DNA of 64,000 nucleotides, from positions 1 through 64,000 of the forward strand of contig CALDHM010000008.1 in NCBI GenBank assembly GCA_937941455.1. Reading direction: 5' to 3'. The notes under the pieces were generated by a model, which ran no database searches, had not been told where the DNA came from, and saw only the letters and a list, made by a program, of their open reading frames with translations. This document shows positions 1 through 64,000 of the stretch, in pieces (positions within the stretch are counted from its first letter, which is position 1; every line of letters begins with the position of its first letter). Origin of the DNA: an uncultured Pirellulaceae bacterium (lineage in GTDB: Bacteria > Planctomycetota > Planctomycetia > Pirellulales > Pirellulaceae). A program made the translations under genes and the position numbers.

Positions 1-1
1 C

Positions 2-124
2 GAACCAATGACCTCAACGGAACTGGATTACCTGCTTCCCGACCATTGGCTAAAAGCTCATCCTCAGCACCGTTGGACCATCGATCACATCCGCCGCGAA
101 GAGCGCAAAAGCAAGTCCCTGTAG
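2..124 (+). CDS. C-terminal end of an unknown protein (cut by window start)
   Basis: An open frame enters from the left edge and stops at TAG 122-124. It gives 40 residues ending in EERKSKSL, with a basic, polar tail. Nothing in this fragment identifies a family. The reading frame is supported only by its openness and a plausible hydrophilic C-terminus. The stop codon lies inside the first copy of a 21-bp tandem repeat, so the present C-terminus may have been set by that duplication. The gene converges on the rRNA unit. Confidence 0.4.
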   Translation, partial: EPMTSTELDYLLPDHWLKAHPQHRWTIDHIRREERKSKSL

Positions 125-160
125 TTCACCGAACGCTCACTGTAGTTCACCGAACGCTCA
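119..160. repeat. Perfect 21-bp tandem duplication
   Basis: Positions 119-139 and 140-160 are identical 21-bp units beginning CTGTAGTTCACCG. The stop codon of the partial gene at 2-124 lies in the first unit. It looks like a recent local duplication; no function is evident. Confidence 0.85.
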
Positions 161-328
161 CGATTTGCCTACAACCGCCATTGGCACGCCGATCAAAGTT
201 ACGGTCCTTTCGTGATTGGGGCTGAACACGAGTTGAACCGGCTCATCGCTTGCGATCGGCAGGCAGGCGAGGAGGACATTTTGAAATAGCCGTGTCGGAG
301 AGACCTTTTGGTAATTGCGAGTAGCCAC

Positions 329-365
329 AAAAAAACTCCCGTCAGAAAATTCCGACGGGAGTTTT
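329..365 (-). terminator. Intrinsic terminator of the 23S-5S rRNA unit
   Basis: A perfect 12-bp stem (332-343 paired with 354-365) encloses a 10-nt loop. On the minus strand the stem is followed by a run of T residues (335 down to 329). It sits about 6 bp past the 3' end of 5S rRNA, as expected for a rho-independent terminator of the rRNA transcript. The plus-strand side has a shorter T run, so it may also slow transcription arriving from the partial gene at 2-124. Confidence 0.85.
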
Positions 366-370
366 AAATA

Positions 371-480
371 ATCCGGCAAGACCTACTTTCGCGCTGGTAT
401 GCACTATCATCGGCTCGGAGTGCTTAACTTCTGTGTTCGGGATGGGAACAGGTGTGACCACTCCGATATAGTCACCGGAA
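371..480 (-). rRNA. rrf: 5S ribosomal RNA
   Basis: The minus strand reads as a 5S rRNA of about 110 nt. It includes the conserved core CCCATCCCGAACACAGAAG, the GCCGATGATAGTG segment and the GCGAAAGTAGG helix. The ends TCCGG and CCGGA pair to close helix I. It lies downstream of 23S rRNA with a 133-nt spacer (481-613) that contains a short hairpin but no tRNA. Ends are accurate to a few bases. Confidence 0.93.
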
Positions 481-613
481 GAAATCCGCAGGGCTTATTC
501 ACCCCTGCGGACTTAAACTTCGACATGATTTGTGACAAAGCGACGGCAATGTAGACCACGCCATGCAGCGCCGCAAACAGCTTTGGCAGCGTGTCTGCGA
601 AGAGACCTGAATA

Positions 614-3819
<3,206 letters not shown>

Positions 3820-5144
3820 AATTCAACTCTCTTCCAGCAGATCGCCAAGGCCATCGCCGAATCGAACTGAACTGATAGTTCGCTACTAAAAACTAGGTAA
3901 CGATATATTCGCTCTTTACTTTCGTACTTGCTCCAGTCCGACTGCCGAAGCAGCCCAATTGAAGCAGGCGCTAACATAAGAGTGGTTTACAACAACGACA
4001 CTTCCCAGCAAGCCCCTCGACGGGACTCCGCCAGATCGCATCGTCGTCAGATGCCATCGATTATCACAAACCAATTGTCAAAGATCATTTTCGTTGGCTC
4101 GAACCAACGCGCCCTCAATTGAAAGCGATCAAAAGCCATAAATGCATGAATGAAAGTGCCGAATCAATCGACACCACAAGCACTATGACCTTTGATCGAT
4201 GCCAATCGCAGACGCCTTCCCTGCCGAAACCAAAGGGGACCAGGATTGAGGCCCCAGGGCATCTCATGTCGATCGTAGAAACCACCAAGCGATGTTGAGT
4301 TTCGCGTTAAGCAAGTCGAAAATTATAACGAACTTGAGAAGCTTGTAAAGCCCAGTTTCGAAATTTTTTTCGATTCGCCGATCGTTGACTGCCAACACGT
4401 TCGTCAATCAGCCAACGCGATGCAGTATAGCGATTGAGAAACTGCCGACAAGGCCCCCCCGAAAAAAATTCTGCCTTGCGGTTTTACCCTGCCAAAAGGC
4501 TGCGGAAAACCCGCAAAAACCGATTGGGGCACCCTTTTTTCGGCATTTTCTGGCCCTTGGCTTGATCGGTCAAATTGGCACAGAAACCGGTAGGACGCGG
4601 CAGGCGGTCGAAAAGTTCTCGAAAAAAAATTCAACGCTGCTATCTCAACTTTTCAAACCGCACAGGGCTGTAACCCTTGCCCATGGCGGTCAACCACAAC
4701 GTTTGCTTCGCACACTTTCGGTTTCAGCTTTGGAATGTTTTGCTTTGTGCCACAACCCCGCAAACCGAACGGGTTTTAGCCGCCGGTTCTCGCGAAAACC
4801 GGCGCTAATGCGTTCCGGCTAATCGTGTTGAAACCAAACCTGGTCATTCGCAGTGGAGAAAAGTCAAAATTCCACAATGGCAGGGTGAGGAACCGGATTG
4901 ACAACCGTGAACTTTAGCGTTCCACCAACGGGATTGTCTCACGACCATCAATCACAACGCGTAAGCGTTCGGTTTTCACACGAACGGCGGACCATTGCCC
5001 GGTGGCCGACGCGTTTTACCGCCGACACTGAATAGCTATGTCGAACAAGGCAGCCGTAGAAATCGACCTTCGTCAAAATGGATGGCGAATCTTCCCGCGA
5101 ATGCCAGTGCAGACCGAGAAGATTCGAAAGCCCCTGAACGATGA
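3820..5144. other. Gene-free rRNA upstream region with palindromic repeat
   Basis: No convincing coding frame is seen in 1.3 kb; the longest open frames have arbitrary composition and no start signal. The stretch next to 3820 must carry the 23S-5S leader and promoter, but no clear -35/-10 pair could be fixed. A small hairpin CGTTGG-CTCGAA-CCAACG lies near 4092-4109. Around 4786-4822 a palindromic repeat contains the stem CCGGTT/AACCGG flanked by TTAGCCG and CGGCTAA, resembling the REP-like elements scattered in such genomes. There are A-rich and C-rich homopolymer tracts near 4450-4470. Confidence 0.5.
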
Positions 5145-6422
5145 TCAATTGCCGGATCGCGACGAAAGAGGCGCGCCGGTATGCGTCGAGGTTTTATCGG
5201 CGGGAAGCAGCGCGTCGGCAATCACAGCTAACTGGGTTTCATCGACGTAGCCCGATGTGGAAAAACGGACCTGGCCGGCGCGATCGACAAAAAGCAACGT
5301 CGGATACGTACGGAAGTTGGGGATTCGTTGCGTAACGGTCTCATCCCCGATCAAGCAGCTGTAGTTGACCTCATTTTGGTCGAGAAAATTTTTCAGAGCT
5401 GCTTTTTTCTCCTCGAGCGTGTCACCTTGCTCTATCGCGATTCCGACGATACAGAGCCCGCGGTCGCGGTAAGTTTCGGCCAGGTCATTGAGGTGGGGGA
5501 TTGACGCGCGGCAAGGGGCACACCAACTCCCCCAAACATCGATGACCAGCAGCTCGGCGTCGGCAAAATTGGAGCGGGTCAGCCGCCGATCAGCCACGTC
5601 GGGGAGCGAAAAATCGAAATCGTAGCGAGCAAACCCGGCGATCGCCGAGCGAATTCCCGACTCGATTCGCTCGCGATAATTCTGACGGCTATTTTCGATC
5701 GCCTCAGAAATTTTGGCAAAACAAGGGGCACGTTGGAACAGGTCGTCGTCCTCGATTTTGTCGAATTCCACCAACCCCCAGGACAACGCCTCGCTGACGA
5801 TTTGGACCGTTTTATCGCTGTCGCCCAGTAGCAAATAGCCCTTGGCCTCGGCCACCAAATAGGTCGCTAGACCGCTGCGTGCCGCAGCCGGTACGCGAGG
5901 ATTGGAGGCCAAGCGTCGACCGATTTCGCCGACGTGACGATACAGGTCCGCCGCTTGTTCTCGTTCGGAGTTGCGGTATTGATAGGCAAGCAATTCCAGC
6001 AGGTTCGCCACCTGACAACTCGTTTCGACATTGCCGAGACCGTTCGCATCGGCCTGCGTGGCTAAATCACGGGCGATTTGCGTCGATAGTCGGACCAAGC
6101 CCTTTCCTTTGGGGGGGAGTGATCCACGGTAAGCCTTTCCAATATCCACAATGGCGTCCAAGACTTGAATTTGAATGACGACTTGTGCACGGTATCGCTC
6201 GGAAATCGCTTGCAGGCTGCCGGTGAGCGTCGTGAAGTCTCGGTGCTCGTCGAATTCCGATTTGGCTGCGGAAATACGGTCCGCGGCGTCCCCCGACAGG
6301 CCAACCTGCCTTGCCAGCCCTTGGAACACGCCCAATCCAGCGGCTTCGACCGGAGCCAACCATGCGAGCGACCACCCGATCATCATTCCTGCGACCACCA
6401 TCAAGTGGAAATCCTTGCTCAT
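5145..6422 (-). CDS. Secreted TlpA-like thiol-disulfide oxidoreductase
   Basis: A 425-residue protein. The N-terminus has a hydrophobic stretch (about residues 7-28, ending PVEAAG) that looks like a signal peptide or anchor, so it probably works outside the cytoplasm. Residues 30-270 form an unrecognised, helix-rich region common in planctomycete TlpA proteins. The C-terminal 150 residues are a thioredoxin/AhpC-TSA fold. The redox motif is WCAPC (W300, C301, C304) in context VIDVWGSWCAPCRAS, and a cis-Pro segment (FRTYPTLLFVD) follows. Such proteins reduce or exchange disulfides of exported proteins or cytochrome c; the partner cannot be told here. It stands alone, with long gene-free DNA on both sides. 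Confidence 0.88.
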   Translation of the reverse strand: MSKDFHLMVVAGMMIGWSLAWLAPVEAAGLGVFQGLARQVGLSGDAADRISAAKSEFDEHRDFTTLTGSLQAISERYRAQVVIQIQVLDAIVDIGKAYRGSLPPKGKGLVRLSTQIARDLATQADANGLGNVETSCQVANLLELLAYQYRNSEREQAADLYRHVGEIGRRLASNPRVPAAARSGLATYLVAEAKGYLLLGDSDKTVQIVSEALSWGLVEFDKIEDDDLFQRAPCFAKISEAIENSRQNYRERIESGIRSAIAGFARYDFDFSLPDVADRRLTRSNFADAELLVIDVWGSWCAPCRASIPHLNDLAETYRDRGLCIVGIAIEQGDTLEEKKAALKNFLDQNEVNYSCLIGDETVTQRIPNFRTYPTLLFVDRAGQVRFSTSGYVDETQLAVIADALLPADKTSTHTGAPLSSRSGN

Positions 6423-7111
6423 CCTCTTTCTTCTCCTTGCAGTATTTTCAAATAACGTTCCATCTCTCGTGCAAAGCTAGCTTCATCTTTCGAAGCAAGC
6501 GATGCGCTGCCCGCTGTCCCTCTCCTTGGGAAGCAGCGCGAGTCGCACGGGGCCGTAACTTTTGAATCGAGATCGATCGGCAAAGCTGACCGCGATCGAA
6601 GATACGGAATTCAATTCGAGGCTCAAGTAGGGCCTGCTGCGGTAGGCGACCAAAATAAAGCCTCAAATTTTGAGCAAATCACGTGCCGATTTCCGGTTGG
6701 CGAATTTCGCTAGGCCGCCCATTTTGACGGTGTTGACGCTTTTCAGCGTCCAAACCTACGGAAATTCCAAAATTGGAATCGAGTTTGGCCGCAGCAAAAT
6801 TCGGGGATGATCCATAAGTCGAGCTTATGGTGATGGCGGGCTGAAGGCGATGTTAAGGAAAATTCATTAACGCTAGCTCCTTGTTGAGGCGACGGCGGCA
6901 TGAATTTCCGAATTTTCGACCACGGACTGCCGTGCTTGACAGGACGAAATGGGAGTGACGATAGCGCGGAGATCCGCGCGGGGGCAAGATTCGGGTAGTT
7001 GAGCGGTCACGGCGACTCAGAGCCTATCCCAAACTCAGCCCTCGCTGAACCTTCGGTTTAGGGGTACTGTCGGATTTGGGATAGACGCTTAGCCCCTAAT
7101 GGATCGTGCAT
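6423..7111. other. Gene-free region with a chain of small hairpins
   Basis: No plausible gene is seen. Several short perfect stems follow one another: GACGCT-TTTC-AGCGTC at 6735-6750, an ATTCCA/TGGAAT palindrome at 6764-6779, CCATAAG-TCGAG-CTTATGG at 6812-6830 and GCGCGGA-GA-TCCGCGC at 6964-6979. None is followed by a T run. The right end carries the dispersed repeat at 7019-7097. Whether the hairpins are transcribed as one RNA cannot be decided by eye. Confidence 0.4.
7019..7097. repeat. Dispersed palindromic repeat, copy A
   Basis: Perfect 9-bp terminal inverted repeats TATCCCAAA (7025-7033) and TTTGGGATA (7075-7083) bound a core reading GCCCTCGCTGAACCTTCGG, followed by GGGTACTGTCGG. Related copies lie at 19183-19256 (same orientation) and 21762-21827 (opposite orientation). 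It has no coding capacity, as in MITE-like or REP-like elements. Confidence 0.7.
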
Positions 7112-7726
7112 TTAGGCTCGGCCAAATTCCTCGTCGTAGTCGTCCATCGAGGCCTGGATCACCCGGCAAGCTTGTTCACAGCCGTAGACTGCGGCGATCG
7201 TGACCTGGGGTTGCTCATCCACCATCGACTTGTAGGTGGCGAAGTAGTGCTTGATGCGCGCGGTCATCGCCTCGGGGATTTGCCGCAGGTCGGTGACCTT
7301 CGAGAGGATGTTGTCGTTGGCCAGCACCGCGATGATCTTGTCGTCCGCCTCGCCGTTGTCCTGCAGTTGCAAACCGCCGACGACGTTGGCCCGCACGATG
7401 ACTTCGGCGCGGGTGATTGGGCGTTCGCTGATGACGCAAATATCCATCGGGTCGCCGTCCCCCCGAGTCGTGCCGGGGGACAATTCGCACACCCGGCGAC
7501 CGCAATAGGTTTGCGGAATGAATCCGTAGAGAATTGGCGGTTGGGAGGAATATCGCTGGGGGCGATCTACTCGAAGGTAGCCAGTGGCCTTGTCGATTTC
7601 GTACTTCACGAAGTCGAAGGGGGTGATTTCGATGTACGCCTCGACGACTTGCGGGGCCAGGGGACCGGGGCTCAAGCCGTGCCATGGATGTGGTCGCCAA
7701 CGAAAAAAAGGCTGTGAAAACGCCAC
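7112..7726 (-). CDS. ppa: Inorganic pyrophosphatase (family I)
   Basis: This gene hydrolyses pyrophosphate to phosphate in the cytoplasm, pulling biosynthetic reactions forward. The 204-residue product has the family I signatures: the aspartate-rich segment [10 protein letters not shown] with metal-binding aspartates, the earlier [15 protein letters not shown] stretch with catalytic Lys and Arg, and a late basic segment ending IKHYFATYK. The open frame extends 37 codons upstream, but GTG at 7726 is preferred. It is preceded by TAGGAG at the right spacing and starts just before the conserved region. The usual bacterial length is 170-180 residues, so this one carries a short N-terminal extension. 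It is transcribed alone. Confidence 0.93.
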
Positions 7727-7897
7727 AATTGGGCTCCTACCTGTAAGAGATTTGTCGTTAGAACTCGCCAAACTTGGGCACGACTTTCGTTGTCCTCTTT
7801 CCGCTTTCCGCGCGGGGCAGCTGCCAACCAAAAGCATCAGGGATGGGGTTGTTTTTGGCTCTCGTGGAAGATATGGCTCACTTTCGCCCGCCGTTGC

Positions 7898-9733
7898 TCA
7901 GTTTGCAACTGGAGTGTAACTGTAGCCACCGCCGTAGCCTAGCGGAATTCCCAGTTGCCAGTACACCAGTAAAAACGCCGACCAGACGATTAAAAACGCG
8001 AGGGAGTAAGGCAGCATCATCGAGGTGATCGTTCCAATTCCCGCTTTGGTGTAGTACCGCTGTGAAAAGACGACGACCAAGGGGAAGTACGGGAGCATCG
8101 GCGTGATGATGTTGGTTGTCGAATCGCCGACTCGGTAAGCGGCCTGCGCGAATTCCGGCGAAACCTCCAGCATCATCAGCATCGGAACGAAGATCGGCGA
8201 CAGCATGGCCCATTTCGCACTAGCCGATCCGATGAGCAAATTCACGGCGGCGGTCAGCAAAATGATGCCGAGAATAATCACCCACACGGGCTGGCCCCGC
8301 AAGGCATTGGCCCCTTTGACTGCGAGCAGTACACCGATGTTCGAACTGACGAACAAGTGGATGAAAATCGCTGCGAAAAAGACGAGCACGAGATAATAGG
8401 CCATCGACTCCATCGCCTTGCTCATCCCCTTGATGATGTCTCGGTGCGACTTGAAATTGCCCGATACATAACCGTGGACGATTCCGGGGACCAGGAACAA
8501 CAAGAAGATCAGCGGGACGATCGCGTTCATGATCGGCGCTCCGGGGATTGATTTTGCAGCATAGATCGTCGCGGCGGATTGCCCGGCGCGTTCGAACTCG
8601 ACCAACAGCGGTTTGTCGGCGGCAAGTTTATCGAGTTGTTTTTCGAAGTTCTTTCGATCGCCGACCTCGACTTTGTCGAACCGCAGGAGCCTGTCCCCGG
8701 CGGCGAGGCCGGCGGCAGCCGCGGGACCTTTGTCGCGCACCTCGCTGACGACGAGGCCGCCGAGTTCACTTTCGGATACCGAAAAACCGAGATCCTTGGT
8801 CTTGTTGCGCAGCGACGTCAGCGAACCGAGTGGATCTCGCAAAGACGAATTTTGTGGCGCGGCCCAGGCGACCAGCGACACAATCCCCACCAACATCGTC
8901 AGCAACCCGCAGTACATCGCCAGGCGGTCGCGGGGGGTGAGGGCTTCGATTTTGGGGATCTTGTCCTGATCGCCGTCGATTGGAGTCGTCCGCAGCTTGG
9001 GCTCAATGATGCGGTCCGTGATGAACCAGCCTACCCCGACGATCACGAACGACGATATTGCAGTAAACAGCCAGTTGCACAAGGGATTGACGCTGTAATT
9101 GGGATTGATGATGGCCGCCCCGACCTCGGTCAGCCCCGCCAGCAGCGGATCGATGCCGCTGGGAACAAAGTTCGCGCTGAATCCTCCGGAAACTCCGGCA
9201 AAAGCCGCAGCGATTCCGGCCAGCGGATGCCTTCCCGCTCCGTAAAACATCAACCCTGCCAGCGGAATTACCAGCACGTATCCGGCGTCAGCGGCGGTAT
9301 GGCTGATGATGGCTACCAAAATTACCATCGGCGTCAGCAGTTTTCGCGGCGTCAGATCCAGCAACCATTTCAGGACCGCGTTGATAAAGCCTGCGTGTTC
9401 GGCGACTCCCACCCCCAGTAGCGCGACCAGCACGACGCCCAGCGGAGGAAACTTGACAAACTCTTCGACCATTTTGGTCAGCAGGGTAGCAAGCGCCGGG
9501 AGGGTGGCTAGGTTTTTGACCGCGATCGGCGTCTTCCCCCCCGGCACTTGCGGGTCGATTTCACTAAACGACATTGTCGACAGCCAGGCTGAGAGAATCC
9601 AGACGGCGATGATCCCCAGGAAGAACAACACGGCAGGGTCTGGCAGCTTGTTGCCGAGCCATTCCACGCTGTCAAGCAAGCGTAACACCAAACCTCGTTT
9701 GACTTGAGTCGAGTCGCCTCCGTCTCGCGCCAT
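7898..9733 (-). CDS. abgT: AbgT-family transporter with an internal PDZ domain
   Basis: A 611-residue polytopic membrane protein. The N-terminal half (LLDSVEWLGNKLPDPAVLFF onward) and the C-terminal half (from the SIPGAPIMNAIVPLIFLLF region to the end) match the AbgT family, importers of p-aminobenzoyl-glutamate or drug/sulfonamide exporters. Family members are about 510 residues. Here roughly 100 extra residues (about 310-390) sit in the middle. They contain a PDZ-like sequence: GLVVSEVRDKGPAAAAGL, then AAGDRLLRFDKVEV, the carboxylate-binding and Gly-Asp core of PDZ folds. The start is ATG 9733, preceded by GCGGGAG. The open frame continues upstream, but without a better signal. Substrate and direction of transport cannot be read from the sequence. 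Confidence 0.88.
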   Translation of the reverse strand: MARDGGDSTQVKRGLVLRLLDSVEWLGNKLPDPAVLFFLGIIAVWILSAWLSTMSFSEIDPQVPGGKTPIAVKNLATLPALATLLTKMVEEFVKFPPLGVVLVALLGVGVAEHAGFINAVLKWLLDLTPRKLLTPMVILVAIISHTAADAGYVLVIPLAGLMFYGAGRHPLAGIAAAFAGVSGGFSANFVPSGIDPLLAGLTEVGAAIINPNYSVNPLCNWLFTAISSFVIVGVGWFITDRIIEPKLRTTPIDGDQDKIPKIEALTPRDRLAMYCGLLTMLVGIVSLVAWAAPQNSSLRDPLGSLTSLRNKTKDLGFSVSESELGGLVVSEVRDKGPAAAAGLAAGDRLLRFDKVEVGDRKNFEKQLDKLAADKPLLVEFERAGQSAATIYAAKSIPGAPIMNAIVPLIFLLFLVPGIVHGYVSGNFKSHRDIIKGMSKAMESMAYYLVLVFFAAIFIHLFVSSNIGVLLAVKGANALRGQPVWVIILGIILLTAAVNLLIGSASAKWAMLSPIFVPMLMMLEVSPEFAQAAYRVGDSTTNIITPMLPYFPLVVVFSQRYYTKAGIGTITSMMLPYSLAFLIVWSAFLLVYWQLGIPLGYGGGYSYTPVAN

Positions 9734-10168
9734 CGCGACAACTCCCGCATTTCGCTGTTGAATCGACCCGCGGTCCGCCGCGCTGAACGCCAAACGCAAG
9801 CCCCAGGCCGTGACCAGTCCATATCCTACACCAAACCATAGGAAAATGAATCTCGATCGTGTGCCTGCTGGTCGACGTCACATGCCGGTGCCGGGTCTCC
9901 CCGAGGCAAGGTTTCAGCACGAGGGATTGGGCGGATCGCAAAGACACCGCTTGGTGAATTGGGTTAAACTAATCCTTGGCTTTGTCCCACGGGCGAATCG
10001 ACCAATCGCTTCGTGCCCGGTTTTCGAAAGTACCACCAGCGATGGCCTTGAGGCTGACTGGTTTTAGCGCAAAGCCTGCCGTTCCCTTTTCTATTCGACG
10101 ATGTTGGCGATCCAAGTCCATTTCGATTCGGTTTGCGATTGGTCGTCGGTTCTCCTGAGAGTTAACGT
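9734..10168. other. Divergent intergenic region
   Basis: This region separates the AbgT-like gene (minus) from the DUF1549/DUF1553 gene (plus) and must hold promoters for both. No convincing small gene, terminator or strong -35/-10 pair was found by eye. Confidence 0.4.
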
Positions 10169-13100
10169 ATGTGGACTAATCGACCCGGCCGACATGATGT
10201 TGCGACCGTCAAGAGCTATTCGGTTTTTGTTAACCTGCTCCTTATCATTATCATTTTGGTGGTTGAAGAGATTGTCCTGGCCCAGGATCAGCCCGTCCAG
10301 TTCGCGCGGGACATTCGCCCGATTCTGTCGCAAAAGTGTTTCGCTTGTCATGGCTTCGACGAAGCGGCCCGCTGCGCCGATTTACGTCTGGACTTACCCC
10401 CGTCACCCGAGTCGGGGGTCATCGTTCCGGGAGATCCCAACGCCAGCGAGTTGATCCGACGAGTGTCGGCTCCACGCGATTCCGACCAGCGGATGCCGCA
10501 GCCATCGACCCACCAAGAGTTGACCGACGCCGAAATTGGGCTGATCCGCGCCTGGATCCAGCAAGGAGCAGATTACGCTATCCATTGGGCTTTTGTCCGT
10601 CCGCGCAAGCCCGTGTTGCCGCCGCTGCCTGAGGAGCTGATTCCCTCAGGGGGAAATCCGATCGATTACTTTGTTCGCGACCGGTTGCGGCAGCGCGGCC
10701 TTGCTCCGGCTCCTCCCGCGGATCGCTCGGCGCTCATCCGGCGGCTTCACCTGGACTTGACCGGATTGCCGCCGACGGCTGCAGAGGTCGCGCGGTTTGT
10801 CAACGACGCGGATCCTGCAGCCTACGAACGCTTAGTCGAGCGGCTGTTGGCCAGCCCGCACTTCGGCGAGCGGATGGCCCTGGAATGGCTGGACGTCGCA
10901 CGCTATGCCGACACCAATGGATACTCGATCGACGGCGGGCGGCATATGTGGATGTACCGCGATTGGGTGATCCAAGCCTTCAACGACAACATGCCCTACG
11001 ATCGATTCTTAATCGAACAACTCGCAGGGGACTTGTTACCGAACCCGAGTGAGGGGCAGTTGATCGCGACCGGATTTCAGCGGAACCACATGATCACGCA
11101 CGAGGGGGGGACGATTCCCGAAGAAAACTTGCTTAACTATAACGCGGATCGCGTCAAGACTTTCGGGGAGGCTGTGCTGGGTTTGACCTTGGGCTGCGCG
11201 CAATGCCACAATCACAAGTACGATCCAATCTCGCAACGAGAGTATTATCAACTTTACGCCTTTTTCAATGGCATCGACGAGCAGGGGCTGGATGGCGACG
11301 GTGGCCGCAACGCGGCGCCTGCCATCGAGGCACGCACCGTTCTGCAGCCCCACGGTCTGGCGGAAATTGAACGCACCGTCGCCAAGCTTAACCGGGAGTT
11401 GACGACGCCGGACGAGCGACGGCTCGAGGCCTGGGTTAGGGAGCAACGGCGGCGACTGGCCGAGCGAGGCGTTGGATTCGCCCTACACGAGGTGGAGGTG
11501 TTGAACGTGACGACGCCTAATCTCGGCAGCGGCTTTGCCGTCAATGGACGCAATGCGATTCGATTCTACGGGCAAGCGGGCTTTTTGGCATTCGACATCT
11601 CCACAAGGCTCCCCCCCCTCGATCAGCCGATTCGCGGCATCCGCGTGGTCTTTCACCCCGACGAACAACTGCCCGGAGGGGGCTGGGGGCGCGGTGTGCG
11701 AAAGTTTCGCCGCGACGATCGCGACATCGAAAAAGGCTCGTTCGTTCTGACCGCAGTGTCCCTGTCGGCCGACGCCAGCCCGGGAGAACAAGTCAACCTG
11801 CATGCCTTGCGGCGAATCTCGCAAGTGACCGCCAGCAGTTGGGATCCGGCATTCTGGCCAGCGGATACGCTGGACCCGCGATACGAAAATGGCTGGTCTC
11901 CGCATTTGCAACAAGATGGACCGGCGCATCTCACGGCGTCCTTGGCCGAGCCGATCGAGGCGAATCAGACCCCGTACCTGGCGATTCATCTGAATTTCGG
12001 ATGGGGCCAAGGATTGATCCCGGCACGATTTTCGGTTTTCGTTTTTACGGGGAACGATCCCGACAGCGACCTTCCCAGCGACCTCATTCCCCTGCTCGAA
12101 ACAACTCCGGCGCAGCGAACTGCGAAAGAGACCGCAGCACTTTGGCAGCATTACGCTCAACGTGCCGACGAAACCTCCGCGCTGCGAGTCAGTCTGGCCA
12201 ACCATCGCGAGCGGTTGCGCGTTTTTTCGGATCGGTTCTCGACGATGGTCATGAAACAAGCCGCGACGCCGCGGGAGACATTCGTGTACACACGGGGCGA
12301 CTACAGTCAACCGGCCGAAAAGGTCGTCCCCGGCGTCCCCGGCGTGTTGCCACCACTCCCCAGCGATGCGGCACCGAATAGGTTGACGTTGGCACGCTGG
12401 GTGACTTCCCCAGACCATCCGTTAACGGCGCGGGTGGCGGTCAATCGGTTTTGGAAAATGATGTTCGGCCGCGGCTTGGTCGCGACACCGGCAGATTTCG
12501 GTTCCCAAGGGTCTTGGCCGTCGCACCCCGAACTGTTGGATTATTTGGCGGTTGATTTCCAAGAAAATGGCTGGGACATCAAACGGCTGATTTTCCAAAT
12601 TGTGACGTCGGAAATCTATCGACAATCCTCCTTCGCCAGTGGGCAAGCCCTGGCCGTTGACCCCGATAACCAGTGGCTTGCGAGGGGGCCGCGATTTCGG
12701 CTGCCGGCCGAGTTGATTCGCGATCAGGCATTGGCCGTCAGCGGCCTGTTGGTGCCGTGGATCGGGGGCCCCAGCGTCAATCCCTACACGCCCGGCGACC
12801 CTTGGCGCGAGATCAGCCATTACGGCAGCACGCAGGCGACCGCCCAAAGCTTTGTGCAAGATCATGGAGAAAAGCTGTATCGCCGATCGCTGTACACGTA
12901 TTGGAAACGAACGTCGCCGCCCATCAACATGAGCCTGTTCGATGCGCCGAATCGCGAAGTCTGCGCGGTTGAGCGGCCCACCACGACGACGCCGTTGCAA
13001 GCCTTGGTCATGCTGAACGACGTCCAATTTGTCGAGGCTCAACGTTGCTTTGCCGAGCGGATCCTTCAGCAAACCGGAGAAGATGCCGACCGCCTCGCTT

Positions 13101-13333
13101 GGGCTGTGGTCGCGTGCCTCGGGCGGGAAATCACCGCAGCCGAAACCGAACGACTGCTCGCCGCGTTGACCCGCGAACGCCAGCGTTATCGTCAGGCGGC
13201 CGATTCTGCTCGCGAGCTGCTGAGTATTGGCGAATCGCCTCGCAATGCGGAACTTGACGTCGTTGAGCATGCGGCCTGGACGATCGTCGCAGCCTTGCTG
13301 ATGAACTCCAGCGAGTTCGTCACCAGAAATTGA
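10169..13333 (+). CDS. Planctomycete cytochrome-like protein (PSCyt1-DUF1549-DUF1553)
   Basis: A 1054-residue exported protein. Residues 16-38 form a signal peptide ending LAQD. A c-type haem motif CFACH (C57, C60, H61) lies in the PSCyt1 domain, which starts [11 protein letters not shown]. DUF1549 follows ([16 protein letters not shown], then [11 protein letters not shown] and the long ARYADTNGY region) and includes a second CxxCH, [11 protein letters not shown]. An unrecognised beta-rich middle region (about 430-690) precedes DUF1553 ([29 protein letters not shown]). Such proteins are strongly expanded in planctomycetes and are proposed to act in extracellular polysaccharide or sulfated-glycan use; the biochemical role is unproven. 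The usual DUF1501 partner gene does not follow. ATG 10169 has only a weak GAG upstream. Confidence 0.9.
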   Translation: [1054 protein letters not shown]

Positions 13334-13754
13334 CGCAGCGGGACCCGCCGCAGAACCGATTTTCCGCGATTGTTTCGATGAATTCCTGGTGAATTTTTTC
13401 ACCATTGCGTAGGCCCAAAATCGAGGGTTCCCATCACAAAAGCTTCAAGAGTTGCGGGAATTCGGGGGTTTGCAGCCGATGTCGCCTTTAACGATCGCTT
13501 CAGAATTGCCGATTGCGCCGATTCAAAGCGTGGCGACGGGTTCAAAAGTTGATAGCGTCGAGTAAGATACAAAGTATCAGCTGCCGACGGTTCGAAATTG
13601 TGATGAAACAAGCAATTTTCGGGCCAACGCAACCCGGCGTTTGGAAGGAGCGACTCGTTCTGGTGCGGCGGGATGTCGGCACGCGATCTCTCATTTTGCT
13701 CTCATCTTGCAATTTGCAATGTGGCTGTTGTGCTATCAGAAATTTGATCCGCCT
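13334..13754. other. Intergenic region before the 13755 gene
   Basis: A short hairpin TGGTGAA-TTTT-TTCACCA lies at 13387-13404, 50 bp after the large upstream gene; it has no T run after it. Open frames here begin at TTG codons and read directly into the next gene, so the true start of that gene may lie in this stretch. No RNA gene is seen. Confidence 0.35.
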
Positions 13755-14591
13755 ATGACTGGACTTTTCAATCACCGACTCGAATTTCTCGCGTCTGGGA
13801 ACGACGTGGAAAAAAGGTCGTCGCTGCTACTCGCCGGTCGCTGGTTGTTATCGGCGCTCTGTTGGATTTGCGTCGGTATGGTTCCCATCGTTGCCGACGA
13901 AGTTATTCTCGAGCGTTCGAAATCGGAGCCGCAAATCATTGGTGACTTCATGTTGTCGACCCCGACCTCGCCGAACTTGCACAGCTTGCGGCTTCATTGC
14001 GTCGGATGCGAGGAAGATCAAACCGGCGTCTATTCGATTTCGGCCGGAGAATTGTGGACGTTTTTCAAGGAACAAGGCATCGAATCCACGGACCGCTTGA
14101 CGTTGCTCATCGATGTGGATCGATCGCGAATCGTCAGCGATCCCCGGCTCAATTCCGTCAATATTCGTCTCCAAGATGAAAATCGGGTCGTCGACATAGC
14201 CAGCTTGGGGGAGAACAACCAGTTTGTCATCAAGTCGTCAGACGTGATTCGCTTCAAGCCGGAGGCGCAACTGGAAATCGGTCTCGGGTTCGACTTCATG
14301 CAGCGATTTTCGGCCGATAGCCAAGAACTGATCATTTTGACATCAAGCGTCCAAGGCTTGATCGATCCCGAGTCGGCGAGAATCACGATCCAGGGGAAGC
14401 GACGAGCGTACAATCTGCCGAATATCTTTTCCCTGGTCGCCTTTGTGATTTTTTGGGGCATTCTCTTTTTGATGCTCAGGCGATCAACGCGCAAGAAAGA
14501 AACTTCCCCACTAGCACCAACGAAGATAGAAACTTATCGCCCCGAACTCTTCACGGAATCGCTTCGTCAGGAAACGTCATCGGTCGCCTGA
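13755..14591 (+). CDS. Exported hypothetical protein with C-terminal anchor
   Basis: A 278-residue protein of unknown function. A signal-like hydrophobic stretch (LLLAGRWLLSALCWICVGM) ends before VADEV. The body is beta-rich and polar with an HCVGCEED segment. A single C-terminal transmembrane helix (IFSLVAFVIFWGILFLMLR) is followed by RRSTRKK, a stop-transfer pattern, so most of the protein should face outward. The start is uncertain: ATG 13755 is used, but the frame is open upstream to a TTG at 13641, and GTG 13807 just before the signal peptide is also possible. Its last 25 bp overlap the convergent SpoU methylase gene. Confidence 0.65.
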   Translation: MTGLFNHRLEFLASGNDVEKRSSLLLAGRWLLSALCWICVGMVPIVADEVILERSKSEPQIIGDFMLSTPTSPNLHSLRLHCVGCEEDQTGVYSISAGELWTFFKEQGIESTDRLTLLIDVDRSRIVSDPRLNSVNIRLQDENRVVDIASLGENNQFVIKSSDVIRFKPEAQLEIGLGFDFMQRFSADSQELIILTSSVQGLIDPESARITIQGKRRAYNLPNIFSLVAFVIFWGILFLMLRRSTRKKETSPLAPTKIETYRPELFTESLRQETSSVA

Positions 14592-15388
14592 CGGGTGAAC
14601 CGCTGCCGTGCGATTTCGAAGGCGATCGCGGCCGCGGAGCACGACACATTCAAACTGTCAGCGGACCCGAGCATCGGCAAGTGGATCGCCTGCATGTCGG
14701 CCCCCCGCCACGCGGCAGACAGCCCTTGCGACTCATTACCCATAACGATGGCGGATTTTTCCCTGAAATGGATGTCCCAGAGGGATTGGCCACTATCGAC
14801 GATCGCGGGATAAATGGCGAACTGGTGCTGCCGCAACCACTGCTGAACCTCCGCCGATGAGCTAGTTGCCAACGGTAGGGCGAAGACGGTTCCAATGCTC
14901 GCTCGAATCGAATTGGGATGAAAAAAGTCCGTGAGTGGGTTGGCCAAAATCAAAGCTCGGGCCCCCGCTCCGACTGCCGTGCGGGCAACTGCTCCGACAT
15001 TGCCCGGCTTTTCGACCCCTTCCAAAACGATGACAAAGCCCTCGTCGATTCGGGGTAGGCTCGCCAAATCCGTTTTCGGTCGCGCAGCGATAGCGACGGC
15101 ACCATCGAGACGTTCCCCGAAGCTCAATTTGCGAAACAAATCGGCCGGTAATTCGTAACGTGGCAACCGCCGCTCTTGGGCAAGAGTATCGATCTCAGCC
15201 AACGGCTCATGGCCGACAAGTTCGCGGCAGAAATAGACCTCCATGATTTCAATTTTCGCCGCGAATGCCCGACGAATTTCCGGGAGTCCGTGGATCACGA
15301 ATCGCCCTTGTTGTTTCCGGCCCCGCGACGATTCAAGGCGGCAAGCGGCCTTGAACTTTGGATTTTGCGAACTGTGAATCGGAATCAT
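14567..15388 (-). CDS. SpoU/TrmH-family RNA 2'-O-ribose methyltransferase
   Basis: A 273-residue SPOUT enzyme that transfers methyl from S-adenosylmethionine to a ribose 2'-OH in rRNA or tRNA. Residues 1-110 form an RlmB-like N-terminal substrate-binding domain. The catalytic domain shows the three SpoU motifs: motif 1 LEGVEKPGNVGAVARTA with the catalytic Arg, motif 2 AIVMGNESQGLS, and motif 3 LPMLGSADSLNVSCSAAAIA. The RNA target (rRNA as in RlmB, or tRNA) cannot be fixed. The start codon overlaps the stop of the alpha/beta hydrolase gene by 4 bp (ATGA), so the two are probably translationally coupled. The 3' end overlaps the convergent gene at 13755-14591. Confidence 0.88.
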   Translation of the reverse strand: MIPIHSSQNPKFKAACRLESSRGRKQQGRFVIHGLPEIRRAFAAKIEIMEVYFCRELVGHEPLAEIDTLAQERRLPRYELPADLFRKLSFGERLDGAVAIAARPKTDLASLPRIDEGFVIVLEGVEKPGNVGAVARTAVGAGARALILANPLTDFFHPNSIRASIGTVFALPLATSSSAEVQQWLRQHQFAIYPAIVDSGQSLWDIHFREKSAIVMGNESQGLSAAWRGADMQAIHLPMLGSADSLNVSCSAAAIAFEIARQRFTRQATDDVS

Positions 15389-16272
15389 CGTCGCGGCTCC
15401 TCGTCTGCGGTTTCTAAATGCGACTCTAGTTCCGCGACTGCTTCACGCAGCCGCTGCCAATACGCCGCGGGTAATGGTGCCAAATGTCCACCTCCATCGA
15501 GTTCGATGAAAACTTTAAGTGGCGAGGGGGCGGCCGCAAAAAGTCGCTTGGCTCTGGCTAGGGAAATCAACTCGTCGTCTCGAAAATGAGACTGAATCAG
15601 TGGCACAGGCAAACGTGCCAGCCGCTCGGCACTGGGGAATCGATTCCGCATCAACCAGCTCACCGGGATCAAGGGATAAGAATCTCCGGCGACACCTACC
15701 AGCGAATCGAACGTGCGATCGACGATCAAGATACGCGGCTGCCGCGATTCGGCCGCCCCGATCGCGACACCTCCCCCTAAGGAGCTGCCGTAGAAAATCA
15801 TTTCCTCCGGCGGTTTGCCCACGCGCTGCGACAGCCAATCCACCGCGGCGATTCCATCCTCAATGAGGGCTCGTTCGCTGGGCGTTCCCTTGGAATTTCC
15901 AAAACCCCGATAATCGAACACCAGCACGTTGGCCTGCAATTCATCCCGTAATCGATCGCCGTAGGCAGCACTCGTGGCCGCGATGTTTTCGGCATTACCG
16001 TGAAACAATACGATATCGCGTTGCGGAGCGCCATGGGGCAGGAACCAGCCCTCCAATTCGGTGCCGTCGGCCGAACGAAAGCGAATCGTTTCGCACGCGA
16101 AATTCGGTTGCCAGTTGCCGACGCTAGGTGGCATGCCCGGGTAAACCAGCGACGTTTCGTTGTACATCAGCCACAAGACCACAGCGACGTAGCCGACTGC
16201 AAAAATCCGTAGCAGCGTGAGGCCTGTAAGCTTATAATTGCGTCGTTTGTAGTGTTGCTTTTCTGCGATCAT
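15385..16272 (-). CDS. Membrane-anchored alpha/beta hydrolase
   Basis: A 295-residue serine hydrolase of the BEM46/ABHD13-like group. One N-terminal transmembrane helix (about residues 15-35, TLLRIFAVGYVAVVLWLMY) precedes an alpha/beta-hydrolase fold. Catalytic elements are visible: oxyanion segment LFHGNAENI, FDYRGFGNS strand, nucleophile elbow YGSSLGG, an acid in SHFRDDELIS and His in GGGHLAPLP. Family members have poorly defined substrates. The start is taken at ATG 16272; an in-frame ATG at 16302 would overlap the divergent glycosyltransferase start. It is coupled by a 4-bp overlap to the downstream RNA methylase gene, with no obvious functional link. Confidence 0.82.
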   Translation of the reverse strand: MIAEKQHYKRRNYKLTGLTLLRIFAVGYVAVVLWLMYNETSLVYPGMPPSVGNWQPNFACETIRFRSADGTELEGWFLPHGAPQRDIVLFHGNAENIAATSAAYGDRLRDELQANVLVFDYRGFGNSKGTPSERALIEDGIAAVDWLSQRVGKPPEEMIFYGSSLGGGVAIGAAESRQPRILIVDRTFDSLVGVAGDSYPLIPVSWLMRNRFPSAERLARLPVPLIQSHFRDDELISLARAKRLFAAAPSPLKVFIELDGGGHLAPLPAAYWQRLREAVAELESHLETADEEPRR

Positions 16273-16290
16273 TTTCCAGTACCGCTGCGC

Positions 16291-17049
16291 GTGACAATCC
16301 ATTCCAGTCCATCAGTGAATGGTCATCGCCAGACCTTGCTGATCGTTGCTACGCTCAACGAAGTCGCGAATTTGCCCGGCCTCCTCGCGAGCCTTCGAGC
16401 GCTTCTGCCCGACTTGCCCATTCTAATCGTCGACGACGATTCGCAGGATGGTACCCGGCAATGGCTACAGGCGCAACACGATCCCCAGCTGCGATGGATC
16501 ATCCGCACGGAAGACCCGGGGCTGGGAGTGGCAACGCGAGCGGGTTTATCGTACGCCATCGCGCATGGCTTCGAATGGGCCGCGACGATGGACGCCGACG
16601 GCAGTCACGAACCAGCGACATTAAAAACCATCCTGGATCGGATCGCGGCTGATCCCGGGGCTTCTGCGGATCTCTGGATCGGTTCGCGTTACGTCCGTGG
16701 CGGCCGCACGGTCGCTTGGCCGCTCGCCCGTCGGCTCGGTTCGCGCTTGGTCAATGGACTATCGCGTTACCTCGTGGGTTTGCAAGTGCGCGATACGACA
16801 TCGGCGTTTCGCGTTTATCGGGTCGCCACCTTGCAAGCGGTTAATTTCGAGCAGTTACGATGTTCTGGCTACAACTACCTGCAAGAAATCTTATGGCAAT
16901 TGCAGCGACGGGGTGCCGACATCCGCGAATTTCCGATCGTCTTTCACGATCGGCAAGTTGGTGAATCGAAACTGAACCTGGCTCAGGCGGCGGGGGTCAT
17001 CGGCGGCCTATTGCGGCTCATGTGGCGACGGTGGTTTGCCGGTCGCTGA
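16291..17049 (+). CDS. Family 2 glycosyltransferase, polyprenyl-phosphate mannosyltransferase-like
   Basis: A 252-residue GT-A enzyme resembling dolichol/undecaprenyl-phosphate mannosyl- or glucosyltransferases (DPM1-like), lacking the C-terminal membrane helices of some members. It has the N-terminal signature IVATLNEVANLPGLL, nucleotide-binding VDDDSQDGT, the DxD-like MDADGSHEP and the acceptor-side segment GSRYVRGGRT. It would charge a lipid carrier with a sugar at the cytoplasmic face. The start is uncertain: GTG 16291 is used, GTG 16315 and GTG 16252 are alternatives, and none has a strong ribosome site. Its 3' end overlaps convergent queG by 42 bp. Confidence 0.82.
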   Translation: MTIHSSPSVNGHRQTLLIVATLNEVANLPGLLASLRALLPDLPILIVDDDSQDGTRQWLQAQHDPQLRWIIRTEDPGLGVATRAGLSYAIAHGFEWAATMDADGSHEPATLKTILDRIAADPGASADLWIGSRYVRGGRTVAWPLARRLGSRLVNGLSRYLVGLQVRDTTSAFRVYRVATLQAVNFEQLRCSGYNYLQEILWQLQRRGADIREFPIVFHDRQVGESKLNLAQAAGVIGGLLRLMWRRWFAGR

Positions 17050-18180
17050 TCGGTCCATCATCTCAAGTGCCCGCACTAATTCGCCCCGCACCTCATCATC
17101 GGCTTCCACCTGCAGTCGCCCTTGCAAGGCCGTGCGGTTGCTCGACTCGGGAAAGTGAGCGAGCCCCCAGGCTGCCGCACCGCGCAGCAGAGGTTCCTGG
17201 TCTGTGAGTAATCGAAGCAGTTCGGGGACTGCCGCGGCGCAGCGCGTATTAGCGACGACGATGCAGGCGTTGCGGAGCAGACCTCGCCGGCGGGCTCGCC
17301 ACAGGGGAGTCTTGCGGAATCGCCGTCGAAAGGCATCTTCATCCATTTGCAGCACCTCAACCAAATCCAACGTGGCGTTCGGCAAGCTCCCAGCGAATTC
17401 GACGGCCGAGGGCGGCTGAGCAAATCGATTCCACGGGCAGACGTCTTGGCAAACGTCGCAGCCGAATAGCCAATCGCCTAGGCCTGGCCGCATGTCGAGC
17501 GGGATCGGGCTGCGATGCTCGATCGTCAAGTAACTGATGCAACGCCGCGCGTCGAGCAGATGCGGTTCCACAAGAGCAGCCGTAGGGCACGCCTCCAGGC
17601 AACGGCGACAGGTCCCGCAGTGATCTGCCGAAAAAGGGTGCGAGTATGGCAGTTCGCGATCGACGAGAATCGCTGCGAGGAAAAAGTAACTTCCTTGTTT
17701 GGGGTTGATGAGCATTGTGTTTTTTCCGGCCCAACCCAATCCTGCCAGTTGCGCGAACTCGCGTTCCAGGAGCGGAGCGGTATCGACCACCCCTCGCCAT
17801 CGCGCTTCAGGCATCAATTCCTCGAGAATTTTTCCCAAGTGATCCAGCTTTCGCCAAATTACCTCGTGATAATCCGCAGGAGCTGCAGCATAGCTGGCGA
17901 CTTGCCCGATTCGTTCGCTCGCTGACCGCGGCAAGCAGCCGGCGTAGCGCATGCCGAGGACGATGAGGCTGGCCACTCGGTCGAGCACCGCCGTCGGCGT
18001 CGCGTAGGCGGCAAGCCGTGTCTCGAAATAAGTCATTTCACCGTGATATTTTCGATCCAGCCATTCGAGCAAACGGCTGAAACCCGTCGGTTCGACAGCC
18101 GGACAAATGCCGAACAGGTCAAATTTCAGTGCGGCTGCTGCGGCTTGTAGCGATTGTAGGAGTTGCTCAGGCTTCGTCAC
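17008..18180 (-). CDS. queG: Epoxyqueuosine reductase QueG
   Basis: A 390-residue cobalamin- and [4Fe-4S]-dependent enzyme that reduces epoxyqueuosine to queuosine at the tRNA wobble position. Family hallmarks are present: N-terminal FDLFGICPAVEPTG, the GEMTYFE segment, the ASYAAAPADYHEVI loop, catalytic-region VVDTAPLLEREFAQLAGLGW and GKNTMLINPKQGSYFFLA. Two cluster motifs follow, CGTCRRCLEACPT and CDVCQDVCPWN. The C-terminus has a HEAT-like repeat (RNACIVVANTR, GAAAWGLAHF) typical of longer QueG forms. ATG 18180 starts the conserved region. No other queuosine genes are adjacent. The 3' end overlaps the convergent glycosyltransferase gene. Confidence 0.93.
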   Translation of the reverse strand: MTKPEQLLQSLQAAAAALKFDLFGICPAVEPTGFSRLLEWLDRKYHGEMTYFETRLAAYATPTAVLDRVASLIVLGMRYAGCLPRSASERIGQVASYAAAPADYHEVIWRKLDHLGKILEELMPEARWRGVVDTAPLLEREFAQLAGLGWAGKNTMLINPKQGSYFFLAAILVDRELPYSHPFSADHCGTCRRCLEACPTAALVEPHLLDARRCISYLTIEHRSPIPLDMRPGLGDWLFGCDVCQDVCPWNRFAQPPSAVEFAGSLPNATLDLVEVLQMDEDAFRRRFRKTPLWRARRRGLLRNACIVVANTRCAAAVPELLRLLTDQEPLLRGAAAWGLAHFPESSNRTALQGRLQVEADDEVRGELVRALEMMDRSATGKPPSPHEPQ

Positions 18181-18310
18181 GGAGAAAGTTTTTCAGATTT
18201 CAGTGGATCAGGTCAATTGAACTCTTGAATCGCTTGGCGTTCCATTTAGTCTCGAATTGAGGGGAACCATTTCGAAAGTCCCGCCGCCGCACCATTCTTT
18301 GGAGGACAAC

Positions 18311-18862
18311 ATGAAACAAGTTTTGATTCTGGCCGCTTTGTTCTTGGCCGCAGGTAGTTTTGCATCGCGGGCCGAAGCCCAAATCGGTTACGAGCAGGGT
18401 TACGGATTCGGGCTGGGTTACAACTTCGGGTTCCCGACCATCGGCCGCTGTTATTATCAACGCGAAGACCTACCCTATTTCGCGAAATTTCCGCCAGTCT
18501 ACTACAGCCACATCGTCCGTCGTCCCTATGGCGTCAGCCCCTACGCCGCGCCGCCGGGCATTCTCCCCGTCGAGATGTCGGCCCACCGCGTCGCCCGGGA
18601 ACCGCTGACGATCGTCAATCCATTCTACGAGGAAAAGGCGGGCCATGCGGGTCAAGAAGCTGCCAAGTCGGACCGCGCGGCTGATCAGGCCCCGATGATC
18701 GCCCCGACCGATGCAAAGCCTGCGGAGGGGGCTGACCGCGCGGAAGCTGCCGAGGCCCCCTCCGTTTCCGTCATTGAAGAACCATCAGATTCCACGCCGC
18801 CCATCGCTCCCCCGACCGAAGGTGCTGGTAATCCCGAAAACAAAGACTCGGGCGGCCGGTGA
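18311..18862 (+). CDS. Small secreted protein of unknown function
   Basis: A 183-residue protein with a clear signal peptide (MKQVLILAALFLAAGSFASR, cut near AEAQ). The mature N-terminal third is rich in Tyr, Gly and Phe (YEQGYGFGLGYNFGF). The C-terminal 80 residues are Ala, Pro, Asp and Glu rich and look disordered. No domain was recognised. The start at 18311 is firm because GGAGGACAAC precedes it. It stands alone, 130 bp from queG, in the divergent orientation. Confidence 0.75.
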   Translation: MKQVLILAALFLAAGSFASRAEAQIGYEQGYGFGLGYNFGFPTIGRCYYQREDLPYFAKFPPVYYSHIVRRPYGVSPYAAPPGILPVEMSAHRVAREPLTIVNPFYEEKAGHAGQEAAKSDRAADQAPMIAPTDAKPAEGADRAEAAEAPSVSVIEEPSDSTPPIAPPTEGAGNPENKDSGGR

Positions 18863-19277
18863 TCGCCGTGATCCATCGTCGATCTCGCGGGGCGAAGCTC
18901 GCCGCAGATCGACCTCCCCAGTTCAGGGCGTTCGCGATTCGTTGAGTCGCAACCGCCCTGATTGTTTTTAGGGCCACGTGAAAATACTTACGCCATTGCT
19001 CGCTGACCGCTCAGCGGCCCGCAACGTGCCGCGTTCCACGCCGCAGATAGGTGATCATTAATTCATCTGCAGCGTCACGTTGATCGTAGCGAACTCGCAT
19101 GGGTTCGTAGTTTACCGAGAACTCGCGAACATCGGTGGAGGGTTGAACATCATCGATGCCGTGGCGAAAAAAGGCTGGCTGATAGCCCATCCCAAAACCA
19201 GCCCTTGCTGACGCTTCGAGTTATGGGTGCTGTCGGCTGCGGGATAGGCGCTTATCTTGCTACTGCTCTCTTGTGTG
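18863..19277. other. Gene-free region containing a dispersed repeat
   Basis: No gene is seen. The right half holds copy B of the dispersed palindromic repeat (19183-19256), directly at the 3' end of the pseudogene. Confidence 0.5.
19183..19256. repeat. Dispersed palindromic repeat, copy B
   Basis: Same family and orientation as 7019-7097. It has CATCCCAAAA near the left end and GCGGGATA near the right, an imperfect terminal inverted repeat, with the shared core GCCCTTGCTGACGCTTCG followed by GGGTGCTGTCGG. It lies 20 bp past the 3' end of the broken DUF1648 gene. Confidence 0.7.
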
Positions 19278-19821
19278 CTATCGCACCCCGCGATCGCGTT
19301 GCTGTTCCTCACCGGGAACTCTCGCGAATTCTCTGAAGTACCCGATGATGATGCCGAAAATGGCCGCGAGGAACATCCCGAGGCACAACATGAAAATCGG
19401 TTGGTTGAGTCGCTCCTGATTGACGCTGGCGATGTAGGTCAATTGAATCAGGGCGAGCGTGAACCAAGCTAAAATCAGCCCAATCCACAGCAACATGGAT
19501 CGAATCTGGGCCATGGTTTGCGGCCGTCGCTCGGGAGATAGCCAGATCTCACGGTGCGGAATGTTGAATAAGGAATCAGGGATGAGTGGAATGAGCCATG
19601 CGATCGCGGTCACGAAAGCAGGCACCCCTAGCGAGAATCCCAGCAAAGAGGTGACGGCCGTCCGCTTCGCCTCCCGTCCGCATCGCCTCCCAACGATCGG
19701 GAGCGCCGTCAAGGCTTAAGTGCACGGGGATGTTGTCAGGGAGTAGTGGCCAAAAGTGCAACTGTTGTCAAACAAGCAATACGAAAAACAACAGCCAGCC
19801 CCACCACAAAATCGCTCGCAT
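19278..19821 (-). pseudogene. Broken DUF1648-type membrane protein gene
   Basis: Read on the minus strand, ATG 19821 is preceded by GGAGAG and begins MRAILWWGWLLFFVLLV. It then meets an in-frame TGA at 19770-19768, after which the same frame continues into LLPDNIPVHLSLDGAPDRW, the DUF1648 signature. Next comes a 16-bp tandem duplication (19660-19691) that shifts the frame. Deleting one copy gives ...APDRWEAKRTAVTS and joins the downstream frame, which holds more hydrophobic helices and the FNIPHREIWLSPERR segment seen in this family. Two independent lesions make it a pseudogene, unless one is a sequencing error. Family members are small membrane proteins related to the SdpI N-terminal region. 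Confidence 0.82.
19660..19691. repeat. 16-bp tandem duplication causing a frameshift
   Basis: On the minus strand GGGAGGCGATGCGGAC (19691-19676) is followed directly by GGGAGGCGAAGCGGAC (19675-19660), with one mismatch. It adds 16 bp to the DUF1648-type coding frame and explains the frameshift exactly. Confidence 0.88.
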
Positions 19822-19926
19822 CGGTCTCTCCGCCTCGGCGATGACACCTGTTTATTAAGACGATTACGTAAACGATCGCCAAAAAACGATGTTGTCGCGT
19901 CAAATTCTCAATTGTATAATAATGTC

Positions 19927-20340
19927 ATGCGAAATGCCGTATGGTGCTGGCTTTTGGCCATGATATTGGTGACATGTCCGCAACGCTGCGTTCACGACTT
20001 GGGGGTGGAGCGGGGCGGTGATGCAGCAGTCGTCTGCACGATGCCGTGTCCCCACGGTTGCGATCATCATGGTAAGCCTTTGCCGCAAACTCCCAGCCCC
20101 ATCGACGATGAAAATGGGGATTGCGACTGCCGCTTCTGTTCGTGCCATGGCGCGTTGCCCTTACCCACAAATGCCCGCTCGGTTGTCTTAAATCCCCTGT
20201 CGATGGGCATCGACGGGACGAACGATCGTCCAAAAATTCGCGATAATTGCCGAGAGTGGCAAGAAATTCTCAGACCCCAGTCGTCACGTTGGCGAACCGG
20301 TTGGGGGATTCGCATTCTGCGCCAGTCTTTCCAAATCTAG
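19927..20340 (+). CDS. Cys-rich secreted protein at the head of an exporter cluster
   Basis: A 137-residue protein with an N-terminal hydrophobic segment (VWCWLLAMILVTCPQ) followed by clustered cysteines and histidines: TMPCPHGCDHHGK and later DCDCRFCSCHG. That pattern suggests metal or redox chemistry outside the cytoplasm, but no family was recognised, so the role is inferred. It lies 246 bp upstream of an FtsX-like permease on the same strand and is divergent from the pseudogene. ATG 19927 is used. The frame is open further upstream, but those codons give no signal peptide. Confidence 0.6.
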   Translation: MRNAVWCWLLAMILVTCPQRCVHDLGVERGGDAAVVCTMPCPHGCDHHGKPLPQTPSPIDDENGDCDCRFCSCHGALPLPTNARSVVLNPLSMGIDGTNDRPKIRDNCREWQEILRPQSSRWRTGWGIRILRQSFQI

Positions 20341-20586
20341 ACCGATTGACCCCATTTTAGAGCCACGCCTAAACGGGCCCTCGCTTACGGCTCGGGTTCT
20401 TGCGCCTGGCAGTAATTGGCTAGGCTTGAATTACGTCGGCCTCGTGAGATGACTTGATTGTTTTCGAATGGCGACCTTTCGGCGGGTTGACGTACTCCGC
20501 ATTGACGTTTGACGGCTGCTGCGATGCATTTTCGGAGTCGCCGTTGGCGATTCAGAACACTCGCTCAAATCTCTTGGACATTCGCG
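20341..20586. other. Intergenic region upstream of the exporter permease
   Basis: The sequence contains CCCTCGCTTACGGCTCGGGTT (near 20380-20400), similar in wording to the core of the dispersed repeats, and AT-poorer DNA containing TTGACG hexamers near 20488 and 20502. The permease frame is open through part of this stretch from 20509, but those codons give no sensible N-terminus. Confidence 0.3.
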
Positions 20587-21741
20587 ATGTTACTCCCTTG
20601 GGAATACGGTGTCAGGAACTTGTCGCGTCGTCCTTTGCGGACGGTATTGACGCTTGCGGCGCTGACGACGGTCATCACGTTGGTGTTCGTCGTTGTCGGG
20701 TTCTTGCGAGGGTTGGAGCGCTCTCTGAGCGTGAGCGGGGACGAGCAAGTCGCCTTCGTCTATTCGATTGTGGCCGAGGAAAACATCGAAACCTCGGCGA
20801 TCGACGCGAGCATTACCGATTTGCTCTCGTCGAGCGTCGGCAAGGCCTTCACGCGCTACGGAATCGAGCACGTTTCGCCCGAGTTGTTTCTCGGCACGCG
20901 GGTAACGCTCCCCGATGGCCGCAGCGGCTTTGGTCTGGTACGCGGTGTCACCGTGCGAGCCCCGTTGGTGCATCGGCAAGTCCAACTGGTTGCTGGAAAT
21001 TGGCCTGGGAAGAACGAAGTGATCGTCGGCCGTCTGGCCAGCACAAAAATGGGAGCCGGGTCAGCTTCGCTGGCGATCGGCGACACGATCGAGTTTGAAG
21101 GTAATCGCTGGACGGTTTCTGGCCATTTCCAGGCCAATGGTTCGATGTACGAAGCGGAGCTGTGGTGCCGCCTGGAGGATTTTCAGCTGGCGACCAAACG
21201 GCAAGACATCGGGCTAGTCGCGCTCTTGTTGCAAGATCCGGCCGCCATGGCCGACATTCAATTGTTTTGCAAGGAGCGAGTGGACTTGGAATTGACGTCG
21301 GTTCGAGAGAGCGATTACATTGCCGACCTACAAGAATTTTTTCAACCGCTGCGGACCCTCGCTTGGGTCGTGGTCTGGTTGGTAGCGGCGGCCGGAGTGT
21401 TTACGGGCTTGAACATGATGTACGGTGCCGTCGCGGGTCGGGGTCGAGAAGTCGCGACGTTGCAAGCGATCGGTTACCGACGTCGGGCGATCGTCATCAG
21501 CATCCTGCAAGAGGGCCTGCTGTTGGCCGCCGCAGCGTCGCTGCTGGCCGGCGCGGTTTCATTGTTTTTCATCGATGGCTTGGCCGTCCGCTTCACGATG
21601 TCGGCGTTACGCTTGCGGATCGACAACGAAGCGATACTGATCGGCTGCCTAATTGGTTTATTGGTGGGTGTGCTTGGAGCCATTCCCCCCGCTTGGCGAG
21701 CCATGCAAGCGGATGTGGTGGAGGGGCTCAAGGCAATTTAG
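20587..21741 (+). CDS. FtsX/MacB-type ABC transporter permease (first copy)
   Basis: A 384-residue inner-membrane permease. Layout: N-terminal helix after [17 protein letters not shown], an extracytoplasmic MacB-type periplasmic core (about residues 50-260, with ARLAxxxGxxxGD-like segment [21 protein letters not shown]), and a C-terminal FtsX domain of three helices containing [24 protein letters not shown]. It would pair with the LolD-type ATPase encoded at 23931. ATG 20587 opens [16 protein letters not shown], the usual start of such permeases. A dispersed repeat separates it from the next cluster gene. It differs from the second permease at 24647, so the exporter may be a heterodimer. Confidence 0.87.
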
Positions 21742-21761
21742 CGACGTAAGGCCGCTCTTCC

Positions 21762-21827
21762 AAAACCGACAACATACGTAACCCGAAGCGTCAGCGAGGG
21801 CCAGTTTTCGGAGAGACGCTTATTATC
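21762..21827. repeat. Dispersed palindromic repeat, copy C (inverted)
   Basis: Opposite orientation to copies A and B: CCGACAACATACGTAACC, then CGAAGCGTCAGCGAGGGCC and AGTTTTCGGAG. It lies in the 119-bp gap between the first permease and the lipoprotein gene, inside an otherwise tight gene run. Confidence 0.65.
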
Positions 21828-21860
21828 AAACGAATCAAAATCTCCTGGAAGGATAAACCT

Positions 21861-22361
21861 ATGTCACGTTGGATCGCATTTGTGTTGTTATTGCTGACCG
21901 GTATCGGCTGTTCGCGGGAATTCGCGGCATCGTCGGCGATTGCCCCCGAGGCTGAAAAAATCATGATGTCAATGGAACCGTCGGGTGCGTTGAGCATCAA
22001 GGAAGCCCACGCTTCTTCCGATTCTGGGACGACCACAGTCGTGGTTGGTCGCATCGGGGGGACGGCCAAGCCGTTTGTGGACGGTCTCGCAGTGTTTAAT
22101 ATCGTAGACCTGAGTGTCGAAGGGTGCGAAAGCGACCCGCACTGCAGGGCACCGTGCAATTTGCCGCCAGAAGAATTGAAAGTCAGCACGGCGCTGGTCA
22201 AACTGATCGGCGATAATGGATCAGTGATTCCGCGAGATACCCGTGAGTTGCTCCCGGTCAGTAACAGCAGTATCGTGGTGGTCCATGGCCGCACGAAGCG
22301 GAACGATCACGGGAACCTTACGATTCTGGCTAAAAAAGTATTCGTTCGCCCGGCGAAATAA
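21861..22361 (+). CDS. Cys-containing lipoprotein of the exporter cluster
   Basis: A 166-residue protein with a lipobox: the N-terminal hydrophobic segment FVLLLLTGIGCSRE predicts lipidation at Cys17. The mature part contains a beta-rich segment (VVVGRIGGTAKPFVDGLAVFNIVD), then GCESDPHCRAPC and a C-terminal half with VHGRTKRNDHGNLTILAKKVFVR. The strand pattern could be an OB-like fold, but I do not recognise a characterised family. Planctomycete exporter clusters often carry such a lipoprotein next to the HlyD gene. Start ATG 21861 is preceded by GGAAGGATAAACC. The HlyD-type gene begins 3 bp after its stop, so co-translation is likely. Confidence 0.7.
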   Translation: MSRWIAFVLLLLTGIGCSREFAASSAIAPEAEKIMMSMEPSGALSIKEAHASSDSGTTTVVVGRIGGTAKPFVDGLAVFNIVDLSVEGCESDPHCRAPCNLPPEELKVSTALVKLIGDNGSVIPRDTRELLPVSNSSIVVVHGRTKRNDHGNLTILAKKVFVRPAK

Positions 22362-22364
22362 TCC

Positions 22365-23912
22365 ATGAACCCTTCCGAGTTAGACCTGCAGGCTTTGGCA
22401 GTCGATCGCTCGACCGAGGGTCGGCAGAGCGTCGTTCCGCCCCCACAGCGGTGGTTCTCGCGTTATGTGGTGCCGCTGGGCTTGTTGTTCGGGTTCGGTA
22501 CCTTGGTGGTGTTGGCATCGGCCGCGCAGTGGATACCGCGCCAGCCGGTGACGGTGATTCCCGTGGTAATTGCCAAGTCGACGAATCAGCGCGGGGGCAT
22601 GGTCTTGTTTCAGGCACCGGGCTGGGTCGAGCCGCGGCCGACGCCCATCAAGGTCGCCGCGCTGACCACTGGGATCATCGAGGAGTTGCTGGTCGTCGAA
22701 GGAGATTATGTCGAACAAGGGGAGCCGATCGCTCGCCTGGTGGCGATCGACGCCGAACTGAACCTTGCCAAGGCGAAAAATCTCGTCGAAATTCGCGAGG
22801 CTGCGTTAGAACAGATCGAGGCGGAACAACAAGCGGCCTTCGTTCGCCTCGATCGCCCGCTGCAACACCGCGTCGAGCTGGCCACCGCGCACAGCGAATT
22901 GGCCAAGGCGCAAGCGGTCAAACAGATTCTTCCCTACCAAATCGCGGCGGCCAAGGCCGAGGTGGAATTCGCGGAAAAAAGTCTTGTTGGCAAAAAGGCG
23001 GCGCAAACCGCAGTGGCCGAACGCGCCATCAATCAATCGGAGCGCGATCTGGCGACCGCCAGGGCGACCCTCCAAGAGCTGTTGGAACGCCAAGCCAGCA
23101 TCGATCGTGAACTGGAGGCTTTGATGGCAAAAACCGAGGCCCTCGAACAGCAAATCGAATTGCGCATCGAGGAGAAGCGGCAACTCGACGAAGCCAACGC
23201 CCGAGCGCGGTCCGCCCGTGCCTTGTGCGAGGAATCGCGGCTGCAACTGCGTGAGGCAGAACTAATGCTCGAACGAACGGTGATTCGTGCCCCTGTTTCC
23301 GGACGAATTTTGAACCTTGATGCCGCGCCTGGATCGAGCGTCAACGAAGGGCATTTTGGCGGCAGCACCGTCGCCGAGATGTACGACCCGAAAAAACTGC
23401 AAGTCCGCGTCGATGTGCGACTCGAGGATGTCCCTAAGGTCTCGAAAGGCCAGCAAGTCGAAATTCGCACCGCGTCAGTCAATCGCGTCATCCAGGGGCG
23501 AGTGCTCCACCTCACAAGTACCGCAAACGTGCAACGAAACACGCTGGCGGTTAAGGTCGAGTTGGTCGACCCGCCGGAGACAGTCAGCCCCGAAATGCTG
23601 GTCTCGGCCACGTTTATGGCCCCCGCGACAACCGAGCCTGACGATCGAGCGACACGCGACGAAATCATTTTGATTCCCAGCCAATTGGTGCAGACCGGCG
23701 GCAGCGGCAAGTTTGTGTGGGTCGTTGACGATCAACAACGGGCTCAGCAAAAAGCCGTCGAGACGGGAGCGACCGCTGAGTCCGGTTTGGTGGAAATCAA
23801 AACCGGTTTGACGGTTACCGACAAGGTGATTGTGGCGGGTAGCGAAACGCTGAAGCCGGGAGGCCGAGTCGTAGCCAGCGAGGATCGTACCCTCGGCGTG
23901 TCCAATCGTTAG
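22365..23912 (+). CDS. HlyD/MacA-type efflux periplasmic adaptor
   Basis: A 515-residue adaptor. One N-terminal membrane helix (about residues 32-55, VPLGLLFGFGTLVVLASAA) leads to a lipoyl/barrel-sandwich half (VAALTTGIIEELLVVEGDYVEQGEPIARL), a long coiled coil of about 200 residues rich in Glu, Ala, Gln and Arg, and the second half-lipoyl segment TVIRAPVSGRILNLDAAPGS. Beta-barrel and membrane-proximal domains follow (LQVRVDVRLEDVPKVSKGQQVEIR). It would couple the permeases to an outer-membrane channel; no TolC-type gene is present in this window. It sits between the lipoprotein and the ATPase with gaps of 3 and 18 bp. Confidence 0.88.
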   Translation: MNPSELDLQALAVDRSTEGRQSVVPPPQRWFSRYVVPLGLLFGFGTLVVLASAAQWIPRQPVTVIPVVIAKSTNQRGGMVLFQAPGWVEPRPTPIKVAALTTGIIEELLVVEGDYVEQGEPIARLVAIDAELNLAKAKNLVEIREAALEQIEAEQQAAFVRLDRPLQHRVELATAHSELAKAQAVKQILPYQIAAAKAEVEFAEKSLVGKKAAQTAVAERAINQSERDLATARATLQELLERQASIDRELEALMAKTEALEQQIELRIEEKRQLDEANARARSARALCEESRLQLREAELMLERTVIRAPVSGRILNLDAAPGSSVNEGHFGGSTVAEMYDPKKLQVRVDVRLEDVPKVSKGQQVEIRTASVNRVIQGRVLHLTSTANVQRNTLAVKVELVDPPETVSPEMLVSATFMAPATTEPDDRATRDEIILIPSQLVQTGGSGKFVWVVDDQQRAQQKAVETGATAESGLVEIKTGLTVTDKVIVAGSETLKPGGRVVASEDRTLGVSNR

Positions 23913-23930
23913 TAATCAGGAGCAGCGAAC

Positions 23931-24638
23931 ATGGCCCTCGTAGAAATCCGTGACGTGACGAAATCGTTTCGCAAGGGGGACGAGACGATCACGCCCCTCG
24001 ATCGCGTCTCACTGGATATTCACGATGGGGAGTTCGTCTCCCTAATGGGACCCAGCGGGACAGGAAAAAGCACCTTGCTGAATCTGATCAGCGGCATTGA
24101 CCGCCCCAACCAAGGGTCCATCAAAGTCGCGGGCGTGGATATCACTCGCCTGTCTCGATCGCAATTAGCTGATTGGCGTGCGGCCAATCTCGGCTATATC
24201 TTCCAGACGCACAATTTGATCCCAGTGCTAACGGCCTATGAAAATGTCGAATTGCCGACGCTGCTCTTGAAGATTTCCGCCGCCGAACGGAGAAAACGCG
24301 TGCAAATCGCCCTCGAAGCCGTCGGCCTTACCGACCGCGCCCACCACTATCCACGGCAATTGTCCGGCGGCCAAGAGCAACGAGTCGGCATAGCCCGCGC
24401 GATCGTGGCCCATCCGAAGATCGTCGTCGCCGACGAACCGACCGGGAGCTTAGACGCAGAGACGAGCGAAAGTATACAGGTCTTGCTCCAGCGACTGAAT
24501 CAGGAACTGAACATTACCCTACTGATGGTGACCCACGATGCGAACCTGGCGCAACTAGCCCGGCGGCGATTGCAACTCGATCGCGGTAAAATTCACGAGG
24601 CCGCGACAGGTTTAGCAACCGCACTCATGAGCAGCTGA
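23931..24638 (+). CDS. LolD/MacB-type ABC transporter ATPase
   Basis: A 235-residue nucleotide-binding subunit. It has Walker [10 protein letters not shown], a Q-loop with [17 protein letters not shown] (typical of the MacB/LolD/FtsE group), signature LSGGQEQRV (one residue off the usual LSGGQQQRV), Walker [14 protein letters not shown] and the switch His in MVTHD. It powers the FtsX-like permeases encoded on either side. AGGAG lies 8 bp upstream of ATG 23931. The gap to the second permease is 8 bp. Confidence 0.94.
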
Positions 24639-24646
24639 GGTCGATA

Positions 24647-25780
24647 ATGCTACGTTACGTCATTAAAACCTTGCTACGACATCGCACCCGCACGTTGCTG
24701 ACCATCGGCGGAGCAGCGGTGGCGATGTTCGTTTTTTGCTTCGTCGAGGCGATCCAAGAGGGCCTGCGCAAGATGACCTCCGAGAGCGAGAGCAATCGAA
24801 CGCTGGTCGTGTATCAAGAGAACCGCTTTTGCCCTAGCACCAGCCATTTGCCGATCGACTATGCGCGGGAAATCGCCAAAATTCCGGGGGTAGCTGAGGT
24901 GATGCCTGTCCAAGTCTGGACCAACAACTGCCGCGCAAGTTTAGATGTGGTCGTCTTCAATGGTGTCGATCCGCAATTGATCAAACGCTTTCGGAAACTC
25001 GAGGTCATCGAAGGCTCCGCCACAGGATTTGAAACCGAATCTAATGGTGCTCTGGTCGGACGAACACTGGCGAGTCGCCGCGGGATCAAGGCGGGCGATA
25101 CGTTTTCGATCGGGCCCATGAGTGTGAAGGTGTCAGGGATTTTCCGTTCGCCGGTCGCTGCCGAAGAAAACGTGATCTATACCCCCGTCAGCTATTTGCA
25201 AATGGCTGAAGGGACCGACAACGCTGGGACGGTAACGCTGCATGAGGTCATGGTTGCTCCCGATGCCGACCTCAACGCGCTCGCCGAGACCATCGACCAG
25301 GCCATGAAAAATGGGCCGGTTCCGACGAAAACTCGAACGCGGGGGGCCTTTATGGCTCATGCGGTCAGCGACCTGGTCGATTTCATTCGCTTTACCGCTT
25401 GGCTCGGCTATGCGTGCTTGGGGCTGGTCCTTTCGATCGTGGCGACCACCACTGTGATGAGTGTGCAAGATCGGATCAAAGAATACGCTGTGCTGCAAAC
25501 GTTAGGCATCCGTCCGGCAACAGCGGCAAGGCTGGTACTCACCGAGAGTACGACGCTGTGCATTGTGGGAGGGCTTGTCGGCGCTGGGCTCGCGCTGGCG
25601 ATGTTGGCTTGGTTTCGTTTCGCGATGACGACCGAAGGGGTTTCGCTGGCGATTTTGCCCTCGATCCGCCTGGGGCTCCTGGCCGGAGTGTTGTCGGTGT
25701 CCGTCGGCTTGATTGCCGGAATAGGGCCCGCCATCCAAGCGGCTCAGACGCCGATCGTGGCAGCACTCCGACAAGAGTGA
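24647..25780 (+). CDS. FtsX/MacB-type ABC transporter permease (second copy)
   Basis: A 377-residue permease with the same layout as the first: N-terminal helix after TLLRHRTRTLLTIGGAA, an extracytoplasmic core (residues about 45-240, with ALVGRTLASRRGIKAGDTFSI) and a C-terminal three-helix FtsX domain containing RIKEYAVLQTLGIRPATAAR. It is the last gene of the exporter cluster; the next gene is convergent. The two permeases are clearly different in sequence, arguing for a heterodimeric complex rather than a recent duplication. Substrate unknown. Confidence 0.9.
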   Translation: MLRYVIKTLLRHRTRTLLTIGGAAVAMFVFCFVEAIQEGLRKMTSESESNRTLVVYQENRFCPSTSHLPIDYAREIAKIPGVAEVMPVQVWTNNCRASLDVVVFNGVDPQLIKRFRKLEVIEGSATGFETESNGALVGRTLASRRGIKAGDTFSIGPMSVKVSGIFRSPVAAEENVIYTPVSYLQMAEGTDNAGTVTLHEVMVAPDADLNALAETIDQAMKNGPVPTKTRTRGAFMAHAVSDLVDFIRFTAWLGYACLGLVLSIVATTTVMSVQDRIKEYAVLQTLGIRPATAARLVLTESTTLCIVGGLVGAGLALAMLAWFRFAMTTEGVSLAILPSIRLGLLAGVLSVSVGLIAGIGPAIQAAQTPIVAALRQE

Positions 25781-25813
25781 GGTCGAAGTTAGCTTGGTCC
25801 GTCAGGCGAGTTC

Positions 25814-26218
25814 TCAATCGCGGGACTTGGTCGAGTTTTCCTTGCCGCGCTGAATCGAAATGAAATGCCAACCCGACAGATACCAATCGTCACCAAAGGC
25901 ATGGCACCAGCGGCATTCGGCGAGAAAGTAGGTCGGGCTCCCCTCGAGTGAATGAACGCGCAACAACGCCACTTCCCCTTCGTTCAACTTCTTCTCGGTG
26001 ATCAAGCTGATCCCATGCTCCGCGATGTTCTGACTCGTCGCGCGGATCGCCTCGGTCGTTCCGCGGACGACTAGCGAGCAAGGCCGGACGAAGTGCCTGC
26101 GAATCGCGGAGCGGCACTCGAGATTATTGAAACGAACATCTTCCGCCTCGAGCCGCGCGACCGCGCGACCGATCAGGTTTATCCCCGCTTGGTTTCCTGA
26201 TGGTAACGACGGATTCAT
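25814..26218 (-). CDS. PilZ-domain protein
   Basis: A 134-residue cytoplasmic protein consisting mainly of one PilZ domain. The c-di-GMP binding pieces are recognisable: RRHFVRP (RxxxR-like) and, after the first strands, an NIAEHGISLITEKKL segment standing for the (D/N)xSxxG motif, of which only the Gly is clearly retained. C-terminal strands ECRWCHAFGDDWYLSGWHF follow. Replacement of part of the second motif makes c-di-GMP binding uncertain. It converges on the exporter cluster. ATG 26218 is the first start. Confidence 0.72.
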   Translation of the reverse strand: MNPSLPSGNQAGINLIGRAVARLEAEDVRFNNLECRSAIRRHFVRPCSLVVRGTTEAIRATSQNIAEHGISLITEKKLNEGEVALLRVHSLEGSPTYFLAECRWCHAFGDDWYLSGWHFISIQRGKENSTKSRD

Positions 26219-26785
26219 GAAATTTCCTAACTTGCGACGCTACGCGGCGTTCGGCGTCTGGCGATCGGCAGCATAACTCTCCGCTGTAATATAGGTCGCA
26301 CGACGGAATCGGTCAGTCGTTCGTAGCCCGTCGCTTCGCGAGTGGCGACCGACGTAGCGAACGATCCGAAGCTATCGAATTTGAGGGTCTTTTCTGCGGG
26401 AATTCTGCGGTGTCTCGGCGGGGCGAGGCCGAATTTCGGGTGACCGTTCACGCCGTGCTGCGTTCCCCGCTGCGAATTCGGACCATGGGTCACTTCCTCG
26501 ACGTAGCATGCGCTCCGGCCAATTCGCTGCAGGTCGCGGTTAGACGACGAAAAGCGTCGCTAGTCAACGGTTAAAATTGCGGCAATCGCATCAGCATGTC
26601 TCGTATGCTCGCCGGAGTGACTTGGGGCCAGCCAACGTCAAGCAAGAACATCGTTTGGCTCGCTCGACCAGCGTTGCGTGTCGCAGTTGCCGCACCAAAT
26701 CGCAAGGGCTATCATGTGAGAGCATTGGGCAAGCTGATTCGACTACGGGGGGGATGGCAGCAGGTCCGGGCAGGTTCACAACGTC
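26219..26785. other. Divergent intergenic region
   Basis: This region lies between the PilZ gene (minus) and the molybdoenzyme operon (plus). Open frames here have no coding character. A plausible promoter for the operon is listed at 26687-26715. No RNA gene was recognised. Confidence 0.4.
26687..26715 (+). promoter_or_regulatory. Candidate sigma-70 promoter of the molybdoenzyme operon
   Basis: TTGCCG at 26687-26692 and TATCAT at 26710-26715 are separated by 17 bp, 71 bp upstream of ATG 26786. This is a match by eye only, in GC-rich DNA where chance matches are possible. Confidence 0.35.
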
Positions 26786-28408
26786 ATGGCCAAGAACTAC
26801 GGTTTCATCATCGACAATCGGCGGTGCATCGGCTGTCATGCCTGCACGGTCGCCTGCAAGTCGGAACACTCGGTGCCGGTCGGCGTCAATCGAACCTGGG
26901 TCAAATATGTCGAGAAGGGGACCTTTCCCAACTCGCGCCGACTGTTTTCCGTCATGCGGTGCAATCATTGCGACGCAGCACCTTGCGTGGAAATCTGTCC
27001 CGTGACGGCTCTGTACCGTCGCCCCGACGGCATTGTCGATTTCGACAACCGACGGTGCATCGGCTGTAAGGCTTGCATGCAGGCCTGTCCTTATGATGCC
27101 CTCTACATCGACCCGCAGACACATACTGCCGCCAAATGCAATTACTGCGCTCATCGCATCGATGTCGGACTTGAGCCAGCTTGTGTGGTGGTTTGTCCGA
27201 CGCAGGCGATTGTCAGCGGAGATTTGAACGATCCTGAGTCGAAAATTTCTCGCTTGAAAAGTCGGCAACAGGTGACCGCTCGCAAGGTCGAAAAGGGAAC
27301 TTTTCCGGCTGTCTACTACATCGACGGTGATACGGCGTCTCTCGATCCACTGGCCACCGAGCCGATTGCAGAGAGCCTGTGGAGCCAGCAGAATCGCGGC
27401 GTCGGTTTCGAAGCTCCCGAGTTGGTCAGCGATGGGCGTCATCCGCTCGATCGGCTGGGCGATTGGTTGTCGTTGGGAGAAACGTCGGCAACTTTTGCCA
27501 AGCAGGTCGATGCGAATCGTCAAAACCTGGCCGGCACTCCCCGCCGAGTCTACGATGCGCCGCGGAAGGGGATCCCCTGGGGCTGGCAAGTCACCGCGTA
27601 CCTGTGGACCAAAGGGATCGCGGCCGGCGTAGCGATGTGGGTCGCTTTGGGGGGGCTCAGCGGTTCCCTCGCAGGCGAATTCGGGCTGCGGGCTTGGGGA
27701 GCGGCAATCAGCCTTATTTTTTTGGCGTTGACTGGGCTGCTCTTGACGACCGATCTGGAGCAACCGCAGCGATTTTTATACGTCTTGCTACGTCCCCAAT
27801 GGCGGAGTTGGCTGGTGCGAGGCGCCTACATCATCACTTTCTTCGGTGCCATTGTAACGGCGTACTGGTTGATCCTGGCCTGGGGGGGGGCGGCGTTCGC
27901 CGTGGAGGGACTGGTGCTTGCGGGGGGGGCGGCGACGGCGGCTTACACGGCGTTTCTATTCGCCCAGGCCAAGGGGCGAGATTATTGGCAATCACCCCTG
28001 TTGCCGGTACAGATGCTTGCTCACAGCCTGCTCCTGGGCGCAGGTGCCTCGGCCGTCGGCAACGGGTTTACCGGGATTATCTATGGGGAGACGGCGGCTG
28101 CTCCACGTTGGTTTGTCCTGTCCGCGTTGGGAACGGCCGCGGGGTTGCATTTGCTGTGCGAACTGAGCGACATGTTGCTCACGCATGGGTCAACGGCCGC
28201 CGGGCGAGCGGCGAAGGAAATCGTTTGGGGCCGCTACGCGCGGCAGTATTGGTGGGGTAGCTTCTTGCTCGGCGGAATCATCCCCTTGCTGATGTCGTGG
28301 GTCGGGACAACCTGGAGTTTACCCGTTGGCGGCCTGGCGGCCTTGGTCGGCATCTACGTGTCGCAACATATTTTGGTGTACGCCCCGCAACAGGTTGCAC
28401 AAAGTTGA
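26786..28408 (+). CDS. Fused four-cluster ferredoxin / NrfD-type membrane anchor subunit
   Basis: A 540-residue electron-transfer subunit that joins two usually separate proteins. Residues 1-190 are a NrfC/PsrB-type iron-sulfur protein with four Cys groups (CIGCHACTVAC from C14, CNHCDAAPCVEIC, CIGCKACMQAC and CNYCAHRIDVGLEPACVVVC), enough for four [4Fe-4S] clusters. A linker (about 190-265) leads to a polytopic NrfD/PsrC-like half with about eight or more helices, beginning GWQVTAYLWTKGIAAGVAMW. The anchor would exchange electrons with quinone and the ferredoxin half would carry them to or from the catalytic subunit encoded 29 bp downstream. There is no signal peptide, so the iron-sulfur half should lie in the cytoplasm. 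Confidence 0.9.
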   Translation: MAKNYGFIIDNRRCIGCHACTVACKSEHSVPVGVNRTWVKYVEKGTFPNSRRLFSVMRCNHCDAAPCVEICPVTALYRRPDGIVDFDNRRCIGCKACMQACPYDALYIDPQTHTAAKCNYCAHRIDVGLEPACVVVCPTQAIVSGDLNDPESKISRLKSRQQVTARKVEKGTFPAVYYIDGDTASLDPLATEPIAESLWSQQNRGVGFEAPELVSDGRHPLDRLGDWLSLGETSATFAKQVDANRQNLAGTPRRVYDAPRKGIPWGWQVTAYLWTKGIAAGVAMWVALGGLSGSLAGEFGLRAWGAAISLIFLALTGLLLTTDLEQPQRFLYVLLRPQWRSWLVRGAYIITFFGAIVTAYWLILAWGGAAFAVEGLVLAGGAATAAYTAFLFAQAKGRDYWQSPLLPVQMLAHSLLLGAGASAVGNGFTGIIYGETAAAPRWFVLSALGTAAGLHLLCELSDMLLTHGSTAAGRAAKEIVWGRYARQYWWGSFLLGGIIPLLMSWVGTTWSLPVGGLAALVGIYVSQHILVYAPQQVAQS

Positions 28409-28437
28409 TCGAGCCTCATTCATTCTAAAGTCTACCC

Positions 28438-31317
28438 ATGAGTTCTTCGTCAAACCGTAACTGGATCGAACGACTTGCCGTCTCCCTCGGAATCATCCCG
28501 CCGCTGGAATTGCCGGACCGGCAAGCCCGCTTGCCAGTCTTGCCGACAGCGGACTTGGCAACGACCCCGCCACCGGAGCGCTGGGACGATTGGGTCGAGT
28601 ACGAGGCGACCGCTTGGCCGCGGCCGGTGACGAAGGAATATCAAATTGTGCCGACCACCTGCTTCAACTGCGAGTCGGCGTGCGGCTTGCTGGGCTACGT
28701 CGATAAGCAAACCGGTCAAGTCCGACGCTTCGAGGGGAATCCCTATCATCCAGGGAGCCGCGGGCGAAACTGCGCCAAGGGGCCGGCGACCATCAACCAA
28801 ATCCAAGACGTCGACCGGATACTCTACCCGCTGAAGCGGTCCGGCCCCCGCGGCTCCGGCCAATGGCAACGCGTCTCCTGGGACGAGTGCCTGAACGATA
28901 TCGCGGGGCGAATCGCGCGAGCCCTGCGCGAGCAGCGTCACAACGAAGTGGTTTATCACGTCGGTCGGCCAGGTCATGAGAACTACATCGAGCGTGTGCT
29001 CCAGGCCTGGGGTGTTGATGGCCATAATAGCCACACGAACATTTGCAGCGCCGCTGCTCGACTGGGCTATGCGATTTGGCAAGGGTATGATCGCCCGTCA
29101 CCTGATCACGCCAACGCGAATTTCATCCTCTTGATCAGTGCCCATTTGGAGTCGGGGCATTATTTCAACCCGCATGCTCAGCGAATTATCGAGGGGAAGC
29201 TGAAGGGGGCCAAATTGTGCGTCCTCGACCCTCGCCTGTCCAACACGGCCAGTGTCGCTGACTACTGGCTGCCGACGCAACCGGGGAGCGAGGTGGCGGT
29301 GTTGCTGGCCATCGCTCGGTTGCTGTTGGAGCAAGGGGCCTGCCATCGGGAATTCCTTCGCGATTGGGTGAACTGGAAAACTTATTTGCGTGAGCTCCAT
29401 CCAGAACGGCCAGAGACATTGGATGAGTTCCTGGTAGTCTTGCAAGCCGATCTGGCAAAGTTCACGCCCGAATTCGCCGAGGCCGAATCAGGGGTTGAGG
29501 CAAGCCAGATTCGCGAGGTCGCTGCCGAGATCGCCCGAGCCGGGACGCGCTTGGCGACGCATAATTGGCGGAGCGCGTCCAGTGGTAACCTGGGTGGATG
29601 GAGCGTTTCGAGGGCGCTGCATTTGCTCAATGTCTTGACGGGCAGCGTCGGTACGGTGGGCGGCACGTCGCCGAGCGGCTGGAACAAGGTCAAGCCGAAG
29701 GTGTTCGACACTCCGCCGGCGCAGAAATTCTGGAACGAACTGCACTTTCCCAACGAATTCCCCTTGGCCCATTACGAAATGAGTTTTCTCCTGCCGCATT
29801 TTCTGAAGGAAGGCCGCGGGCGACTCGACACCTACTTCACGCGGGTCTTCAATCCCGTCTGGAGTTACCCCGATGGATTCTCGTGGATCGAAATGCTGCT
29901 GGACGAATCCAAGGTCGGTCTGCATGTTGCGCTGACGCCCACCTGGAATGAGACCGCTTATTTCGCCGATTACGTGTTGCCGATGGGACACGCCAGCGAG
30001 CGGCACGACTTCAACAGCTATGAAACGGACAGCGGTCGCTGGATCGCGTTTCGGCAGCCAATTCTCCGCGAGGCCGCTCGCCGACGTGGCCAGCATGTGG
30101 AATTCACTTATCAGGTCAATCCGGGTGAAGTTTGGGAAGAAGACGAATTCTGGATCGAATTGTCGTGGCGCATTGATCCGGACGGCTCCTTGGGGGTCCG
30201 CAAACATTTCTTGTCCCCCTATCGACCCGGCGAGAAGATCACGATCGACGAGTACTATCGCTACATTTTCGAGCAGATTCCCGAACTGGTTTCGACAGCA
30301 GCCGCAGAAGGTTTGTCCCCACTCGACTACATGCGGCGTTATGGGGCATTTTTGATCGAAGCTCACGCCTATCAAAAATATTTGACGAAGCTGCCCCCCG
30401 AGCAATTGATCGATGCTGACGTCGATCCCGAGACAGGCGTGATTCAGAAGGACGGAAAGACGATCGGCGTGCTGGTCAATGGCCAAGCTTGCGTCGGATT
30501 TTCTTCGCCGTCCCGAAAGCAAGAAATCTACTCGACGACCATGCGCGACTGGGGCTGGCCCGAACACGTCGTCGTGGATTACATCAAGTCCCATGTGCAT
30601 CCGGACGAGATCGATCGCGACCAACAAGAATTCGTGCTGACGCCTACGTTTCGCCTGCCAACACTCATCCATTCCCGCAGCGGGAACGCCAAGTGGCTGG
30701 CTGAAATCTCGAACCGCAACCCGCTGTGGATGCATCCGTCAGATGCTGAGCGGATTGGCATCGGCAATGACGATCTGGTTCGCGTCTCCACCGAGATCGG
30801 CTACTTTGTCGATCGTGTGTGGATTACCGAAAGTATCAAACCCGGCATCGTCGCTTGCTCGCATCACCTGGGCCGCTGGCGACGGCCACAAGACCCCGCG
30901 GCCAACCGGTGGGCGATGAATGTGGTCGACATCGATGTTCAAGACAGCGTCTGGACAATGCGACTGCGTGAGGGAATCAGTCCCTACCGCAGCGACGATC
31001 CGGACACGGCGCGAATTTTTTGGAAGGATGGCGGGGTACACCAGAATTTGACCTTTCCGGTGCAACCGGATCCGATCAGCGGCATGCATTGTTGGCATCA
31101 GAAGGTCAAGGTGGAACGGGCACTGGAGCACGATCGCTATGGCGACGTGCAGGTCGATACCAACAAGTCCTCCGCGGTGTATCGCCGCTGGATGCAAATG
31201 ACGCGGCCGGCTCCGGGTCCGAACAACTTGCGTCGGCCCCTATGGTTCAATCGTCCCCTCCGACCTGCCGAGGAAATGTTCTATCTTGGCCAATCCGACG
31301 TGGAACTTGCGCGATAA
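28438..31317 (+). CDS. Molybdopterin oxidoreductase catalytic subunit (DMSO-reductase superfamily)
   Basis: A 959-residue enzyme binding a bis-molybdopterin cofactor and one N-terminal [4Fe-4S] cluster: C75, C78, C82 and C112 in TTCFNCESACG and GRNCAKG. C203 in SHTNICSAAARLG is the likely Mo or W ligand. Later segments include the cofactor-binding VLDPRLSNTASVADYWLPT and, near the end, a C-terminal molybdopterin dinucleotide-binding domain (NPLWMHPSDAERIGIGNDDLVRV). There is no twin-arginine signal, so it should work in the cytoplasm with the fused FeS/NrfD subunit. It resembles polysulfide, thiosulfate or tetrathionate reductase and formate dehydrogenase relatives; the substrate is not assignable by eye. 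No maturation chaperone gene is adjacent. Confidence 0.88.
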   Translation: MSSSSNRNWIERLAVSLGIIPPLELPDRQARLPVLPTADLATTPPPERWDDWVEYEATAWPRPVTKEYQIVPTTCFNCESACGLLGYVDKQTGQVRRFEGNPYHPGSRGRNCAKGPATINQIQDVDRILYPLKRSGPRGSGQWQRVSWDECLNDIAGRIARALREQRHNEVVYHVGRPGHENYIERVLQAWGVDGHNSHTNICSAAARLGYAIWQGYDRPSPDHANANFILLISAHLESGHYFNPHAQRIIEGKLKGAKLCVLDPRLSNTASVADYWLPTQPGSEVAVLLAIARLLLEQGACHREFLRDWVNWKTYLRELHPERPETLDEFLVVLQADLAKFTPEFAEAESGVEASQIREVAAEIARAGTRLATHNWRSASSGNLGGWSVSRALHLLNVLTGSVGTVGGTSPSGWNKVKPKVFDTPPAQKFWNELHFPNEFPLAHYEMSFLLPHFLKEGRGRLDTYFTRVFNPVWSYPDGFSWIEMLLDESKVGLHVALTPTWNETAYFADYVLPMGHASERHDFNSYETDSGRWIAFRQPILREAARRRGQHVEFTYQVNPGEVWEEDEFWIELSWRIDPDGSLGVRKHFLSPYRPGEKITIDEYYRYIFEQIPELVSTAAAEGLSPLDYMRRYGAFLIEAHAYQKYLTKLPPEQLIDADVDPETGVIQKDGKTIGVLVNGQACVGFSSPSRKQEIYSTTMRDWGWPEHVVVDYIKSHVHPDEIDRDQQEFVLTPTFRLPTLIHSRSGNAKWLAEISNRNPLWMHPSDAERIGIGNDDLVRVSTEIGYFVDRVWITESIKPGIVACSHHLGRWRRPQDPAANRWAMNVVDIDVQDSVWTMRLREGISPYRSDDPDTARIFWKDGGVHQNLTFPVQPDPISGMHCWHQKVKVERALEHDRYGDVQVDTNKSSAVYRRWMQMTRPAPGPNNLRRPLWFNRPLRPAEEMFYLGQSDVELAR

Positions 31318-31489
31318 TCGTCTTGAGCTCGGGATACGAGCCGGCGTTCACTCATTACCCAGCAAAACGGTATGGTGCCCGAATCTAACCATCGGTCGTC
31401 CCGCTATTCCAGAATTCGCACGGAATCTGGATGTGCAACGAGCACGACGGCAAGAAAAATCGGGCGCGCTTTAGCGTCCGGTTGTCACG

Positions 31490-31519
31490 GGACCCGCGGG
31501 CTTGCGCCCTGCGGCTAAC
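31490..31519. repeat. REP-like palindrome
   Basis: CCCGCGGGCTTGCGCCCTGC followed by GGCTAACA forms a GC-rich imperfect hairpin (CCGCGGGC paired to GCCCTGCGG). This wording is common between planctomycete genes. It lies in the 238-bp gap between the molybdoenzyme operon and the convergent gene at 31556. Confidence 0.5.
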
Positions 31520-31555
31520 AGGATGTTTTGACACCAAGCCTAAATCGACGGCGAA

Positions 31556-32737
31556 TCAGCGTTGATCGTCGTCGAAGTCCAGGTTCGAATAAAACGTGGC
31601 TCGGCGATACGCGTCGGGATCGATTTTTTTCAATTCCTCGAGCGCGGATTTGGCCTCCGGTAGTGGGCAGGCCTGCAAGTACTGCAAGATCGGCACGCGG
31701 GCCCAATTCGGCTTCGTGTCCATCTCCTTGAACATCTGCACCAGTTTGGGCATGACCGACCAATCCTCCCACCGAGCCAAGTCCGGGATCACGATATCGG
31801 CCAGCTTGGGGCGATCGAGCAGTTTTCTCACCGTGACGACCAACGCATCGCGGGGGATGATTTTTGCTTCGGTACCATGAAAACGAAGAGCGGACACGAC
31901 CTCTTGAATCGCCACATATTCGCGTTGATCGTTGAGCAGAAATTGCGTTTCGATCAAGGGCAAGCCGTCTGGACCTTTGAGGGATAGATAACAGGCGACC
32001 AGAGCGTCGAGTCCCTCCTTGTCCTTTTTGTCGTAGCTGGTCAGCATCTTTTCGAGTAGCGGGAGGTCTTCCTCCGGTTTGCCACAGACCCCCAGCAACG
32101 TCAAATACAACCGCCGACGACTGATTTCGACCGTCCGGTCTTTGATCAACTCCAACAAGCGCGGTCGATTCATCGAATCCCGCATCCCCAGCAGATCGAC
32201 ATAGCTCGCGACGGCGAATTCATCGTAGGCATCCATCGCAAGCACGGGGAGTTCATCTTCGAAGTAGTCTTGGAAAAAAACTAGACGCTCCGGCCCTTTC
32301 TCAGGAATTCGCTGCAGGGCTTCGAGATAGCTTTTGACGCGCGGGTGACTGGGTATCGCCTCCTCCCAGAGGGTCATGGGCGGCCCCAAACCGAAGCACA
32401 AGAATTCATCGCCGACGGCGGCGGGAACCAGCAGAGGCGCGGCGAACTCCTCAGATACTTTGATGAAGTTTTCGCCTTTGAAGATCCGTTGGACAGCGAA
32501 TCGGCCTTGAGGCACCGGCCCCTCGATTTCCTCCTTCGGCGGCGGAATTTCGACCAGCCGAGCCGTGACGACGAGATCATTGATTTTCATGCGTTGCGCC
32601 AATGTCATGTTGATCGCTTCGCAAAACGGGCACTGCGATTGGCTGCGGTTTTCGGTCTCGAGTCGATCTGCGAAGGCACTCAGCGGCAAAACACAGGCCG
32701 CGGCGCTCGCCAGGCACCGGGACAAAAGGTTGGTCAT
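31556..32737 (-). CDS. Secreted protein with CPFC motif and HEAT-like region
   Basis: A 393-residue protein with a signal peptide (residues 1-23, ending LPLSAFADR). A CPFC motif (C36, C39) follows in SQCPFCEAINM. The next 80 residues may form a beta domain (VVTARLVEIPPP, FAVQRIFKGENFIKVSEEF) and the C-terminal two thirds are helical and repeat-like (RRLYLTLLGVCGKPEEDLPLLEKML), resembling HEAT repeats. Planctomycetes carry many such proteins, with no known function. CPFC could be a redox or metal site. It stands 28 bp upstream of mgtE on the same strand and may share its transcript. Confidence 0.7.
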   Translation of the reverse strand: MTNLLSRCLASAAACVLPLSAFADRLETENRSQSQCPFCEAINMTLAQRMKINDLVVTARLVEIPPPKEEIEGPVPQGRFAVQRIFKGENFIKVSEEFAAPLLVPAAVGDEFLCFGLGPPMTLWEEAIPSHPRVKSYLEALQRIPEKGPERLVFFQDYFEDELPVLAMDAYDEFAVASYVDLLGMRDSMNRPRLLELIKDRTVEISRRRLYLTLLGVCGKPEEDLPLLEKMLTSYDKKDKEGLDALVACYLSLKGPDGLPLIETQFLLNDQREYVAIQEVVSALRFHGTEAKIIPRDALVVTVRKLLDRPKLADIVIPDLARWEDWSVMPKLVQMFKEMDTKPNWARVPILQYLQACPLPEAKSALEELKKIDPDAYRRATFYSNLDFDDDQR

Positions 32738-32765
32738 ACTTTCTTCTCCAGTGCTGACGGCATGG

Positions 32766-34139
32766 TCACGATGAGAATGGTGAGGGCAAGAAAAATCCGG
32801 CGATTGTCAAATAGATGATAATTCCCAATATATCGACGATCCCGGCGACGAACGGGTTGCTCATCAGGGCAGGGTCCAAGCCCAAGAATTTGAAAAACAG
32901 CGGCAAGGTCGCCCCGGTGATAGTTCCCGTCAGAATCACCATCACGAGCGTCAAGGGTACGATCAAGACTTGAGGAAAACCAGGGACGGACGGGAAAAAG
33001 AACAGCACGATCAAATAGCCCACGAAGCCCAATTTAAAGCCAAGCAGAATTCCCATGATAAACTCTCGCACGATCACCCGCAGCCAATCTTTGACCGTGA
33101 CCTCGCCATGCACCAAGGCCGCAATAATCAAAGTGGCTGATTGGTTCCCGGAGTTTCCGCCGGTACTGATGATCATCGGGATAAACGGAACCAGCCAAGC
33201 CCAGGCCTCCAGATGCCGATCGTAGCTTTGCAAAGCTGTGGCAGTCATCAGCGAACCGAGAAACAAAACCAGCAGCCACAGCCCCCGTTTGTAGCTGAAC
33301 GTCAAGATCGAGGTGTTGAGGTAGGTATCCTCTAGCGGTTCGACGGCCGCGCTCCGCACCAGATCATCCTGAGCCTCCTCGCGGACGACATCGATCACGT
33401 CGTCGTGCGTGATGATGCCAACAATATGGTTTTCATCATCGACGACCGGAATCGCCAACAAGTCCATGCGAGCGACCTTCTTGACCACATCGGCTTGGTC
33501 CTCTTGAGCATTGGCCGAGATCAGTGCCGTTTCCATGATCTCCGACAATTTGGTCAGCGGATTCCGCAAGCCTGCCAGCAATTGCCGAGCGGACACTACA
33601 CCGCGAAGATGACCCTCATCGTCCACGATGTAGACGTAGTAGATCGTTTCGACATGTTCTGACTGTTTGCCGATTTCCCGAATCGCCTCGCCGATTGTCA
33701 ACGTTTCGGGGAGCTTCATAAACTCCGTCGCCATGATCGAGCCAGCAGTTCCCTCGGGATATTGGCTCAATCGCATGATGTCCCGTCGCTCGTCGACAGG
33801 CAGGCGCTTAAGCAGGTCCTCCTTGATGTCTTCGTCGACGTCGCTCAGCAAGTCGACGCGGTCGTCGGACGACAACTCAGCGATCAGCAATGCGATTTCT
33901 TCCCGGTCTTGGGTCTCGATGATTTGCTTTTGAAAATCGTGATCAAAAAAGCCAAAAATCTCGCTGGCTCGGGACCGCTCCGCGTGTTTCAGGATTTGCC
34001 AAGCTTCGCCGGGCGTCAAACCGTCCATGAAATCGGCGGTCCGCGACGGGTGGAGCGTCACGCAAAATTCGCGCAGCTCGGCCTCATTGTTCTCGGCCAG
34101 CATCTCGCGTAGCTCAGGAAGAAAAAGCGTGTTGACCAT
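32766..34139 (-). CDS. mgtE: Magnesium transporter MgtE
   Basis: A 457-residue Mg2+ channel. Layout: N-terminal superhelical domain (about residues 5-130, with LHPSRTADFMDGL and the DRVDLLSDVDEDIKEDLLKRLP segment), two CBS domains (about 130-255, MATEFMKLPETLTIGEAI to GIITHDDVIDVV) that sense cytoplasmic Mg2+, a plug helix and five membrane helices. The pore segment IISTGGNSGNQSATLII is the MgtE hallmark. ATG 34139 is chosen because it begins at the expected N-terminus; the open frame runs 20 codons further. No Mg2+ riboswitch is seen in the 75 bp between it and ispG. Confidence 0.94.
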   Translation of the reverse strand: MVNTLFLPELREMLAENNEAELREFCVTLHPSRTADFMDGLTPGEAWQILKHAERSRASEIFGFFDHDFQKQIIETQDREEIALLIAELSSDDRVDLLSDVDEDIKEDLLKRLPVDERRDIMRLSQYPEGTAGSIMATEFMKLPETLTIGEAIREIGKQSEHVETIYYVYIVDDEGHLRGVVSARQLLAGLRNPLTKLSEIMETALISANAQEDQADVVKKVARMDLLAIPVVDDENHIVGIITHDDVIDVVREEAQDDLVRSAAVEPLEDTYLNTSILTFSYKRGLWLLVLFLGSLMTATALQSYDRHLEAWAWLVPFIPMIISTGGNSGNQSATLIIAALVHGEVTVKDWLRVIVREFIMGILLGFKLGFVGYLIVLFFFPSVPGFPQVLIVPLTLVMVILTGTITGATLPLFFKFLGLDPALMSNPFVAGIVDILGIIIYLTIAGFFLPSPFSS

Positions 34140-34214
34140 ACCGATGTCGCAGGACGAATTCGAAGCGAAAGAGGCGCAGGCACTCAGCCAGCGTCGCAAA
34201 ACTACTACCGATCA

Positions 34215-35366
34215 TTATGCCGAGGAAGCTGACCGAGCGGCAATCAAGGCATCCAGCTCGGCCTTGAGCCGGGGCAAGATTTCGTCGTACGTGAGGGCCC
34301 CCAACGACTCGGGACCACGCTTGAGATTGACGTACTGCGGACCGCACCACAACCCCAAGTCCGCGTCATCGGTTTCGCCAGGGCCGTTCACTCGGCAACC
34401 CATAACGGCGATCGTGATTTTGTGCTCGGCGGCGTATTGGGTCATTTCGCGAATATTTTCGGCCAGATTGACAAAGGCCTCGTTTTCGACGCGTGAACAG
34501 CTCGGGCAAGAAATGATGTTCAGCCCGTTGCGATTGAAATCAACCACCGAGCGGACCCGCCCCGCGTAAATGTCGCGAATGATTTCACGCCCCACGGCGA
34601 TTTCTTCCCCTTTCCGATCATTGGGAACGGTAAGCGACACGCGGACGGTATCGCCGATCCCGCGACCGATCAATTGCTCGAAGGCGATGCGAGTCTTGAT
34701 GATGCCGTGCGGTGGCAGCCCCGCCTCGGTGACCCCCAAGTGCAGTGGCACATCGGGCCGGAGTGACGCGAAACGTTGATTGACCTCGACGACCTTGTCG
34801 GGATCGCTATCCTTCAGCGAGACGCAGTACCGAGTGAAGCCAATCGAGTCGAGAAATTCGCAGTGTTCGATCGCACTAGCGATCATCGGTGAAATCGAAT
34901 CTTCATGGGGAAACTTGTCTTTGATTGCGGGATCGACACTACCGCAATTCACTCCCACCCGCACCGCGCAATCGTGACGTGCGGCGATGTCCGCCAGCCA
35001 ACGCACCTTGTCTTGCCAGCTTTTTTGCCGCTCGTGATGGTACAGGTGACCGGGGTTGTAACGGAGTTTATCGACATGCGGCGCGACGATCTCAGCCAGG
35101 CGATAATTTTCCTGCAAATCGACGGACAGATTGGCCCGAGTCGCCTTTCGGATCGGCGCCAGCGCCTCGGCGTCCTTGCGGCTATCGACGGCGATCCGCA
35201 CGACGTCGGCTCCGGCATCCTCGAGGAGCCGCACCAGGGCAATCGTGGCCACGATGTCAGTCGTTTTCGTTGCCGTCATCGATTGAACGGCGATCGGATT
35301 TCCAGCTCCGATCGTCAGATTGCCGATTTTGACGGCCCGTGTAGGATTGCGTTTAATGTCGACCAC
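34215..35366 (-). CDS. ispG: 4-hydroxy-3-methylbut-2-en-1-yl diphosphate synthase IspG
   Basis: A 383-residue iron-sulfur enzyme of the non-mevalonate isoprenoid pathway, converting methylerythritol cyclodiphosphate to HMBPP. It has the short bacterial two-domain form: a TIM barrel from [20 protein letters not shown] onward, and a C-terminal domain with the cluster cysteines in ISCPSCSR and GCRVNGPGE and the conserved ENIREM segment. GTG 35366 is used because GAGGG precedes it at 6 bp and the product then starts [15 protein letters not shown]. The frame is open upstream to 35465, but those residues are unlike the family. It lies upstream of mgtE on the same strand. Confidence 0.95.
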
Positions 35367-35568
35367 TGAATTTCCCTCGCGATTGCCGCAGGTAGCCGAA
35401 GGGGCGGGACAGCCTTGTCCCCTATCGACGAACCGCGTTATCCCGGCGGCTGGCAACATCATCATGCCGATCAGGAGTCAGCGACTTGGCTGTACCACCA
35501 CCGTCGATTGCGCTATATCCGTGGATTCCAGCAAACTGAGCAGGCGGAATTTCGCCAACGACCGGCGA

Positions 35569-36090
35569 CTACTTTTCTTCCTGGACCGTCGGGACGACCC
35601 ATACCTTGAGCTCGGCCTCGATTTCGTGATGCAGGTGGGCCCGCACTGTATACAAACCGAGTTCCTTAAGCACCCCTTCCATACGAATCTGGTCGTTATG
35701 AAGATTGACGTTGTGCTGCTTGAGCGCGTTGGCGATGTCGACCGCGGTCACGCTGCCGTACAGATGGCCGTCCTCGTTGGCATTGGCTTCGATGGTCACG
35801 CTCAGTTTGCTGATCGTGTCGGCCAGGCTGCGGAGATCTTTCAAGCGGGCTTGCTCGATGGCCAGCAACTTCGCACGATGTTTTTCGACCATTCGCTTGT
35901 GATGCGGCGTCGCCAAGGTCGCGAGACCTTGCGGCAAGAGATAATTGTTGGCGTAGCCGGGCCGCACCTCGACGACGTCCCCTTGTCGTCCCAAGCCGTC
36001 TACCGTCTGGATCAGCAAGAGTTCGACGCCACCGTTTTTACCTACGGGTAGTCGTTTGTAGCGGGGTTTTGATGCTTTGGTCTTGGTCAT
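35569..36090 (-). CDS. rplI: 50S ribosomal protein L9
   Basis: A 173-residue protein. The N-terminal domain is clear (VELLLIQTVDGLGRQGDVVEVRPGYANNYLLPQGLA), followed by the long connecting helix and the C-terminal domain with LYGSVTAVDIANAL. Length is slightly above the common 148-150 because of about 20 extra N-terminal residues (MTKTKASKPRYKRLPVGKNG). The start at ATG 36090 gives this basic extension; an ATG far upstream at 36165 would overlap ssb. It is last in the run rplY-pth-rpsF-ssb-rplI. The rpsR gene usually found between ssb and rplI is absent. Confidence 0.95.
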   Translation of the reverse strand: MTKTKASKPRYKRLPVGKNGGVELLLIQTVDGLGRQGDVVEVRPGYANNYLLPQGLATLATPHHKRMVEKHRAKLLAIEQARLKDLRSLADTISKLSVTIEANANEDGHLYGSVTAVDIANALKQHNVNLHNDQIRMEGVLKELGLYTVRAHLHHEIEAELKVWVVPTVQEEK

Positions 36091-36151
36091 GAGTTTCGTT
36101 GCCGTAGTGGTTCCAAAAGTTCGAGTTTGAATGTCTTCAACAATCTGCGGA

Positions 36152-36595
36152 TTAAAAAGGAACATCGTCCGGTGGCGGCGAATGGCTGGCGGAATGTCCC
36201 ATCGTGTCGCCGTGATGGGAAGCTTGGCTCGCCGTTTGCTCGGTGGGTCGCCCGCTGCCGGGTCCGCCGGGGCGAGAGCCGATCATTTGCATGCGGTCAC
36301 CGATCACCGATAGTTTGCTCCGTTTTTGGCCGTCAGTCTCCCAGGTTTCATATTTGAGCCGCCCCTCGATCAATACCGATGAACCTTTCGACAGGTACTG
36401 ATTGGCGATTTCTGCGGTGCGCCCAAACAGGGTAACATCGACAAAGGTCGGTTCGTCGACCCATTCGTTGTTCTTTTTGACTCGGTCGTTGACGGCCAAT
36501 CCCAATTTTGCGATCGCCATCTGGTTTTGAGTGTACTTCAACTCGACGTCACGAGTGAGGTTTCCGAGCAAAACCACCAGATTGTAACTTGCCAT
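36152..36595 (-). CDS. ssb: Single-stranded DNA-binding protein
   Basis: A 147-residue protein with an OB fold (residues 1-105: [42 protein letters not shown]). A Gly/Ser/His-rich tail ends in the acidic tip PPPDDVPF, the partner-docking peptide of bacterial SSB. AGGAGA precedes ATG 36595. It lies between rpsF (205-bp gap) and rplI (61-bp gap). Confidence 0.96.
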
Positions 36596-36800
36596 AGGAA
36601 CATCTCCTGGGGACCTTCAGACCGCTAACGTGGTGACGTGATCGTCACCGAAGTTGTTTAATCGAAGGACTCGGTTTTGCCGCCACGGAGCGTTGTAACG
36701 GTTGGCCACATTTTGTCGAATGATTGTCGATGCAGGGCATCGATCGACAAGCCTTACCGGACCAATGTGGTCGGGTTTGAACCGATTGAGCCTTCGCTAT

Positions 36801-37217
36801 TTATTCTTCTGCGGCCTCTCCGTCATCCGATTCAACGTCGTCTATCGCTGCACCGACCGTCGCCAATTCGGGTGGGGGCAGGATTTTTTCGCCCTTCGCG
36901 ACCGATACTAAGGTGTCAACCAAACGAGGATCGACTTTCAAAGGGAGGTGTCGCAGCACGACGTCTTGAATGCGGCAGGCCCGGTTGAATTTCGGCAGGT
37001 TGGTTGATTCGAGGGCGAAATAGGTCAGCCAATAGACCCCCTTGCGATGCCCATTGATGGGATAGGCCATTTTTTGTTCGTTCCACAAGCGGCTGGCCAG
37101 GATTTTTCCCCCGGAATTCTTGACCAGATCCTCGACCACGTTCGCGATAGAACTGGGGTTCTTCGCATAGGCGTTCGGATTCAAAATGAACATACACTCG
37201 TAAACTTGCTCAGCCAA
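36801..37217 (-). CDS. rpsF: 30S ribosomal protein S6
   Basis: A 138-residue protein with the S6 fold: YECMFILNPNAY, the conserved WGKRKLAY-like strand seen here as RLWNEQKMAYPI, and GVYWLTYFALE, then RHLPLKVD. The C-terminal tail is acidic (DDVESDDGEAAEE), as in forms modified by RimK-type enzymes. The start is TTG 37217 with GGAGA upstream; no ATG fits. Gene order places it between pth and ssb. Confidence 0.94.
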   Translation of the reverse strand: MAEQVYECMFILNPNAYAKNPSSIANVVEDLVKNSGGKILASRLWNEQKMAYPINGHRKGVYWLTYFALESTNLPKFNRACRIQDVVLRHLPLKVDPRLVDTLVSVAKGEKILPPPELATVGAAIDDVESDDGEAAEE

Positions 37218-37262
37218 CGTCAGTTCTCCGTCGCGAAAAATTCAATCTATGTATTTTGGATT

Positions 37263-37820
37263 TCAATTGTATTGGTTCATCGCCGCGACCAGTCCAGATT
37301 TCATCCAAATGATTGCAGCATCGGTGGCTCGTGAGATTGCATCGGCAATCACCGAGGTTTCATCTTTATTGAATTGGGAGAGGACATAGTCCGCAGCGTC
37401 CCACTGCGGCGGTGCCGCTCCAATTCCGATTCTCAATCTTGGGAACACGTTGGTACCCAAGAGGTCACAAATGTTTTGCAGTCCTTTTTGCCCGCCGGCC
37501 GACCCTTGCCCGCGGATGCGGATTTTGCCTGTTGGCAGGCTAAGATCATCGCATATTACGAGCAATTCGGAAAGCGGCAATTGATAAAAATCGATGATCG
37601 GGCGAACGGCTCGACCGCTCAAATTCATATAGGTCAACGGTCGGACCAATAAAACTTTTTCGCCATCAATCGAGGAGTCGCCGATTTCCGCATCGAATTT
37701 CGCTTGGATCCGTGCCACCCCCAACTTGGTCGCCAGTGCATCGATGACCTCGAAGCCAAGGTTGTGCCGGGTGCCCGCGTATTTTTTGCCGGGATTACCC
37801 AAGCCAACGATGATCTTCAT
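37263..37820 (-). CDS. pth: Peptidyl-tRNA hydrolase
   Basis: A 185-residue cytoplasmic esterase that recycles peptidyl-tRNA. Signatures: MKIIVGLGNPGKKYAGTRHN with the catalytic His20 region, RPLTYMNLSGRAV with the substrate-binding Asn, ICDDLSLPTGKIRIRG with the catalytic Asp, and GGQKGLQNI. Normal length for the family. It follows rplY by 21 bp, the usual ctc-pth pairing. Confidence 0.96.
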   Translation of the reverse strand: MKIIVGLGNPGKKYAGTRHNLGFEVIDALATKLGVARIQAKFDAEIGDSSIDGEKVLLVRPLTYMNLSGRAVRPIIDFYQLPLSELLVICDDLSLPTGKIRIRGQGSAGGQKGLQNICDLLGTNVFPRLRIGIGAAPPQWDAADYVLSQFNKDETSVIADAISRATDAAIIWMKSGLVAAMNQYN

Positions 37821-37841
37821 GGATCGGTTGCACAGCGTGGG

Positions 37842-38465
37842 CTATTCGGCGTCCTCAGCCTTCTTGCGGGCGATCACTTCAGGCTCGGCTCCCGTTGCCG
37901 CGGCTCCCACAGCCTCTGGCGTCTCGACCACAGGCATGTTGCAAATCACGAGAACTTGATCGGGTGAACTCACCAGTGTCGCACCCTCGGGGAGCGTCAA
38001 ATCGCCCGCACGCAGCGAGTGGTTGACATCGAGTTCGCCGATTTTCAACTCCAACCGCTCGGGCACCGCCGAAGCTGGGCAGCGAATGACGACCTCGTGA
38101 ACCAGTTGGTTGACGACACCGCCACTCAAAGAGCCCTTGGCGGTACCTTTGAGTACAACCTCGAGCGCGACCTCGACCTGTTCGCCAGCGTCGACGCGGA
38201 ACAAATCCACGTGCAGGATTCGATCCTCGACGGGATCAAATTGAACCTCTTTAATCAAGGCGCTCTCATTGACGGCCCCTTGCAGTTGTACGATGTGCCC
38301 GCTGTGGTTGAGCACCGCCACCAATTCCTTGCGGTCCAGCGTCAACACGCTGGTTTCTTGTCCATGACCGTACAGAACGGCGGGGACCTTCCCGGCGGCA
38401 CGCAGGCGCCGCATCCGGCTGGTGCCGGTATCCGTTCTGGCGGTTACATTCAATACGTCATTCAC
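37842..38465 (-). CDS. rplY: 50S ribosomal protein L25 (CTC form)
   Basis: A 207-residue long-form L25. The N-terminal 5S-binding domain has LNVTARTDTGTSRMRRLRAAGKVPAVLYG, and the C-terminal TL5/CTC beta domain carries HVDLFRVDAGEQVEVALEV and the short acidic and Ala-rich tail AEDAE. GTG 38465 is preferred because GGGGA stands at the right distance; TTG 38480 would add five residues. It heads the minus-strand run rplY-pth-rpsF-ssb-rplI. In many bacteria it is downstream of prs; here prs is about 3 kb away on the opposite strand. Confidence 0.93.
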   Translation of the reverse strand: MNDVLNVTARTDTGTSRMRRLRAAGKVPAVLYGHGQETSVLTLDRKELVAVLNHSGHIVQLQGAVNESALIKEVQFDPVEDRILHVDLFRVDAGEQVEVALEVVLKGTAKGSLSGGVVNQLVHEVVIRCPASAVPERLELKIGELDVNHSLRAGDLTLPEGATLVSSPDQVLVICNMPVVETPEAVGAAATGAEPEVIARKKAEDAE

Positions 38466-39038
38466 GTTAAAAATCCCCAATGCCTGGGCGGCCGGTCAGT
38501 CCCAAAGTACGATACGTTCGAAATCTCTGCCGTACTCGTCGTTTCACGCAGATCCATATCCAGCGTGATGTGTCGTCGATTCATGCTCGATTGCGGGCAA
38601 TCGACCGGAAGCCGCTTCCTGAGTGAAGGCTCTGATTGTCGCAGAATAGGCGGAAATTTCAAGGGCGAAAGTCCAAAAATTCCTCGCGTCAACTTGGCCC
38701 AATTCGACTATGGCATTGGGGGCGAAAACGCGGTGTAAGTTTTCGCTAATCCGATAGGTTTGGTGCCAGAACCCGATCAGCCGTTGGGCACTAGCCCCTT
38801 GGTTTTAGTAAGCACCCGACGTCGGCCAGTTCGGGCTAATTAGCTTGGCGAGAATGGCCGAATGCGAAACGTAGCAAGCTGCAGCGAATGCCCATACTCT
38901 CGATCGCGTCGGAGTCCATCGTAGGTGGCTTCCCAAGGCGGGTGTGCACTCCCGAGGCCCCGATATGTTGGGCGATCCGGACTAGCCGTTTGAAGGGGCT
39001 TGACTTATTATTGCGTGATTCAAATTTGGGGAGAAACA
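38466..39038. other. Divergent intergenic region with GC-rich palindrome
   Basis: This region must hold the promoters of rplY (minus) and the GroES-like gene (plus). Near 38768-38803 the wording AACCCGATCAGCCGTTGGGC followed by ACTAGCCCCTTGG resembles the interspersed planctomycete hairpins of the GGGCTAGTGCCC type. No coding frame or RNA gene was recognised. Confidence 0.4.
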
Positions 39039-39380
39039 ATGACTTCCAGAGGTAAACCGCGAGCTGGCAAGCTGGAGTATGTCGAACCGATCGGCCCGCG
39101 TGTGTTGGTGCGTAAAGACGAACCCAAAAAGGAAACAAAGGGGGGAATCGCACTCCCCGATGTGGCAGAGATCCCCACGATAACGGGTCGAATCGTGACC
39201 ATTTCAGCGGCCGTCCACCACGACGAAGATATGCCGTTGAGGCAGTACGACAAGGTTCTTTTTCACCCCAAAAACGCCATTCCCGTCGATTTTGAATCGG
39301 ACAATCAGCTGTTTGTGGTGCCCGTTGAGGACATCGTGGCGGTGTTTCGGTCGAGCCCACCGAACCACGACGATGATTAG
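39039..39380 (+). CDS. GroES-like co-chaperonin (no groEL beside it)
   Basis: A 113-residue protein matching the Cpn10 fold: VEPIGPRVLVRKDEPKKETKGGIALPD (with the mobile loop at KKETKGGIALP), then TGRIVTISAAV and QYDKVLFHPKN with the C-terminal strand LFVVPVEDIVAVF. It has about 20 extra residues at the two ends combined (MTSRGKPRAGKLE and a His/Asp tail NHDDD). GGGGAGA lies 5 bp upstream of ATG 39039. No groEL follows, so it is either an extra co-chaperonin or a diverged paralogue. Confidence 0.85.
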   Translation: MTSRGKPRAGKLEYVEPIGPRVLVRKDEPKKETKGGIALPDVAEIPTITGRIVTISAAVHHDEDMPLRQYDKVLFHPKNAIPVDFESDNQLFVVPVEDIVAVFRSSPPNHDDD

Positions 39381-39770
39381 ATCGCTTAGTTCCAGCCACC
39401 GACTGTCGAACGGCGCGTTAGCCTGCCCTGCCAATCGAAAAAATCGAATCGAGCGGCAGACGCAGCGATAGCTTGATTGCTGCCGAGTTGCCCCTTGGGC
39501 CGCAGTATTCTGCCGACCTGGCCCGCACGAAATTTAGGGTGCCACAGAGCGTTTGTTAACGGTCCAGGATTTGCCCACAACCGGGGTCTGCTGCCGCAAA
39601 GCCATCCCGAAGCCCAAGCGGGTTATTCGCGCAGAATCCGTTGGTTATTTTTTTGAGTTGACGCGCTGGCTAGTTCCTTTTTAAAGTGGAATCGTTCAGT
39701 TTGTGATTTGCCCCCTCGTCGTTCCTCTGGCAGCCGCGGCCTGAAGTTGTCTGTCGGCTGATAGTTCGCC
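39381..39770. other. Intergenic region
   Basis: No gene, terminator or RNA was recognised in these 390 bp. One open minus-strand frame across 39386-39580 has no start signal. Confidence 0.35.
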
Positions 39771-40487
39771 ATGTCAATCGATGGAATCATTTTTGACGTC
39801 GAGGATATCTTCTTCGATGGCACGTTCTGGCATCGGTACCTGCATCACGCGATTTGTCGCCTGGCAGGTCACCGTTCGTTTGCCGAAGTTCAAACCGCTT
39901 GGCAATCGAAATTCTTGCCTCAAGTTTATGGAGGTCAAACGGAATACTGGGACGCGCTGGCGTCCTTTTTTCGTATGTGGGGGCTTAGTGAATGCGAGGT
40001 TAGCGAATTATTGGTCGCTGCCCGCAGCCGCATGAAGATGGCACAAACCAACCTCCGATTGTTTCCGCGGGTCAGCGATACGCTGCACCGGCTGAAGACC
40101 CGCGGGTTGAAACTCGGCATCTTGTGCAACTCGATTCATCAGCCCGAGACGTTCGCCGAGATGCTGGCCAAGATCGGAGTCCACACCAAGCTCGACGCGA
40201 TCATTACGTCTCGTTTTCTGGGACGTGCCTTGCCCGACAAGGCTGCCTTTGCCGAGATAGCCAACCTGATTGGATGCCAGCCGCAGAGGTTGGTTTATGT
40301 GTCGGCACGGGCATCTCGGTTGCAGGTGAGCCGCGAGGCGGGACTGCGCTGCGTCGGAGTTATCCATCAGGCTCCGGTTCCGCCCCCCCACACTTCGAGC
40401 TGGGGGTCGGTTACCATAAGGGACTTGCAAGATCTCGGAGACGCTTTGTTCCAGAGTGATACCGAGCGGGGGCAGCTGGCTCTTTGA
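39771..40487 (+). CDS. Degenerate HAD-like hydrolase
   Basis: A 238-residue protein with the HAD layout: motif I IIFDVEDIFFDGT at residues 6-18, an alpha-helical cap, motif II LGILCNS and motif III lysine in GRALPDKAAF. The general-acid Asp of motif I (DxDGT) is replaced by Glu (D9-V-E11), and motif IV, normally GDxxxND, reads VSARASRLQ with no acidic residue. It is therefore probably not a phosphatase of the usual kind. It lies 102 bp upstream of glmU on the same strand, with which it may be cotranscribed. Confidence 0.75.
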   Translation: MSIDGIIFDVEDIFFDGTFWHRYLHHAICRLAGHRSFAEVQTAWQSKFLPQVYGGQTEYWDALASFFRMWGLSECEVSELLVAARSRMKMAQTNLRLFPRVSDTLHRLKTRGLKLGILCNSIHQPETFAEMLAKIGVHTKLDAIITSRFLGRALPDKAAFAEIANLIGCQPQRLVYVSARASRLQVSREAGLRCVGVIHQAPVPPPHTSSWGSVTIRDLQDLGDALFQSDTERGQLAL

Positions 40488-40589
40488 TCTTCGGCGTCTT
40501 TCCCCAGCACGACTGCTGGTCGAATCCCAAGCGGCTGCTGTGCGCGATGGATGTTTCTTGAACGTGGCGAAACAAAACGAGCGATAAAA

Positions 40590-41339
40590 ATGTCAGCGAC
40601 TGCGATTATTTTGGCTGGGGGAAAAGGGACTCGCATGAAATCGGAACTTCCCAAGGTTCTGTGCGAGGCCAACGGCAAGCCGCTGGTGCGTTACGTGATC
40701 GATGCCCTTCGCGAGGCCGGCGTGCAGGATTTCATCATCGTGATCGGATATCGAGCCGAATTGGTCCGCGAGGCGCTCCGTGATTTGCCGAATGTCCGCT
40801 TTGCCTTGCAAACCGAACAACTCGGCACGGGGCACGCCGTGATGATGTGTCGCGAACCTCTGCAATCCCTGTCGGGTCCGGTGGTCGTGGTCGCGGGGGA
40901 TTCCCCGATGCTTCAGGCGGACAGTGTGCGCGGCATTTTGGAGGCATTTCGCCGGCGGCAGGCTGCCTGCGTCTTGGGGACGTTGAAACATCCGAATCCG
41001 GCCGGCTTGGGTCGTATTGTGCGCGATGCCACGGGACAATTCGCGCGGATTGTCGAGGAAAAAGACGCAACGCCCGAGGAGCGGCTCATCGACGAAGTCA
41101 ACATGAGCACTTACGTGTTTGATGCCCAAGAACTCCTGCGGGGCCTCGACCACTTGAAGGCCGAAAATCAACAGCAGGAATACTACATTACCGACTTGCC
41201 CGAGATCATGCTGCGACAGGGTTTGACCGTGCTCGCCCTGCCCATCTTGAAACCGATCGAGGCCCTGAGCGTCAACACCGTCGAGCAGCTTGCCGAGGTC
41301 GAGGCCGCTCTCAAAAACATGGAAACTGCGAATGCGTGA
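40590..41339 (+). CDS. glmU: GlmU-like nucleotidyltransferase (uridylyltransferase domain only)
   Basis: A 249-residue sugar-1-phosphate nucleotidyltransferase. It has the loop LAGGKGTRMKSELPKVL, the QTEQLGTGHAV uracil-binding segment, VVVAGDSPML with the metal Asp, GLGRIVRD, IVEEKDATPEE and the EVNMSTYVFD segment, all as in GlmU N-terminal domains. GlmU is normally about 450 residues with a left-handed beta-helix acetyltransferase half, which is missing here, so glucosamine-1-phosphate acetylation must be done by another protein. ATG 40590 opens MSATAIILAGG. Its stop overlaps the prs start by 8 bp, keeping the common glmU-prs order. Confidence 0.88.
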   Translation: MSATAIILAGGKGTRMKSELPKVLCEANGKPLVRYVIDALREAGVQDFIIVIGYRAELVREALRDLPNVRFALQTEQLGTGHAVMMCREPLQSLSGPVVVVAGDSPMLQADSVRGILEAFRRRQAACVLGTLKHPNPAGLGRIVRDATGQFARIVEEKDATPEERLIDEVNMSTYVFDAQELLRGLDHLKAENQQQEYYITDLPEIMLRQGLTVLALPILKPIEALSVNTVEQLAEVEAALKNMETANA

Positions 41340-42294
41340 GCTAAAGATCTTCAGTGGGCGAGCGAACCCGGAACTGACGCAACGGATTTCAGAGTTTTTA
41401 CATCTCGAATTAGGGGCCTGCCGCCTGAGCACGTTTCCCGACGGCGAATTGCACTGCAAGATCGAGGATGTGCGCGGCCGTGACGTGTTCATCGTGCAAC
41501 CGACTTGCCCGCCGGTCAATGACAACTTGATGGAGTTGTTGATCATGATCGACACCTGCCGGCGAGCCAGCGCCGAGCGGATTACGGCCGTGATTCCGTA
41601 CTTCGGCTACGCGCGGCAGGACCGCAAGGACGAGGGGCGAGTGCCGATTACCGCGAAACTCGTGGCCAACATTATCACCCGCGCCGGCGCTGATCGCGTC
41701 CTCTGTATGGACTTGCACGCCGCACAGATCCAAGGCTTCTTCGATGTGCCTGTCGACCATCTCTATGCCGGGGCAGTTCTCACGGCGCACTTTCGCACGC
41801 TATTCCAAGACCCCAACGACGTCGTGATCGTCAGTCCGGACGAGGGGAGCATCAAACGGGCGGTCGGTCATGCCAAACGATTGGGGGGGCAGCTGGCGAT
41901 TATCGACAAGCGGCGGTTGGGTGCCGAGACGACGAAGCAAGAAAACATCATCGGCGGCCCGGTGGAGGGAAAAATCTGTCTGATGTTCGACGACATGATC
42001 AGCACCGCAGGATCGATCTGCGGTGCTGCTGAGTTGTTGCATCGCTTGGGGGCGAAGCAAATTCACGTAGGGGCTACCCACGGTATTTTCGCCGGACCAG
42101 CCATCGAAAAACTCGCCAATGCCCCCATTGATTCGGTCGTCGTGACGGATTCGATTCCGCTCCCTCCCGAAAAACAATTGCCGAAAATCCAGCGGCTGAC
42201 GATCGCCGGGCTGCTGGGTGAGGCGATCCGCCGAATCCACCAGCACAAGTCGATCAGCAGCATTTTTCAGGACGACCCCGGCGTATCGGTGTAG
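41332..42294 (+). CDS. prs: Ribose-phosphate pyrophosphokinase
   Basis: A 320-residue enzyme making PRPP from ribose 5-phosphate and ATP. Signatures: the flexible-loop region PYFGYARQDRKDEGR, MDLHAAQIQGFFDVPVDHL, the catalytic VSPDEGSIKRA, and the PRPP-binding loop FDDMISTAGSI. Length is typical. ATG 41332 overlaps the 3' end of glmU by 8 bp, indicating coupled translation. Confidence 0.96.
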   Translation: MRELKIFSGRANPELTQRISEFLHLELGACRLSTFPDGELHCKIEDVRGRDVFIVQPTCPPVNDNLMELLIMIDTCRRASAERITAVIPYFGYARQDRKDEGRVPITAKLVANIITRAGADRVLCMDLHAAQIQGFFDVPVDHLYAGAVLTAHFRTLFQDPNDVVIVSPDEGSIKRAVGHAKRLGGQLAIIDKRRLGAETTKQENIIGGPVEGKICLMFDDMISTAGSICGAAELLHRLGAKQIHVGATHGIFAGPAIEKLANAPIDSVVVTDSIPLPPEKQLPKIQRLTIAGLLGEAIRRIHQHKSISSIFQDDPGVSV

Positions 42295-42416
42295 CCGTCC
42301 CGGCGTCGCTACGACAGCGCGAGCTCGATCGTTTCCCCATCACGCTGTAAACAGGACCGGTCAGGCGTGAGATTTTTTGTGACAGTTTTCGCAGAGGCTC
42401 GACAGCGCACCGAGCC

Positions 42417-42468
42417 AGGAAGATTGTCGACGGCGCAGACGTTGGCTGGTCGAGCCGACAATCTTCCT
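42417..42468. other. 13-bp perfect inverted repeat (candidate hairpin or operator)
   Basis: AGGAAGATTGTCG at 42417-42429 is the exact reverse complement of 42456-42468, separated by 26 bp. There is no T run, so it is not a classic terminator. It lies in the 406-bp gap between prs and the sodium symporter gene, shortly before a TATACT hexamer (near 42494) that could be a -10 box. It could be an mRNA 3' structure of prs or an operator. Confidence 0.5.
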
Positions 42469-42700
42469 AGTTCCGCTGCTGATTGCGCTTGTTATACTAG
42501 AACGCATTCCTGCCGGTGGAGAACGATTCCGCAGGATCGAGGTCAGCAAACTCGAGCTGGCGACGAGATGTGTCTGACCAGATGCGTCGGGTACCGGTCC
42601 ACAACGGTAAGTGTTGCGCCGCAGGGCGCGGCTTCGGCCGCCGCTGATGCGGGCCGCCGGAGGACCGAAATTCGAGCCTTAATTCCATGAGGGATTGACT

Positions 42701-44299
42701 GTGGCAAATGTAAAAACTGACCAATGGGCGACGAAGCTGGGAGTGATTTTGGCGGTTTCCGGGTCGGCGGTAGGCCTCGGCAACTTCTTGCGATTTCCGG
42801 GCCAAGCCGCGGCGAACGGTGGGGGGGCATTTTTGATCCCCTATTTTTGTGCGCTCCTGTTTTTGGGGATCCCGATCGGTTGGGCCGAATGGACGATGGC
42901 TCGATACGGTGGGCGGAAGGGGTTTCACTCAGGGCCGGCCATCATGGGGGTGGTGGGCCGAGGGCGGCTGTCACGGTACTTGGGAATTCTCTCCGTATTG
43001 ATTCCGCTGGCCGTCTCCTTCTACTACACCTTCGTCGAGGCGTGGTGCCTCGGCTACACCTGGCACTTTTTGGTCAACGGGGGAATCGGTATCGATCCCG
43101 CCGCGACCTACACCGAACAAGCGGCCACCTCGTCGAACTTTTTTACCAATTTCATTGGTGCCAGTGCCAACGGGGCGATCTTCGATAGTTCACTGGAAAC
43201 GCTTTTGTTCTGGCTGATTGTGTTCGCTGTCAACCTGTACTTGATTTATCGAGGGCTCTCGCGAGGCATCGAGCGGTTCTGCTCGATTGCGATGCCGCTG
43301 ATGGCCATCTGCGCGGTGATCGTGCTTATCCGCGCCTTAACCTTGCCGGCCAACCCCGAGTTTCCCGAGCGCAACGTAGTCAACGGGTTGGGCAGCATGT
43401 GGAATCCCGATTTCTCGGCGCTCCTGAATGCCCAAACGTGGTTGGCGGCCGCAGGTCAGATTTTCTTCAGCCTGTCCGTAGGTTTTGGAGTCATTTTGAA
43501 TTACGCGTCGTACTTGAGACGCAAGGATGACATCGCCTTATCCGGGCTGACATCGGCAGCGACGAACGAAGTATTCGAAGTCGGGTTCGGCGGTTTGATC
43601 ACGTTGACGTCGGCTTTCGTGTTCCTCGGTGCTGTGGGGACTCTGGAGGCGGTGAAGACAGGAACATTCGGACTCGGTTTTCAGACGCTTCCCGTAATTT
43701 TCGCCCAGATGGGGCCACTGGGACGGTATATCGGGGCGATCTTTTTCTTCATGTTGTTTTTGGCCGCGATCACCAGTTCGATTTCGATGTACCAGCCGAC
43801 GTTGGCGTTCCTGCAAGAAAGTTTGGGAATCTCGCGTGTTCCTGCGATCACGATGATTGTCGTGATATGCTTGATCGGGTCCGGATCGGTGATGTACTTT
43901 TCCGAAAACGCGCAATTCATGTCGGTGATCGATGATTGGGTGGGAACCTTGCTGATTTTCGTATTGGCAGCCGTCCAAATCGTTTGCTTCAGCTGGATTT
44001 GGGGGATCGATCGCGGTTGGCGCGAGTTGCATTCCGGCTCCAGAATCCAAATTCCGCGGCTGTATCGCTTCATCATGAAATACGTCGCGCCGACGTACTT
44101 GCTGGTGGTGTTCGGGTTCTTTTGTTTCAACAATTTGGCCAAATGGGTTGCTGACATTGGCGAGAGTGTCAATCGGCAGTTGGCGATCGGCTTGATTGTC
44201 GTGGTGATGGCCTTTCTGGCGTTCTGTGCTTTTTTGGGCGAACAGCGCTGGCGGGCCCAGGGGTTGGATTTGGATGGCGAGGAATTGCTCGATACTTGA
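42701..44299 (+). CDS. Sodium-dependent NSS-family amino-acid symporter
   Basis: A 532-residue symporter with about 12 helices. The N-terminus carries the hallmark WATKLGVILAVSGSAVGLGNFLRFP with the Na1/Na2 site backbone, and GWAEWTMARYGG. It takes up an amino acid with sodium across the inner membrane. The start is GTG 42701 because GAGGGA lies 6-11 bp upstream; TTG 42695 is too close. The small gene at 44398 encodes the probable accessory subunit, as in MetPS-type methionine/alanine importers. The substrate is inferred only from that pairing. Confidence 0.9.
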   Translation: MANVKTDQWATKLGVILAVSGSAVGLGNFLRFPGQAAANGGGAFLIPYFCALLFLGIPIGWAEWTMARYGGRKGFHSGPAIMGVVGRGRLSRYLGILSVLIPLAVSFYYTFVEAWCLGYTWHFLVNGGIGIDPAATYTEQAATSSNFFTNFIGASANGAIFDSSLETLLFWLIVFAVNLYLIYRGLSRGIERFCSIAMPLMAICAVIVLIRALTLPANPEFPERNVVNGLGSMWNPDFSALLNAQTWLAAAGQIFFSLSVGFGVILNYASYLRRKDDIALSGLTSAATNEVFEVGFGGLITLTSAFVFLGAVGTLEAVKTGTFGLGFQTLPVIFAQMGPLGRYIGAIFFFMLFLAAITSSISMYQPTLAFLQESLGISRVPAITMIVVICLIGSGSVMYFSENAQFMSVIDDWVGTLLIFVLAAVQIVCFSWIWGIDRGWRELHSGSRIQIPRLYRFIMKYVAPTYLLVVFGFFCFNNLAKWVADIGESVNRQLAIGLIVVVMAFLAFCAFLGEQRWRAQGLDLDGEELLDT

Positions 44300-44397
44300 T
44301 CGGTTGGGGGGGTGCGCGGACGGCGGCGCGATCGCGGTCGGCGACTTGTGTGAAAACGGTGTGGTAACGATTAAGTGAGAATGTCAGGAGCATCAAG

Positions 44398-44523
44398 ATG
44401 AAACCGGAGGGATGGGCGTTTATGATTGTGTCGCTGGCCTTTGTGTGGGGGCTGGCCGGCTGGTGTTACTGGAAGATCCTGACGGCTCCAGAGGCGGAGG
44501 GGAACGAAACAGAACCTTCGTAG
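44398..44523 (+). CDS. MetS-like small subunit of the NSS symporter
   Basis: A 41-residue membrane protein. One helix (AFMIVSLAFVWGLAGWCYW) is followed by KILTAPEAEGNETEPS. Position directly downstream of an NSS symporter, size and a single helix match the MetS-type small subunits required for some bacterial NSS importers. The start ATG 44398 follows CAGGAGCATCAAG. The gap to the symporter stop is 98 bp. Confidence 0.82.
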   Translation: MKPEGWAFMIVSLAFVWGLAGWCYWKILTAPEAEGNETEPS

Positions 44524-44947
44524 CGGATGCCTCGACGAATCGTTTGTCTTGCGGAATACAAGCGAAGGGCAGGGCGGTTGCTTGCGCCCAAAGGTGGTAA
44601 ACTTTGATAGCTTTCACACCGCCGGCAGGCACCTAACGGCGTTCAGGCGGTTGGCATTTTCGATCGGCTGCGTCCGGTTAAGATTTCTTTTTTCTCGGCG
44701 CTCGTGAATCGGTCGCCTTGCCGATTTTGGGGGGAATTATTTCTGAGTGTATCGTGAGACTGAACGGAGACTGTTTTTCTCAAAGCTGTCCTTCAGGCCT
44801 AAGCAGCAGACGGTGCGAAATTTTATCAATGCATTTGCTTTCGTCCCCCACTTCGATAAAACAGTGTCATTCAGCGATTTTTTCGCCCCTGCTGAAAACG
44901 TCGCGAAACAAGCTCATTTTGGCCTAGGACTCGCAGTCAACGCATCT
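44524..44947. other. Intergenic region
   Basis: No gene was recognised. The frame of the next gene is open from about 44747, but its codons give an unlikely N-terminus. There is no clear terminator after the small subunit gene. Confidence 0.35.
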
Positions 44948-45769
44948 ATGGATAGCACGCCCAACCACCACGAGCCCGTCGATCTGAAAAAGATCGACAT
45001 CACCGCGAAATCGGTCTCGACTCATGAACTCGAGCATCAAGTCGAAGAAAAGCTTCACGGGGACGAAGACCGTTTCAAGCAGCGATCGCCGTTGCTGTGG
45101 TATTTGACCTTCATGGCCCCGTTTTTGCTGGTGGTCCTGGCCCTCGGACTGCTCGTTTGGTTTCGCGGCTTGGAGTTCACGATCAAGGTTTGCATTGCGG
45201 CAGTCATCACGTTTTTTGGCTTGGGGCGATTCGTGATCCTGTTCGGCGACAAAGGAGCGGAAACGCTCGAGCAGGCGGTGTCGCGATTCAGTTTCATGAC
45301 TCCCTGGGAGCTGTTTCTGATGGTCACCTTTATGGATCTGGTGACCGCCATGTTGGTGGCCTTTCACATTGGGGCTTTGTTTCGCGTTCCGCTGTTGGGT
45401 AATCGGGTGGCGGCCCTTGTCGAGGATGCGCGATTTGTGCTGGCGAAAATGCCGTGGATGGAACGGTTGGCGTTTACAGGGTTGACGGTTTTCATCGCAT
45501 TCCCTCTGGCATCGACGGGAGCGATTGGCGGTTCGATTCTCGGGACGCTGTTGGGTCTGTCCCGTAAAAAGGTCTTTTTGGCGACGTTGATGGGCTGCTT
45601 GCTGGGTAACGGCGTCCTGCTGGTGGCCTCCGAGCAGATTTCCCGCTTCAATCTCATGACCAACCCTGTGGTCCGGTGGGGTGGGCTGGCGGTGATTGTC
45701 AGCCTGATCGTATTCTTAGAAATTCGCTATCGCCGCTCGAAGAAGAAATTCGCTTCGACGCACGCATGA
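44948..45769 (+). CDS. Small multidrug export-family membrane protein
   Basis: A 273-residue integral membrane protein. A charged N-terminal region (residues 1-55, HELEHQVEEKLHGDEDRF) precedes helices MAPFLLVVLALGLLVWF and VCIAAVITFFGLG. A membrane core with VTFMDLVTAMLVAFHIGALFR and FPLASTGAIGGSILGTLLGLS matches the Sm_multidrug_ex family, whose transport role is poorly defined. It ends in a basic tail. ATG 44948 is chosen because the preceding codons are of poor quality. Its stop overlaps the start of the DNA glycosylase gene by 4 bp. Confidence 0.8.
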   Translation: MDSTPNHHEPVDLKKIDITAKSVSTHELEHQVEEKLHGDEDRFKQRSPLLWYLTFMAPFLLVVLALGLLVWFRGLEFTIKVCIAAVITFFGLGRFVILFGDKGAETLEQAVSRFSFMTPWELFLMVTFMDLVTAMLVAFHIGALFRVPLLGNRVAALVEDARFVLAKMPWMERLAFTGLTVFIAFPLASTGAIGGSILGTLLGLSRKKVFLATLMGCLLGNGVLLVASEQISRFNLMTNPVVRWGGLAVIVSLIVFLEIRYRRSKKKFASTHA

Positions 45770-46479
45770 AAAAGCCCGCAACGGTTCCGTCGGCAAGGTC
45801 GAGCGATAAGGCTTGGGAGCGATTGAATCGAGAGATCGTCGCCTGTCAGAATTGCCCCCGACTGCTTGCGCATTGCCGTCAGATCGCGAGTGAAAAACGG
45901 GCGGCTTATTTGGATGAGTGTTACTGGGGACAGCCGGTTCCGAATTTTGGCCAGCCCCACGTGCCGCTCTTGATCGTCGGCTTGGCTCCCGGCGCGCACG
46001 GTGCGAATCGCACCGGGCGGATGTTCACGGGGGATCGCAGCGGGCTGTGGTTGTATCGTGCGCTGCATCATGCGGGCTTTGCCAGCCAACCGTCCTACGA
46101 GCGGGCTGATGACGGACAACGCTTGATCGATTGTGCGATCACCGCCGTCTGCCATTGTGCTCCGCCCGGTAATCGTCCCACTGGGGAAGAAATCGACAAC
46201 TGCGTTGAGTTTTTCGCGCGAAGTTGGGAGTTGGCCGATCCTCGGATCGTGGTCGCCTTGGGGAAAATCGCATGGGATCAGACGTTTCGATTCGCCAAGA
46301 GTCGCGGTTGGTGGTCGGGGAAGACTCCGCGGTTCGCGCATGCGGCCGAGGTTGCCCTAAGTGAGCAAACCGTCTTGCTCGGCAGTTATCACCCCAGCCA
46401 ACAGAATACGTTTACAGGAAAGTTAACGGAAAAGATGTTAGACTCGGTGTTCCGCCGTGCGCGAGCACTATGCGGGTGA
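45766..46479 (+). CDS. Uracil-DNA glycosylase, family 5 (UDGb type)
   Basis: A 237-residue base-excision repair enzyme. The N-terminal CQNCPRLLAHC cysteines, together with the CHCAPPGNRPT region, form the [4Fe-4S] site of thermostable-type UDGs. Catalytic motif 1 reads GLAPGAHGANRTGRMFTGDRSG, where family 5 has Ala instead of the usual Asp/Asn. Motif 2 is GSYHPSQQNTFTGKLT. Family 5 enzymes remove uracil and other deaminated bases. ATG 45766 overlaps the preceding stop as ATGA, so translation is probably coupled, although the two functions are unrelated. Confidence 0.9.
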   Translation: MKKPATVPSARSSDKAWERLNREIVACQNCPRLLAHCRQIASEKRAAYLDECYWGQPVPNFGQPHVPLLIVGLAPGAHGANRTGRMFTGDRSGLWLYRALHHAGFASQPSYERADDGQRLIDCAITAVCHCAPPGNRPTGEEIDNCVEFFARSWELADPRIVVALGKIAWDQTFRFAKSRGWWSGKTPRFAHAAEVALSEQTVLLGSYHPSQQNTFTGKLTEKMLDSVFRRARALCG

Positions 46480-46509
46480 AGTCCATTCGAATTTGGATCA
46501 ATTTTATCC

Positions 46510-48228
46510 ATGAACGAACACGAAAAACCAGAAACCGATGAACCAAGCAACGCGGTGCCAGGCTCTGATGTGCCGACGTCTGGTCAAGCGAACGCTGCCG
46601 TGGTCGCCGAACTTGTCAATGAACGCTCGGCCAACGGCTTGGCACAGGCCGGAGGCTCGCCAGTTTATCGTCACGGATGGACGGCGTGGGTCAGTTGGCT
46701 GGCGATTATCGGGATGGTTTTGTTCCAGATCGCGACGAACCAACTGGAGCCCGAGGCGCCGGCGGGCGAGGACGCTACAGTCAATATCATGGACGCCCAA
46801 CTGCAAGGCAAAATAGCGATGTTCCTGGAATCGGTCGCACCGGCGGGGGGACAACCTGGCGCGATTTCGGATAAATCTCCTGTGTCAGTCTTGCAGGGTG
46901 TCGATTCCGGTTCCGTACAATCGCGGCTGGCAAAGGCGATTTTGCTGGCCCACTTCAAAGATCTCGCTGGGGCGCGGCGAGCGGTCGAGGAACTTGATCG
47001 CGCGATCACAAACGCGGCGTATCAACCGACGGCATCCCAAAAGCGGTTGATCGGCATCACACGCGAGCTGCTACAAATGCCCCCGGTCGAACCCGCGGCG
47101 TCGCAGCCGACGACCGAGAGTAGTGAGGCGACACAGGTTCCTGAAAAATCGACCGGAGCCGAGACGCAAGAATCCGAGATACAACGCGGTGAGGCCGCGG
47201 CGAGTGAGGTAGGACGACTCTCGCCCGAGGATCGACAATTCCTGATCAAGCAATTGGGGTGGATCGGCGAGTTGGGAGCGGGGTTGCAGGGCGGCGAAAC
47301 GGCAGCAGTGAACCAGGATGTCGTTGCCGCGTCATGGAAAACCGTGTTCGGATTGGTATTCCTAGGAATGGGAGTAATTCTTTGGGGCTTGATCGGACTG
47401 GTCGCCGGGGCGGTCATACTCTACCTGTTAGTGACGGGGCGACTACGCTCGCGATTCGAAAGTCAAACACTGCGTTCGGTGTTCTACTTGGAAACGTTCG
47501 CGATTTGGATGGTATCGTTCGTTGCCGCACAGATCGGTATAGCCGTTTTGGTGCGAGTGTTTCTGGGAGAGGCCGGGCAGGATCGGCAGGTATTATTGAG
47601 TTGGGTCATGTACCTGATGCCGGTTGCCTTCTTGGGTTCTCTCGTCGTCCTCCTTTGGCCGTTGCTGCGCGGCGTGTCGGTGGGCGACCTGCGACGCGAT
47701 ATTGGCTGGTATGGGAATCCGCTGGTGGAAGGTTTTTGGGGAGTCGTTGGTCAATTAAGTTCGTTCCTACTGCTGGCGGCTGGTTTTATTGCAACGATCA
47801 TCATCGTCAACGTTCTGAACATGTGGCGTTCGCCGGCTGATGAATTGGCAGGGCTAGAGACCATGGGACACCCGATTCAAGAGGTGTTGAGCGGCGATTT
47901 CAAGTTGGTCTTGGTCGTATTCTTCGCGACCTGCGTCTGTGCACCGCTTGTTGAGGAAACGTTATTCCGCGGAGTTTTTTACCGGTATCTACGGGATGTT
48001 TGGCAAGGGTGGGGCGCCGTCTGGAAAGTCTTGTTTGCCGTACTGACCAACAGCCTTATTTTTGCGGTCATCCACCCGCAGGGGATTGCTGGGGTACCGG
48101 TTTTGACCGCGCTGGCGGTGATGCTGTCGTTGATCCGAGAGTATCGGGGCAGTCTGTGGGGATCGGTTACTGTGCATGCCGTTCATAATTTTTTTGTCAC
48201 GCTGATGGCTTATTTGCTGATGAGCTAA
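46510..48228 (+). CDS. CPBP intramembrane metalloprotease with long N-terminal region
   Basis: A 572-residue membrane protein. Residues 1-55 are polar, then one helix (WVSWLAIIGMVLFQIA). An extracytoplasmic or cytoplasmic region of about 200 residues follows, with a low-complexity TEST/EES stretch. A C-terminal membrane half carries the CPBP/Abi motifs: EETLFRG (EExxxR) in APLVEETLFRGVFYRYLR, FAVIHP, and the last His-containing VTVHAVHNFF. Such proteases cleave prenylated or membrane substrates, or serve in bacteriocin immunity; the target here is unknown. Starts at ATG 46510, 30 bp after the glycosylase gene. Confidence 0.85.
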   Translation: MNEHEKPETDEPSNAVPGSDVPTSGQANAAVVAELVNERSANGLAQAGGSPVYRHGWTAWVSWLAIIGMVLFQIATNQLEPEAPAGEDATVNIMDAQLQGKIAMFLESVAPAGGQPGAISDKSPVSVLQGVDSGSVQSRLAKAILLAHFKDLAGARRAVEELDRAITNAAYQPTASQKRLIGITRELLQMPPVEPAASQPTTESSEATQVPEKSTGAETQESEIQRGEAAASEVGRLSPEDRQFLIKQLGWIGELGAGLQGGETAAVNQDVVAASWKTVFGLVFLGMGVILWGLIGLVAGAVILYLLVTGRLRSRFESQTLRSVFYLETFAIWMVSFVAAQIGIAVLVRVFLGEAGQDRQVLLSWVMYLMPVAFLGSLVVLLWPLLRGVSVGDLRRDIGWYGNPLVEGFWGVVGQLSSFLLLAAGFIATIIIVNVLNMWRSPADELAGLETMGHPIQEVLSGDFKLVLVVFFATCVCAPLVEETLFRGVFYRYLRDVWQGWGAVWKVLFAVLTNSLIFAVIHPQGIAGVPVLTALAVMLSLIREYRGSLWGSVTVHAVHNFFVTLMAYLLMS

Positions 48229-48270
48229 CTGTCTGGAAAAAGTCAGCGAATCGGATCAAGAAAGGAATGC

Positions 48271-49512
48271 ATGTTTCGCGTCAACGAAAATTTTCTCCAG
48301 CTTCAATCGGGTTATTTGTTTCCTGAAATTGGCCGACGTGTGCAAGCGTTTGCCGCAGCGAACCCGGCAGCGGACATCATCCGCATGGGCATTGGCGATG
48401 TGACCGAACCACTTCCGGCCAAATGCATCGAGGCGATGCACGCGGCGATCGACGAGTTGGGGCACCGGGAAACGTTTCGCGGGTATGGCCCGGAGCAGGG
48501 TTATGCGTTTTTGCGGGAGGCCATTGCAGAGCACGACTACCAAGCCCGCGGGGCGAACGTAGCAGCCGACGAGATTTTCGTTTCCGACGGTTCGAAATGC
48601 GACTGCGGAAATATCCTCGATATTTTGGGGCCAGGTAATCGGATTGCCGTTTGCGATCCGGTTTATCCGGTTTACGTCGACACGAATGTCATGGCGGGGA
48701 ATACGAACGGGTCGATCGCTGCGGCGCGTTATGGGGGACTGATTTATTTGGAGATGGATGAGTCGAATGGATTTGATCCCCCACTCCCCGAGCAACCGGT
48801 CGATGTGATCTATTTGTGCTTTCCGAACAATCCGACAGGTACGGTGGCCAGCCGGGAGAGCTTGCAACGCTGGGTCGATTACGCCCGGGACCATCGCAGC
48901 TTGATCTTGTTCGATGCGGCCTACGAGGCTTATATCTCCGATCCCGACCTTCCGCATTCGATCTTCGAGATCGAGGGAGCGCGCGAGGTCGCGATCGAAT
49001 TTCGCAGTTTCAGCAAAACGGCTGGCTTCACGGGCGTTCGCTGCGCGTTCACGGTAGTCCCTCGTGACTTGCACGTCGTCACGTGCGGTGGCGAACGCGT
49101 CTCGCTACACTCGTTGTGGTATCGGCGGCATACGACCAAATTCAACGGCGCGTCTTATCCGGTTCAGCGGGGCGCTGCGGCGATTTACACACCCGAGGGA
49201 CGACGACAGGTGCGGGAGTTGATTAGCGGCTACATGCAGAATGCAACGACTATTCGCCAGGGATTACTTGCCGCGGGATTTCGTTGCTATGGCGGGGTCC
49301 ATGCGCCCTACGTCTGGCTGAAGACGCCGGACGGTTTGAGCAGCTGGGATTTTTTCGATCAATTGCTGCAGAAGTGCCAAGTGGTCGGGACCCCCGGCAG
49401 CGGATTCGGTGCTGCGGGCGAAGGATATTTTCGCTTGAGCGCCTTCAATTCTCGGCAGAAGACCGCCGAAGCGGTCGCGCGAATCGCCGCGGCCTATTCG
49501 GCGGTCGGCTGA
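48271..49512 (+). CDS. dapL: LL-diaminopimelate aminotransferase
   Basis: A 413-residue PLP enzyme of the DapL pathway, converting tetrahydrodipicolinate directly to LL-diaminopimelate for lysine and peptidoglycan precursor synthesis. Family marks: [31 protein letters not shown], the [15 protein letters not shown] segment, [34 protein letters not shown] and the PLP lysine in [20 protein letters not shown] precedes ATG 48271. DapL is usual in planctomycetes and chlamydiae. Confidence 0.96.
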
Positions 49513-49684
49513 CGCCGAGTTGCGCGGGAAGGCACCTTGCCGAGCCAATCCGATCGTATTTCGCTGCCGCCGTCAAGCTTGTCGGTTTTTTCGGCGGAAC
49601 GTAGGATATCGGACTGGAGTGCGAAAGCGGCCGAGGTGGTTCCGCCAATTCGCCTTCAGCAACATGGCTTAGTTGGGACAATCC

Positions 49685-50746
49685 ATGAACGTCGCTTTGC
49701 CGGGCACCATGCCCGCCCTTAAAAAACTCCAAGCTGCACCCGGATTAAGCTTCGTTTCCGAGGTGAATCTGCCCGCGGTCGGTCCCCGAGATGTGTTGAT
49801 CCAAGTCACCCACGCGGGGATTTGCGGCACCGATCGGCATATCTATGAATGGGACGAGTGGAGCCAAAATCGGATCCCTATCGGAATTACGACGGGCCAT
49901 GAGTTTTGTGGAAAGGTCATTAAAGTTGGACCGGCGGTTACTCGAGTCGCTGTAGGCGATCGCGTCAGTGCCGAGGGGCATTTAGCTTGCGGCCGATGCG
50001 AAGCTTGTCGTACGGGTAACGCGCACATTTGCGACAACGTGAGAATCTTTGGCATCGACTGCGACGGATGTTTTGCGACGTATCACGCGGTGATCGAAGA
50101 CAACGTCTGGCACGTGCATCCCGAGATTCCTGACCACATCGCGGCTGTGTTCGATCCCTTGGGGAATGCCGTGCACACGGTCATGACGGCCGGGGTCAGC
50201 GGCAAGTCGGTGCTGGTGACTGGTGTAGGAATCATCGGCTTGATGGCCGTCAGTGTCGCCAAGGCCGCTGGTGCCGCTCAAATCATTGCGACCGATGTCG
50301 ATCCGCGGCGGCTAGAGCTTGCCCGGCAACTTGGAGCCAATCAGGCTTTCAATGCCCGGGAGCCGTGGGTGAACGAAGTCCGAGCGGCTACAGGGGGCCG
50401 AGGCCCGCAAGTCGTTCTGGAAATGAGCGGTCATCCTCAGGCAATTCGCGATGGCTTCGCAGCTCTGCAACCGGGAGGCACGGTCGCCATTTTGGGAATC
50501 CCAAGTCGCGAAGTGACATTGGACCTGTCCTCTGCGATCATTTTCAAAGGTGCCACGGTCTACGGCATCAATGGCCGCCGGATGTTTGAAACTTGGTACC
50601 AGATGGAGCGGATGATACTCTCGAAACGCCTGCAGCTCGATCCCATCATCACTCATCAAATTGATATGCAAGATTTCGAACGTGGTTTCCGCATGATGCA
50701 GTCTGGCGAAGCGATCAAGGTGGTGATGAAGATTCCGACGGCCTAA
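49685..50746 (+). CDS. tdh: L-threonine 3-dehydrogenase-like zinc alcohol dehydrogenase
   Basis: A 353-residue medium-chain dehydrogenase. Catalytic zinc: C in AGICGTDRHIYEWDEW and the GHEFCG segment. Structural zinc: CGRCEACRTGNAHIC. The NAD-binding Rossmann motif reads VTGVGIIGLMAVSVAKAAGA. The order HIYEWDEWSQNRI and GITTGHEF is the Tdh pattern, making 2-amino-3-ketobutyrate from threonine; the kbl gene that often follows is absent. ATG 49685 is used over TTG 49673. It lies downstream of dapL but with a 172-bp gap. Confidence 0.88.
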   Translation: MNVALPGTMPALKKLQAAPGLSFVSEVNLPAVGPRDVLIQVTHAGICGTDRHIYEWDEWSQNRIPIGITTGHEFCGKVIKVGPAVTRVAVGDRVSAEGHLACGRCEACRTGNAHICDNVRIFGIDCDGCFATYHAVIEDNVWHVHPEIPDHIAAVFDPLGNAVHTVMTAGVSGKSVLVTGVGIIGLMAVSVAKAAGAAQIIATDVDPRRLELARQLGANQAFNAREPWVNEVRAATGGRGPQVVLEMSGHPQAIRDGFAALQPGGTVAILGIPSREVTLDLSSAIIFKGATVYGINGRRMFETWYQMERMILSKRLQLDPIITHQIDMQDFERGFRMMQSGEAIKVVMKIPTA

Positions 50747-50839
50747 GGTGGTCTATTGCGGGGGGCATTAGCCGACCGCCGCAAAACGCCACAGCATCAA
50801 GCAACTTTTTCCGCGTGGAGAGGATAAGTGTTCAGGTGC

Positions 50840-51331
50840 TCATTCGCGAAGTACTGAAGTGTGGTCGTGAATAATCTTCCACTGATTCCCGATCCGTTTC
50901 AAAACCAGGGTATACTTTCCCGAAACTGGGGGCTGATTCGTGTCCGCTGCGAAGATAAGCCGCCAGCTTCCCACGACCATGGCAGCGTCATCGGCCAGCA
51001 GCGTGATTTCCAAGTCGCTGAAATCGAGTTGCCCCATTTTTTCTCGGGTTTGGTAGTTGGCTCGGTAGCGATCCTTGGTGGCTTGCCAACCGCGGGTGAT
51101 CTTGCCGGACGAGCAGAACGTCAAGTCTGCTGAATTCCAATAGGTTTCCATAAAGCCATCGATATCGCCACGATTCCAACAATCGACTTGCATCTGCAGC
51201 AAGGCGGCGATTTTTTGTTGGTCGTCCGCGCGGTGGAGCAGCGCTCGAGCGGGAGCTGATCCTACCAATCCGGGGATCGTCAACAGAACACTTACGAAGA
51301 AGAACGGGAAACTATAGCCGCGTTGGATCAT
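50840..51331 (-). CDS. Secreted SnoaL/NTF2-like (DUF4440-type) protein
   Basis: A 163-residue exported protein. A signal peptide-like segment (FPFFFVSVLLTIPGLVGSAPA) precedes an NTF2-like fold: LLQMQVDCWNRGDIDGFMETYW, LTFCSSGKITRGWQATKDRY, VGSWRLIF, YTLVLKRIGNQWKIIHDH. Such cone-shaped domains bind small ligands or act as simple enzymes, so no specific role is given. ATG 51331 gives a good signal peptide; ATG 51391 adds 20 polar residues. It is divergent from ktrB. Confidence 0.78.
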   Translation of the reverse strand: MIQRGYSFPFFFVSVLLTIPGLVGSAPARALLHRADDQQKIAALLQMQVDCWNRGDIDGFMETYWNSADLTFCSSGKITRGWQATKDRYRANYQTREKMGQLDFSDLEITLLADDAAMVVGSWRLIFAADTNQPPVSGKYTLVLKRIGNQWKIIHDHTSVLRE

Positions 51332-51425
51332 TGGGTTCACCGTGTTTTGTGGCGAATTTGCCGCCCATTGACGGAAATCTGCCTTGTCCATCTAATTCGA
51401 GTCATCTCGGCAACGTACAATCATC

Positions 51426-52868
51426 ATGTCTCAAAAGCCACGATCCCGTCAAGAAAAGAATGCCAAGCGTGCGACGCGGCGCGATATCCCTCGGCGAAAG
51501 ACGCGGCGTCATGTTCGGATCGGGGGTTGGTCTCCACTGGAGATGTTGCTGGTATCGTTTCTTGGGATGATCGGGCTGGGGACGATCGGGATGCAAAGCA
51601 TTCCAGGGTTGTTCACGACTGAACCGCTCAGTTTTTTAGACAGCCTGTTTACCGTCACGAGCGCTGTGTGCATCACGGGTTTGGTGGTCGCTGACACGGG
51701 TGCCGTGTTCACGTTTTGGGGGGAGTTGTATCTGCTGCTGCTGATTCAACTGGGCGGGCTGGGGATTCTCACGTTGGCCAGCGCCATTTTGTCGGCCATG
51801 GGTCTGCGTCCGAGTATCAAAGCTGAAATGGCGATACTGCCCAATGACTCCGTGTTTACACTGATTCCCACCCGCCGCTTGATCGCCGATGTGTTGAAGT
51901 TCACCTTGTTATTCGAAACGCTGGGAGCGATCGCGTTGTATCTAATTTGGGCGCCGCAGCAGGGGTGGCAAGCAGCGATCTGGCCGGCGATCTTTCACTC
52001 GGTCAGCGCCTTTTGTAACGCTGGCTTCTCCCTTCATTCGAATTCTCTGATCGATTACCGAAATTCACCGGTAACGTTATTGGTCATTACGGGTTTAGTA
52101 GTCGCTGGGGGGATTGGGTTCATTACGTTGGAAGAATTTTTCAAGTGGATCCGAACTGTGCGCGGACGGTCGCGTTATAGAATTTCCTTGCATTCGCAAG
52201 TGGTGCTGTGGGGGACGCTGTTACTGCTCATCGTGCCGCCGTTCATCTTCGGCTATTTCGAATGGAATCGCAGCCTCAGCGAACTCCGAGTGACGGATAA
52301 AGTCGTCAATTCTTTGTTCTTGAGCGTGACGCCGCGGACTGCTGGTTTTAATACGATCGATTACGGATCGGCTTCGGAGTCGACTATTTTGTTGACGATG
52401 ATCTTGATGATGATTGGCGGTGCACCGGCATCGTTGGCCGGCGGAATGAAGATAACCACGTTCATGTTGTTGGGACTGTTGGCTTGGTCGAGGATTCGTC
52501 GACAGCATGTCGTGAATTGCCGGAATCGAACGATTCCAGACAATACGGTTTACCGGGCGGTCGGTGTGTTCGTGATCATGACCACACTGATGATCATCGG
52601 TCTATTCATCTTGCAAGTCGTCGATGAGCCAGCGGGAGCCGACCGCCTGCTGATCGCCCGCGTTTTCGAGGTCGTCAGCGCGATGAATACCGTCGGGCTC
52701 TCGATGGGTCTGAGTGACGATTTGAGCGCTGGTGGAAAGATCGTCGTGGTCGCGATGACGTTCATTGGCCGGATTGGGCCGCTGACACTTCTGACCGCTT
52801 TTGACGAGAGTTCCGGCCCATCGAGGGATGCGTTTCGTTATGCTGCGGAAGATGTGTTGGTAGGGTAG
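51426..52868 (+). CDS. ktrB: K+ uptake transmembrane subunit KtrB/TrkH
   Basis: A 480-residue SKT-family potassium translocator, with four pore repeats. Selectivity loops: TSAVCITGLVV, HSVSAFCNAGFSL, SVTPRTAGFNTI and SAMNTVGLSMG, each with the conserved Gly. The GGAPASLAGGMKITTF segment matches the gating loop before the fourth repeat. A basic N-terminal extension of about 30 residues (MSQKPRSRQEKNAK) lies in the cytoplasm. The regulatory subunit gene begins 5 bp after its stop. Confidence 0.94.
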   Translation: MSQKPRSRQEKNAKRATRRDIPRRKTRRHVRIGGWSPLEMLLVSFLGMIGLGTIGMQSIPGLFTTEPLSFLDSLFTVTSAVCITGLVVADTGAVFTFWGELYLLLLIQLGGLGILTLASAILSAMGLRPSIKAEMAILPNDSVFTLIPTRRLIADVLKFTLLFETLGAIALYLIWAPQQGWQAAIWPAIFHSVSAFCNAGFSLHSNSLIDYRNSPVTLLVITGLVVAGGIGFITLEEFFKWIRTVRGRSRYRISLHSQVVLWGTLLLLIVPPFIFGYFEWNRSLSELRVTDKVVNSLFLSVTPRTAGFNTIDYGSASESTILLTMILMMIGGAPASLAGGMKITTFMLLGLLAWSRIRRQHVVNCRNRTIPDNTVYRAVGVFVIMTTLMIIGLFILQVVDEPAGADRLLIARVFEVVSAMNTVGLSMGLSDDLSAGGKIVVVAMTFIGRIGPLTLLTAFDESSGPSRDAFRYAAEDVLVG

Positions 52869-52873
52869 TACGC

Positions 52874-53542
52874 ATGCGCACCAAAAATAAACGTTTTTTT
52901 GTGGTCGGTTTGGGGAATTTTGGCTATGCGATAGCGGAGCGACTGACTGAATTGGGTCATGAAGTGATTGCGGTCGATCTCGATCCGGAAACGATCGATC
53001 GCATCGGGCCGCTGATCACACGTGCTGCAGTTGCGGACGCAACGGATCTCGAAACTTTGCGCAAGTTAGGGGGCGATACGGTAGATGCCGCGGTCGTTTC
53101 GACCGGCGATGATATTACGGCGAGTATTTTGGCCGTTCTCGCGTTACACGACCTGAAAATCCGAGAGATTTATGTCAAGGTGATATCGAGAGATCACGGT
53201 CGCGTCATGGAAAAACTCGGCGTCAGCGAAACGGTGTTCCCGGAGCGAGATACGGCGTTGGGACTGGCTGCAAAAATTTGTGGCCGCTCGTTGCTGAAAT
53301 ATTTGCCGCTCGGTACGAATTTTTCGATTCAAGAAATGGGAATCCCCAATTCGTGGGTTTCTAAAACGATCGGCGAATTGGGGATTCGCCAAGCCTATGA
53401 CATCACGATTTTGGCGATCCACGATATCCTGACCGACAAATTCTATGCGACGCCAGGTCCCGATTATCGCTTGAAGGATTCAGATACGTTGTTCGTTGCT
53501 GGAACGGATCAAGCGCTCAAAAGAATTGCTTTGATCGACTGA
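52874..53542 (+). CDS. ktrA: K+ uptake regulatory subunit KtrA/TrkA
   Basis: A 222-residue cytoplasmic RCK protein. An N-terminal Rossmann domain (FFVVGLGNFGYAIAERLTELGHEVIAVD) binds nucleotide, and a C-terminal TrkA-C domain (ISVT-like region here FSIQEMGIPNSWVSKTIGELGI) follows. It assembles as a ring on KtrB and gates potassium and sodium flux. Length is standard. Together with ktrB it forms a two-gene operon. Confidence 0.95.
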   Translation: MRTKNKRFFVVGLGNFGYAIAERLTELGHEVIAVDLDPETIDRIGPLITRAAVADATDLETLRKLGGDTVDAAVVSTGDDITASILAVLALHDLKIREIYVKVISRDHGRVMEKLGVSETVFPERDTALGLAAKICGRSLLKYLPLGTNFSIQEMGIPNSWVSKTIGELGIRQAYDITILAIHDILTDKFYATPGPDYRLKDSDTLFVAGTDQALKRIALID

Positions 53543-53722
53543 TTGGCTCGGCTGTACCCAGTTCCTGGTATTTAAACTTGGGTTGATCGGTCTCAGCGAA
53601 TTGTCGCATCGCGGAGCTTGACAAAAGCCGCGTGCCTCGATCGCGCAGAATACCATTACGGTTGGTGCTTCAATTCCTGGTGGCGGACGCCGGGCAAGGT
53701 CGCGAGATGACCGGCGGCGAGG

Positions 53723-55411
53723 TCAAATCTTGGTGGCTTCCCAGAAGCGTTTTTCGCCGTTGTTGTCGCCGATCATGATCAGATTGGCATTGGCTGGCAA
53801 CGGCATCCGTGGATCGGGAGTTCCTGAGAATTTTCCATCGATTTCAACCCCCACGACATTGCAGCCTGTCGTTTGCCGGAGACGGCATTCGGCTAACGAT
53901 TTGCCGACCATCGAAGGCGGAACATTTACCTTAAAGACTTCCAGCCCCTCCGCCAGCGATAACAGATGGTCACGGCGCAGCATGTTGAAAATCGTCGTGC
54001 TGCCCATCGATGCGTAGGACATCACGAAGTCGGCGCCGGCGCGATGAAGCGTGCTGACGTTCCGATCCTGGTTCGCGCGAGCGAGGATTTCCACGTCGGG
54101 ACGAAGTTTTCGGCAATAAATCGAGAGGTAAACGTTAATGTCATCGTCGTGGCTGGTGATCACGACGGTCGAGCATTTGCGAATACCGGCTTTTTCGAGG
54201 ATCTCCAGTTCCGCGGCATCCCCCATAATGTACCGTTGCGGGTCGCGGATACGATCGGGGTTTTTCTCAATAATGCAGTAGTCGATGTCCGATTGCGCTA
54301 GTCCCTTGGCCGTCGCACGACCGACTCGCCCGCCTCCGATGATGATGACCTGAGTGTCTTTATGCCCGTAAACGCAAAAGAGAGCATCGTACTCGTCGAG
54401 CTCACGGCGGGTGCCCGATAGCAACAGAACCGAGCTCGAATGAATTTGCGTATCCGGGCCGGCCAGCGTGAATTTTCCCCGATCCCAAATGCCGACAACA
54501 TTCACGCGCGTGAATTCGTCCAGCTTGATTTCTCGCAACTTTCTGCCCACTAGCGGGGTCCCTGCCGCGGCAGCCTCAGCGATCAAGAGTTCGCCAAACG
54601 AGCCGACGACGTGGGTCCGGGCATCACGGCCGAGAACTCGGCGGGAGAGCGCCTGGCCGAGCATCGTTCCGAACTGGATGACTTGGTTGCACCCGGCGAG
54701 TTCCAGGATATCGACGGCAGCCGTCGAATTGGCAGAGGCCACGATTTTCACGGTGGTCGAGATTTCACGCACGGTGAACGCGATATTCGTGTTGGCCGTA
54801 TCGGAGCGTGTGGTGACGACCATGGCTGCTCGCTCGACGCGAGCCTTTTCATAAGTTGCCCGGTCATCACGCTTTCCCACCATGACGTGAATCCCCTCGT
54901 CCGACAGCTTCAAGGCATCGTTGATCTCTTCGACAATCACCACATAAGGAATTCGGAAGCGATTCAAAAGTTCGATCAAGGCTCGTTCAACGATATCGAG
55001 GTTCGTGAGGATCACGTGACCCGAAATCGTTTCGGGCAAGGAACGAGGAGCCTGCGCGGCAGCCTGTGCTTCCATCCACGGGACGTAGAAAAACTGGATG
55101 AACATGAACGGCAGCAGAACCAGCATGAAGGTGGTCCCTGAGATGATCACGATGATCGTGAAGAGTCGCCCGAGGTCGCTTTCGAAGACGATATCCCCAA
55201 AGCCGAGGGTCGACATGGTGACGAACACCCAATAGACGCCGCCGATCCACGTGTGATCCTTTCCCTCGCGCTCCATCAGGACCTGGAAAATGATCGTGTA
55301 AATCACCACCATGACGAAAAACAAGCCCAACAGCCGCGCGAGTGCCACCAAATTTCGCCGTCGATTGGGGTCTTGGATGAAATGCAGAATGATAGGCAAG
55401 AATTTGAACAC
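53723..55411 (-). CDS. Potassium channel with two RCK units
   Basis: A 562-residue K+ channel-like protein. Two membrane helices surround the filter TMSTLGFGDIVF (TLGFGD, about residues 68-73; GFG replaces GYG). The cytoplasmic part has two RCK-type TrkA-N/TrkA-C units: ETISGHVILTNLDIVERALI and DTQVIIIGGGRVGRATAKGL, each followed by a TrkA-C-like region. Such proteins resemble BK-like or MthK-type prokaryotic channels. GTG 55411 is preferred; the frame is open upstream to 55528, but those codons give no family similarity. The gene is convergent with ktrAB, 180 bp away. Confidence 0.87.
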   Translation of the reverse strand: MFKFLPIILHFIQDPNRRRNLVALARLLGLFFVMVVIYTIIFQVLMEREGKDHTWIGGVYWVFVTMSTLGFGDIVFESDLGRLFTIIVIISGTTFMLVLLPFMFIQFFYVPWMEAQAAAQAPRSLPETISGHVILTNLDIVERALIELLNRFRIPYVVIVEEINDALKLSDEGIHVMVGKRDDRATYEKARVERAAMVVTTRSDTANTNIAFTVREISTTVKIVASANSTAAVDILELAGCNQVIQFGTMLGQALSRRVLGRDARTHVVGSFGELLIAEAAAAGTPLVGRKLREIKLDEFTRVNVVGIWDRGKFTLAGPDTQIHSSSVLLLSGTRRELDEYDALFCVYGHKDTQVIIIGGGRVGRATAKGLAQSDIDYCIIEKNPDRIRDPQRYIMGDAAELEILEKAGIRKCSTVVITSHDDDINVYLSIYCRKLRPDVEILARANQDRNVSTLHRAGADFVMSYASMGSTTIFNMLRRDHLLSLAEGLEVFKVNVPPSMVGKSLAECRLRQTTGCNVVGVEIDGKFSGTPDPRMPLPANANLIMIGDNNGEKRFWEATKI

Positions 55412-55604
55412 GCTGAATGATCTCGCAGATGAACTTGATGGAATGACGCGGAAGTTCGCTTGCCGATTCTCCTCGCGGCCGGTTCCTATTGTTGCCAACG
55501 CTAGAAAGTTACAATACGGGGGGATCACGAGCCCGCAAAATTTTTAATTTGTCGGTCCCCCAATGGGTCAGCGGCATATCACGGTTTGAAATTTCGAGGT
55601 CCGC

Positions 55605-56969
55605 ATGGCTCCATCGAACAGCCACCGACACATCACGATCTTGATTTTATTGCTTGGCGGTTGCACGCTGTTTTCCGCAATGGCGGAGGTTGCGGCGCAA
55701 AACAACTGGCCCCAGTATCGGGGACCTGGTGCACGGGGCTTTGCCGACGATGCTCAGCCACCGGCGACCTGGTCGGCGACAGAAAACATCGAGTGGCGAC
55801 GAGATATTCCAGGCCGCGGTTGGTCGTCGCCGATCGTGTGGGGGGACAAGGTCTTTATCACTTCGGTCAGCGCCGAGGGTGCGGTTGAGGAGGCCAAGAA
55901 GGGGCTGTATTTCGGCGGTGAACGCTTAAAACCTTCGCCACACCAGCATGTTTGGATGGTCTACTGTCTGAATTTGGGTGATGGCGAGATCAGGTGGCAA
56001 CGGAAGGTGCACGAGGGGGCGCCTCAATCGACCATCCATATCAAAAATAGCTATGCATCCGAGACGGCAGCCACCGATGGCGAGCGAGTGTATTTCTGCT
56101 TTGGTAATGTGGGGATTTTTTGCTTCGATGTCGACGGGAATCCACTTTGGACTCATCGGCTCGAGCCACGCACGACGCGTTTCGGTTGGGGGACGTCAGC
56201 ATCGCCGGTGGTGCACGAGGGGATTGTTTATTACGTCAACGACAATGAGCAAGAGTCGTATCTCTTGGCGCTGTCGGCCAGCACCGGAGAAGAATTATGG
56301 CGAACGGCGCGCGACGAGCCGTCGAATTGGTCGACTCCGCTTATCTGGAAAAACCAACTTCGTACGGAAATCGTGACCGCAGGCACAGGCGGGGTTAAAT
56401 CGTACGATCTGCAGGGAAAACTTTTGTGGTCGCTGCAGGGTATGTCGAGCATCACGATTGCGACTCCCTACGAGTACGACGGCAACGTCGTCGTCAGTTC
56501 CGGTTACGTCATGGATCCCCGGCGGCTGATTTACGTGATCCGGCCTGGGGCGAGCGGGGACATTTCGCTCGCCGAGGGAGCGGCCCACAATCAGTTCGTG
56601 GTGTGGTCGCAACCTAGGGCTGCTCCCTACAATCCCAGTACGTTGATTTACCAAGATCGCTTGTACGTTCTCTATGACCGCGGCATGATCTCTTGTTTCG
56701 ATGCGCGAACGGGAGAGATAAGATTCGATCGTGAGCGGTTGCGAGGGGATTTTACGAGCTCACCGTGGGCGTATGGCGGCAAGGTGTTTTGCCTGAACGA
56801 AGATGGCGTGACCTTCGTACTGGCGGCTGGCGACGAATTCAAGTTGCTGCACGAAAATAAATTGGCCGAGGACGACATGGGGATGGCGACACCGGCCATC
56901 GTGGGCGACCGACTGCTGATCCGCACTGGCCGCCGACTTTACTCGATCAAAGCGTCTGCGGCAAACTAG
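55605..56969 (+). CDS. PQQ-binding-like beta-propeller repeat protein
   Basis: A 454-residue exported protein. A signal peptide-like segment (HITILILLLGGCTLFSAMAEVAA) has a Cys that could be a lipobox (GGC). The propeller starts NWPQYRGPGARGFADD with WRRDIPGRGWSSPIVWGDKVFITS, and blades recur with SASTGEELWRT and FDARTGEIRFDR. This is the very common planctomycete outer-layer PQQ-repeat family; it lacks the PQQ-dependent dehydrogenase catalytic motif, so an enzymatic role is doubtful. ATG 55605 starts the protein. Confidence 0.87.
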   Translation: MAPSNSHRHITILILLLGGCTLFSAMAEVAAQNNWPQYRGPGARGFADDAQPPATWSATENIEWRRDIPGRGWSSPIVWGDKVFITSVSAEGAVEEAKKGLYFGGERLKPSPHQHVWMVYCLNLGDGEIRWQRKVHEGAPQSTIHIKNSYASETAATDGERVYFCFGNVGIFCFDVDGNPLWTHRLEPRTTRFGWGTSASPVVHEGIVYYVNDNEQESYLLALSASTGEELWRTARDEPSNWSTPLIWKNQLRTEIVTAGTGGVKSYDLQGKLLWSLQGMSSITIATPYEYDGNVVVSSGYVMDPRRLIYVIRPGASGDISLAEGAAHNQFVVWSQPRAAPYNPSTLIYQDRLYVLYDRGMISCFDARTGEIRFDRERLRGDFTSSPWAYGGKVFCLNEDGVTFVLAAGDEFKLLHENKLAEDDMGMATPAIVGDRLLIRTGRRLYSIKASAAN

Positions 56970-57023
56970 GATCAGCCGACGACGGTTCGCAGATCTGCCA
57001 GAGGCCCTTGCCGGGCTTGGTGT

Positions 57024-57407
57024 TCAATTCTTGGCGTCGCGTCGGCTTTGATTGCGACGGCCCGCCGAAGCGACGTGTGCCTTGATGCTGATCGAGCCGC
57101 CGATTTTGGTTCGCGTCTGCGAAGCCATGGCGTTCAGTTCTCGATTGCGAGTGTTTTTCGACGGGGCTCCGCCACCTTTCGCGGCCTTCGGCGTTTTTGT
57201 CGCGATGGCAGCGCTCCCGGGAACGGTCGCCTGAATCGCTGCTCTTTTGGCCAGACGGTCGCGTCTGGTTTTCGCCGCCGAGACGGCAGCGGCTGGCGTT
57301 GCCTTCGGCTTGTTGGCGGCTGTTCGTTGCCCGGCCTTGGCCTTCGCCCCGCTGGCTGCTGACTTGGTTCGCGTGGATTTCGACGTGTTGTTTGATTGCT
57401 TGGCCAT
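57024..57407 (-). CDS. Histone-H1-like Lys/Ala-rich basic protein
   Basis: A 127-residue very basic protein, rich in Lys, Ala, Arg, Thr and Ser: MAKQSNNTSKSTRTKSAASG, AKAKAGQRTAANKPK, then a conserved-looking tail RTKIGGSISIKAHVASAG and RRNQSRRD. The composition matches bacterial H1-like or AlgP-like nucleoid proteins, with no folded domain evident. Start ATG 57407 is used. The upstream hairpin at 57438-57471 may be in its leader. DNA binding is inferred from composition only. Confidence 0.6.
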   Translation of the reverse strand: MAKQSNNTSKSTRTKSAASGAKAKAGQRTAANKPKATPAAAVSAAKTRRDRLAKRAAIQATVPGSAAIATKTPKAAKGGGAPSKNTRNRELNAMASQTRTKIGGSISIKAHVASAGRRNQSRRDAKN

Positions 57408-57437
57408 ACCCGAGTTCCTGATCGATGACGAAACAAA

Positions 57438-57471
57438 GAGAGTTCTGCAGGGAAGTTCCTGCAGCACTCTC
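57438..57471 (-). terminator. Terminator-like or leader hairpin upstream of the basic protein gene
   Basis: GAGAGT (57438-57443) and CTGCAGG (57445-57451) pair with CCTGCAG (57458-57464) and ACTCTC (57466-57471), with one mismatch and a 6-nt loop. On the minus strand it is followed by TTTGTTTC, a weak U tract. It could end the receiver-gene transcript or act as an attenuator in the leader of the gene at 57407. Confidence 0.45.
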
Positions 57472-57619
57472 TCCCATCAGCGAAGTCTATCAAGAGTGGC
57501 GCCGGGCCACAAGAAAGAGCGGCTGCGTTTTCTCGTTATCGCCTTAAACAATCGTCACCGACCATGAGAATACAAATTGCTCGTCGCTGCACTGGATTGC
57601 GGGTAGCTGCGCTAGGTCC

Positions 57620-58096
57620 CTAGCGCGCGGCCTGTGTCGATGCTGACGTCGGCTTGGAAAATTCTATCGAGCGCATCGGAATATGGGGTCGATTGATATG
57701 CGATTTGATCAAGTGGGGCATCCACAGGGATTTGTCGACCAAATCCAGTAGGACGTTCGCCGCGTAAGGTTTTTTCAAAAACAATGCCGTCCCGTTGTCG
57801 AAAATTCGCGAGGCCACACTCGGTATTTGCGATGACGACAGGAACATGATCGGGACGTCGCGACATGATTCAAGTTGACGCAATTGGCGGCCGAACGCGA
57901 CACCGTCCTGGCCGTCCAGATTGACATCGCAAATTACTAAATCGACGTTAATAGATTCGCACAGGGCTCTGGCCGTGGCTTGATCGTTGGCCGCATGGAT
58001 TTGGTAACCGTGAGCAGAGAGGATGCCTGTGGTGATCGCCAGAGCATGGGGGTGCGACTCGACGACCAGGATTACGGGGCTGGACAAACCATTCAT
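57620..58096 (-). CDS. Single-domain response regulator
   Basis: A 158-residue CheY-like receiver without an output domain. Phospho-acceptor D57 lies in VDLVICDVNLDGQDG. The Ser/Thr position is S87/S88 in MFLSSSQI, and the conserved Lys is K108/K109 in FLKKPY. The acidic pocket, normally DD or ED, reads E13-S14 in VVESHP, so metal binding may be weak. A C-terminal tail of about 30 residues (HINRPHIPMRS) is unlike a known domain. AGGAG lies 8 bp upstream of ATG 58096. No histidine kinase is near. Confidence 0.85.
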   Translation of the reverse strand: MNGLSSPVILVVESHPHALAITTGILSAHGYQIHAANDQATARALCESINVDLVICDVNLDGQDGVAFGRQLRQLESCRDVPIMFLSSSQIPSVASRIFDNGTALFLKKPYAANVLLDLVDKSLWMPHLIKSHINRPHIPMRSIEFSKPTSASTQAAR

Positions 58097-58297
58097 TGGA
58101 TCGGCTCCTGAAAAAAAGCAGTTCGCCACCAATCCTTGAGCTGTTTTCGATCCGAACTCCATCCATTTTTTCGGATGTCCGCTACTTGCGGACTATCGGT
58201 TTATCGTCCCGGCCGCCGCGCTTGCTTCACGAGCAGGTAAGGTTTCTGTAAAAATGAGAGTTTTCGTAGTCCCTATAATCCGCAATTCTGGCAATTG

Positions 58298-60238
58298 ATG
58301 TCCAAGCAATTCATTCTCGGCACGGCGGGGCATATCGATCACGGAAAATCATCGCTAATTCGCGCTTTAACGGGAATCGACCCGGACCGGCTGCCCGAGG
58401 AGAAACAGCGGGGGATCACGATCGAACTAGGTTATGCTTTTCTCGACCTGGATGATATCCACCTGGGGATCGTCGACGTTCCCGGCCACGAAAAATTCAT
58501 TCGTCAGATGTTGGCCGGGGCCACCGGCATGGACTTGGTCATGCTTGTAGTGGCAGCTGATGATTCAATCAAGCAACAGACGCGTGAGCACATGGACATC
58601 CTACGTCTGCTGGAGATCCACGAAGGGATCATCGCCTTGACCAAGATCGACTTGGTGGAACCGGATTGGCTCGATTTGGTGGAAACGGAGGTTCGGGAGC
58701 TAACCCAAGGCACGTTCCTGGAGGACGCGGAGATCATCCGAGTCAGCAGCAAAACGGGCGCCGGGTTGGACGACCTGCGGCAAGGGCTTTTCCGCGCGGC
58801 CTGCCGAGTTGATGCAACTCGCCGCGCCGCGGAAAACGGACCGTTCCGTATGGCGATCGACCGCAGCTTCACCATGGAGGGCTTCGGCGCGGTTGTTACC
58901 GGCAGTGTGAGTAGTGGTTCGGTCAGCGTCGGAGATGTCGTGGAACTCCAGCCAGCGCAAATCGAAGTCCGCGTGCGAGGGTTGCAAACACGAGACACAC
59001 CTGTCCCCAAAGTTTCGCGTGGGCAACGAGCGGCGGTCAATGTTTCGGGCCTGCGGCATTCTGAGATTCCACGCGGAAATGAGCTGGCCAGTGTGGGGTA
59101 TTTGCGGACAACCAAACAAGCGGCAGTAGACTTACTGGTGCTGCCCAGCATGGAACGTCCGCTGAAGGACCGTACGCGAATCCGATTCCATATCGGCACC
59201 GCGGCTGTTCCGGGGGTGATACGATTTCCCAAGGACAACCCGGAATTGCAACCGGGTCAACGGCGGATGGCAATGGTTTACCTCAACGGACCGATCGTGG
59301 CGACCTGGGGGCAACCATTTGTGATCCGCCTGGAATCGCCGCTGCGGACTCTTGGGGGGGGCCGAATCGCCTTCCCAGCACATCTGGCGACCAATCGTCC
59401 GACCCCACGCGATTGGCAGTATCTCGAACAGGCGATGTCAAATGATCCCCAGCTGCGGATCAGCGCAGCGGCTTATCTGGCGGCGTTTTCGCTTTGGCAA
59501 GTTGCGGATGTGATGCGTTGGACTGGGATCGCGGAGGCAGCGGCGGTGATCGACGCGTTGATTGCAGAAGGAACGATTGTCCGAATCCCACTCAGCAAGG
59601 AACGAACGTGGCTGCTCCATGCAGAACGGATGTCGGAGATTCGCGACTGGATCGTGGCCCAGTTGAGGAAATTGCATCAAGAATTTCCCTTGCGGTTAGG
59701 CCACGTTGTCTCTGAGGTGCAGAGTCGGTTGCATTTCATTCCTGAGCCGGAATTGTTTCATCGCGCGCTCGAGGGTTTACTCGCAGATAAAATCGTTCGC
59801 AAGGTTGGCAACCTTGTTGCCCTGGAGGGCTTCGGACCGAAATTGAGCAGGGGCGAGACGCAACTCTATTTCGAGTTGATTGAGAAAATTCGGGGAGTCG
59901 GACTCAAAGTCGACTCCCCTAAGTCTCTTGCCGCAGAAGTGTCCAAAAATCGCGATTCGGTACCGCAGTTATTGAAGCTGGCCGTCGATTCGGGAATCTT
60001 AATTGCGATTTCCGACGATTGGATCATTCATCGCGATACATTGGCGGCGGTTCAAGAACGGTTGCGGGAGGCCTTTCGCGAACAGTCCACGCTGACAGTT
60101 TCCGACATCCGTACCTTGCTCGACGTCAGCCGCAAATACGCGGTACCTTTATGCGAGTACTTGGACAAGGTCAACTTCACGATCCGCAATGGCGATTTCC
60201 GGACGTTGGCTGGGGCCGGGACTTCAGAAACGTATTGA
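58298..60238 (+). CDS. selB: Selenocysteine-specific elongation factor SelB
   Basis: A 646-residue GTPase that delivers Sec-tRNA(Sec) to UGA codons with a SECIS hairpin. The GTPase domain begins GTAGHIDHGKSSLIRALTG (G1), with RGITIELGYA (G2), DVPGHEKF (G3) and TKIDLVE (G4). Domains II and III follow, then winged-helix repeats near the C-terminus (AEVSKNRDSVPQLLKLAV, LTVSDIRTLLDVSRKYAVPL). ATG 58298 is used rather than the adjacent TTG. selA, selD and tRNA(Sec) genes are not in the window, and no selenoprotein was identified here. Confidence 0.94.
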   Translation: MSKQFILGTAGHIDHGKSSLIRALTGIDPDRLPEEKQRGITIELGYAFLDLDDIHLGIVDVPGHEKFIRQMLAGATGMDLVMLVVAADDSIKQQTREHMDILRLLEIHEGIIALTKIDLVEPDWLDLVETEVRELTQGTFLEDAEIIRVSSKTGAGLDDLRQGLFRAACRVDATRRAAENGPFRMAIDRSFTMEGFGAVVTGSVSSGSVSVGDVVELQPAQIEVRVRGLQTRDTPVPKVSRGQRAAVNVSGLRHSEIPRGNELASVGYLRTTKQAAVDLLVLPSMERPLKDRTRIRFHIGTAAVPGVIRFPKDNPELQPGQRRMAMVYLNGPIVATWGQPFVIRLESPLRTLGGGRIAFPAHLATNRPTPRDWQYLEQAMSNDPQLRISAAAYLAAFSLWQVADVMRWTGIAEAAAVIDALIAEGTIVRIPLSKERTWLLHAERMSEIRDWIVAQLRKLHQEFPLRLGHVVSEVQSRLHFIPEPELFHRALEGLLADKIVRKVGNLVALEGFGPKLSRGETQLYFELIEKIRGVGLKVDSPKSLAAEVSKNRDSVPQLLKLAVDSGILIAISDDWIIHRDTLAAVQERLREAFREQSTLTVSDIRTLLDVSRKYAVPLCEYLDKVNFTIRNGDFRTLAGAGTSETY

Positions 60239-60447
60239 AGACGACAGATCTCGGCGGCCACGAAAGCTGTGCTATTGTTTGCAATTGCGCAAATTGCCCA
60301 ACCGTAACGCCTTTTGGGCATAAGAATTCGGTGAATTAGGATCAAGGTTGTCTTTGAGAAATTCTCAACAGTATTACAATAGGGAGTAGAATTGGGAAAC
60401 CCCGCGAGCGGCTGGGGAGGGTCAGGTAAAGGTGGAACTGCTAGCGT

Positions 60448-61014
60448 ATGGACCCCTATCAAGTTTTGGAGCTAGATCGTTCGGCCACACGCGATGATTT
60501 GCGGAGAGCCTACCGACGATTGTCAGCGATCCACCATCCGGACTTGGGTGGCGAGTTGCAGACCTTTCAGAAACTGCAACGAGCCGCCGAGATGTTGGAA
60601 CTCGAGTTGGCGAGCCTCGAACAGCAGGCAGCGGATCCTGTCGAGCGGCAGAAACGACCCTCGGCCTGGCAACGATATATCGAACTCACTCTGATCTCGA
60701 TTTCGATACTCGTCATTCTCGGGATGATCGGCACCTCGATTACTCTGTGGTGGGTGGCCAACGAGCGAGACCGGCAACGAAACGAAGCGATTGCTGAACG
60801 CGTTCTGAACGACCCGTCGATCAAACAAGAGATTCAGCCAGGCGCTCGGTTACAGCAGAAGGTTATCAATGAGGTACAGGATGCAAATCGTGTATCGGTT
60901 CGCAGGGTGGTAGTATCGGAGGACGGGGTAGCTGTACCCGTCGACCCGAAGTTACTCGATTCCGGCGACGGCGAAGGTCATGCGCCCAAGTGGTTGCATG
61001 ATCAGCAAGAGTGA
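60448..61014 (+). CDS. J-domain protein with membrane helix
   Basis: A 188-residue protein. Residues 1-65 are a J-domain: MDPYQVLELDRSATRDDLRR and AYRRLSAIHHPDLGGELQTF, with the HPD motif needed to stimulate DnaK. A single membrane helix lies at about 80-105 (LTLISISILVILGMIGTSITLWW), followed by a charged tail with no known domain. The J-domain should face the cytoplasm to meet DnaK. No dnaK or grpE is nearby. ATG 60448 begins the conserved MDPYQVLEL. Confidence 0.85.
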   Translation: MDPYQVLELDRSATRDDLRRAYRRLSAIHHPDLGGELQTFQKLQRAAEMLELELASLEQQAADPVERQKRPSAWQRYIELTLISISILVILGMIGTSITLWWVANERDRQRNEAIAERVLNDPSIKQEIQPGARLQQKVINEVQDANRVSVRRVVVSEDGVAVPVDPKLLDSGDGEGHAPKWLHDQQE

Positions 61015-61128
61015 TGGTGTTATCGGATAGCTTGCCCTGCGCTACCGCGGAGTGGTTCAGTTCGTCACGAGAGGACCGGCTTAGTCGCGGGCGTCTGTCA
61101 ATGAGGCTCCGCGTCATGCCTTACGCAT

Positions 61129-61164
61129 AAAAAAAAAGGCCGAGTTCCCTTCCGAGAACTCGGC
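61129..61164 (-). terminator. Intrinsic terminator (minus strand)
   Basis: A perfect 9-bp stem (61139-61147 with 61156-61164) is followed on the minus strand by nine T residues at 61137-61129. No minus-strand protein gene ends here, so it probably ends the structured RNA listed above. Confidence 0.82.
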
Positions 61165-61272
61165 TTTCCGTTGTATCCTCTGGGCATCGGAGCGACGAGC
61201 GCCCCGATGCCCAGACAAAGCTCAGCCGTGAGCACGTGTTGAAAGGGTTGACCCAGATACCTCTTCAACACG
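61129..61272 (-). ncRNA. Candidate structured small RNA with own terminator
   Basis: On the minus strand four hairpins follow one another. H1 at 61272-61235 (CGTGTTGAA / TTCAACACG, 9 bp, extendable). H2 at 61233-61220 (GCTCA / TGAGC). H3 at 61214-61180 (CTGGGCATCGG / CCGATGCCCAG, 11 bp). The last at 61164-61139 (GCCGAGTTC / GAACTCGGC) is followed by nine T residues (61137-61129), a textbook intrinsic terminator. No protein-coding frame on this strand looks real, so a noncoding RNA is the simplest reading. It is not recognisable as tmRNA, RNase P RNA, SRP RNA or a tRNA. The 5' end and promoter are unknown. Confidence 0.5.
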
Positions 61273-61698
61273 AAAAAAGCTCTGACCCAGGAGGGAGGGT
61301 TTAATCCGAGGTTCCCGCTTCCTCGAACCAAATCGACTGAGCTGAGAAATGGCTTTTTCGCGGCAACCAACTGGCTGCACGTGGCGGTAGAAATAGCGAG
61401 TTGCGGCGGACGTTGCAATATCGATTGGGACGAAATTCGGAAAATTATTTTGCGGACAATCGTCGCTTTGACCTTCGGCATCACGACTTAGTCGGGATTG
61501 CTGCGAAACCGGGCGAAAAAACGGCAATTTTTCCGGGGATTAGGCCCGCGTTCGGCTTGGCGAAGGGCTTGAGGGATCAGACAGCGGTGGGGTAGAATCC
61601 TGCTAGCTCTCGGGAGGAGCACCCCGCAAAATCGGCCTTCGGTTGATCTGCGGACCCCGCATAGGCAATAAATTTCGAGCGAACTGCAGAGCGTAACG

Positions 61699-62853
61699 AT
61701 GAAAAACCTCTTGCTGATTGTTTCATTCGTCATTGGCTGCTTGATTACCGTCGTGATTCGCCAAGATAGCTTGAAGCAATCTTCGATCGGAAGTGAGATT
61801 TCCATTGCGGCCAAAGACGAATTCGTGGTGGCGCCTTACGGAAAAACCAGTCGCGGCGAAGCGGTGACCAGTTTTTCGATGCAGAATAAAAATGGCTTGA
61901 AACTTCAAATGATCGACTACGGCGCGACCGTAGTGCGGCTCGAGACTCCCGATCGCCAGGGAAAATTGGCGAATATTGTTTTGACCTGCCCGGATATTGC
62001 CGGCTTCGAAACCTGTACCATGTATTTCAACGGATCGGTCGGGCGCTACTGCAACCGAATCGCCGGAGGACGTTTTTCCATTAAAGACCAGACATACCAA
62101 CTCGCCCGGAACAACGGCGAGCACCACCTGCACGGCGGTCAACGCGGCTTTGACAAACTCATGTGGAAGGGGGAACCTTTCACGACCTCAGGGGCCCGCG
62201 GTGTTGTGTTTACTTTGCACAGCCCCGATGGTGATGAAGGCTACCCGGGCAACCTGAAGGTCACCGCCACCTATACGTTGACCGACAAGGATGAATTGAT
62301 TGTCGAATTTCGAGCGACCACCGACAAAACCACCCCTGTTTCGTTGACCAATCACAATTACTGGAACCTCGCGGGTGGGGGAACCATTCTCAATCACCAA
62401 TTGCAATTGTTCGCGGATCGATACCTTCCGGTCGACGAAGGTGGTATCCCGACGGGCGAATTGCGACCCGTGGCTAATTCACCATTCGATTTTCTCAAGC
62501 CCCACGAGATCGGGGCGCGATTCGGGGAACTCGAGGGTGAGCCGATTGGCTACGATCACTGTTATGAGATCAATGGCAGGCCCGGAGATATGCGGCTGGC
62601 GGCTCGGGTGCAGGATCCATCGTCGGGTCGTGTGATGGAAATCAAATCCACGGAATCGGGCATCCAGTTCTACACAGGAAAATTTTTGGATGGCACGCCG
62701 GCCAGCGGAGGCTACCCGCAGTACTCTGGCTTCTGTCTCGAAACGCAACATTTTCCGGACAGCCCCAATCAACCGAAATTTCCTTCGCCATTTTTGAATC
62801 CCGGCGAAACCTACTTCCACAAAACAATCCATTCGTTTAGCGTCGTGAAGTAG
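61699..62853 (+). CDS. galM: Exported aldose 1-epimerase
   Basis: A 384-residue mutarotase interconverting alpha and beta anomers of hexoses. N-terminal hydrophobic residues 3-20 (NLLLIVSFVIGCLITVVI) form a signal peptide or anchor with a possible lipobox Cys, unlike the cytoplasmic E. coli enzyme. The catalytic domain has FNGSVGRYCNRIAGGRF, NNGEHHLHGGQRGFDKLMW, the catalytic His in LTNHNYWNLAG and the catalytic Glu in CLETQHFPDSPNQPKFPS. ATG 61699 opens the protein. It stands alone between the RNA candidate and a glycosyltransferase gene. Confidence 0.92.
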   Translation: MKNLLLIVSFVIGCLITVVIRQDSLKQSSIGSEISIAAKDEFVVAPYGKTSRGEAVTSFSMQNKNGLKLQMIDYGATVVRLETPDRQGKLANIVLTCPDIAGFETCTMYFNGSVGRYCNRIAGGRFSIKDQTYQLARNNGEHHLHGGQRGFDKLMWKGEPFTTSGARGVVFTLHSPDGDEGYPGNLKVTATYTLTDKDELIVEFRATTDKTTPVSLTNHNYWNLAGGGTILNHQLQLFADRYLPVDEGGIPTGELRPVANSPFDFLKPHEIGARFGELEGEPIGYDHCYEINGRPGDMRLAARVQDPSSGRVMEIKSTESGIQFYTGKFLDGTPASGGYPQYSGFCLETQHFPDSPNQPKFPSPFLNPGETYFHKTIHSFSVVK

Positions 62854-62929
62854 CCGCGTTATATTCGGGAACTAGAGAGATTGACGCCCGCTCTCGTCAA
62901 CTACCAGGAACGCCGAGCGGGCGACGTTG

Positions 62930-63088
62930 ATGCCCCACGCCAACAACTGCCCCATCGCCCGCTCCACTGCATCTGTTGGTTCGTCAGGGATTTTTGGTGT
63001 CGTTTCCGTCGCACTCGTACTCTGCATCGCGGCGGCACTCGTACTCGATTCGATCGTCGGCTTAGGTTTCCTTCGTCGGCTCTCCTAG
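62930..63088 (+). CDS. Possible small membrane protein
   Basis: A 52-residue frame from ATG 62930 to TAG 63086-63088. It encodes one strongly hydrophobic stretch (GVVSVALVLCIAAALVLDSIVG) followed by LRRLS, the pattern of a small single-helix protein. GAGCGGG stands upstream. An inverted repeat GCCCGCTC / GAGCGGGC overlaps the region before it. No family is recognised and the frame could be chance. Confidence 0.3.
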   Translation: MPHANNCPIARSTASVGSSGIFGVVSVALVLCIAAALVLDSIVGLGFLRRLS

Positions 63089-63217
63089 GATCAAATCGCT
63101 AGCGGCGCGACGCCGCTAGCAAAATCTTGCATTGACCCGCGTCGAGCTGCGAGATAGCTTACGATCAGCCCCGCTACCCATCGATTCATCCAGCTCGCAA
63201 ATTCCGTTTGTGGACTT

Positions 63218-64000
63218 ATGAAACAACCTTTGACCCTGCTGATTCCTTGCCGAAATGAGCGGCTGAATATCGGGCCTTGTATTGAAAGTGCCATCGCCAT
63301 CGCCGACGAAGTCTTGGTAGCCGATTCGCTGTCCAGCGACAATACGGTGGCGATCGCCAAAAGTTATCCCAAAGTGAGGGTTATACAGCGCGAATACATC
63401 ACCAGTGGCGATTTCAAGAATTGGGCTATCCCCCAAGCGGCCCACGAGTGGATTCTTCTGCTCGATGCTGATGAACGCGCAACGCCGGCGTTGTTGCAAG
63501 AGATTTTCTTAGAGCTTTCCCGTGGACCGATGAAGGATGGTTACCGCATCTATCGCGACAACCATTTCATGGGGCATCGCGTTTATCACGGGGACGCGAA
63601 AACGGATTCGGTGATCCGGCTATTTCGTAGGGACGCCTGCCGATACCAAGGCCCGAGCGACCACGGTGAAATCGCGCTTCCTGCCAGTCGCGTCGGATGT
63701 CTCAAGGGGCGGTTGCTGCATTACACTACATGGAGTTACAACCACTTGTTGGCGAAGTACAATCGCTACACGAGTTTGCAAGCTCAACAATGGGCCGATT
63801 CCAAGCGAGATGCCAGCTACTTTAACTTGCTGGTTCGGCCTATGTGGCGTTTCTTCCGCGAGTTCATCCTGCAAGGCGGTTTTCGCGACGGCAAAATCGG
63901 CGTGCAACAAGCTTGGCTTGCCGCTTTCTATTCGTTTCAAAAACAGGCGCGACTCTGGGAACTCAATCACGCCCTCGAGCAGCCGATTCCTCCGAACGCC
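63218..64000 (+). CDS. Family 2 glycosyltransferase, WaaE/KdtX-like (cut by window end)
   Basis: The frame from ATG 63218 stays open to the window end, giving 261 residues. It has the GT-A start TLLIPCRNERLNIGPCIES, the VADSLSSDNTVAIAK segment (family usual DSGSTDxT), WILLLDADER with the DxD motif, and the acceptor-side GDAKTDSVIRLF and DHGEI segments. This pattern matches WaaE/KdtX-type transferases of LPS or capsule core assembly; the sugar is unknown. The upstream TGGAC is a weak ribosome site. The C-terminus lies outside the window. Confidence 0.87.
   Translation, partial: MKQPLTLLIPCRNERLNIGPCIESAIAIADEVLVADSLSSDNTVAIAKSYPKVRVIQREYITSGDFKNWAIPQAAHEWILLLDADERATPALLQEIFLELSRGPMKDGYRIYRDNHFMGHRVYHGDAKTDSVIRLFRRDACRYQGPSDHGEIALPASRVGCLKGRLLHYTTWSYNHLLAKYNRYTSLQAQQWADSKRDASYFNLLVRPMWRFFREFILQGGFRDGKIGVQQAWLAAFYSFQKQARLWELNHALEQPIPPNA

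Follow-up and report, generated by a model that had tools for sequence, protein, structure and literature searches.

6S RNA, a structured RNA of about 200 nt encoded by one gene per genome, is a long hairpin that has a closing stem and, in its middle, a bubble; it binds to RNA polymerase and serves as the template of a product RNA. Small RNAs that derive from 3′UTRs or carry an anti-Shine–Dalgarno loop, for their part, often lie 3′ of an mRNA and come with a terminator. Among the candidate structured RNAs listed for Planctomycetes is the Rhodopirellula-1 motif, whose entry, in the excerpted table of PMC2864571, names Proteobacteria as well, gives no Rfam accession, and holds a "y" in a column that we take to denote cis-regulation. 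Here, we describe a predicted structured RNA gene of the window, that is, of the whole stretch of 64,000 nucleotides from an uncultured Pirellulaceae bacterium that was analyzed; it is single copy, common to many planctomycetes, and without a match in Rfam. This RNA is like 6S RNA in being structured, of ~200 nt, with a closing stem and one gene per genome, but it is built as a four-way junction rather than as a long hairpin with a central bubble, and matches no Rfam family. With the 3′UTR-derived or anti-Shine–Dalgarno small RNAs it shares the location 3′ of an mRNA, the terminator, and, in many members, a C-rich CCUCCU loop, yet its conserved fold is larger and the CCUCCU loop is not present in all members. 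The Rhodopirellula-1 motif, compared by its description, is alike in that it, too, was listed for Planctomycetes as a candidate structured RNA, and differs by the Proteobacteria and the apparent cis-regulation of its table entry (PMC2864571, same excerpt); the two could nonetheless prove to be one and the same RNA. In our reading, to which we would give a probability of roughly 0.7, the gene specifies an independent, trans-acting noncoding RNA of about 215–255 nt in which two GGG loops are displayed to a partner.

The locus had been singled out by a sequence-only reading that placed a small RNA with four hairpins and an intrinsic terminator at 61129–61272 on the minus strand. This segment is real and folds well, reaching −76.3 kcal/mol against −46.5 ± 3.9 in shuffled sequences (z −7.6, 0 of 200 as good), and its end is, as had been described, an 11-bp stem with nine T behind it. 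The segment covers no more than the 3′ part of the element, however, and misses the 5′ strand of P1, P2, P2b, and the 5′ strand of P3 (table 1). The fold is conserved from 61343, the start of the closing stem P1, down to 61129, and the covariance models R1 and R2 match the own locus at 61172–61346 and 61217–61346, respectively. Over 61130–61350, the folding energy is −107.9 kcal/mol (z −7.0, again with 0 of 200 shuffles as good), and the helices of this energy fold are those of the comparative structure, in which a 10-bp P1 closes a four-way junction (P2, P2b, and P3/P4) that is followed by the long hairpin P5 and then by the T9 terminator. These z-scores, together with the covariation reported below, rule out chance folding. 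When 60 genomes were searched by blastn with 61125–61400, distant matches fell mostly at query positions of about 100–200, which correspond to about 61301–61201 and thus lie partly outside 61129–61272; 55 of the 60 genomes matched at E ≤ 1 and only 15, own genome included, below 0.001, the matches above this value being taken as mostly due to chance.

Table 1. Features of the predicted RNA gene and of its surroundings in the window
Feature	Position	Strand	Remarks
Predicted RNA gene	61129..61383	−	5′ end inferred from candidate promoter; 3′ end is the terminator
Candidate −35 box, TTGCAA	61413..61418	−	Score 7 of 12 in total, weak alone; similar placement in same-genus locus L002
Candidate −10 box, TATTTC	61390..61395	−	17 nt after −35; TATTT boxes in several other loci without mur
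P1, 5′ strand (closing stem)	61334..61343	−	All 10 pairs changed on both sides
P1, 3′ strand	61219..61228	−	Pairs with the 5′ strand; all 10 pairs changed on both sides
P2 hairpin	61301..61331	−	Loop 61312–61320 with GCGGGAA; covariation and fold
P2b hairpin, ACCC-UCCCUCCU-GGGU	61285..61300	−	Loop resembles anti-Shine–Dalgarno; replaced by other hairpins in part of the class
P3/P4 arm	61230..61282	−	Loop 61250–61257, UCUGGGUC; outer P4 helix with 8 of 8 pairs changed on both sides
P5 long hairpin	61179..61215	−	Upper helix with 7 of 9 pairs changed on both sides in 22 sequences
Intrinsic terminator, 11-bp stem and T9	61129..61166	−	Sequence; common site type after cores
Aldose 1-epimerase, divergent neighbor (context)	61699..62853	+	PF01263
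DnaJ-domain gene, convergent neighbor (context)	60448..61014	+	PF00226

Conservation of the stems in relatives, one of the points by which the sequence-only reading had made its suggestion of an undescribed planctomycete RNA refutable, is borne out by strong covariation. Among 22 sequences (alignment A1, 22 of 23 rows, L031 being left out as the own locus a second time), 30 of 42 base pairs have changed on both sides, with 93.2% of the cells paired; in 39 sequences of wider range (alignment A3, 39 of 41 rows, the weak extra matches L046 and L015, with 22.3 and 17.2 bits, being left out), this is the case for 35 of 40 pairs, including 10 of 10 in P1, and in 57 model-found sequences for 38 of 40, with related sequences not being independent events in any of these counts. 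In the latter set, 92.8% of the cells are paired, against 72.5% in shuffles and 32–44% when the partners are slid, alignments A5 and A6 (57-sequence test) having been fitted to the covariance model and hence favoring its structure. In the 22-, 39-, and 57-sequence sets alike, 0 of 500 shuffles came up to any one of the five measures. As to the four hairpins initially proposed, P4, P5, and the terminator are supported, but the second small hairpin (61220–61233) is not: only one of its five pairs changed on both sides, a value that 354 of 500 shuffles equal, and its bases belong to the 3′ halves of the P3 and P1 stems, so that, with P1 as a competitor changed on both sides in all of its ten pairs, it was rejected as a conserved helix. 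This hairpin is nevertheless formable in 81.1% of the cells, versus 32–63% for slid versions, and an alternative fold that includes it is therefore possible in some members.

The strand had also been described as lacking a convincing coding frame, which agrees with what we find: two minus-strand frames, of 128 aa (with a GTG start) and 101 aa, cross the RNA region, and a Pfam search at E 1 gave no match for either of them. The 128-aa frame is open without stop in the same-genus locus L002 and is cut by stops in five of the eight other near loci examined (L003, L005, L006, L009, and L011). At the scale of the family, the spacing of the P2 and P4 loops falls into each of the three classes modulo 3 (48, 41, and 27 cores among the 116, out of 118 in total, in which both motifs occur), and the element as a whole thus does not maintain a reading frame; weaker evidence against coding comes from the closure of all three frames by stops in just 26 of the 118 cores. 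The failure of the sequence-only reading to recognize any RNA family likewise finds its counterpart in Rfam 15, which gives no family at gathering score in the RNA region or in 16 homologue loci, and none at E 0.5 in four loci. At E 10, the interval 61000–61700 yields nine sub-threshold matches only, the best of which is Pseudomonas P15 on the plus strand (E 0.033, 21.7 bits vs. a gathering score of 70). No description of the RNA was found in the titles and abstract openings of the open-licence PubMed Central papers retrieved by literature searches, which supports the notion of a family outside Rfam 15 and open-licence papers, the word "undescribed" being meant within that scope.

The RNA is widely kept without being ubiquitous. 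One copy was found in each of 36 of the 40 near genomes, own genome included, and no match in the four others (G006, G009, G041, and G043). Across 392 genomes sampled over the phylum, strict filters and the scoring of 6 and 8 candidates per genome make the counts of at least 18 and, with R2, at least 29 matching genomes lower bounds; the latter 29 all belong to the own class and are distributed as 12 of 12 genomes in the own order, 17 of 27 in group f21, and 0 of 1 in f22, with nine listed genomes of other classes and 343 further genomes being without match. The ten unmatched f21 genomes gave again none under laxer filters. Of 40 hand-picked genomes, 34 of which were without earlier match, 11 carry the RNA (3 of 3 in f1, 5 of 5 in f121, 2 of 8 in f118, and 1 of 3 in f119), with no match in f120 (0 of 1), f21 (0 of 10), and f22 (0 of 10). 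We would equate f21 with Planctomycetales; f118 and f121 would be Gemmatales, given the equal scores of loci with and without a taxon name (L101 and L058, L132 and L060, and L137 and G484). On account of the unmatched genomes in the near set and in f21, f22, f118, f119, and f120, the RNA is not universal in the class. A strict pattern, run on a collection of 84,980 species each represented by a single genome, returned 106 stretches; the 80 listed among them bear planctomycete names or plain "bacterium," each also matches R2, and they include Blastopirellula marina DSM 3645, Gemmatales, and a Thermoguttaceae bin. Another pattern, with 111 of 297, picks up chance matches as well and does not detect the own RNA, in which the P2 loop starts with AA. 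The RNA family predicted from these comparisons thus extends beyond the own taxonomic family to others, and is seen so far in the class Planctomycetia alone. One of its copies lies at 681558–681746 on the plus strand of contig C1 in genome G052.

Within the fold, the terminal loops GCGGG (P2) and GGGUC (P4) are constant while the stems vary. We counted them outside the alignment of the model (57 rows, of which 28 are absent from A3 and 27 of these distinct): GCGGG occurs in 27 of 27 distinct cores, GCGGGAA in 22, TGGGTC in 25, and GCGGGAA and TGGGTC together in 20. In A5, which comprises the 80 listed of the 106 named stretches, loop conservation is by construction, since the selection pattern contained both loops and CCTCCTGGG. 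Pairing of the P2 and P4 GGG loops with each other and formation of a G-quadruplex were set aside by inspection because some of the G runs are absent in distant members. Pairing with 23S or 5S rRNA was rejected as well, the complementarity amounting at best to three 9-mers with 23S and none of 10 or more.

With regard to genomic context, 128 loci were merged into 118 distinct cores, with upstream flanks of 700 nt or more in 111 of them and downstream flanks of 900 nt or more in 105. In 68 of the 111 loci, the 700 nt before the RNA contain the end of a mur ligase gene in the same orientation, and in none does such a gene end there on the opposite strand; mraY lies downstream in 18 of the 105 loci, all with mur upstream. 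At E 1e-5, the murF model matches all 24 scanned upstream proteins and the murE model 21 of these, so that murF and murE are not told apart, and the one upstream protein shown in full, that of L007, is below the murF cut-off; the nine scanned downstream proteins are all mraY above cut-off. On this basis, the RNA gene probably originated within a cell wall gene cluster and was kept where much of the cluster was lost. Short mur-like frames were also observed directly 5′ of the RNA in L100, L118, L148, and L158, and a mur-like frame runs into the RNA start in L010, L018, and L095; such mur-ligase-like frames are perhaps remnants of murF.

In PMC12283558, murA, murC, murD, murF, murG, murJ, and ftsW are given as lost in Pirellulales, Isosphaerales, and Gemmatales, murA, C, D, F, and G as not lost in Planctomycetales, and planctomycetes in general as devoid of FtsZ and partly deprived of wall genes, their division and wall being an open question. 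In an excerpt of PMC5147048, MraY is held to be likely present throughout planctomycetes. Among the 40 near genomes, MraY passes the curated cut-off in three (G037, G046, and G049), in each case on the same contig as the RNA and close to it; the best match of the own genome scores 68.9 bits against a cut-off of 192.05, and 39 of the 40 have some match to the mraY model at E 0.001. These sub-cut-off matches may correspond to related transferases or to a diverged MraY, the latter being possible in light of the weaker matches in 39 of 40 genomes and of the view expressed in PMC5147048. Whichever view of MraY holds, the predicted RNA persists even where the classical gene does not stand next to it, and its retention where no MraY passes the cut-off argues that it is separate from wall synthesis.

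How the RNA would be transcribed may differ between these contexts. Promoter-like sites scoring at least 8 were found in 26 of the 43 loci without mur (3.2 expected from 20 approximately dinucleotide-preserving shuffles per locus) vs. 0 of the 68 loci with mur (4.3 expected), and sites scoring at least 9 in 8 of 43 (0.8 expected) vs. 0 of 68 (0.7 expected). At a score of at least 7, the level of the site in the window, 34 of the 43 loci without mur have a site when 7.3 are expected, and nine have no promoter-like site at all. The copies without mur in L103, L137, L117, and L163 display TTGACA upstream, with spacers of 17–18 nt and −10 boxes starting with TA. Terminator-like sites follow 72 of 114 cores, against 4 of 114 in a control of one plain shuffle per core, and are found both with mur (38 of 66) and without it (30 of 42). 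Beside mur, the RNA would be produced as part of the mur transcript, at its 3′ end, and relocated copies, that of the window included, would have gained a promoter of their own from which they would be transcribed. What the sequences show is a conserved, single-copy predicted RNA fold that mostly comes with a terminator and persists after relocation.

Acting in trans, this RNA would then use its four-way junction to present the GGG loops of P2 and P4 as a surface for protein recognition, or to dock the loops on each other, and the outcome would be a small ribonucleoprotein whose role is independent of the neighboring wall genes; it is the conservation of the loops that suggests the protein partner. 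One may tentatively go further, with less than even confidence, and see in it a planctomycete-specific housekeeping RNA, of a standing like that of 6S or tmRNA, which would have arisen in the wall cluster and outlived it through its own promoter, and whose two GGG loops would be read by a dedicated protein.

Other explanations have to be weighed against this independent, trans-acting RNA. It could mainly be an antisense small RNA whose P2b loop UCCCUCCU covers the Shine–Dalgarno sequence of target mRNAs, which we consider unlikely: the single copy, the terminator, and the promoter-like sites would all fit, and CCTCCTGGG is found in 22 of the 27 distinct cores outside the alignment of the model, but in L046, a locus of the own family, and in the f21 members of A3 another hairpin takes the place of P2b while P1, P2, and P4 stay. 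The anti-Shine–Dalgarno loop is thus not family-wide, and this variation makes it unlikely, as far as the alignments tell, that the family as a whole has its core function there. Still less probable is an RNA that acts in cis, as a 3′UTR or leader element within the mur/mraY transcription unit. The strictly same-strand mur ligases and the downstream mraY genes speak for such an element, whereas the 43 of 111 loci without mur keep the structure, often with promoter-like sites. In the window, moreover, the RNA sits between the divergent aldose 1-epimerase and the convergent DnaJ-domain gene, with no regulated gene downstream on its strand; the sole nearby downstream minus-strand frame of at least 50 aa, which overlaps the DnaJ gene (60866–61117, 83 aa), is without a match in Pfam.

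Hardly credible, finally, is a strongly diverged version of a common housekeeping RNA, be it 6S, SRP, tmRNA, or RNase P. The single copy, the length of about 200 nt, and the wide retention are compatible with it, as is the lack of a 6S match in the own genome at E 0.001 (and of a match to RF00013 at gathering score in the window); yet tmRNA (RF00023, 185.1 bits, contig C47) and SRP RNA (RF00169, 40.5 bits, barely over the cut-off of 40, contig C21) are matched elsewhere in that genome, and Rfam returns none of its families for the homologue loci at the thresholds given above. The RNase P families, judged at these loci alone, have no match at gathering score in the end of the window or in the 16 homologue loci. 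As a stand-in for 6S, the RNA was rejected too: among the 40 genomes, 6S passes the Rfam cut-off in two, G045 (C95:5993–6185, L224) and G013 (C332:1266–1486, L225), which hold both RNAs at separate places. These two 6S-bearing genomes are of the own order or family. The absence of 6S has been reported for two named species, and no 6S was found in Thermogutta terrifontis, according to an excerpt of PMC5673643.

If the reading of an independent, trans-acting RNA is true, planctomycetes own an RNA that is widely retained among them and not covered by any Rfam family, and this in bacteria whose division and wall remain an open question. The surroundings of the RNA would record the decay of a wall gene cluster, and its persistence without an MraY above cut-off raises the question of its role. 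With Blastopirellula marina DSM 3645 as a carrier, the RNA is amenable to work in a cultured strain.

Two further elements of the window deserve mention. A group I intron lies within the 23S rRNA gene (617–3814), at 1676–1919 on the minus strand, above the Rfam gathering score, and a SelB-like selenocysteine elongation factor with SelB winged-helix domains is encoded at 58295–60238 on the plus strand.
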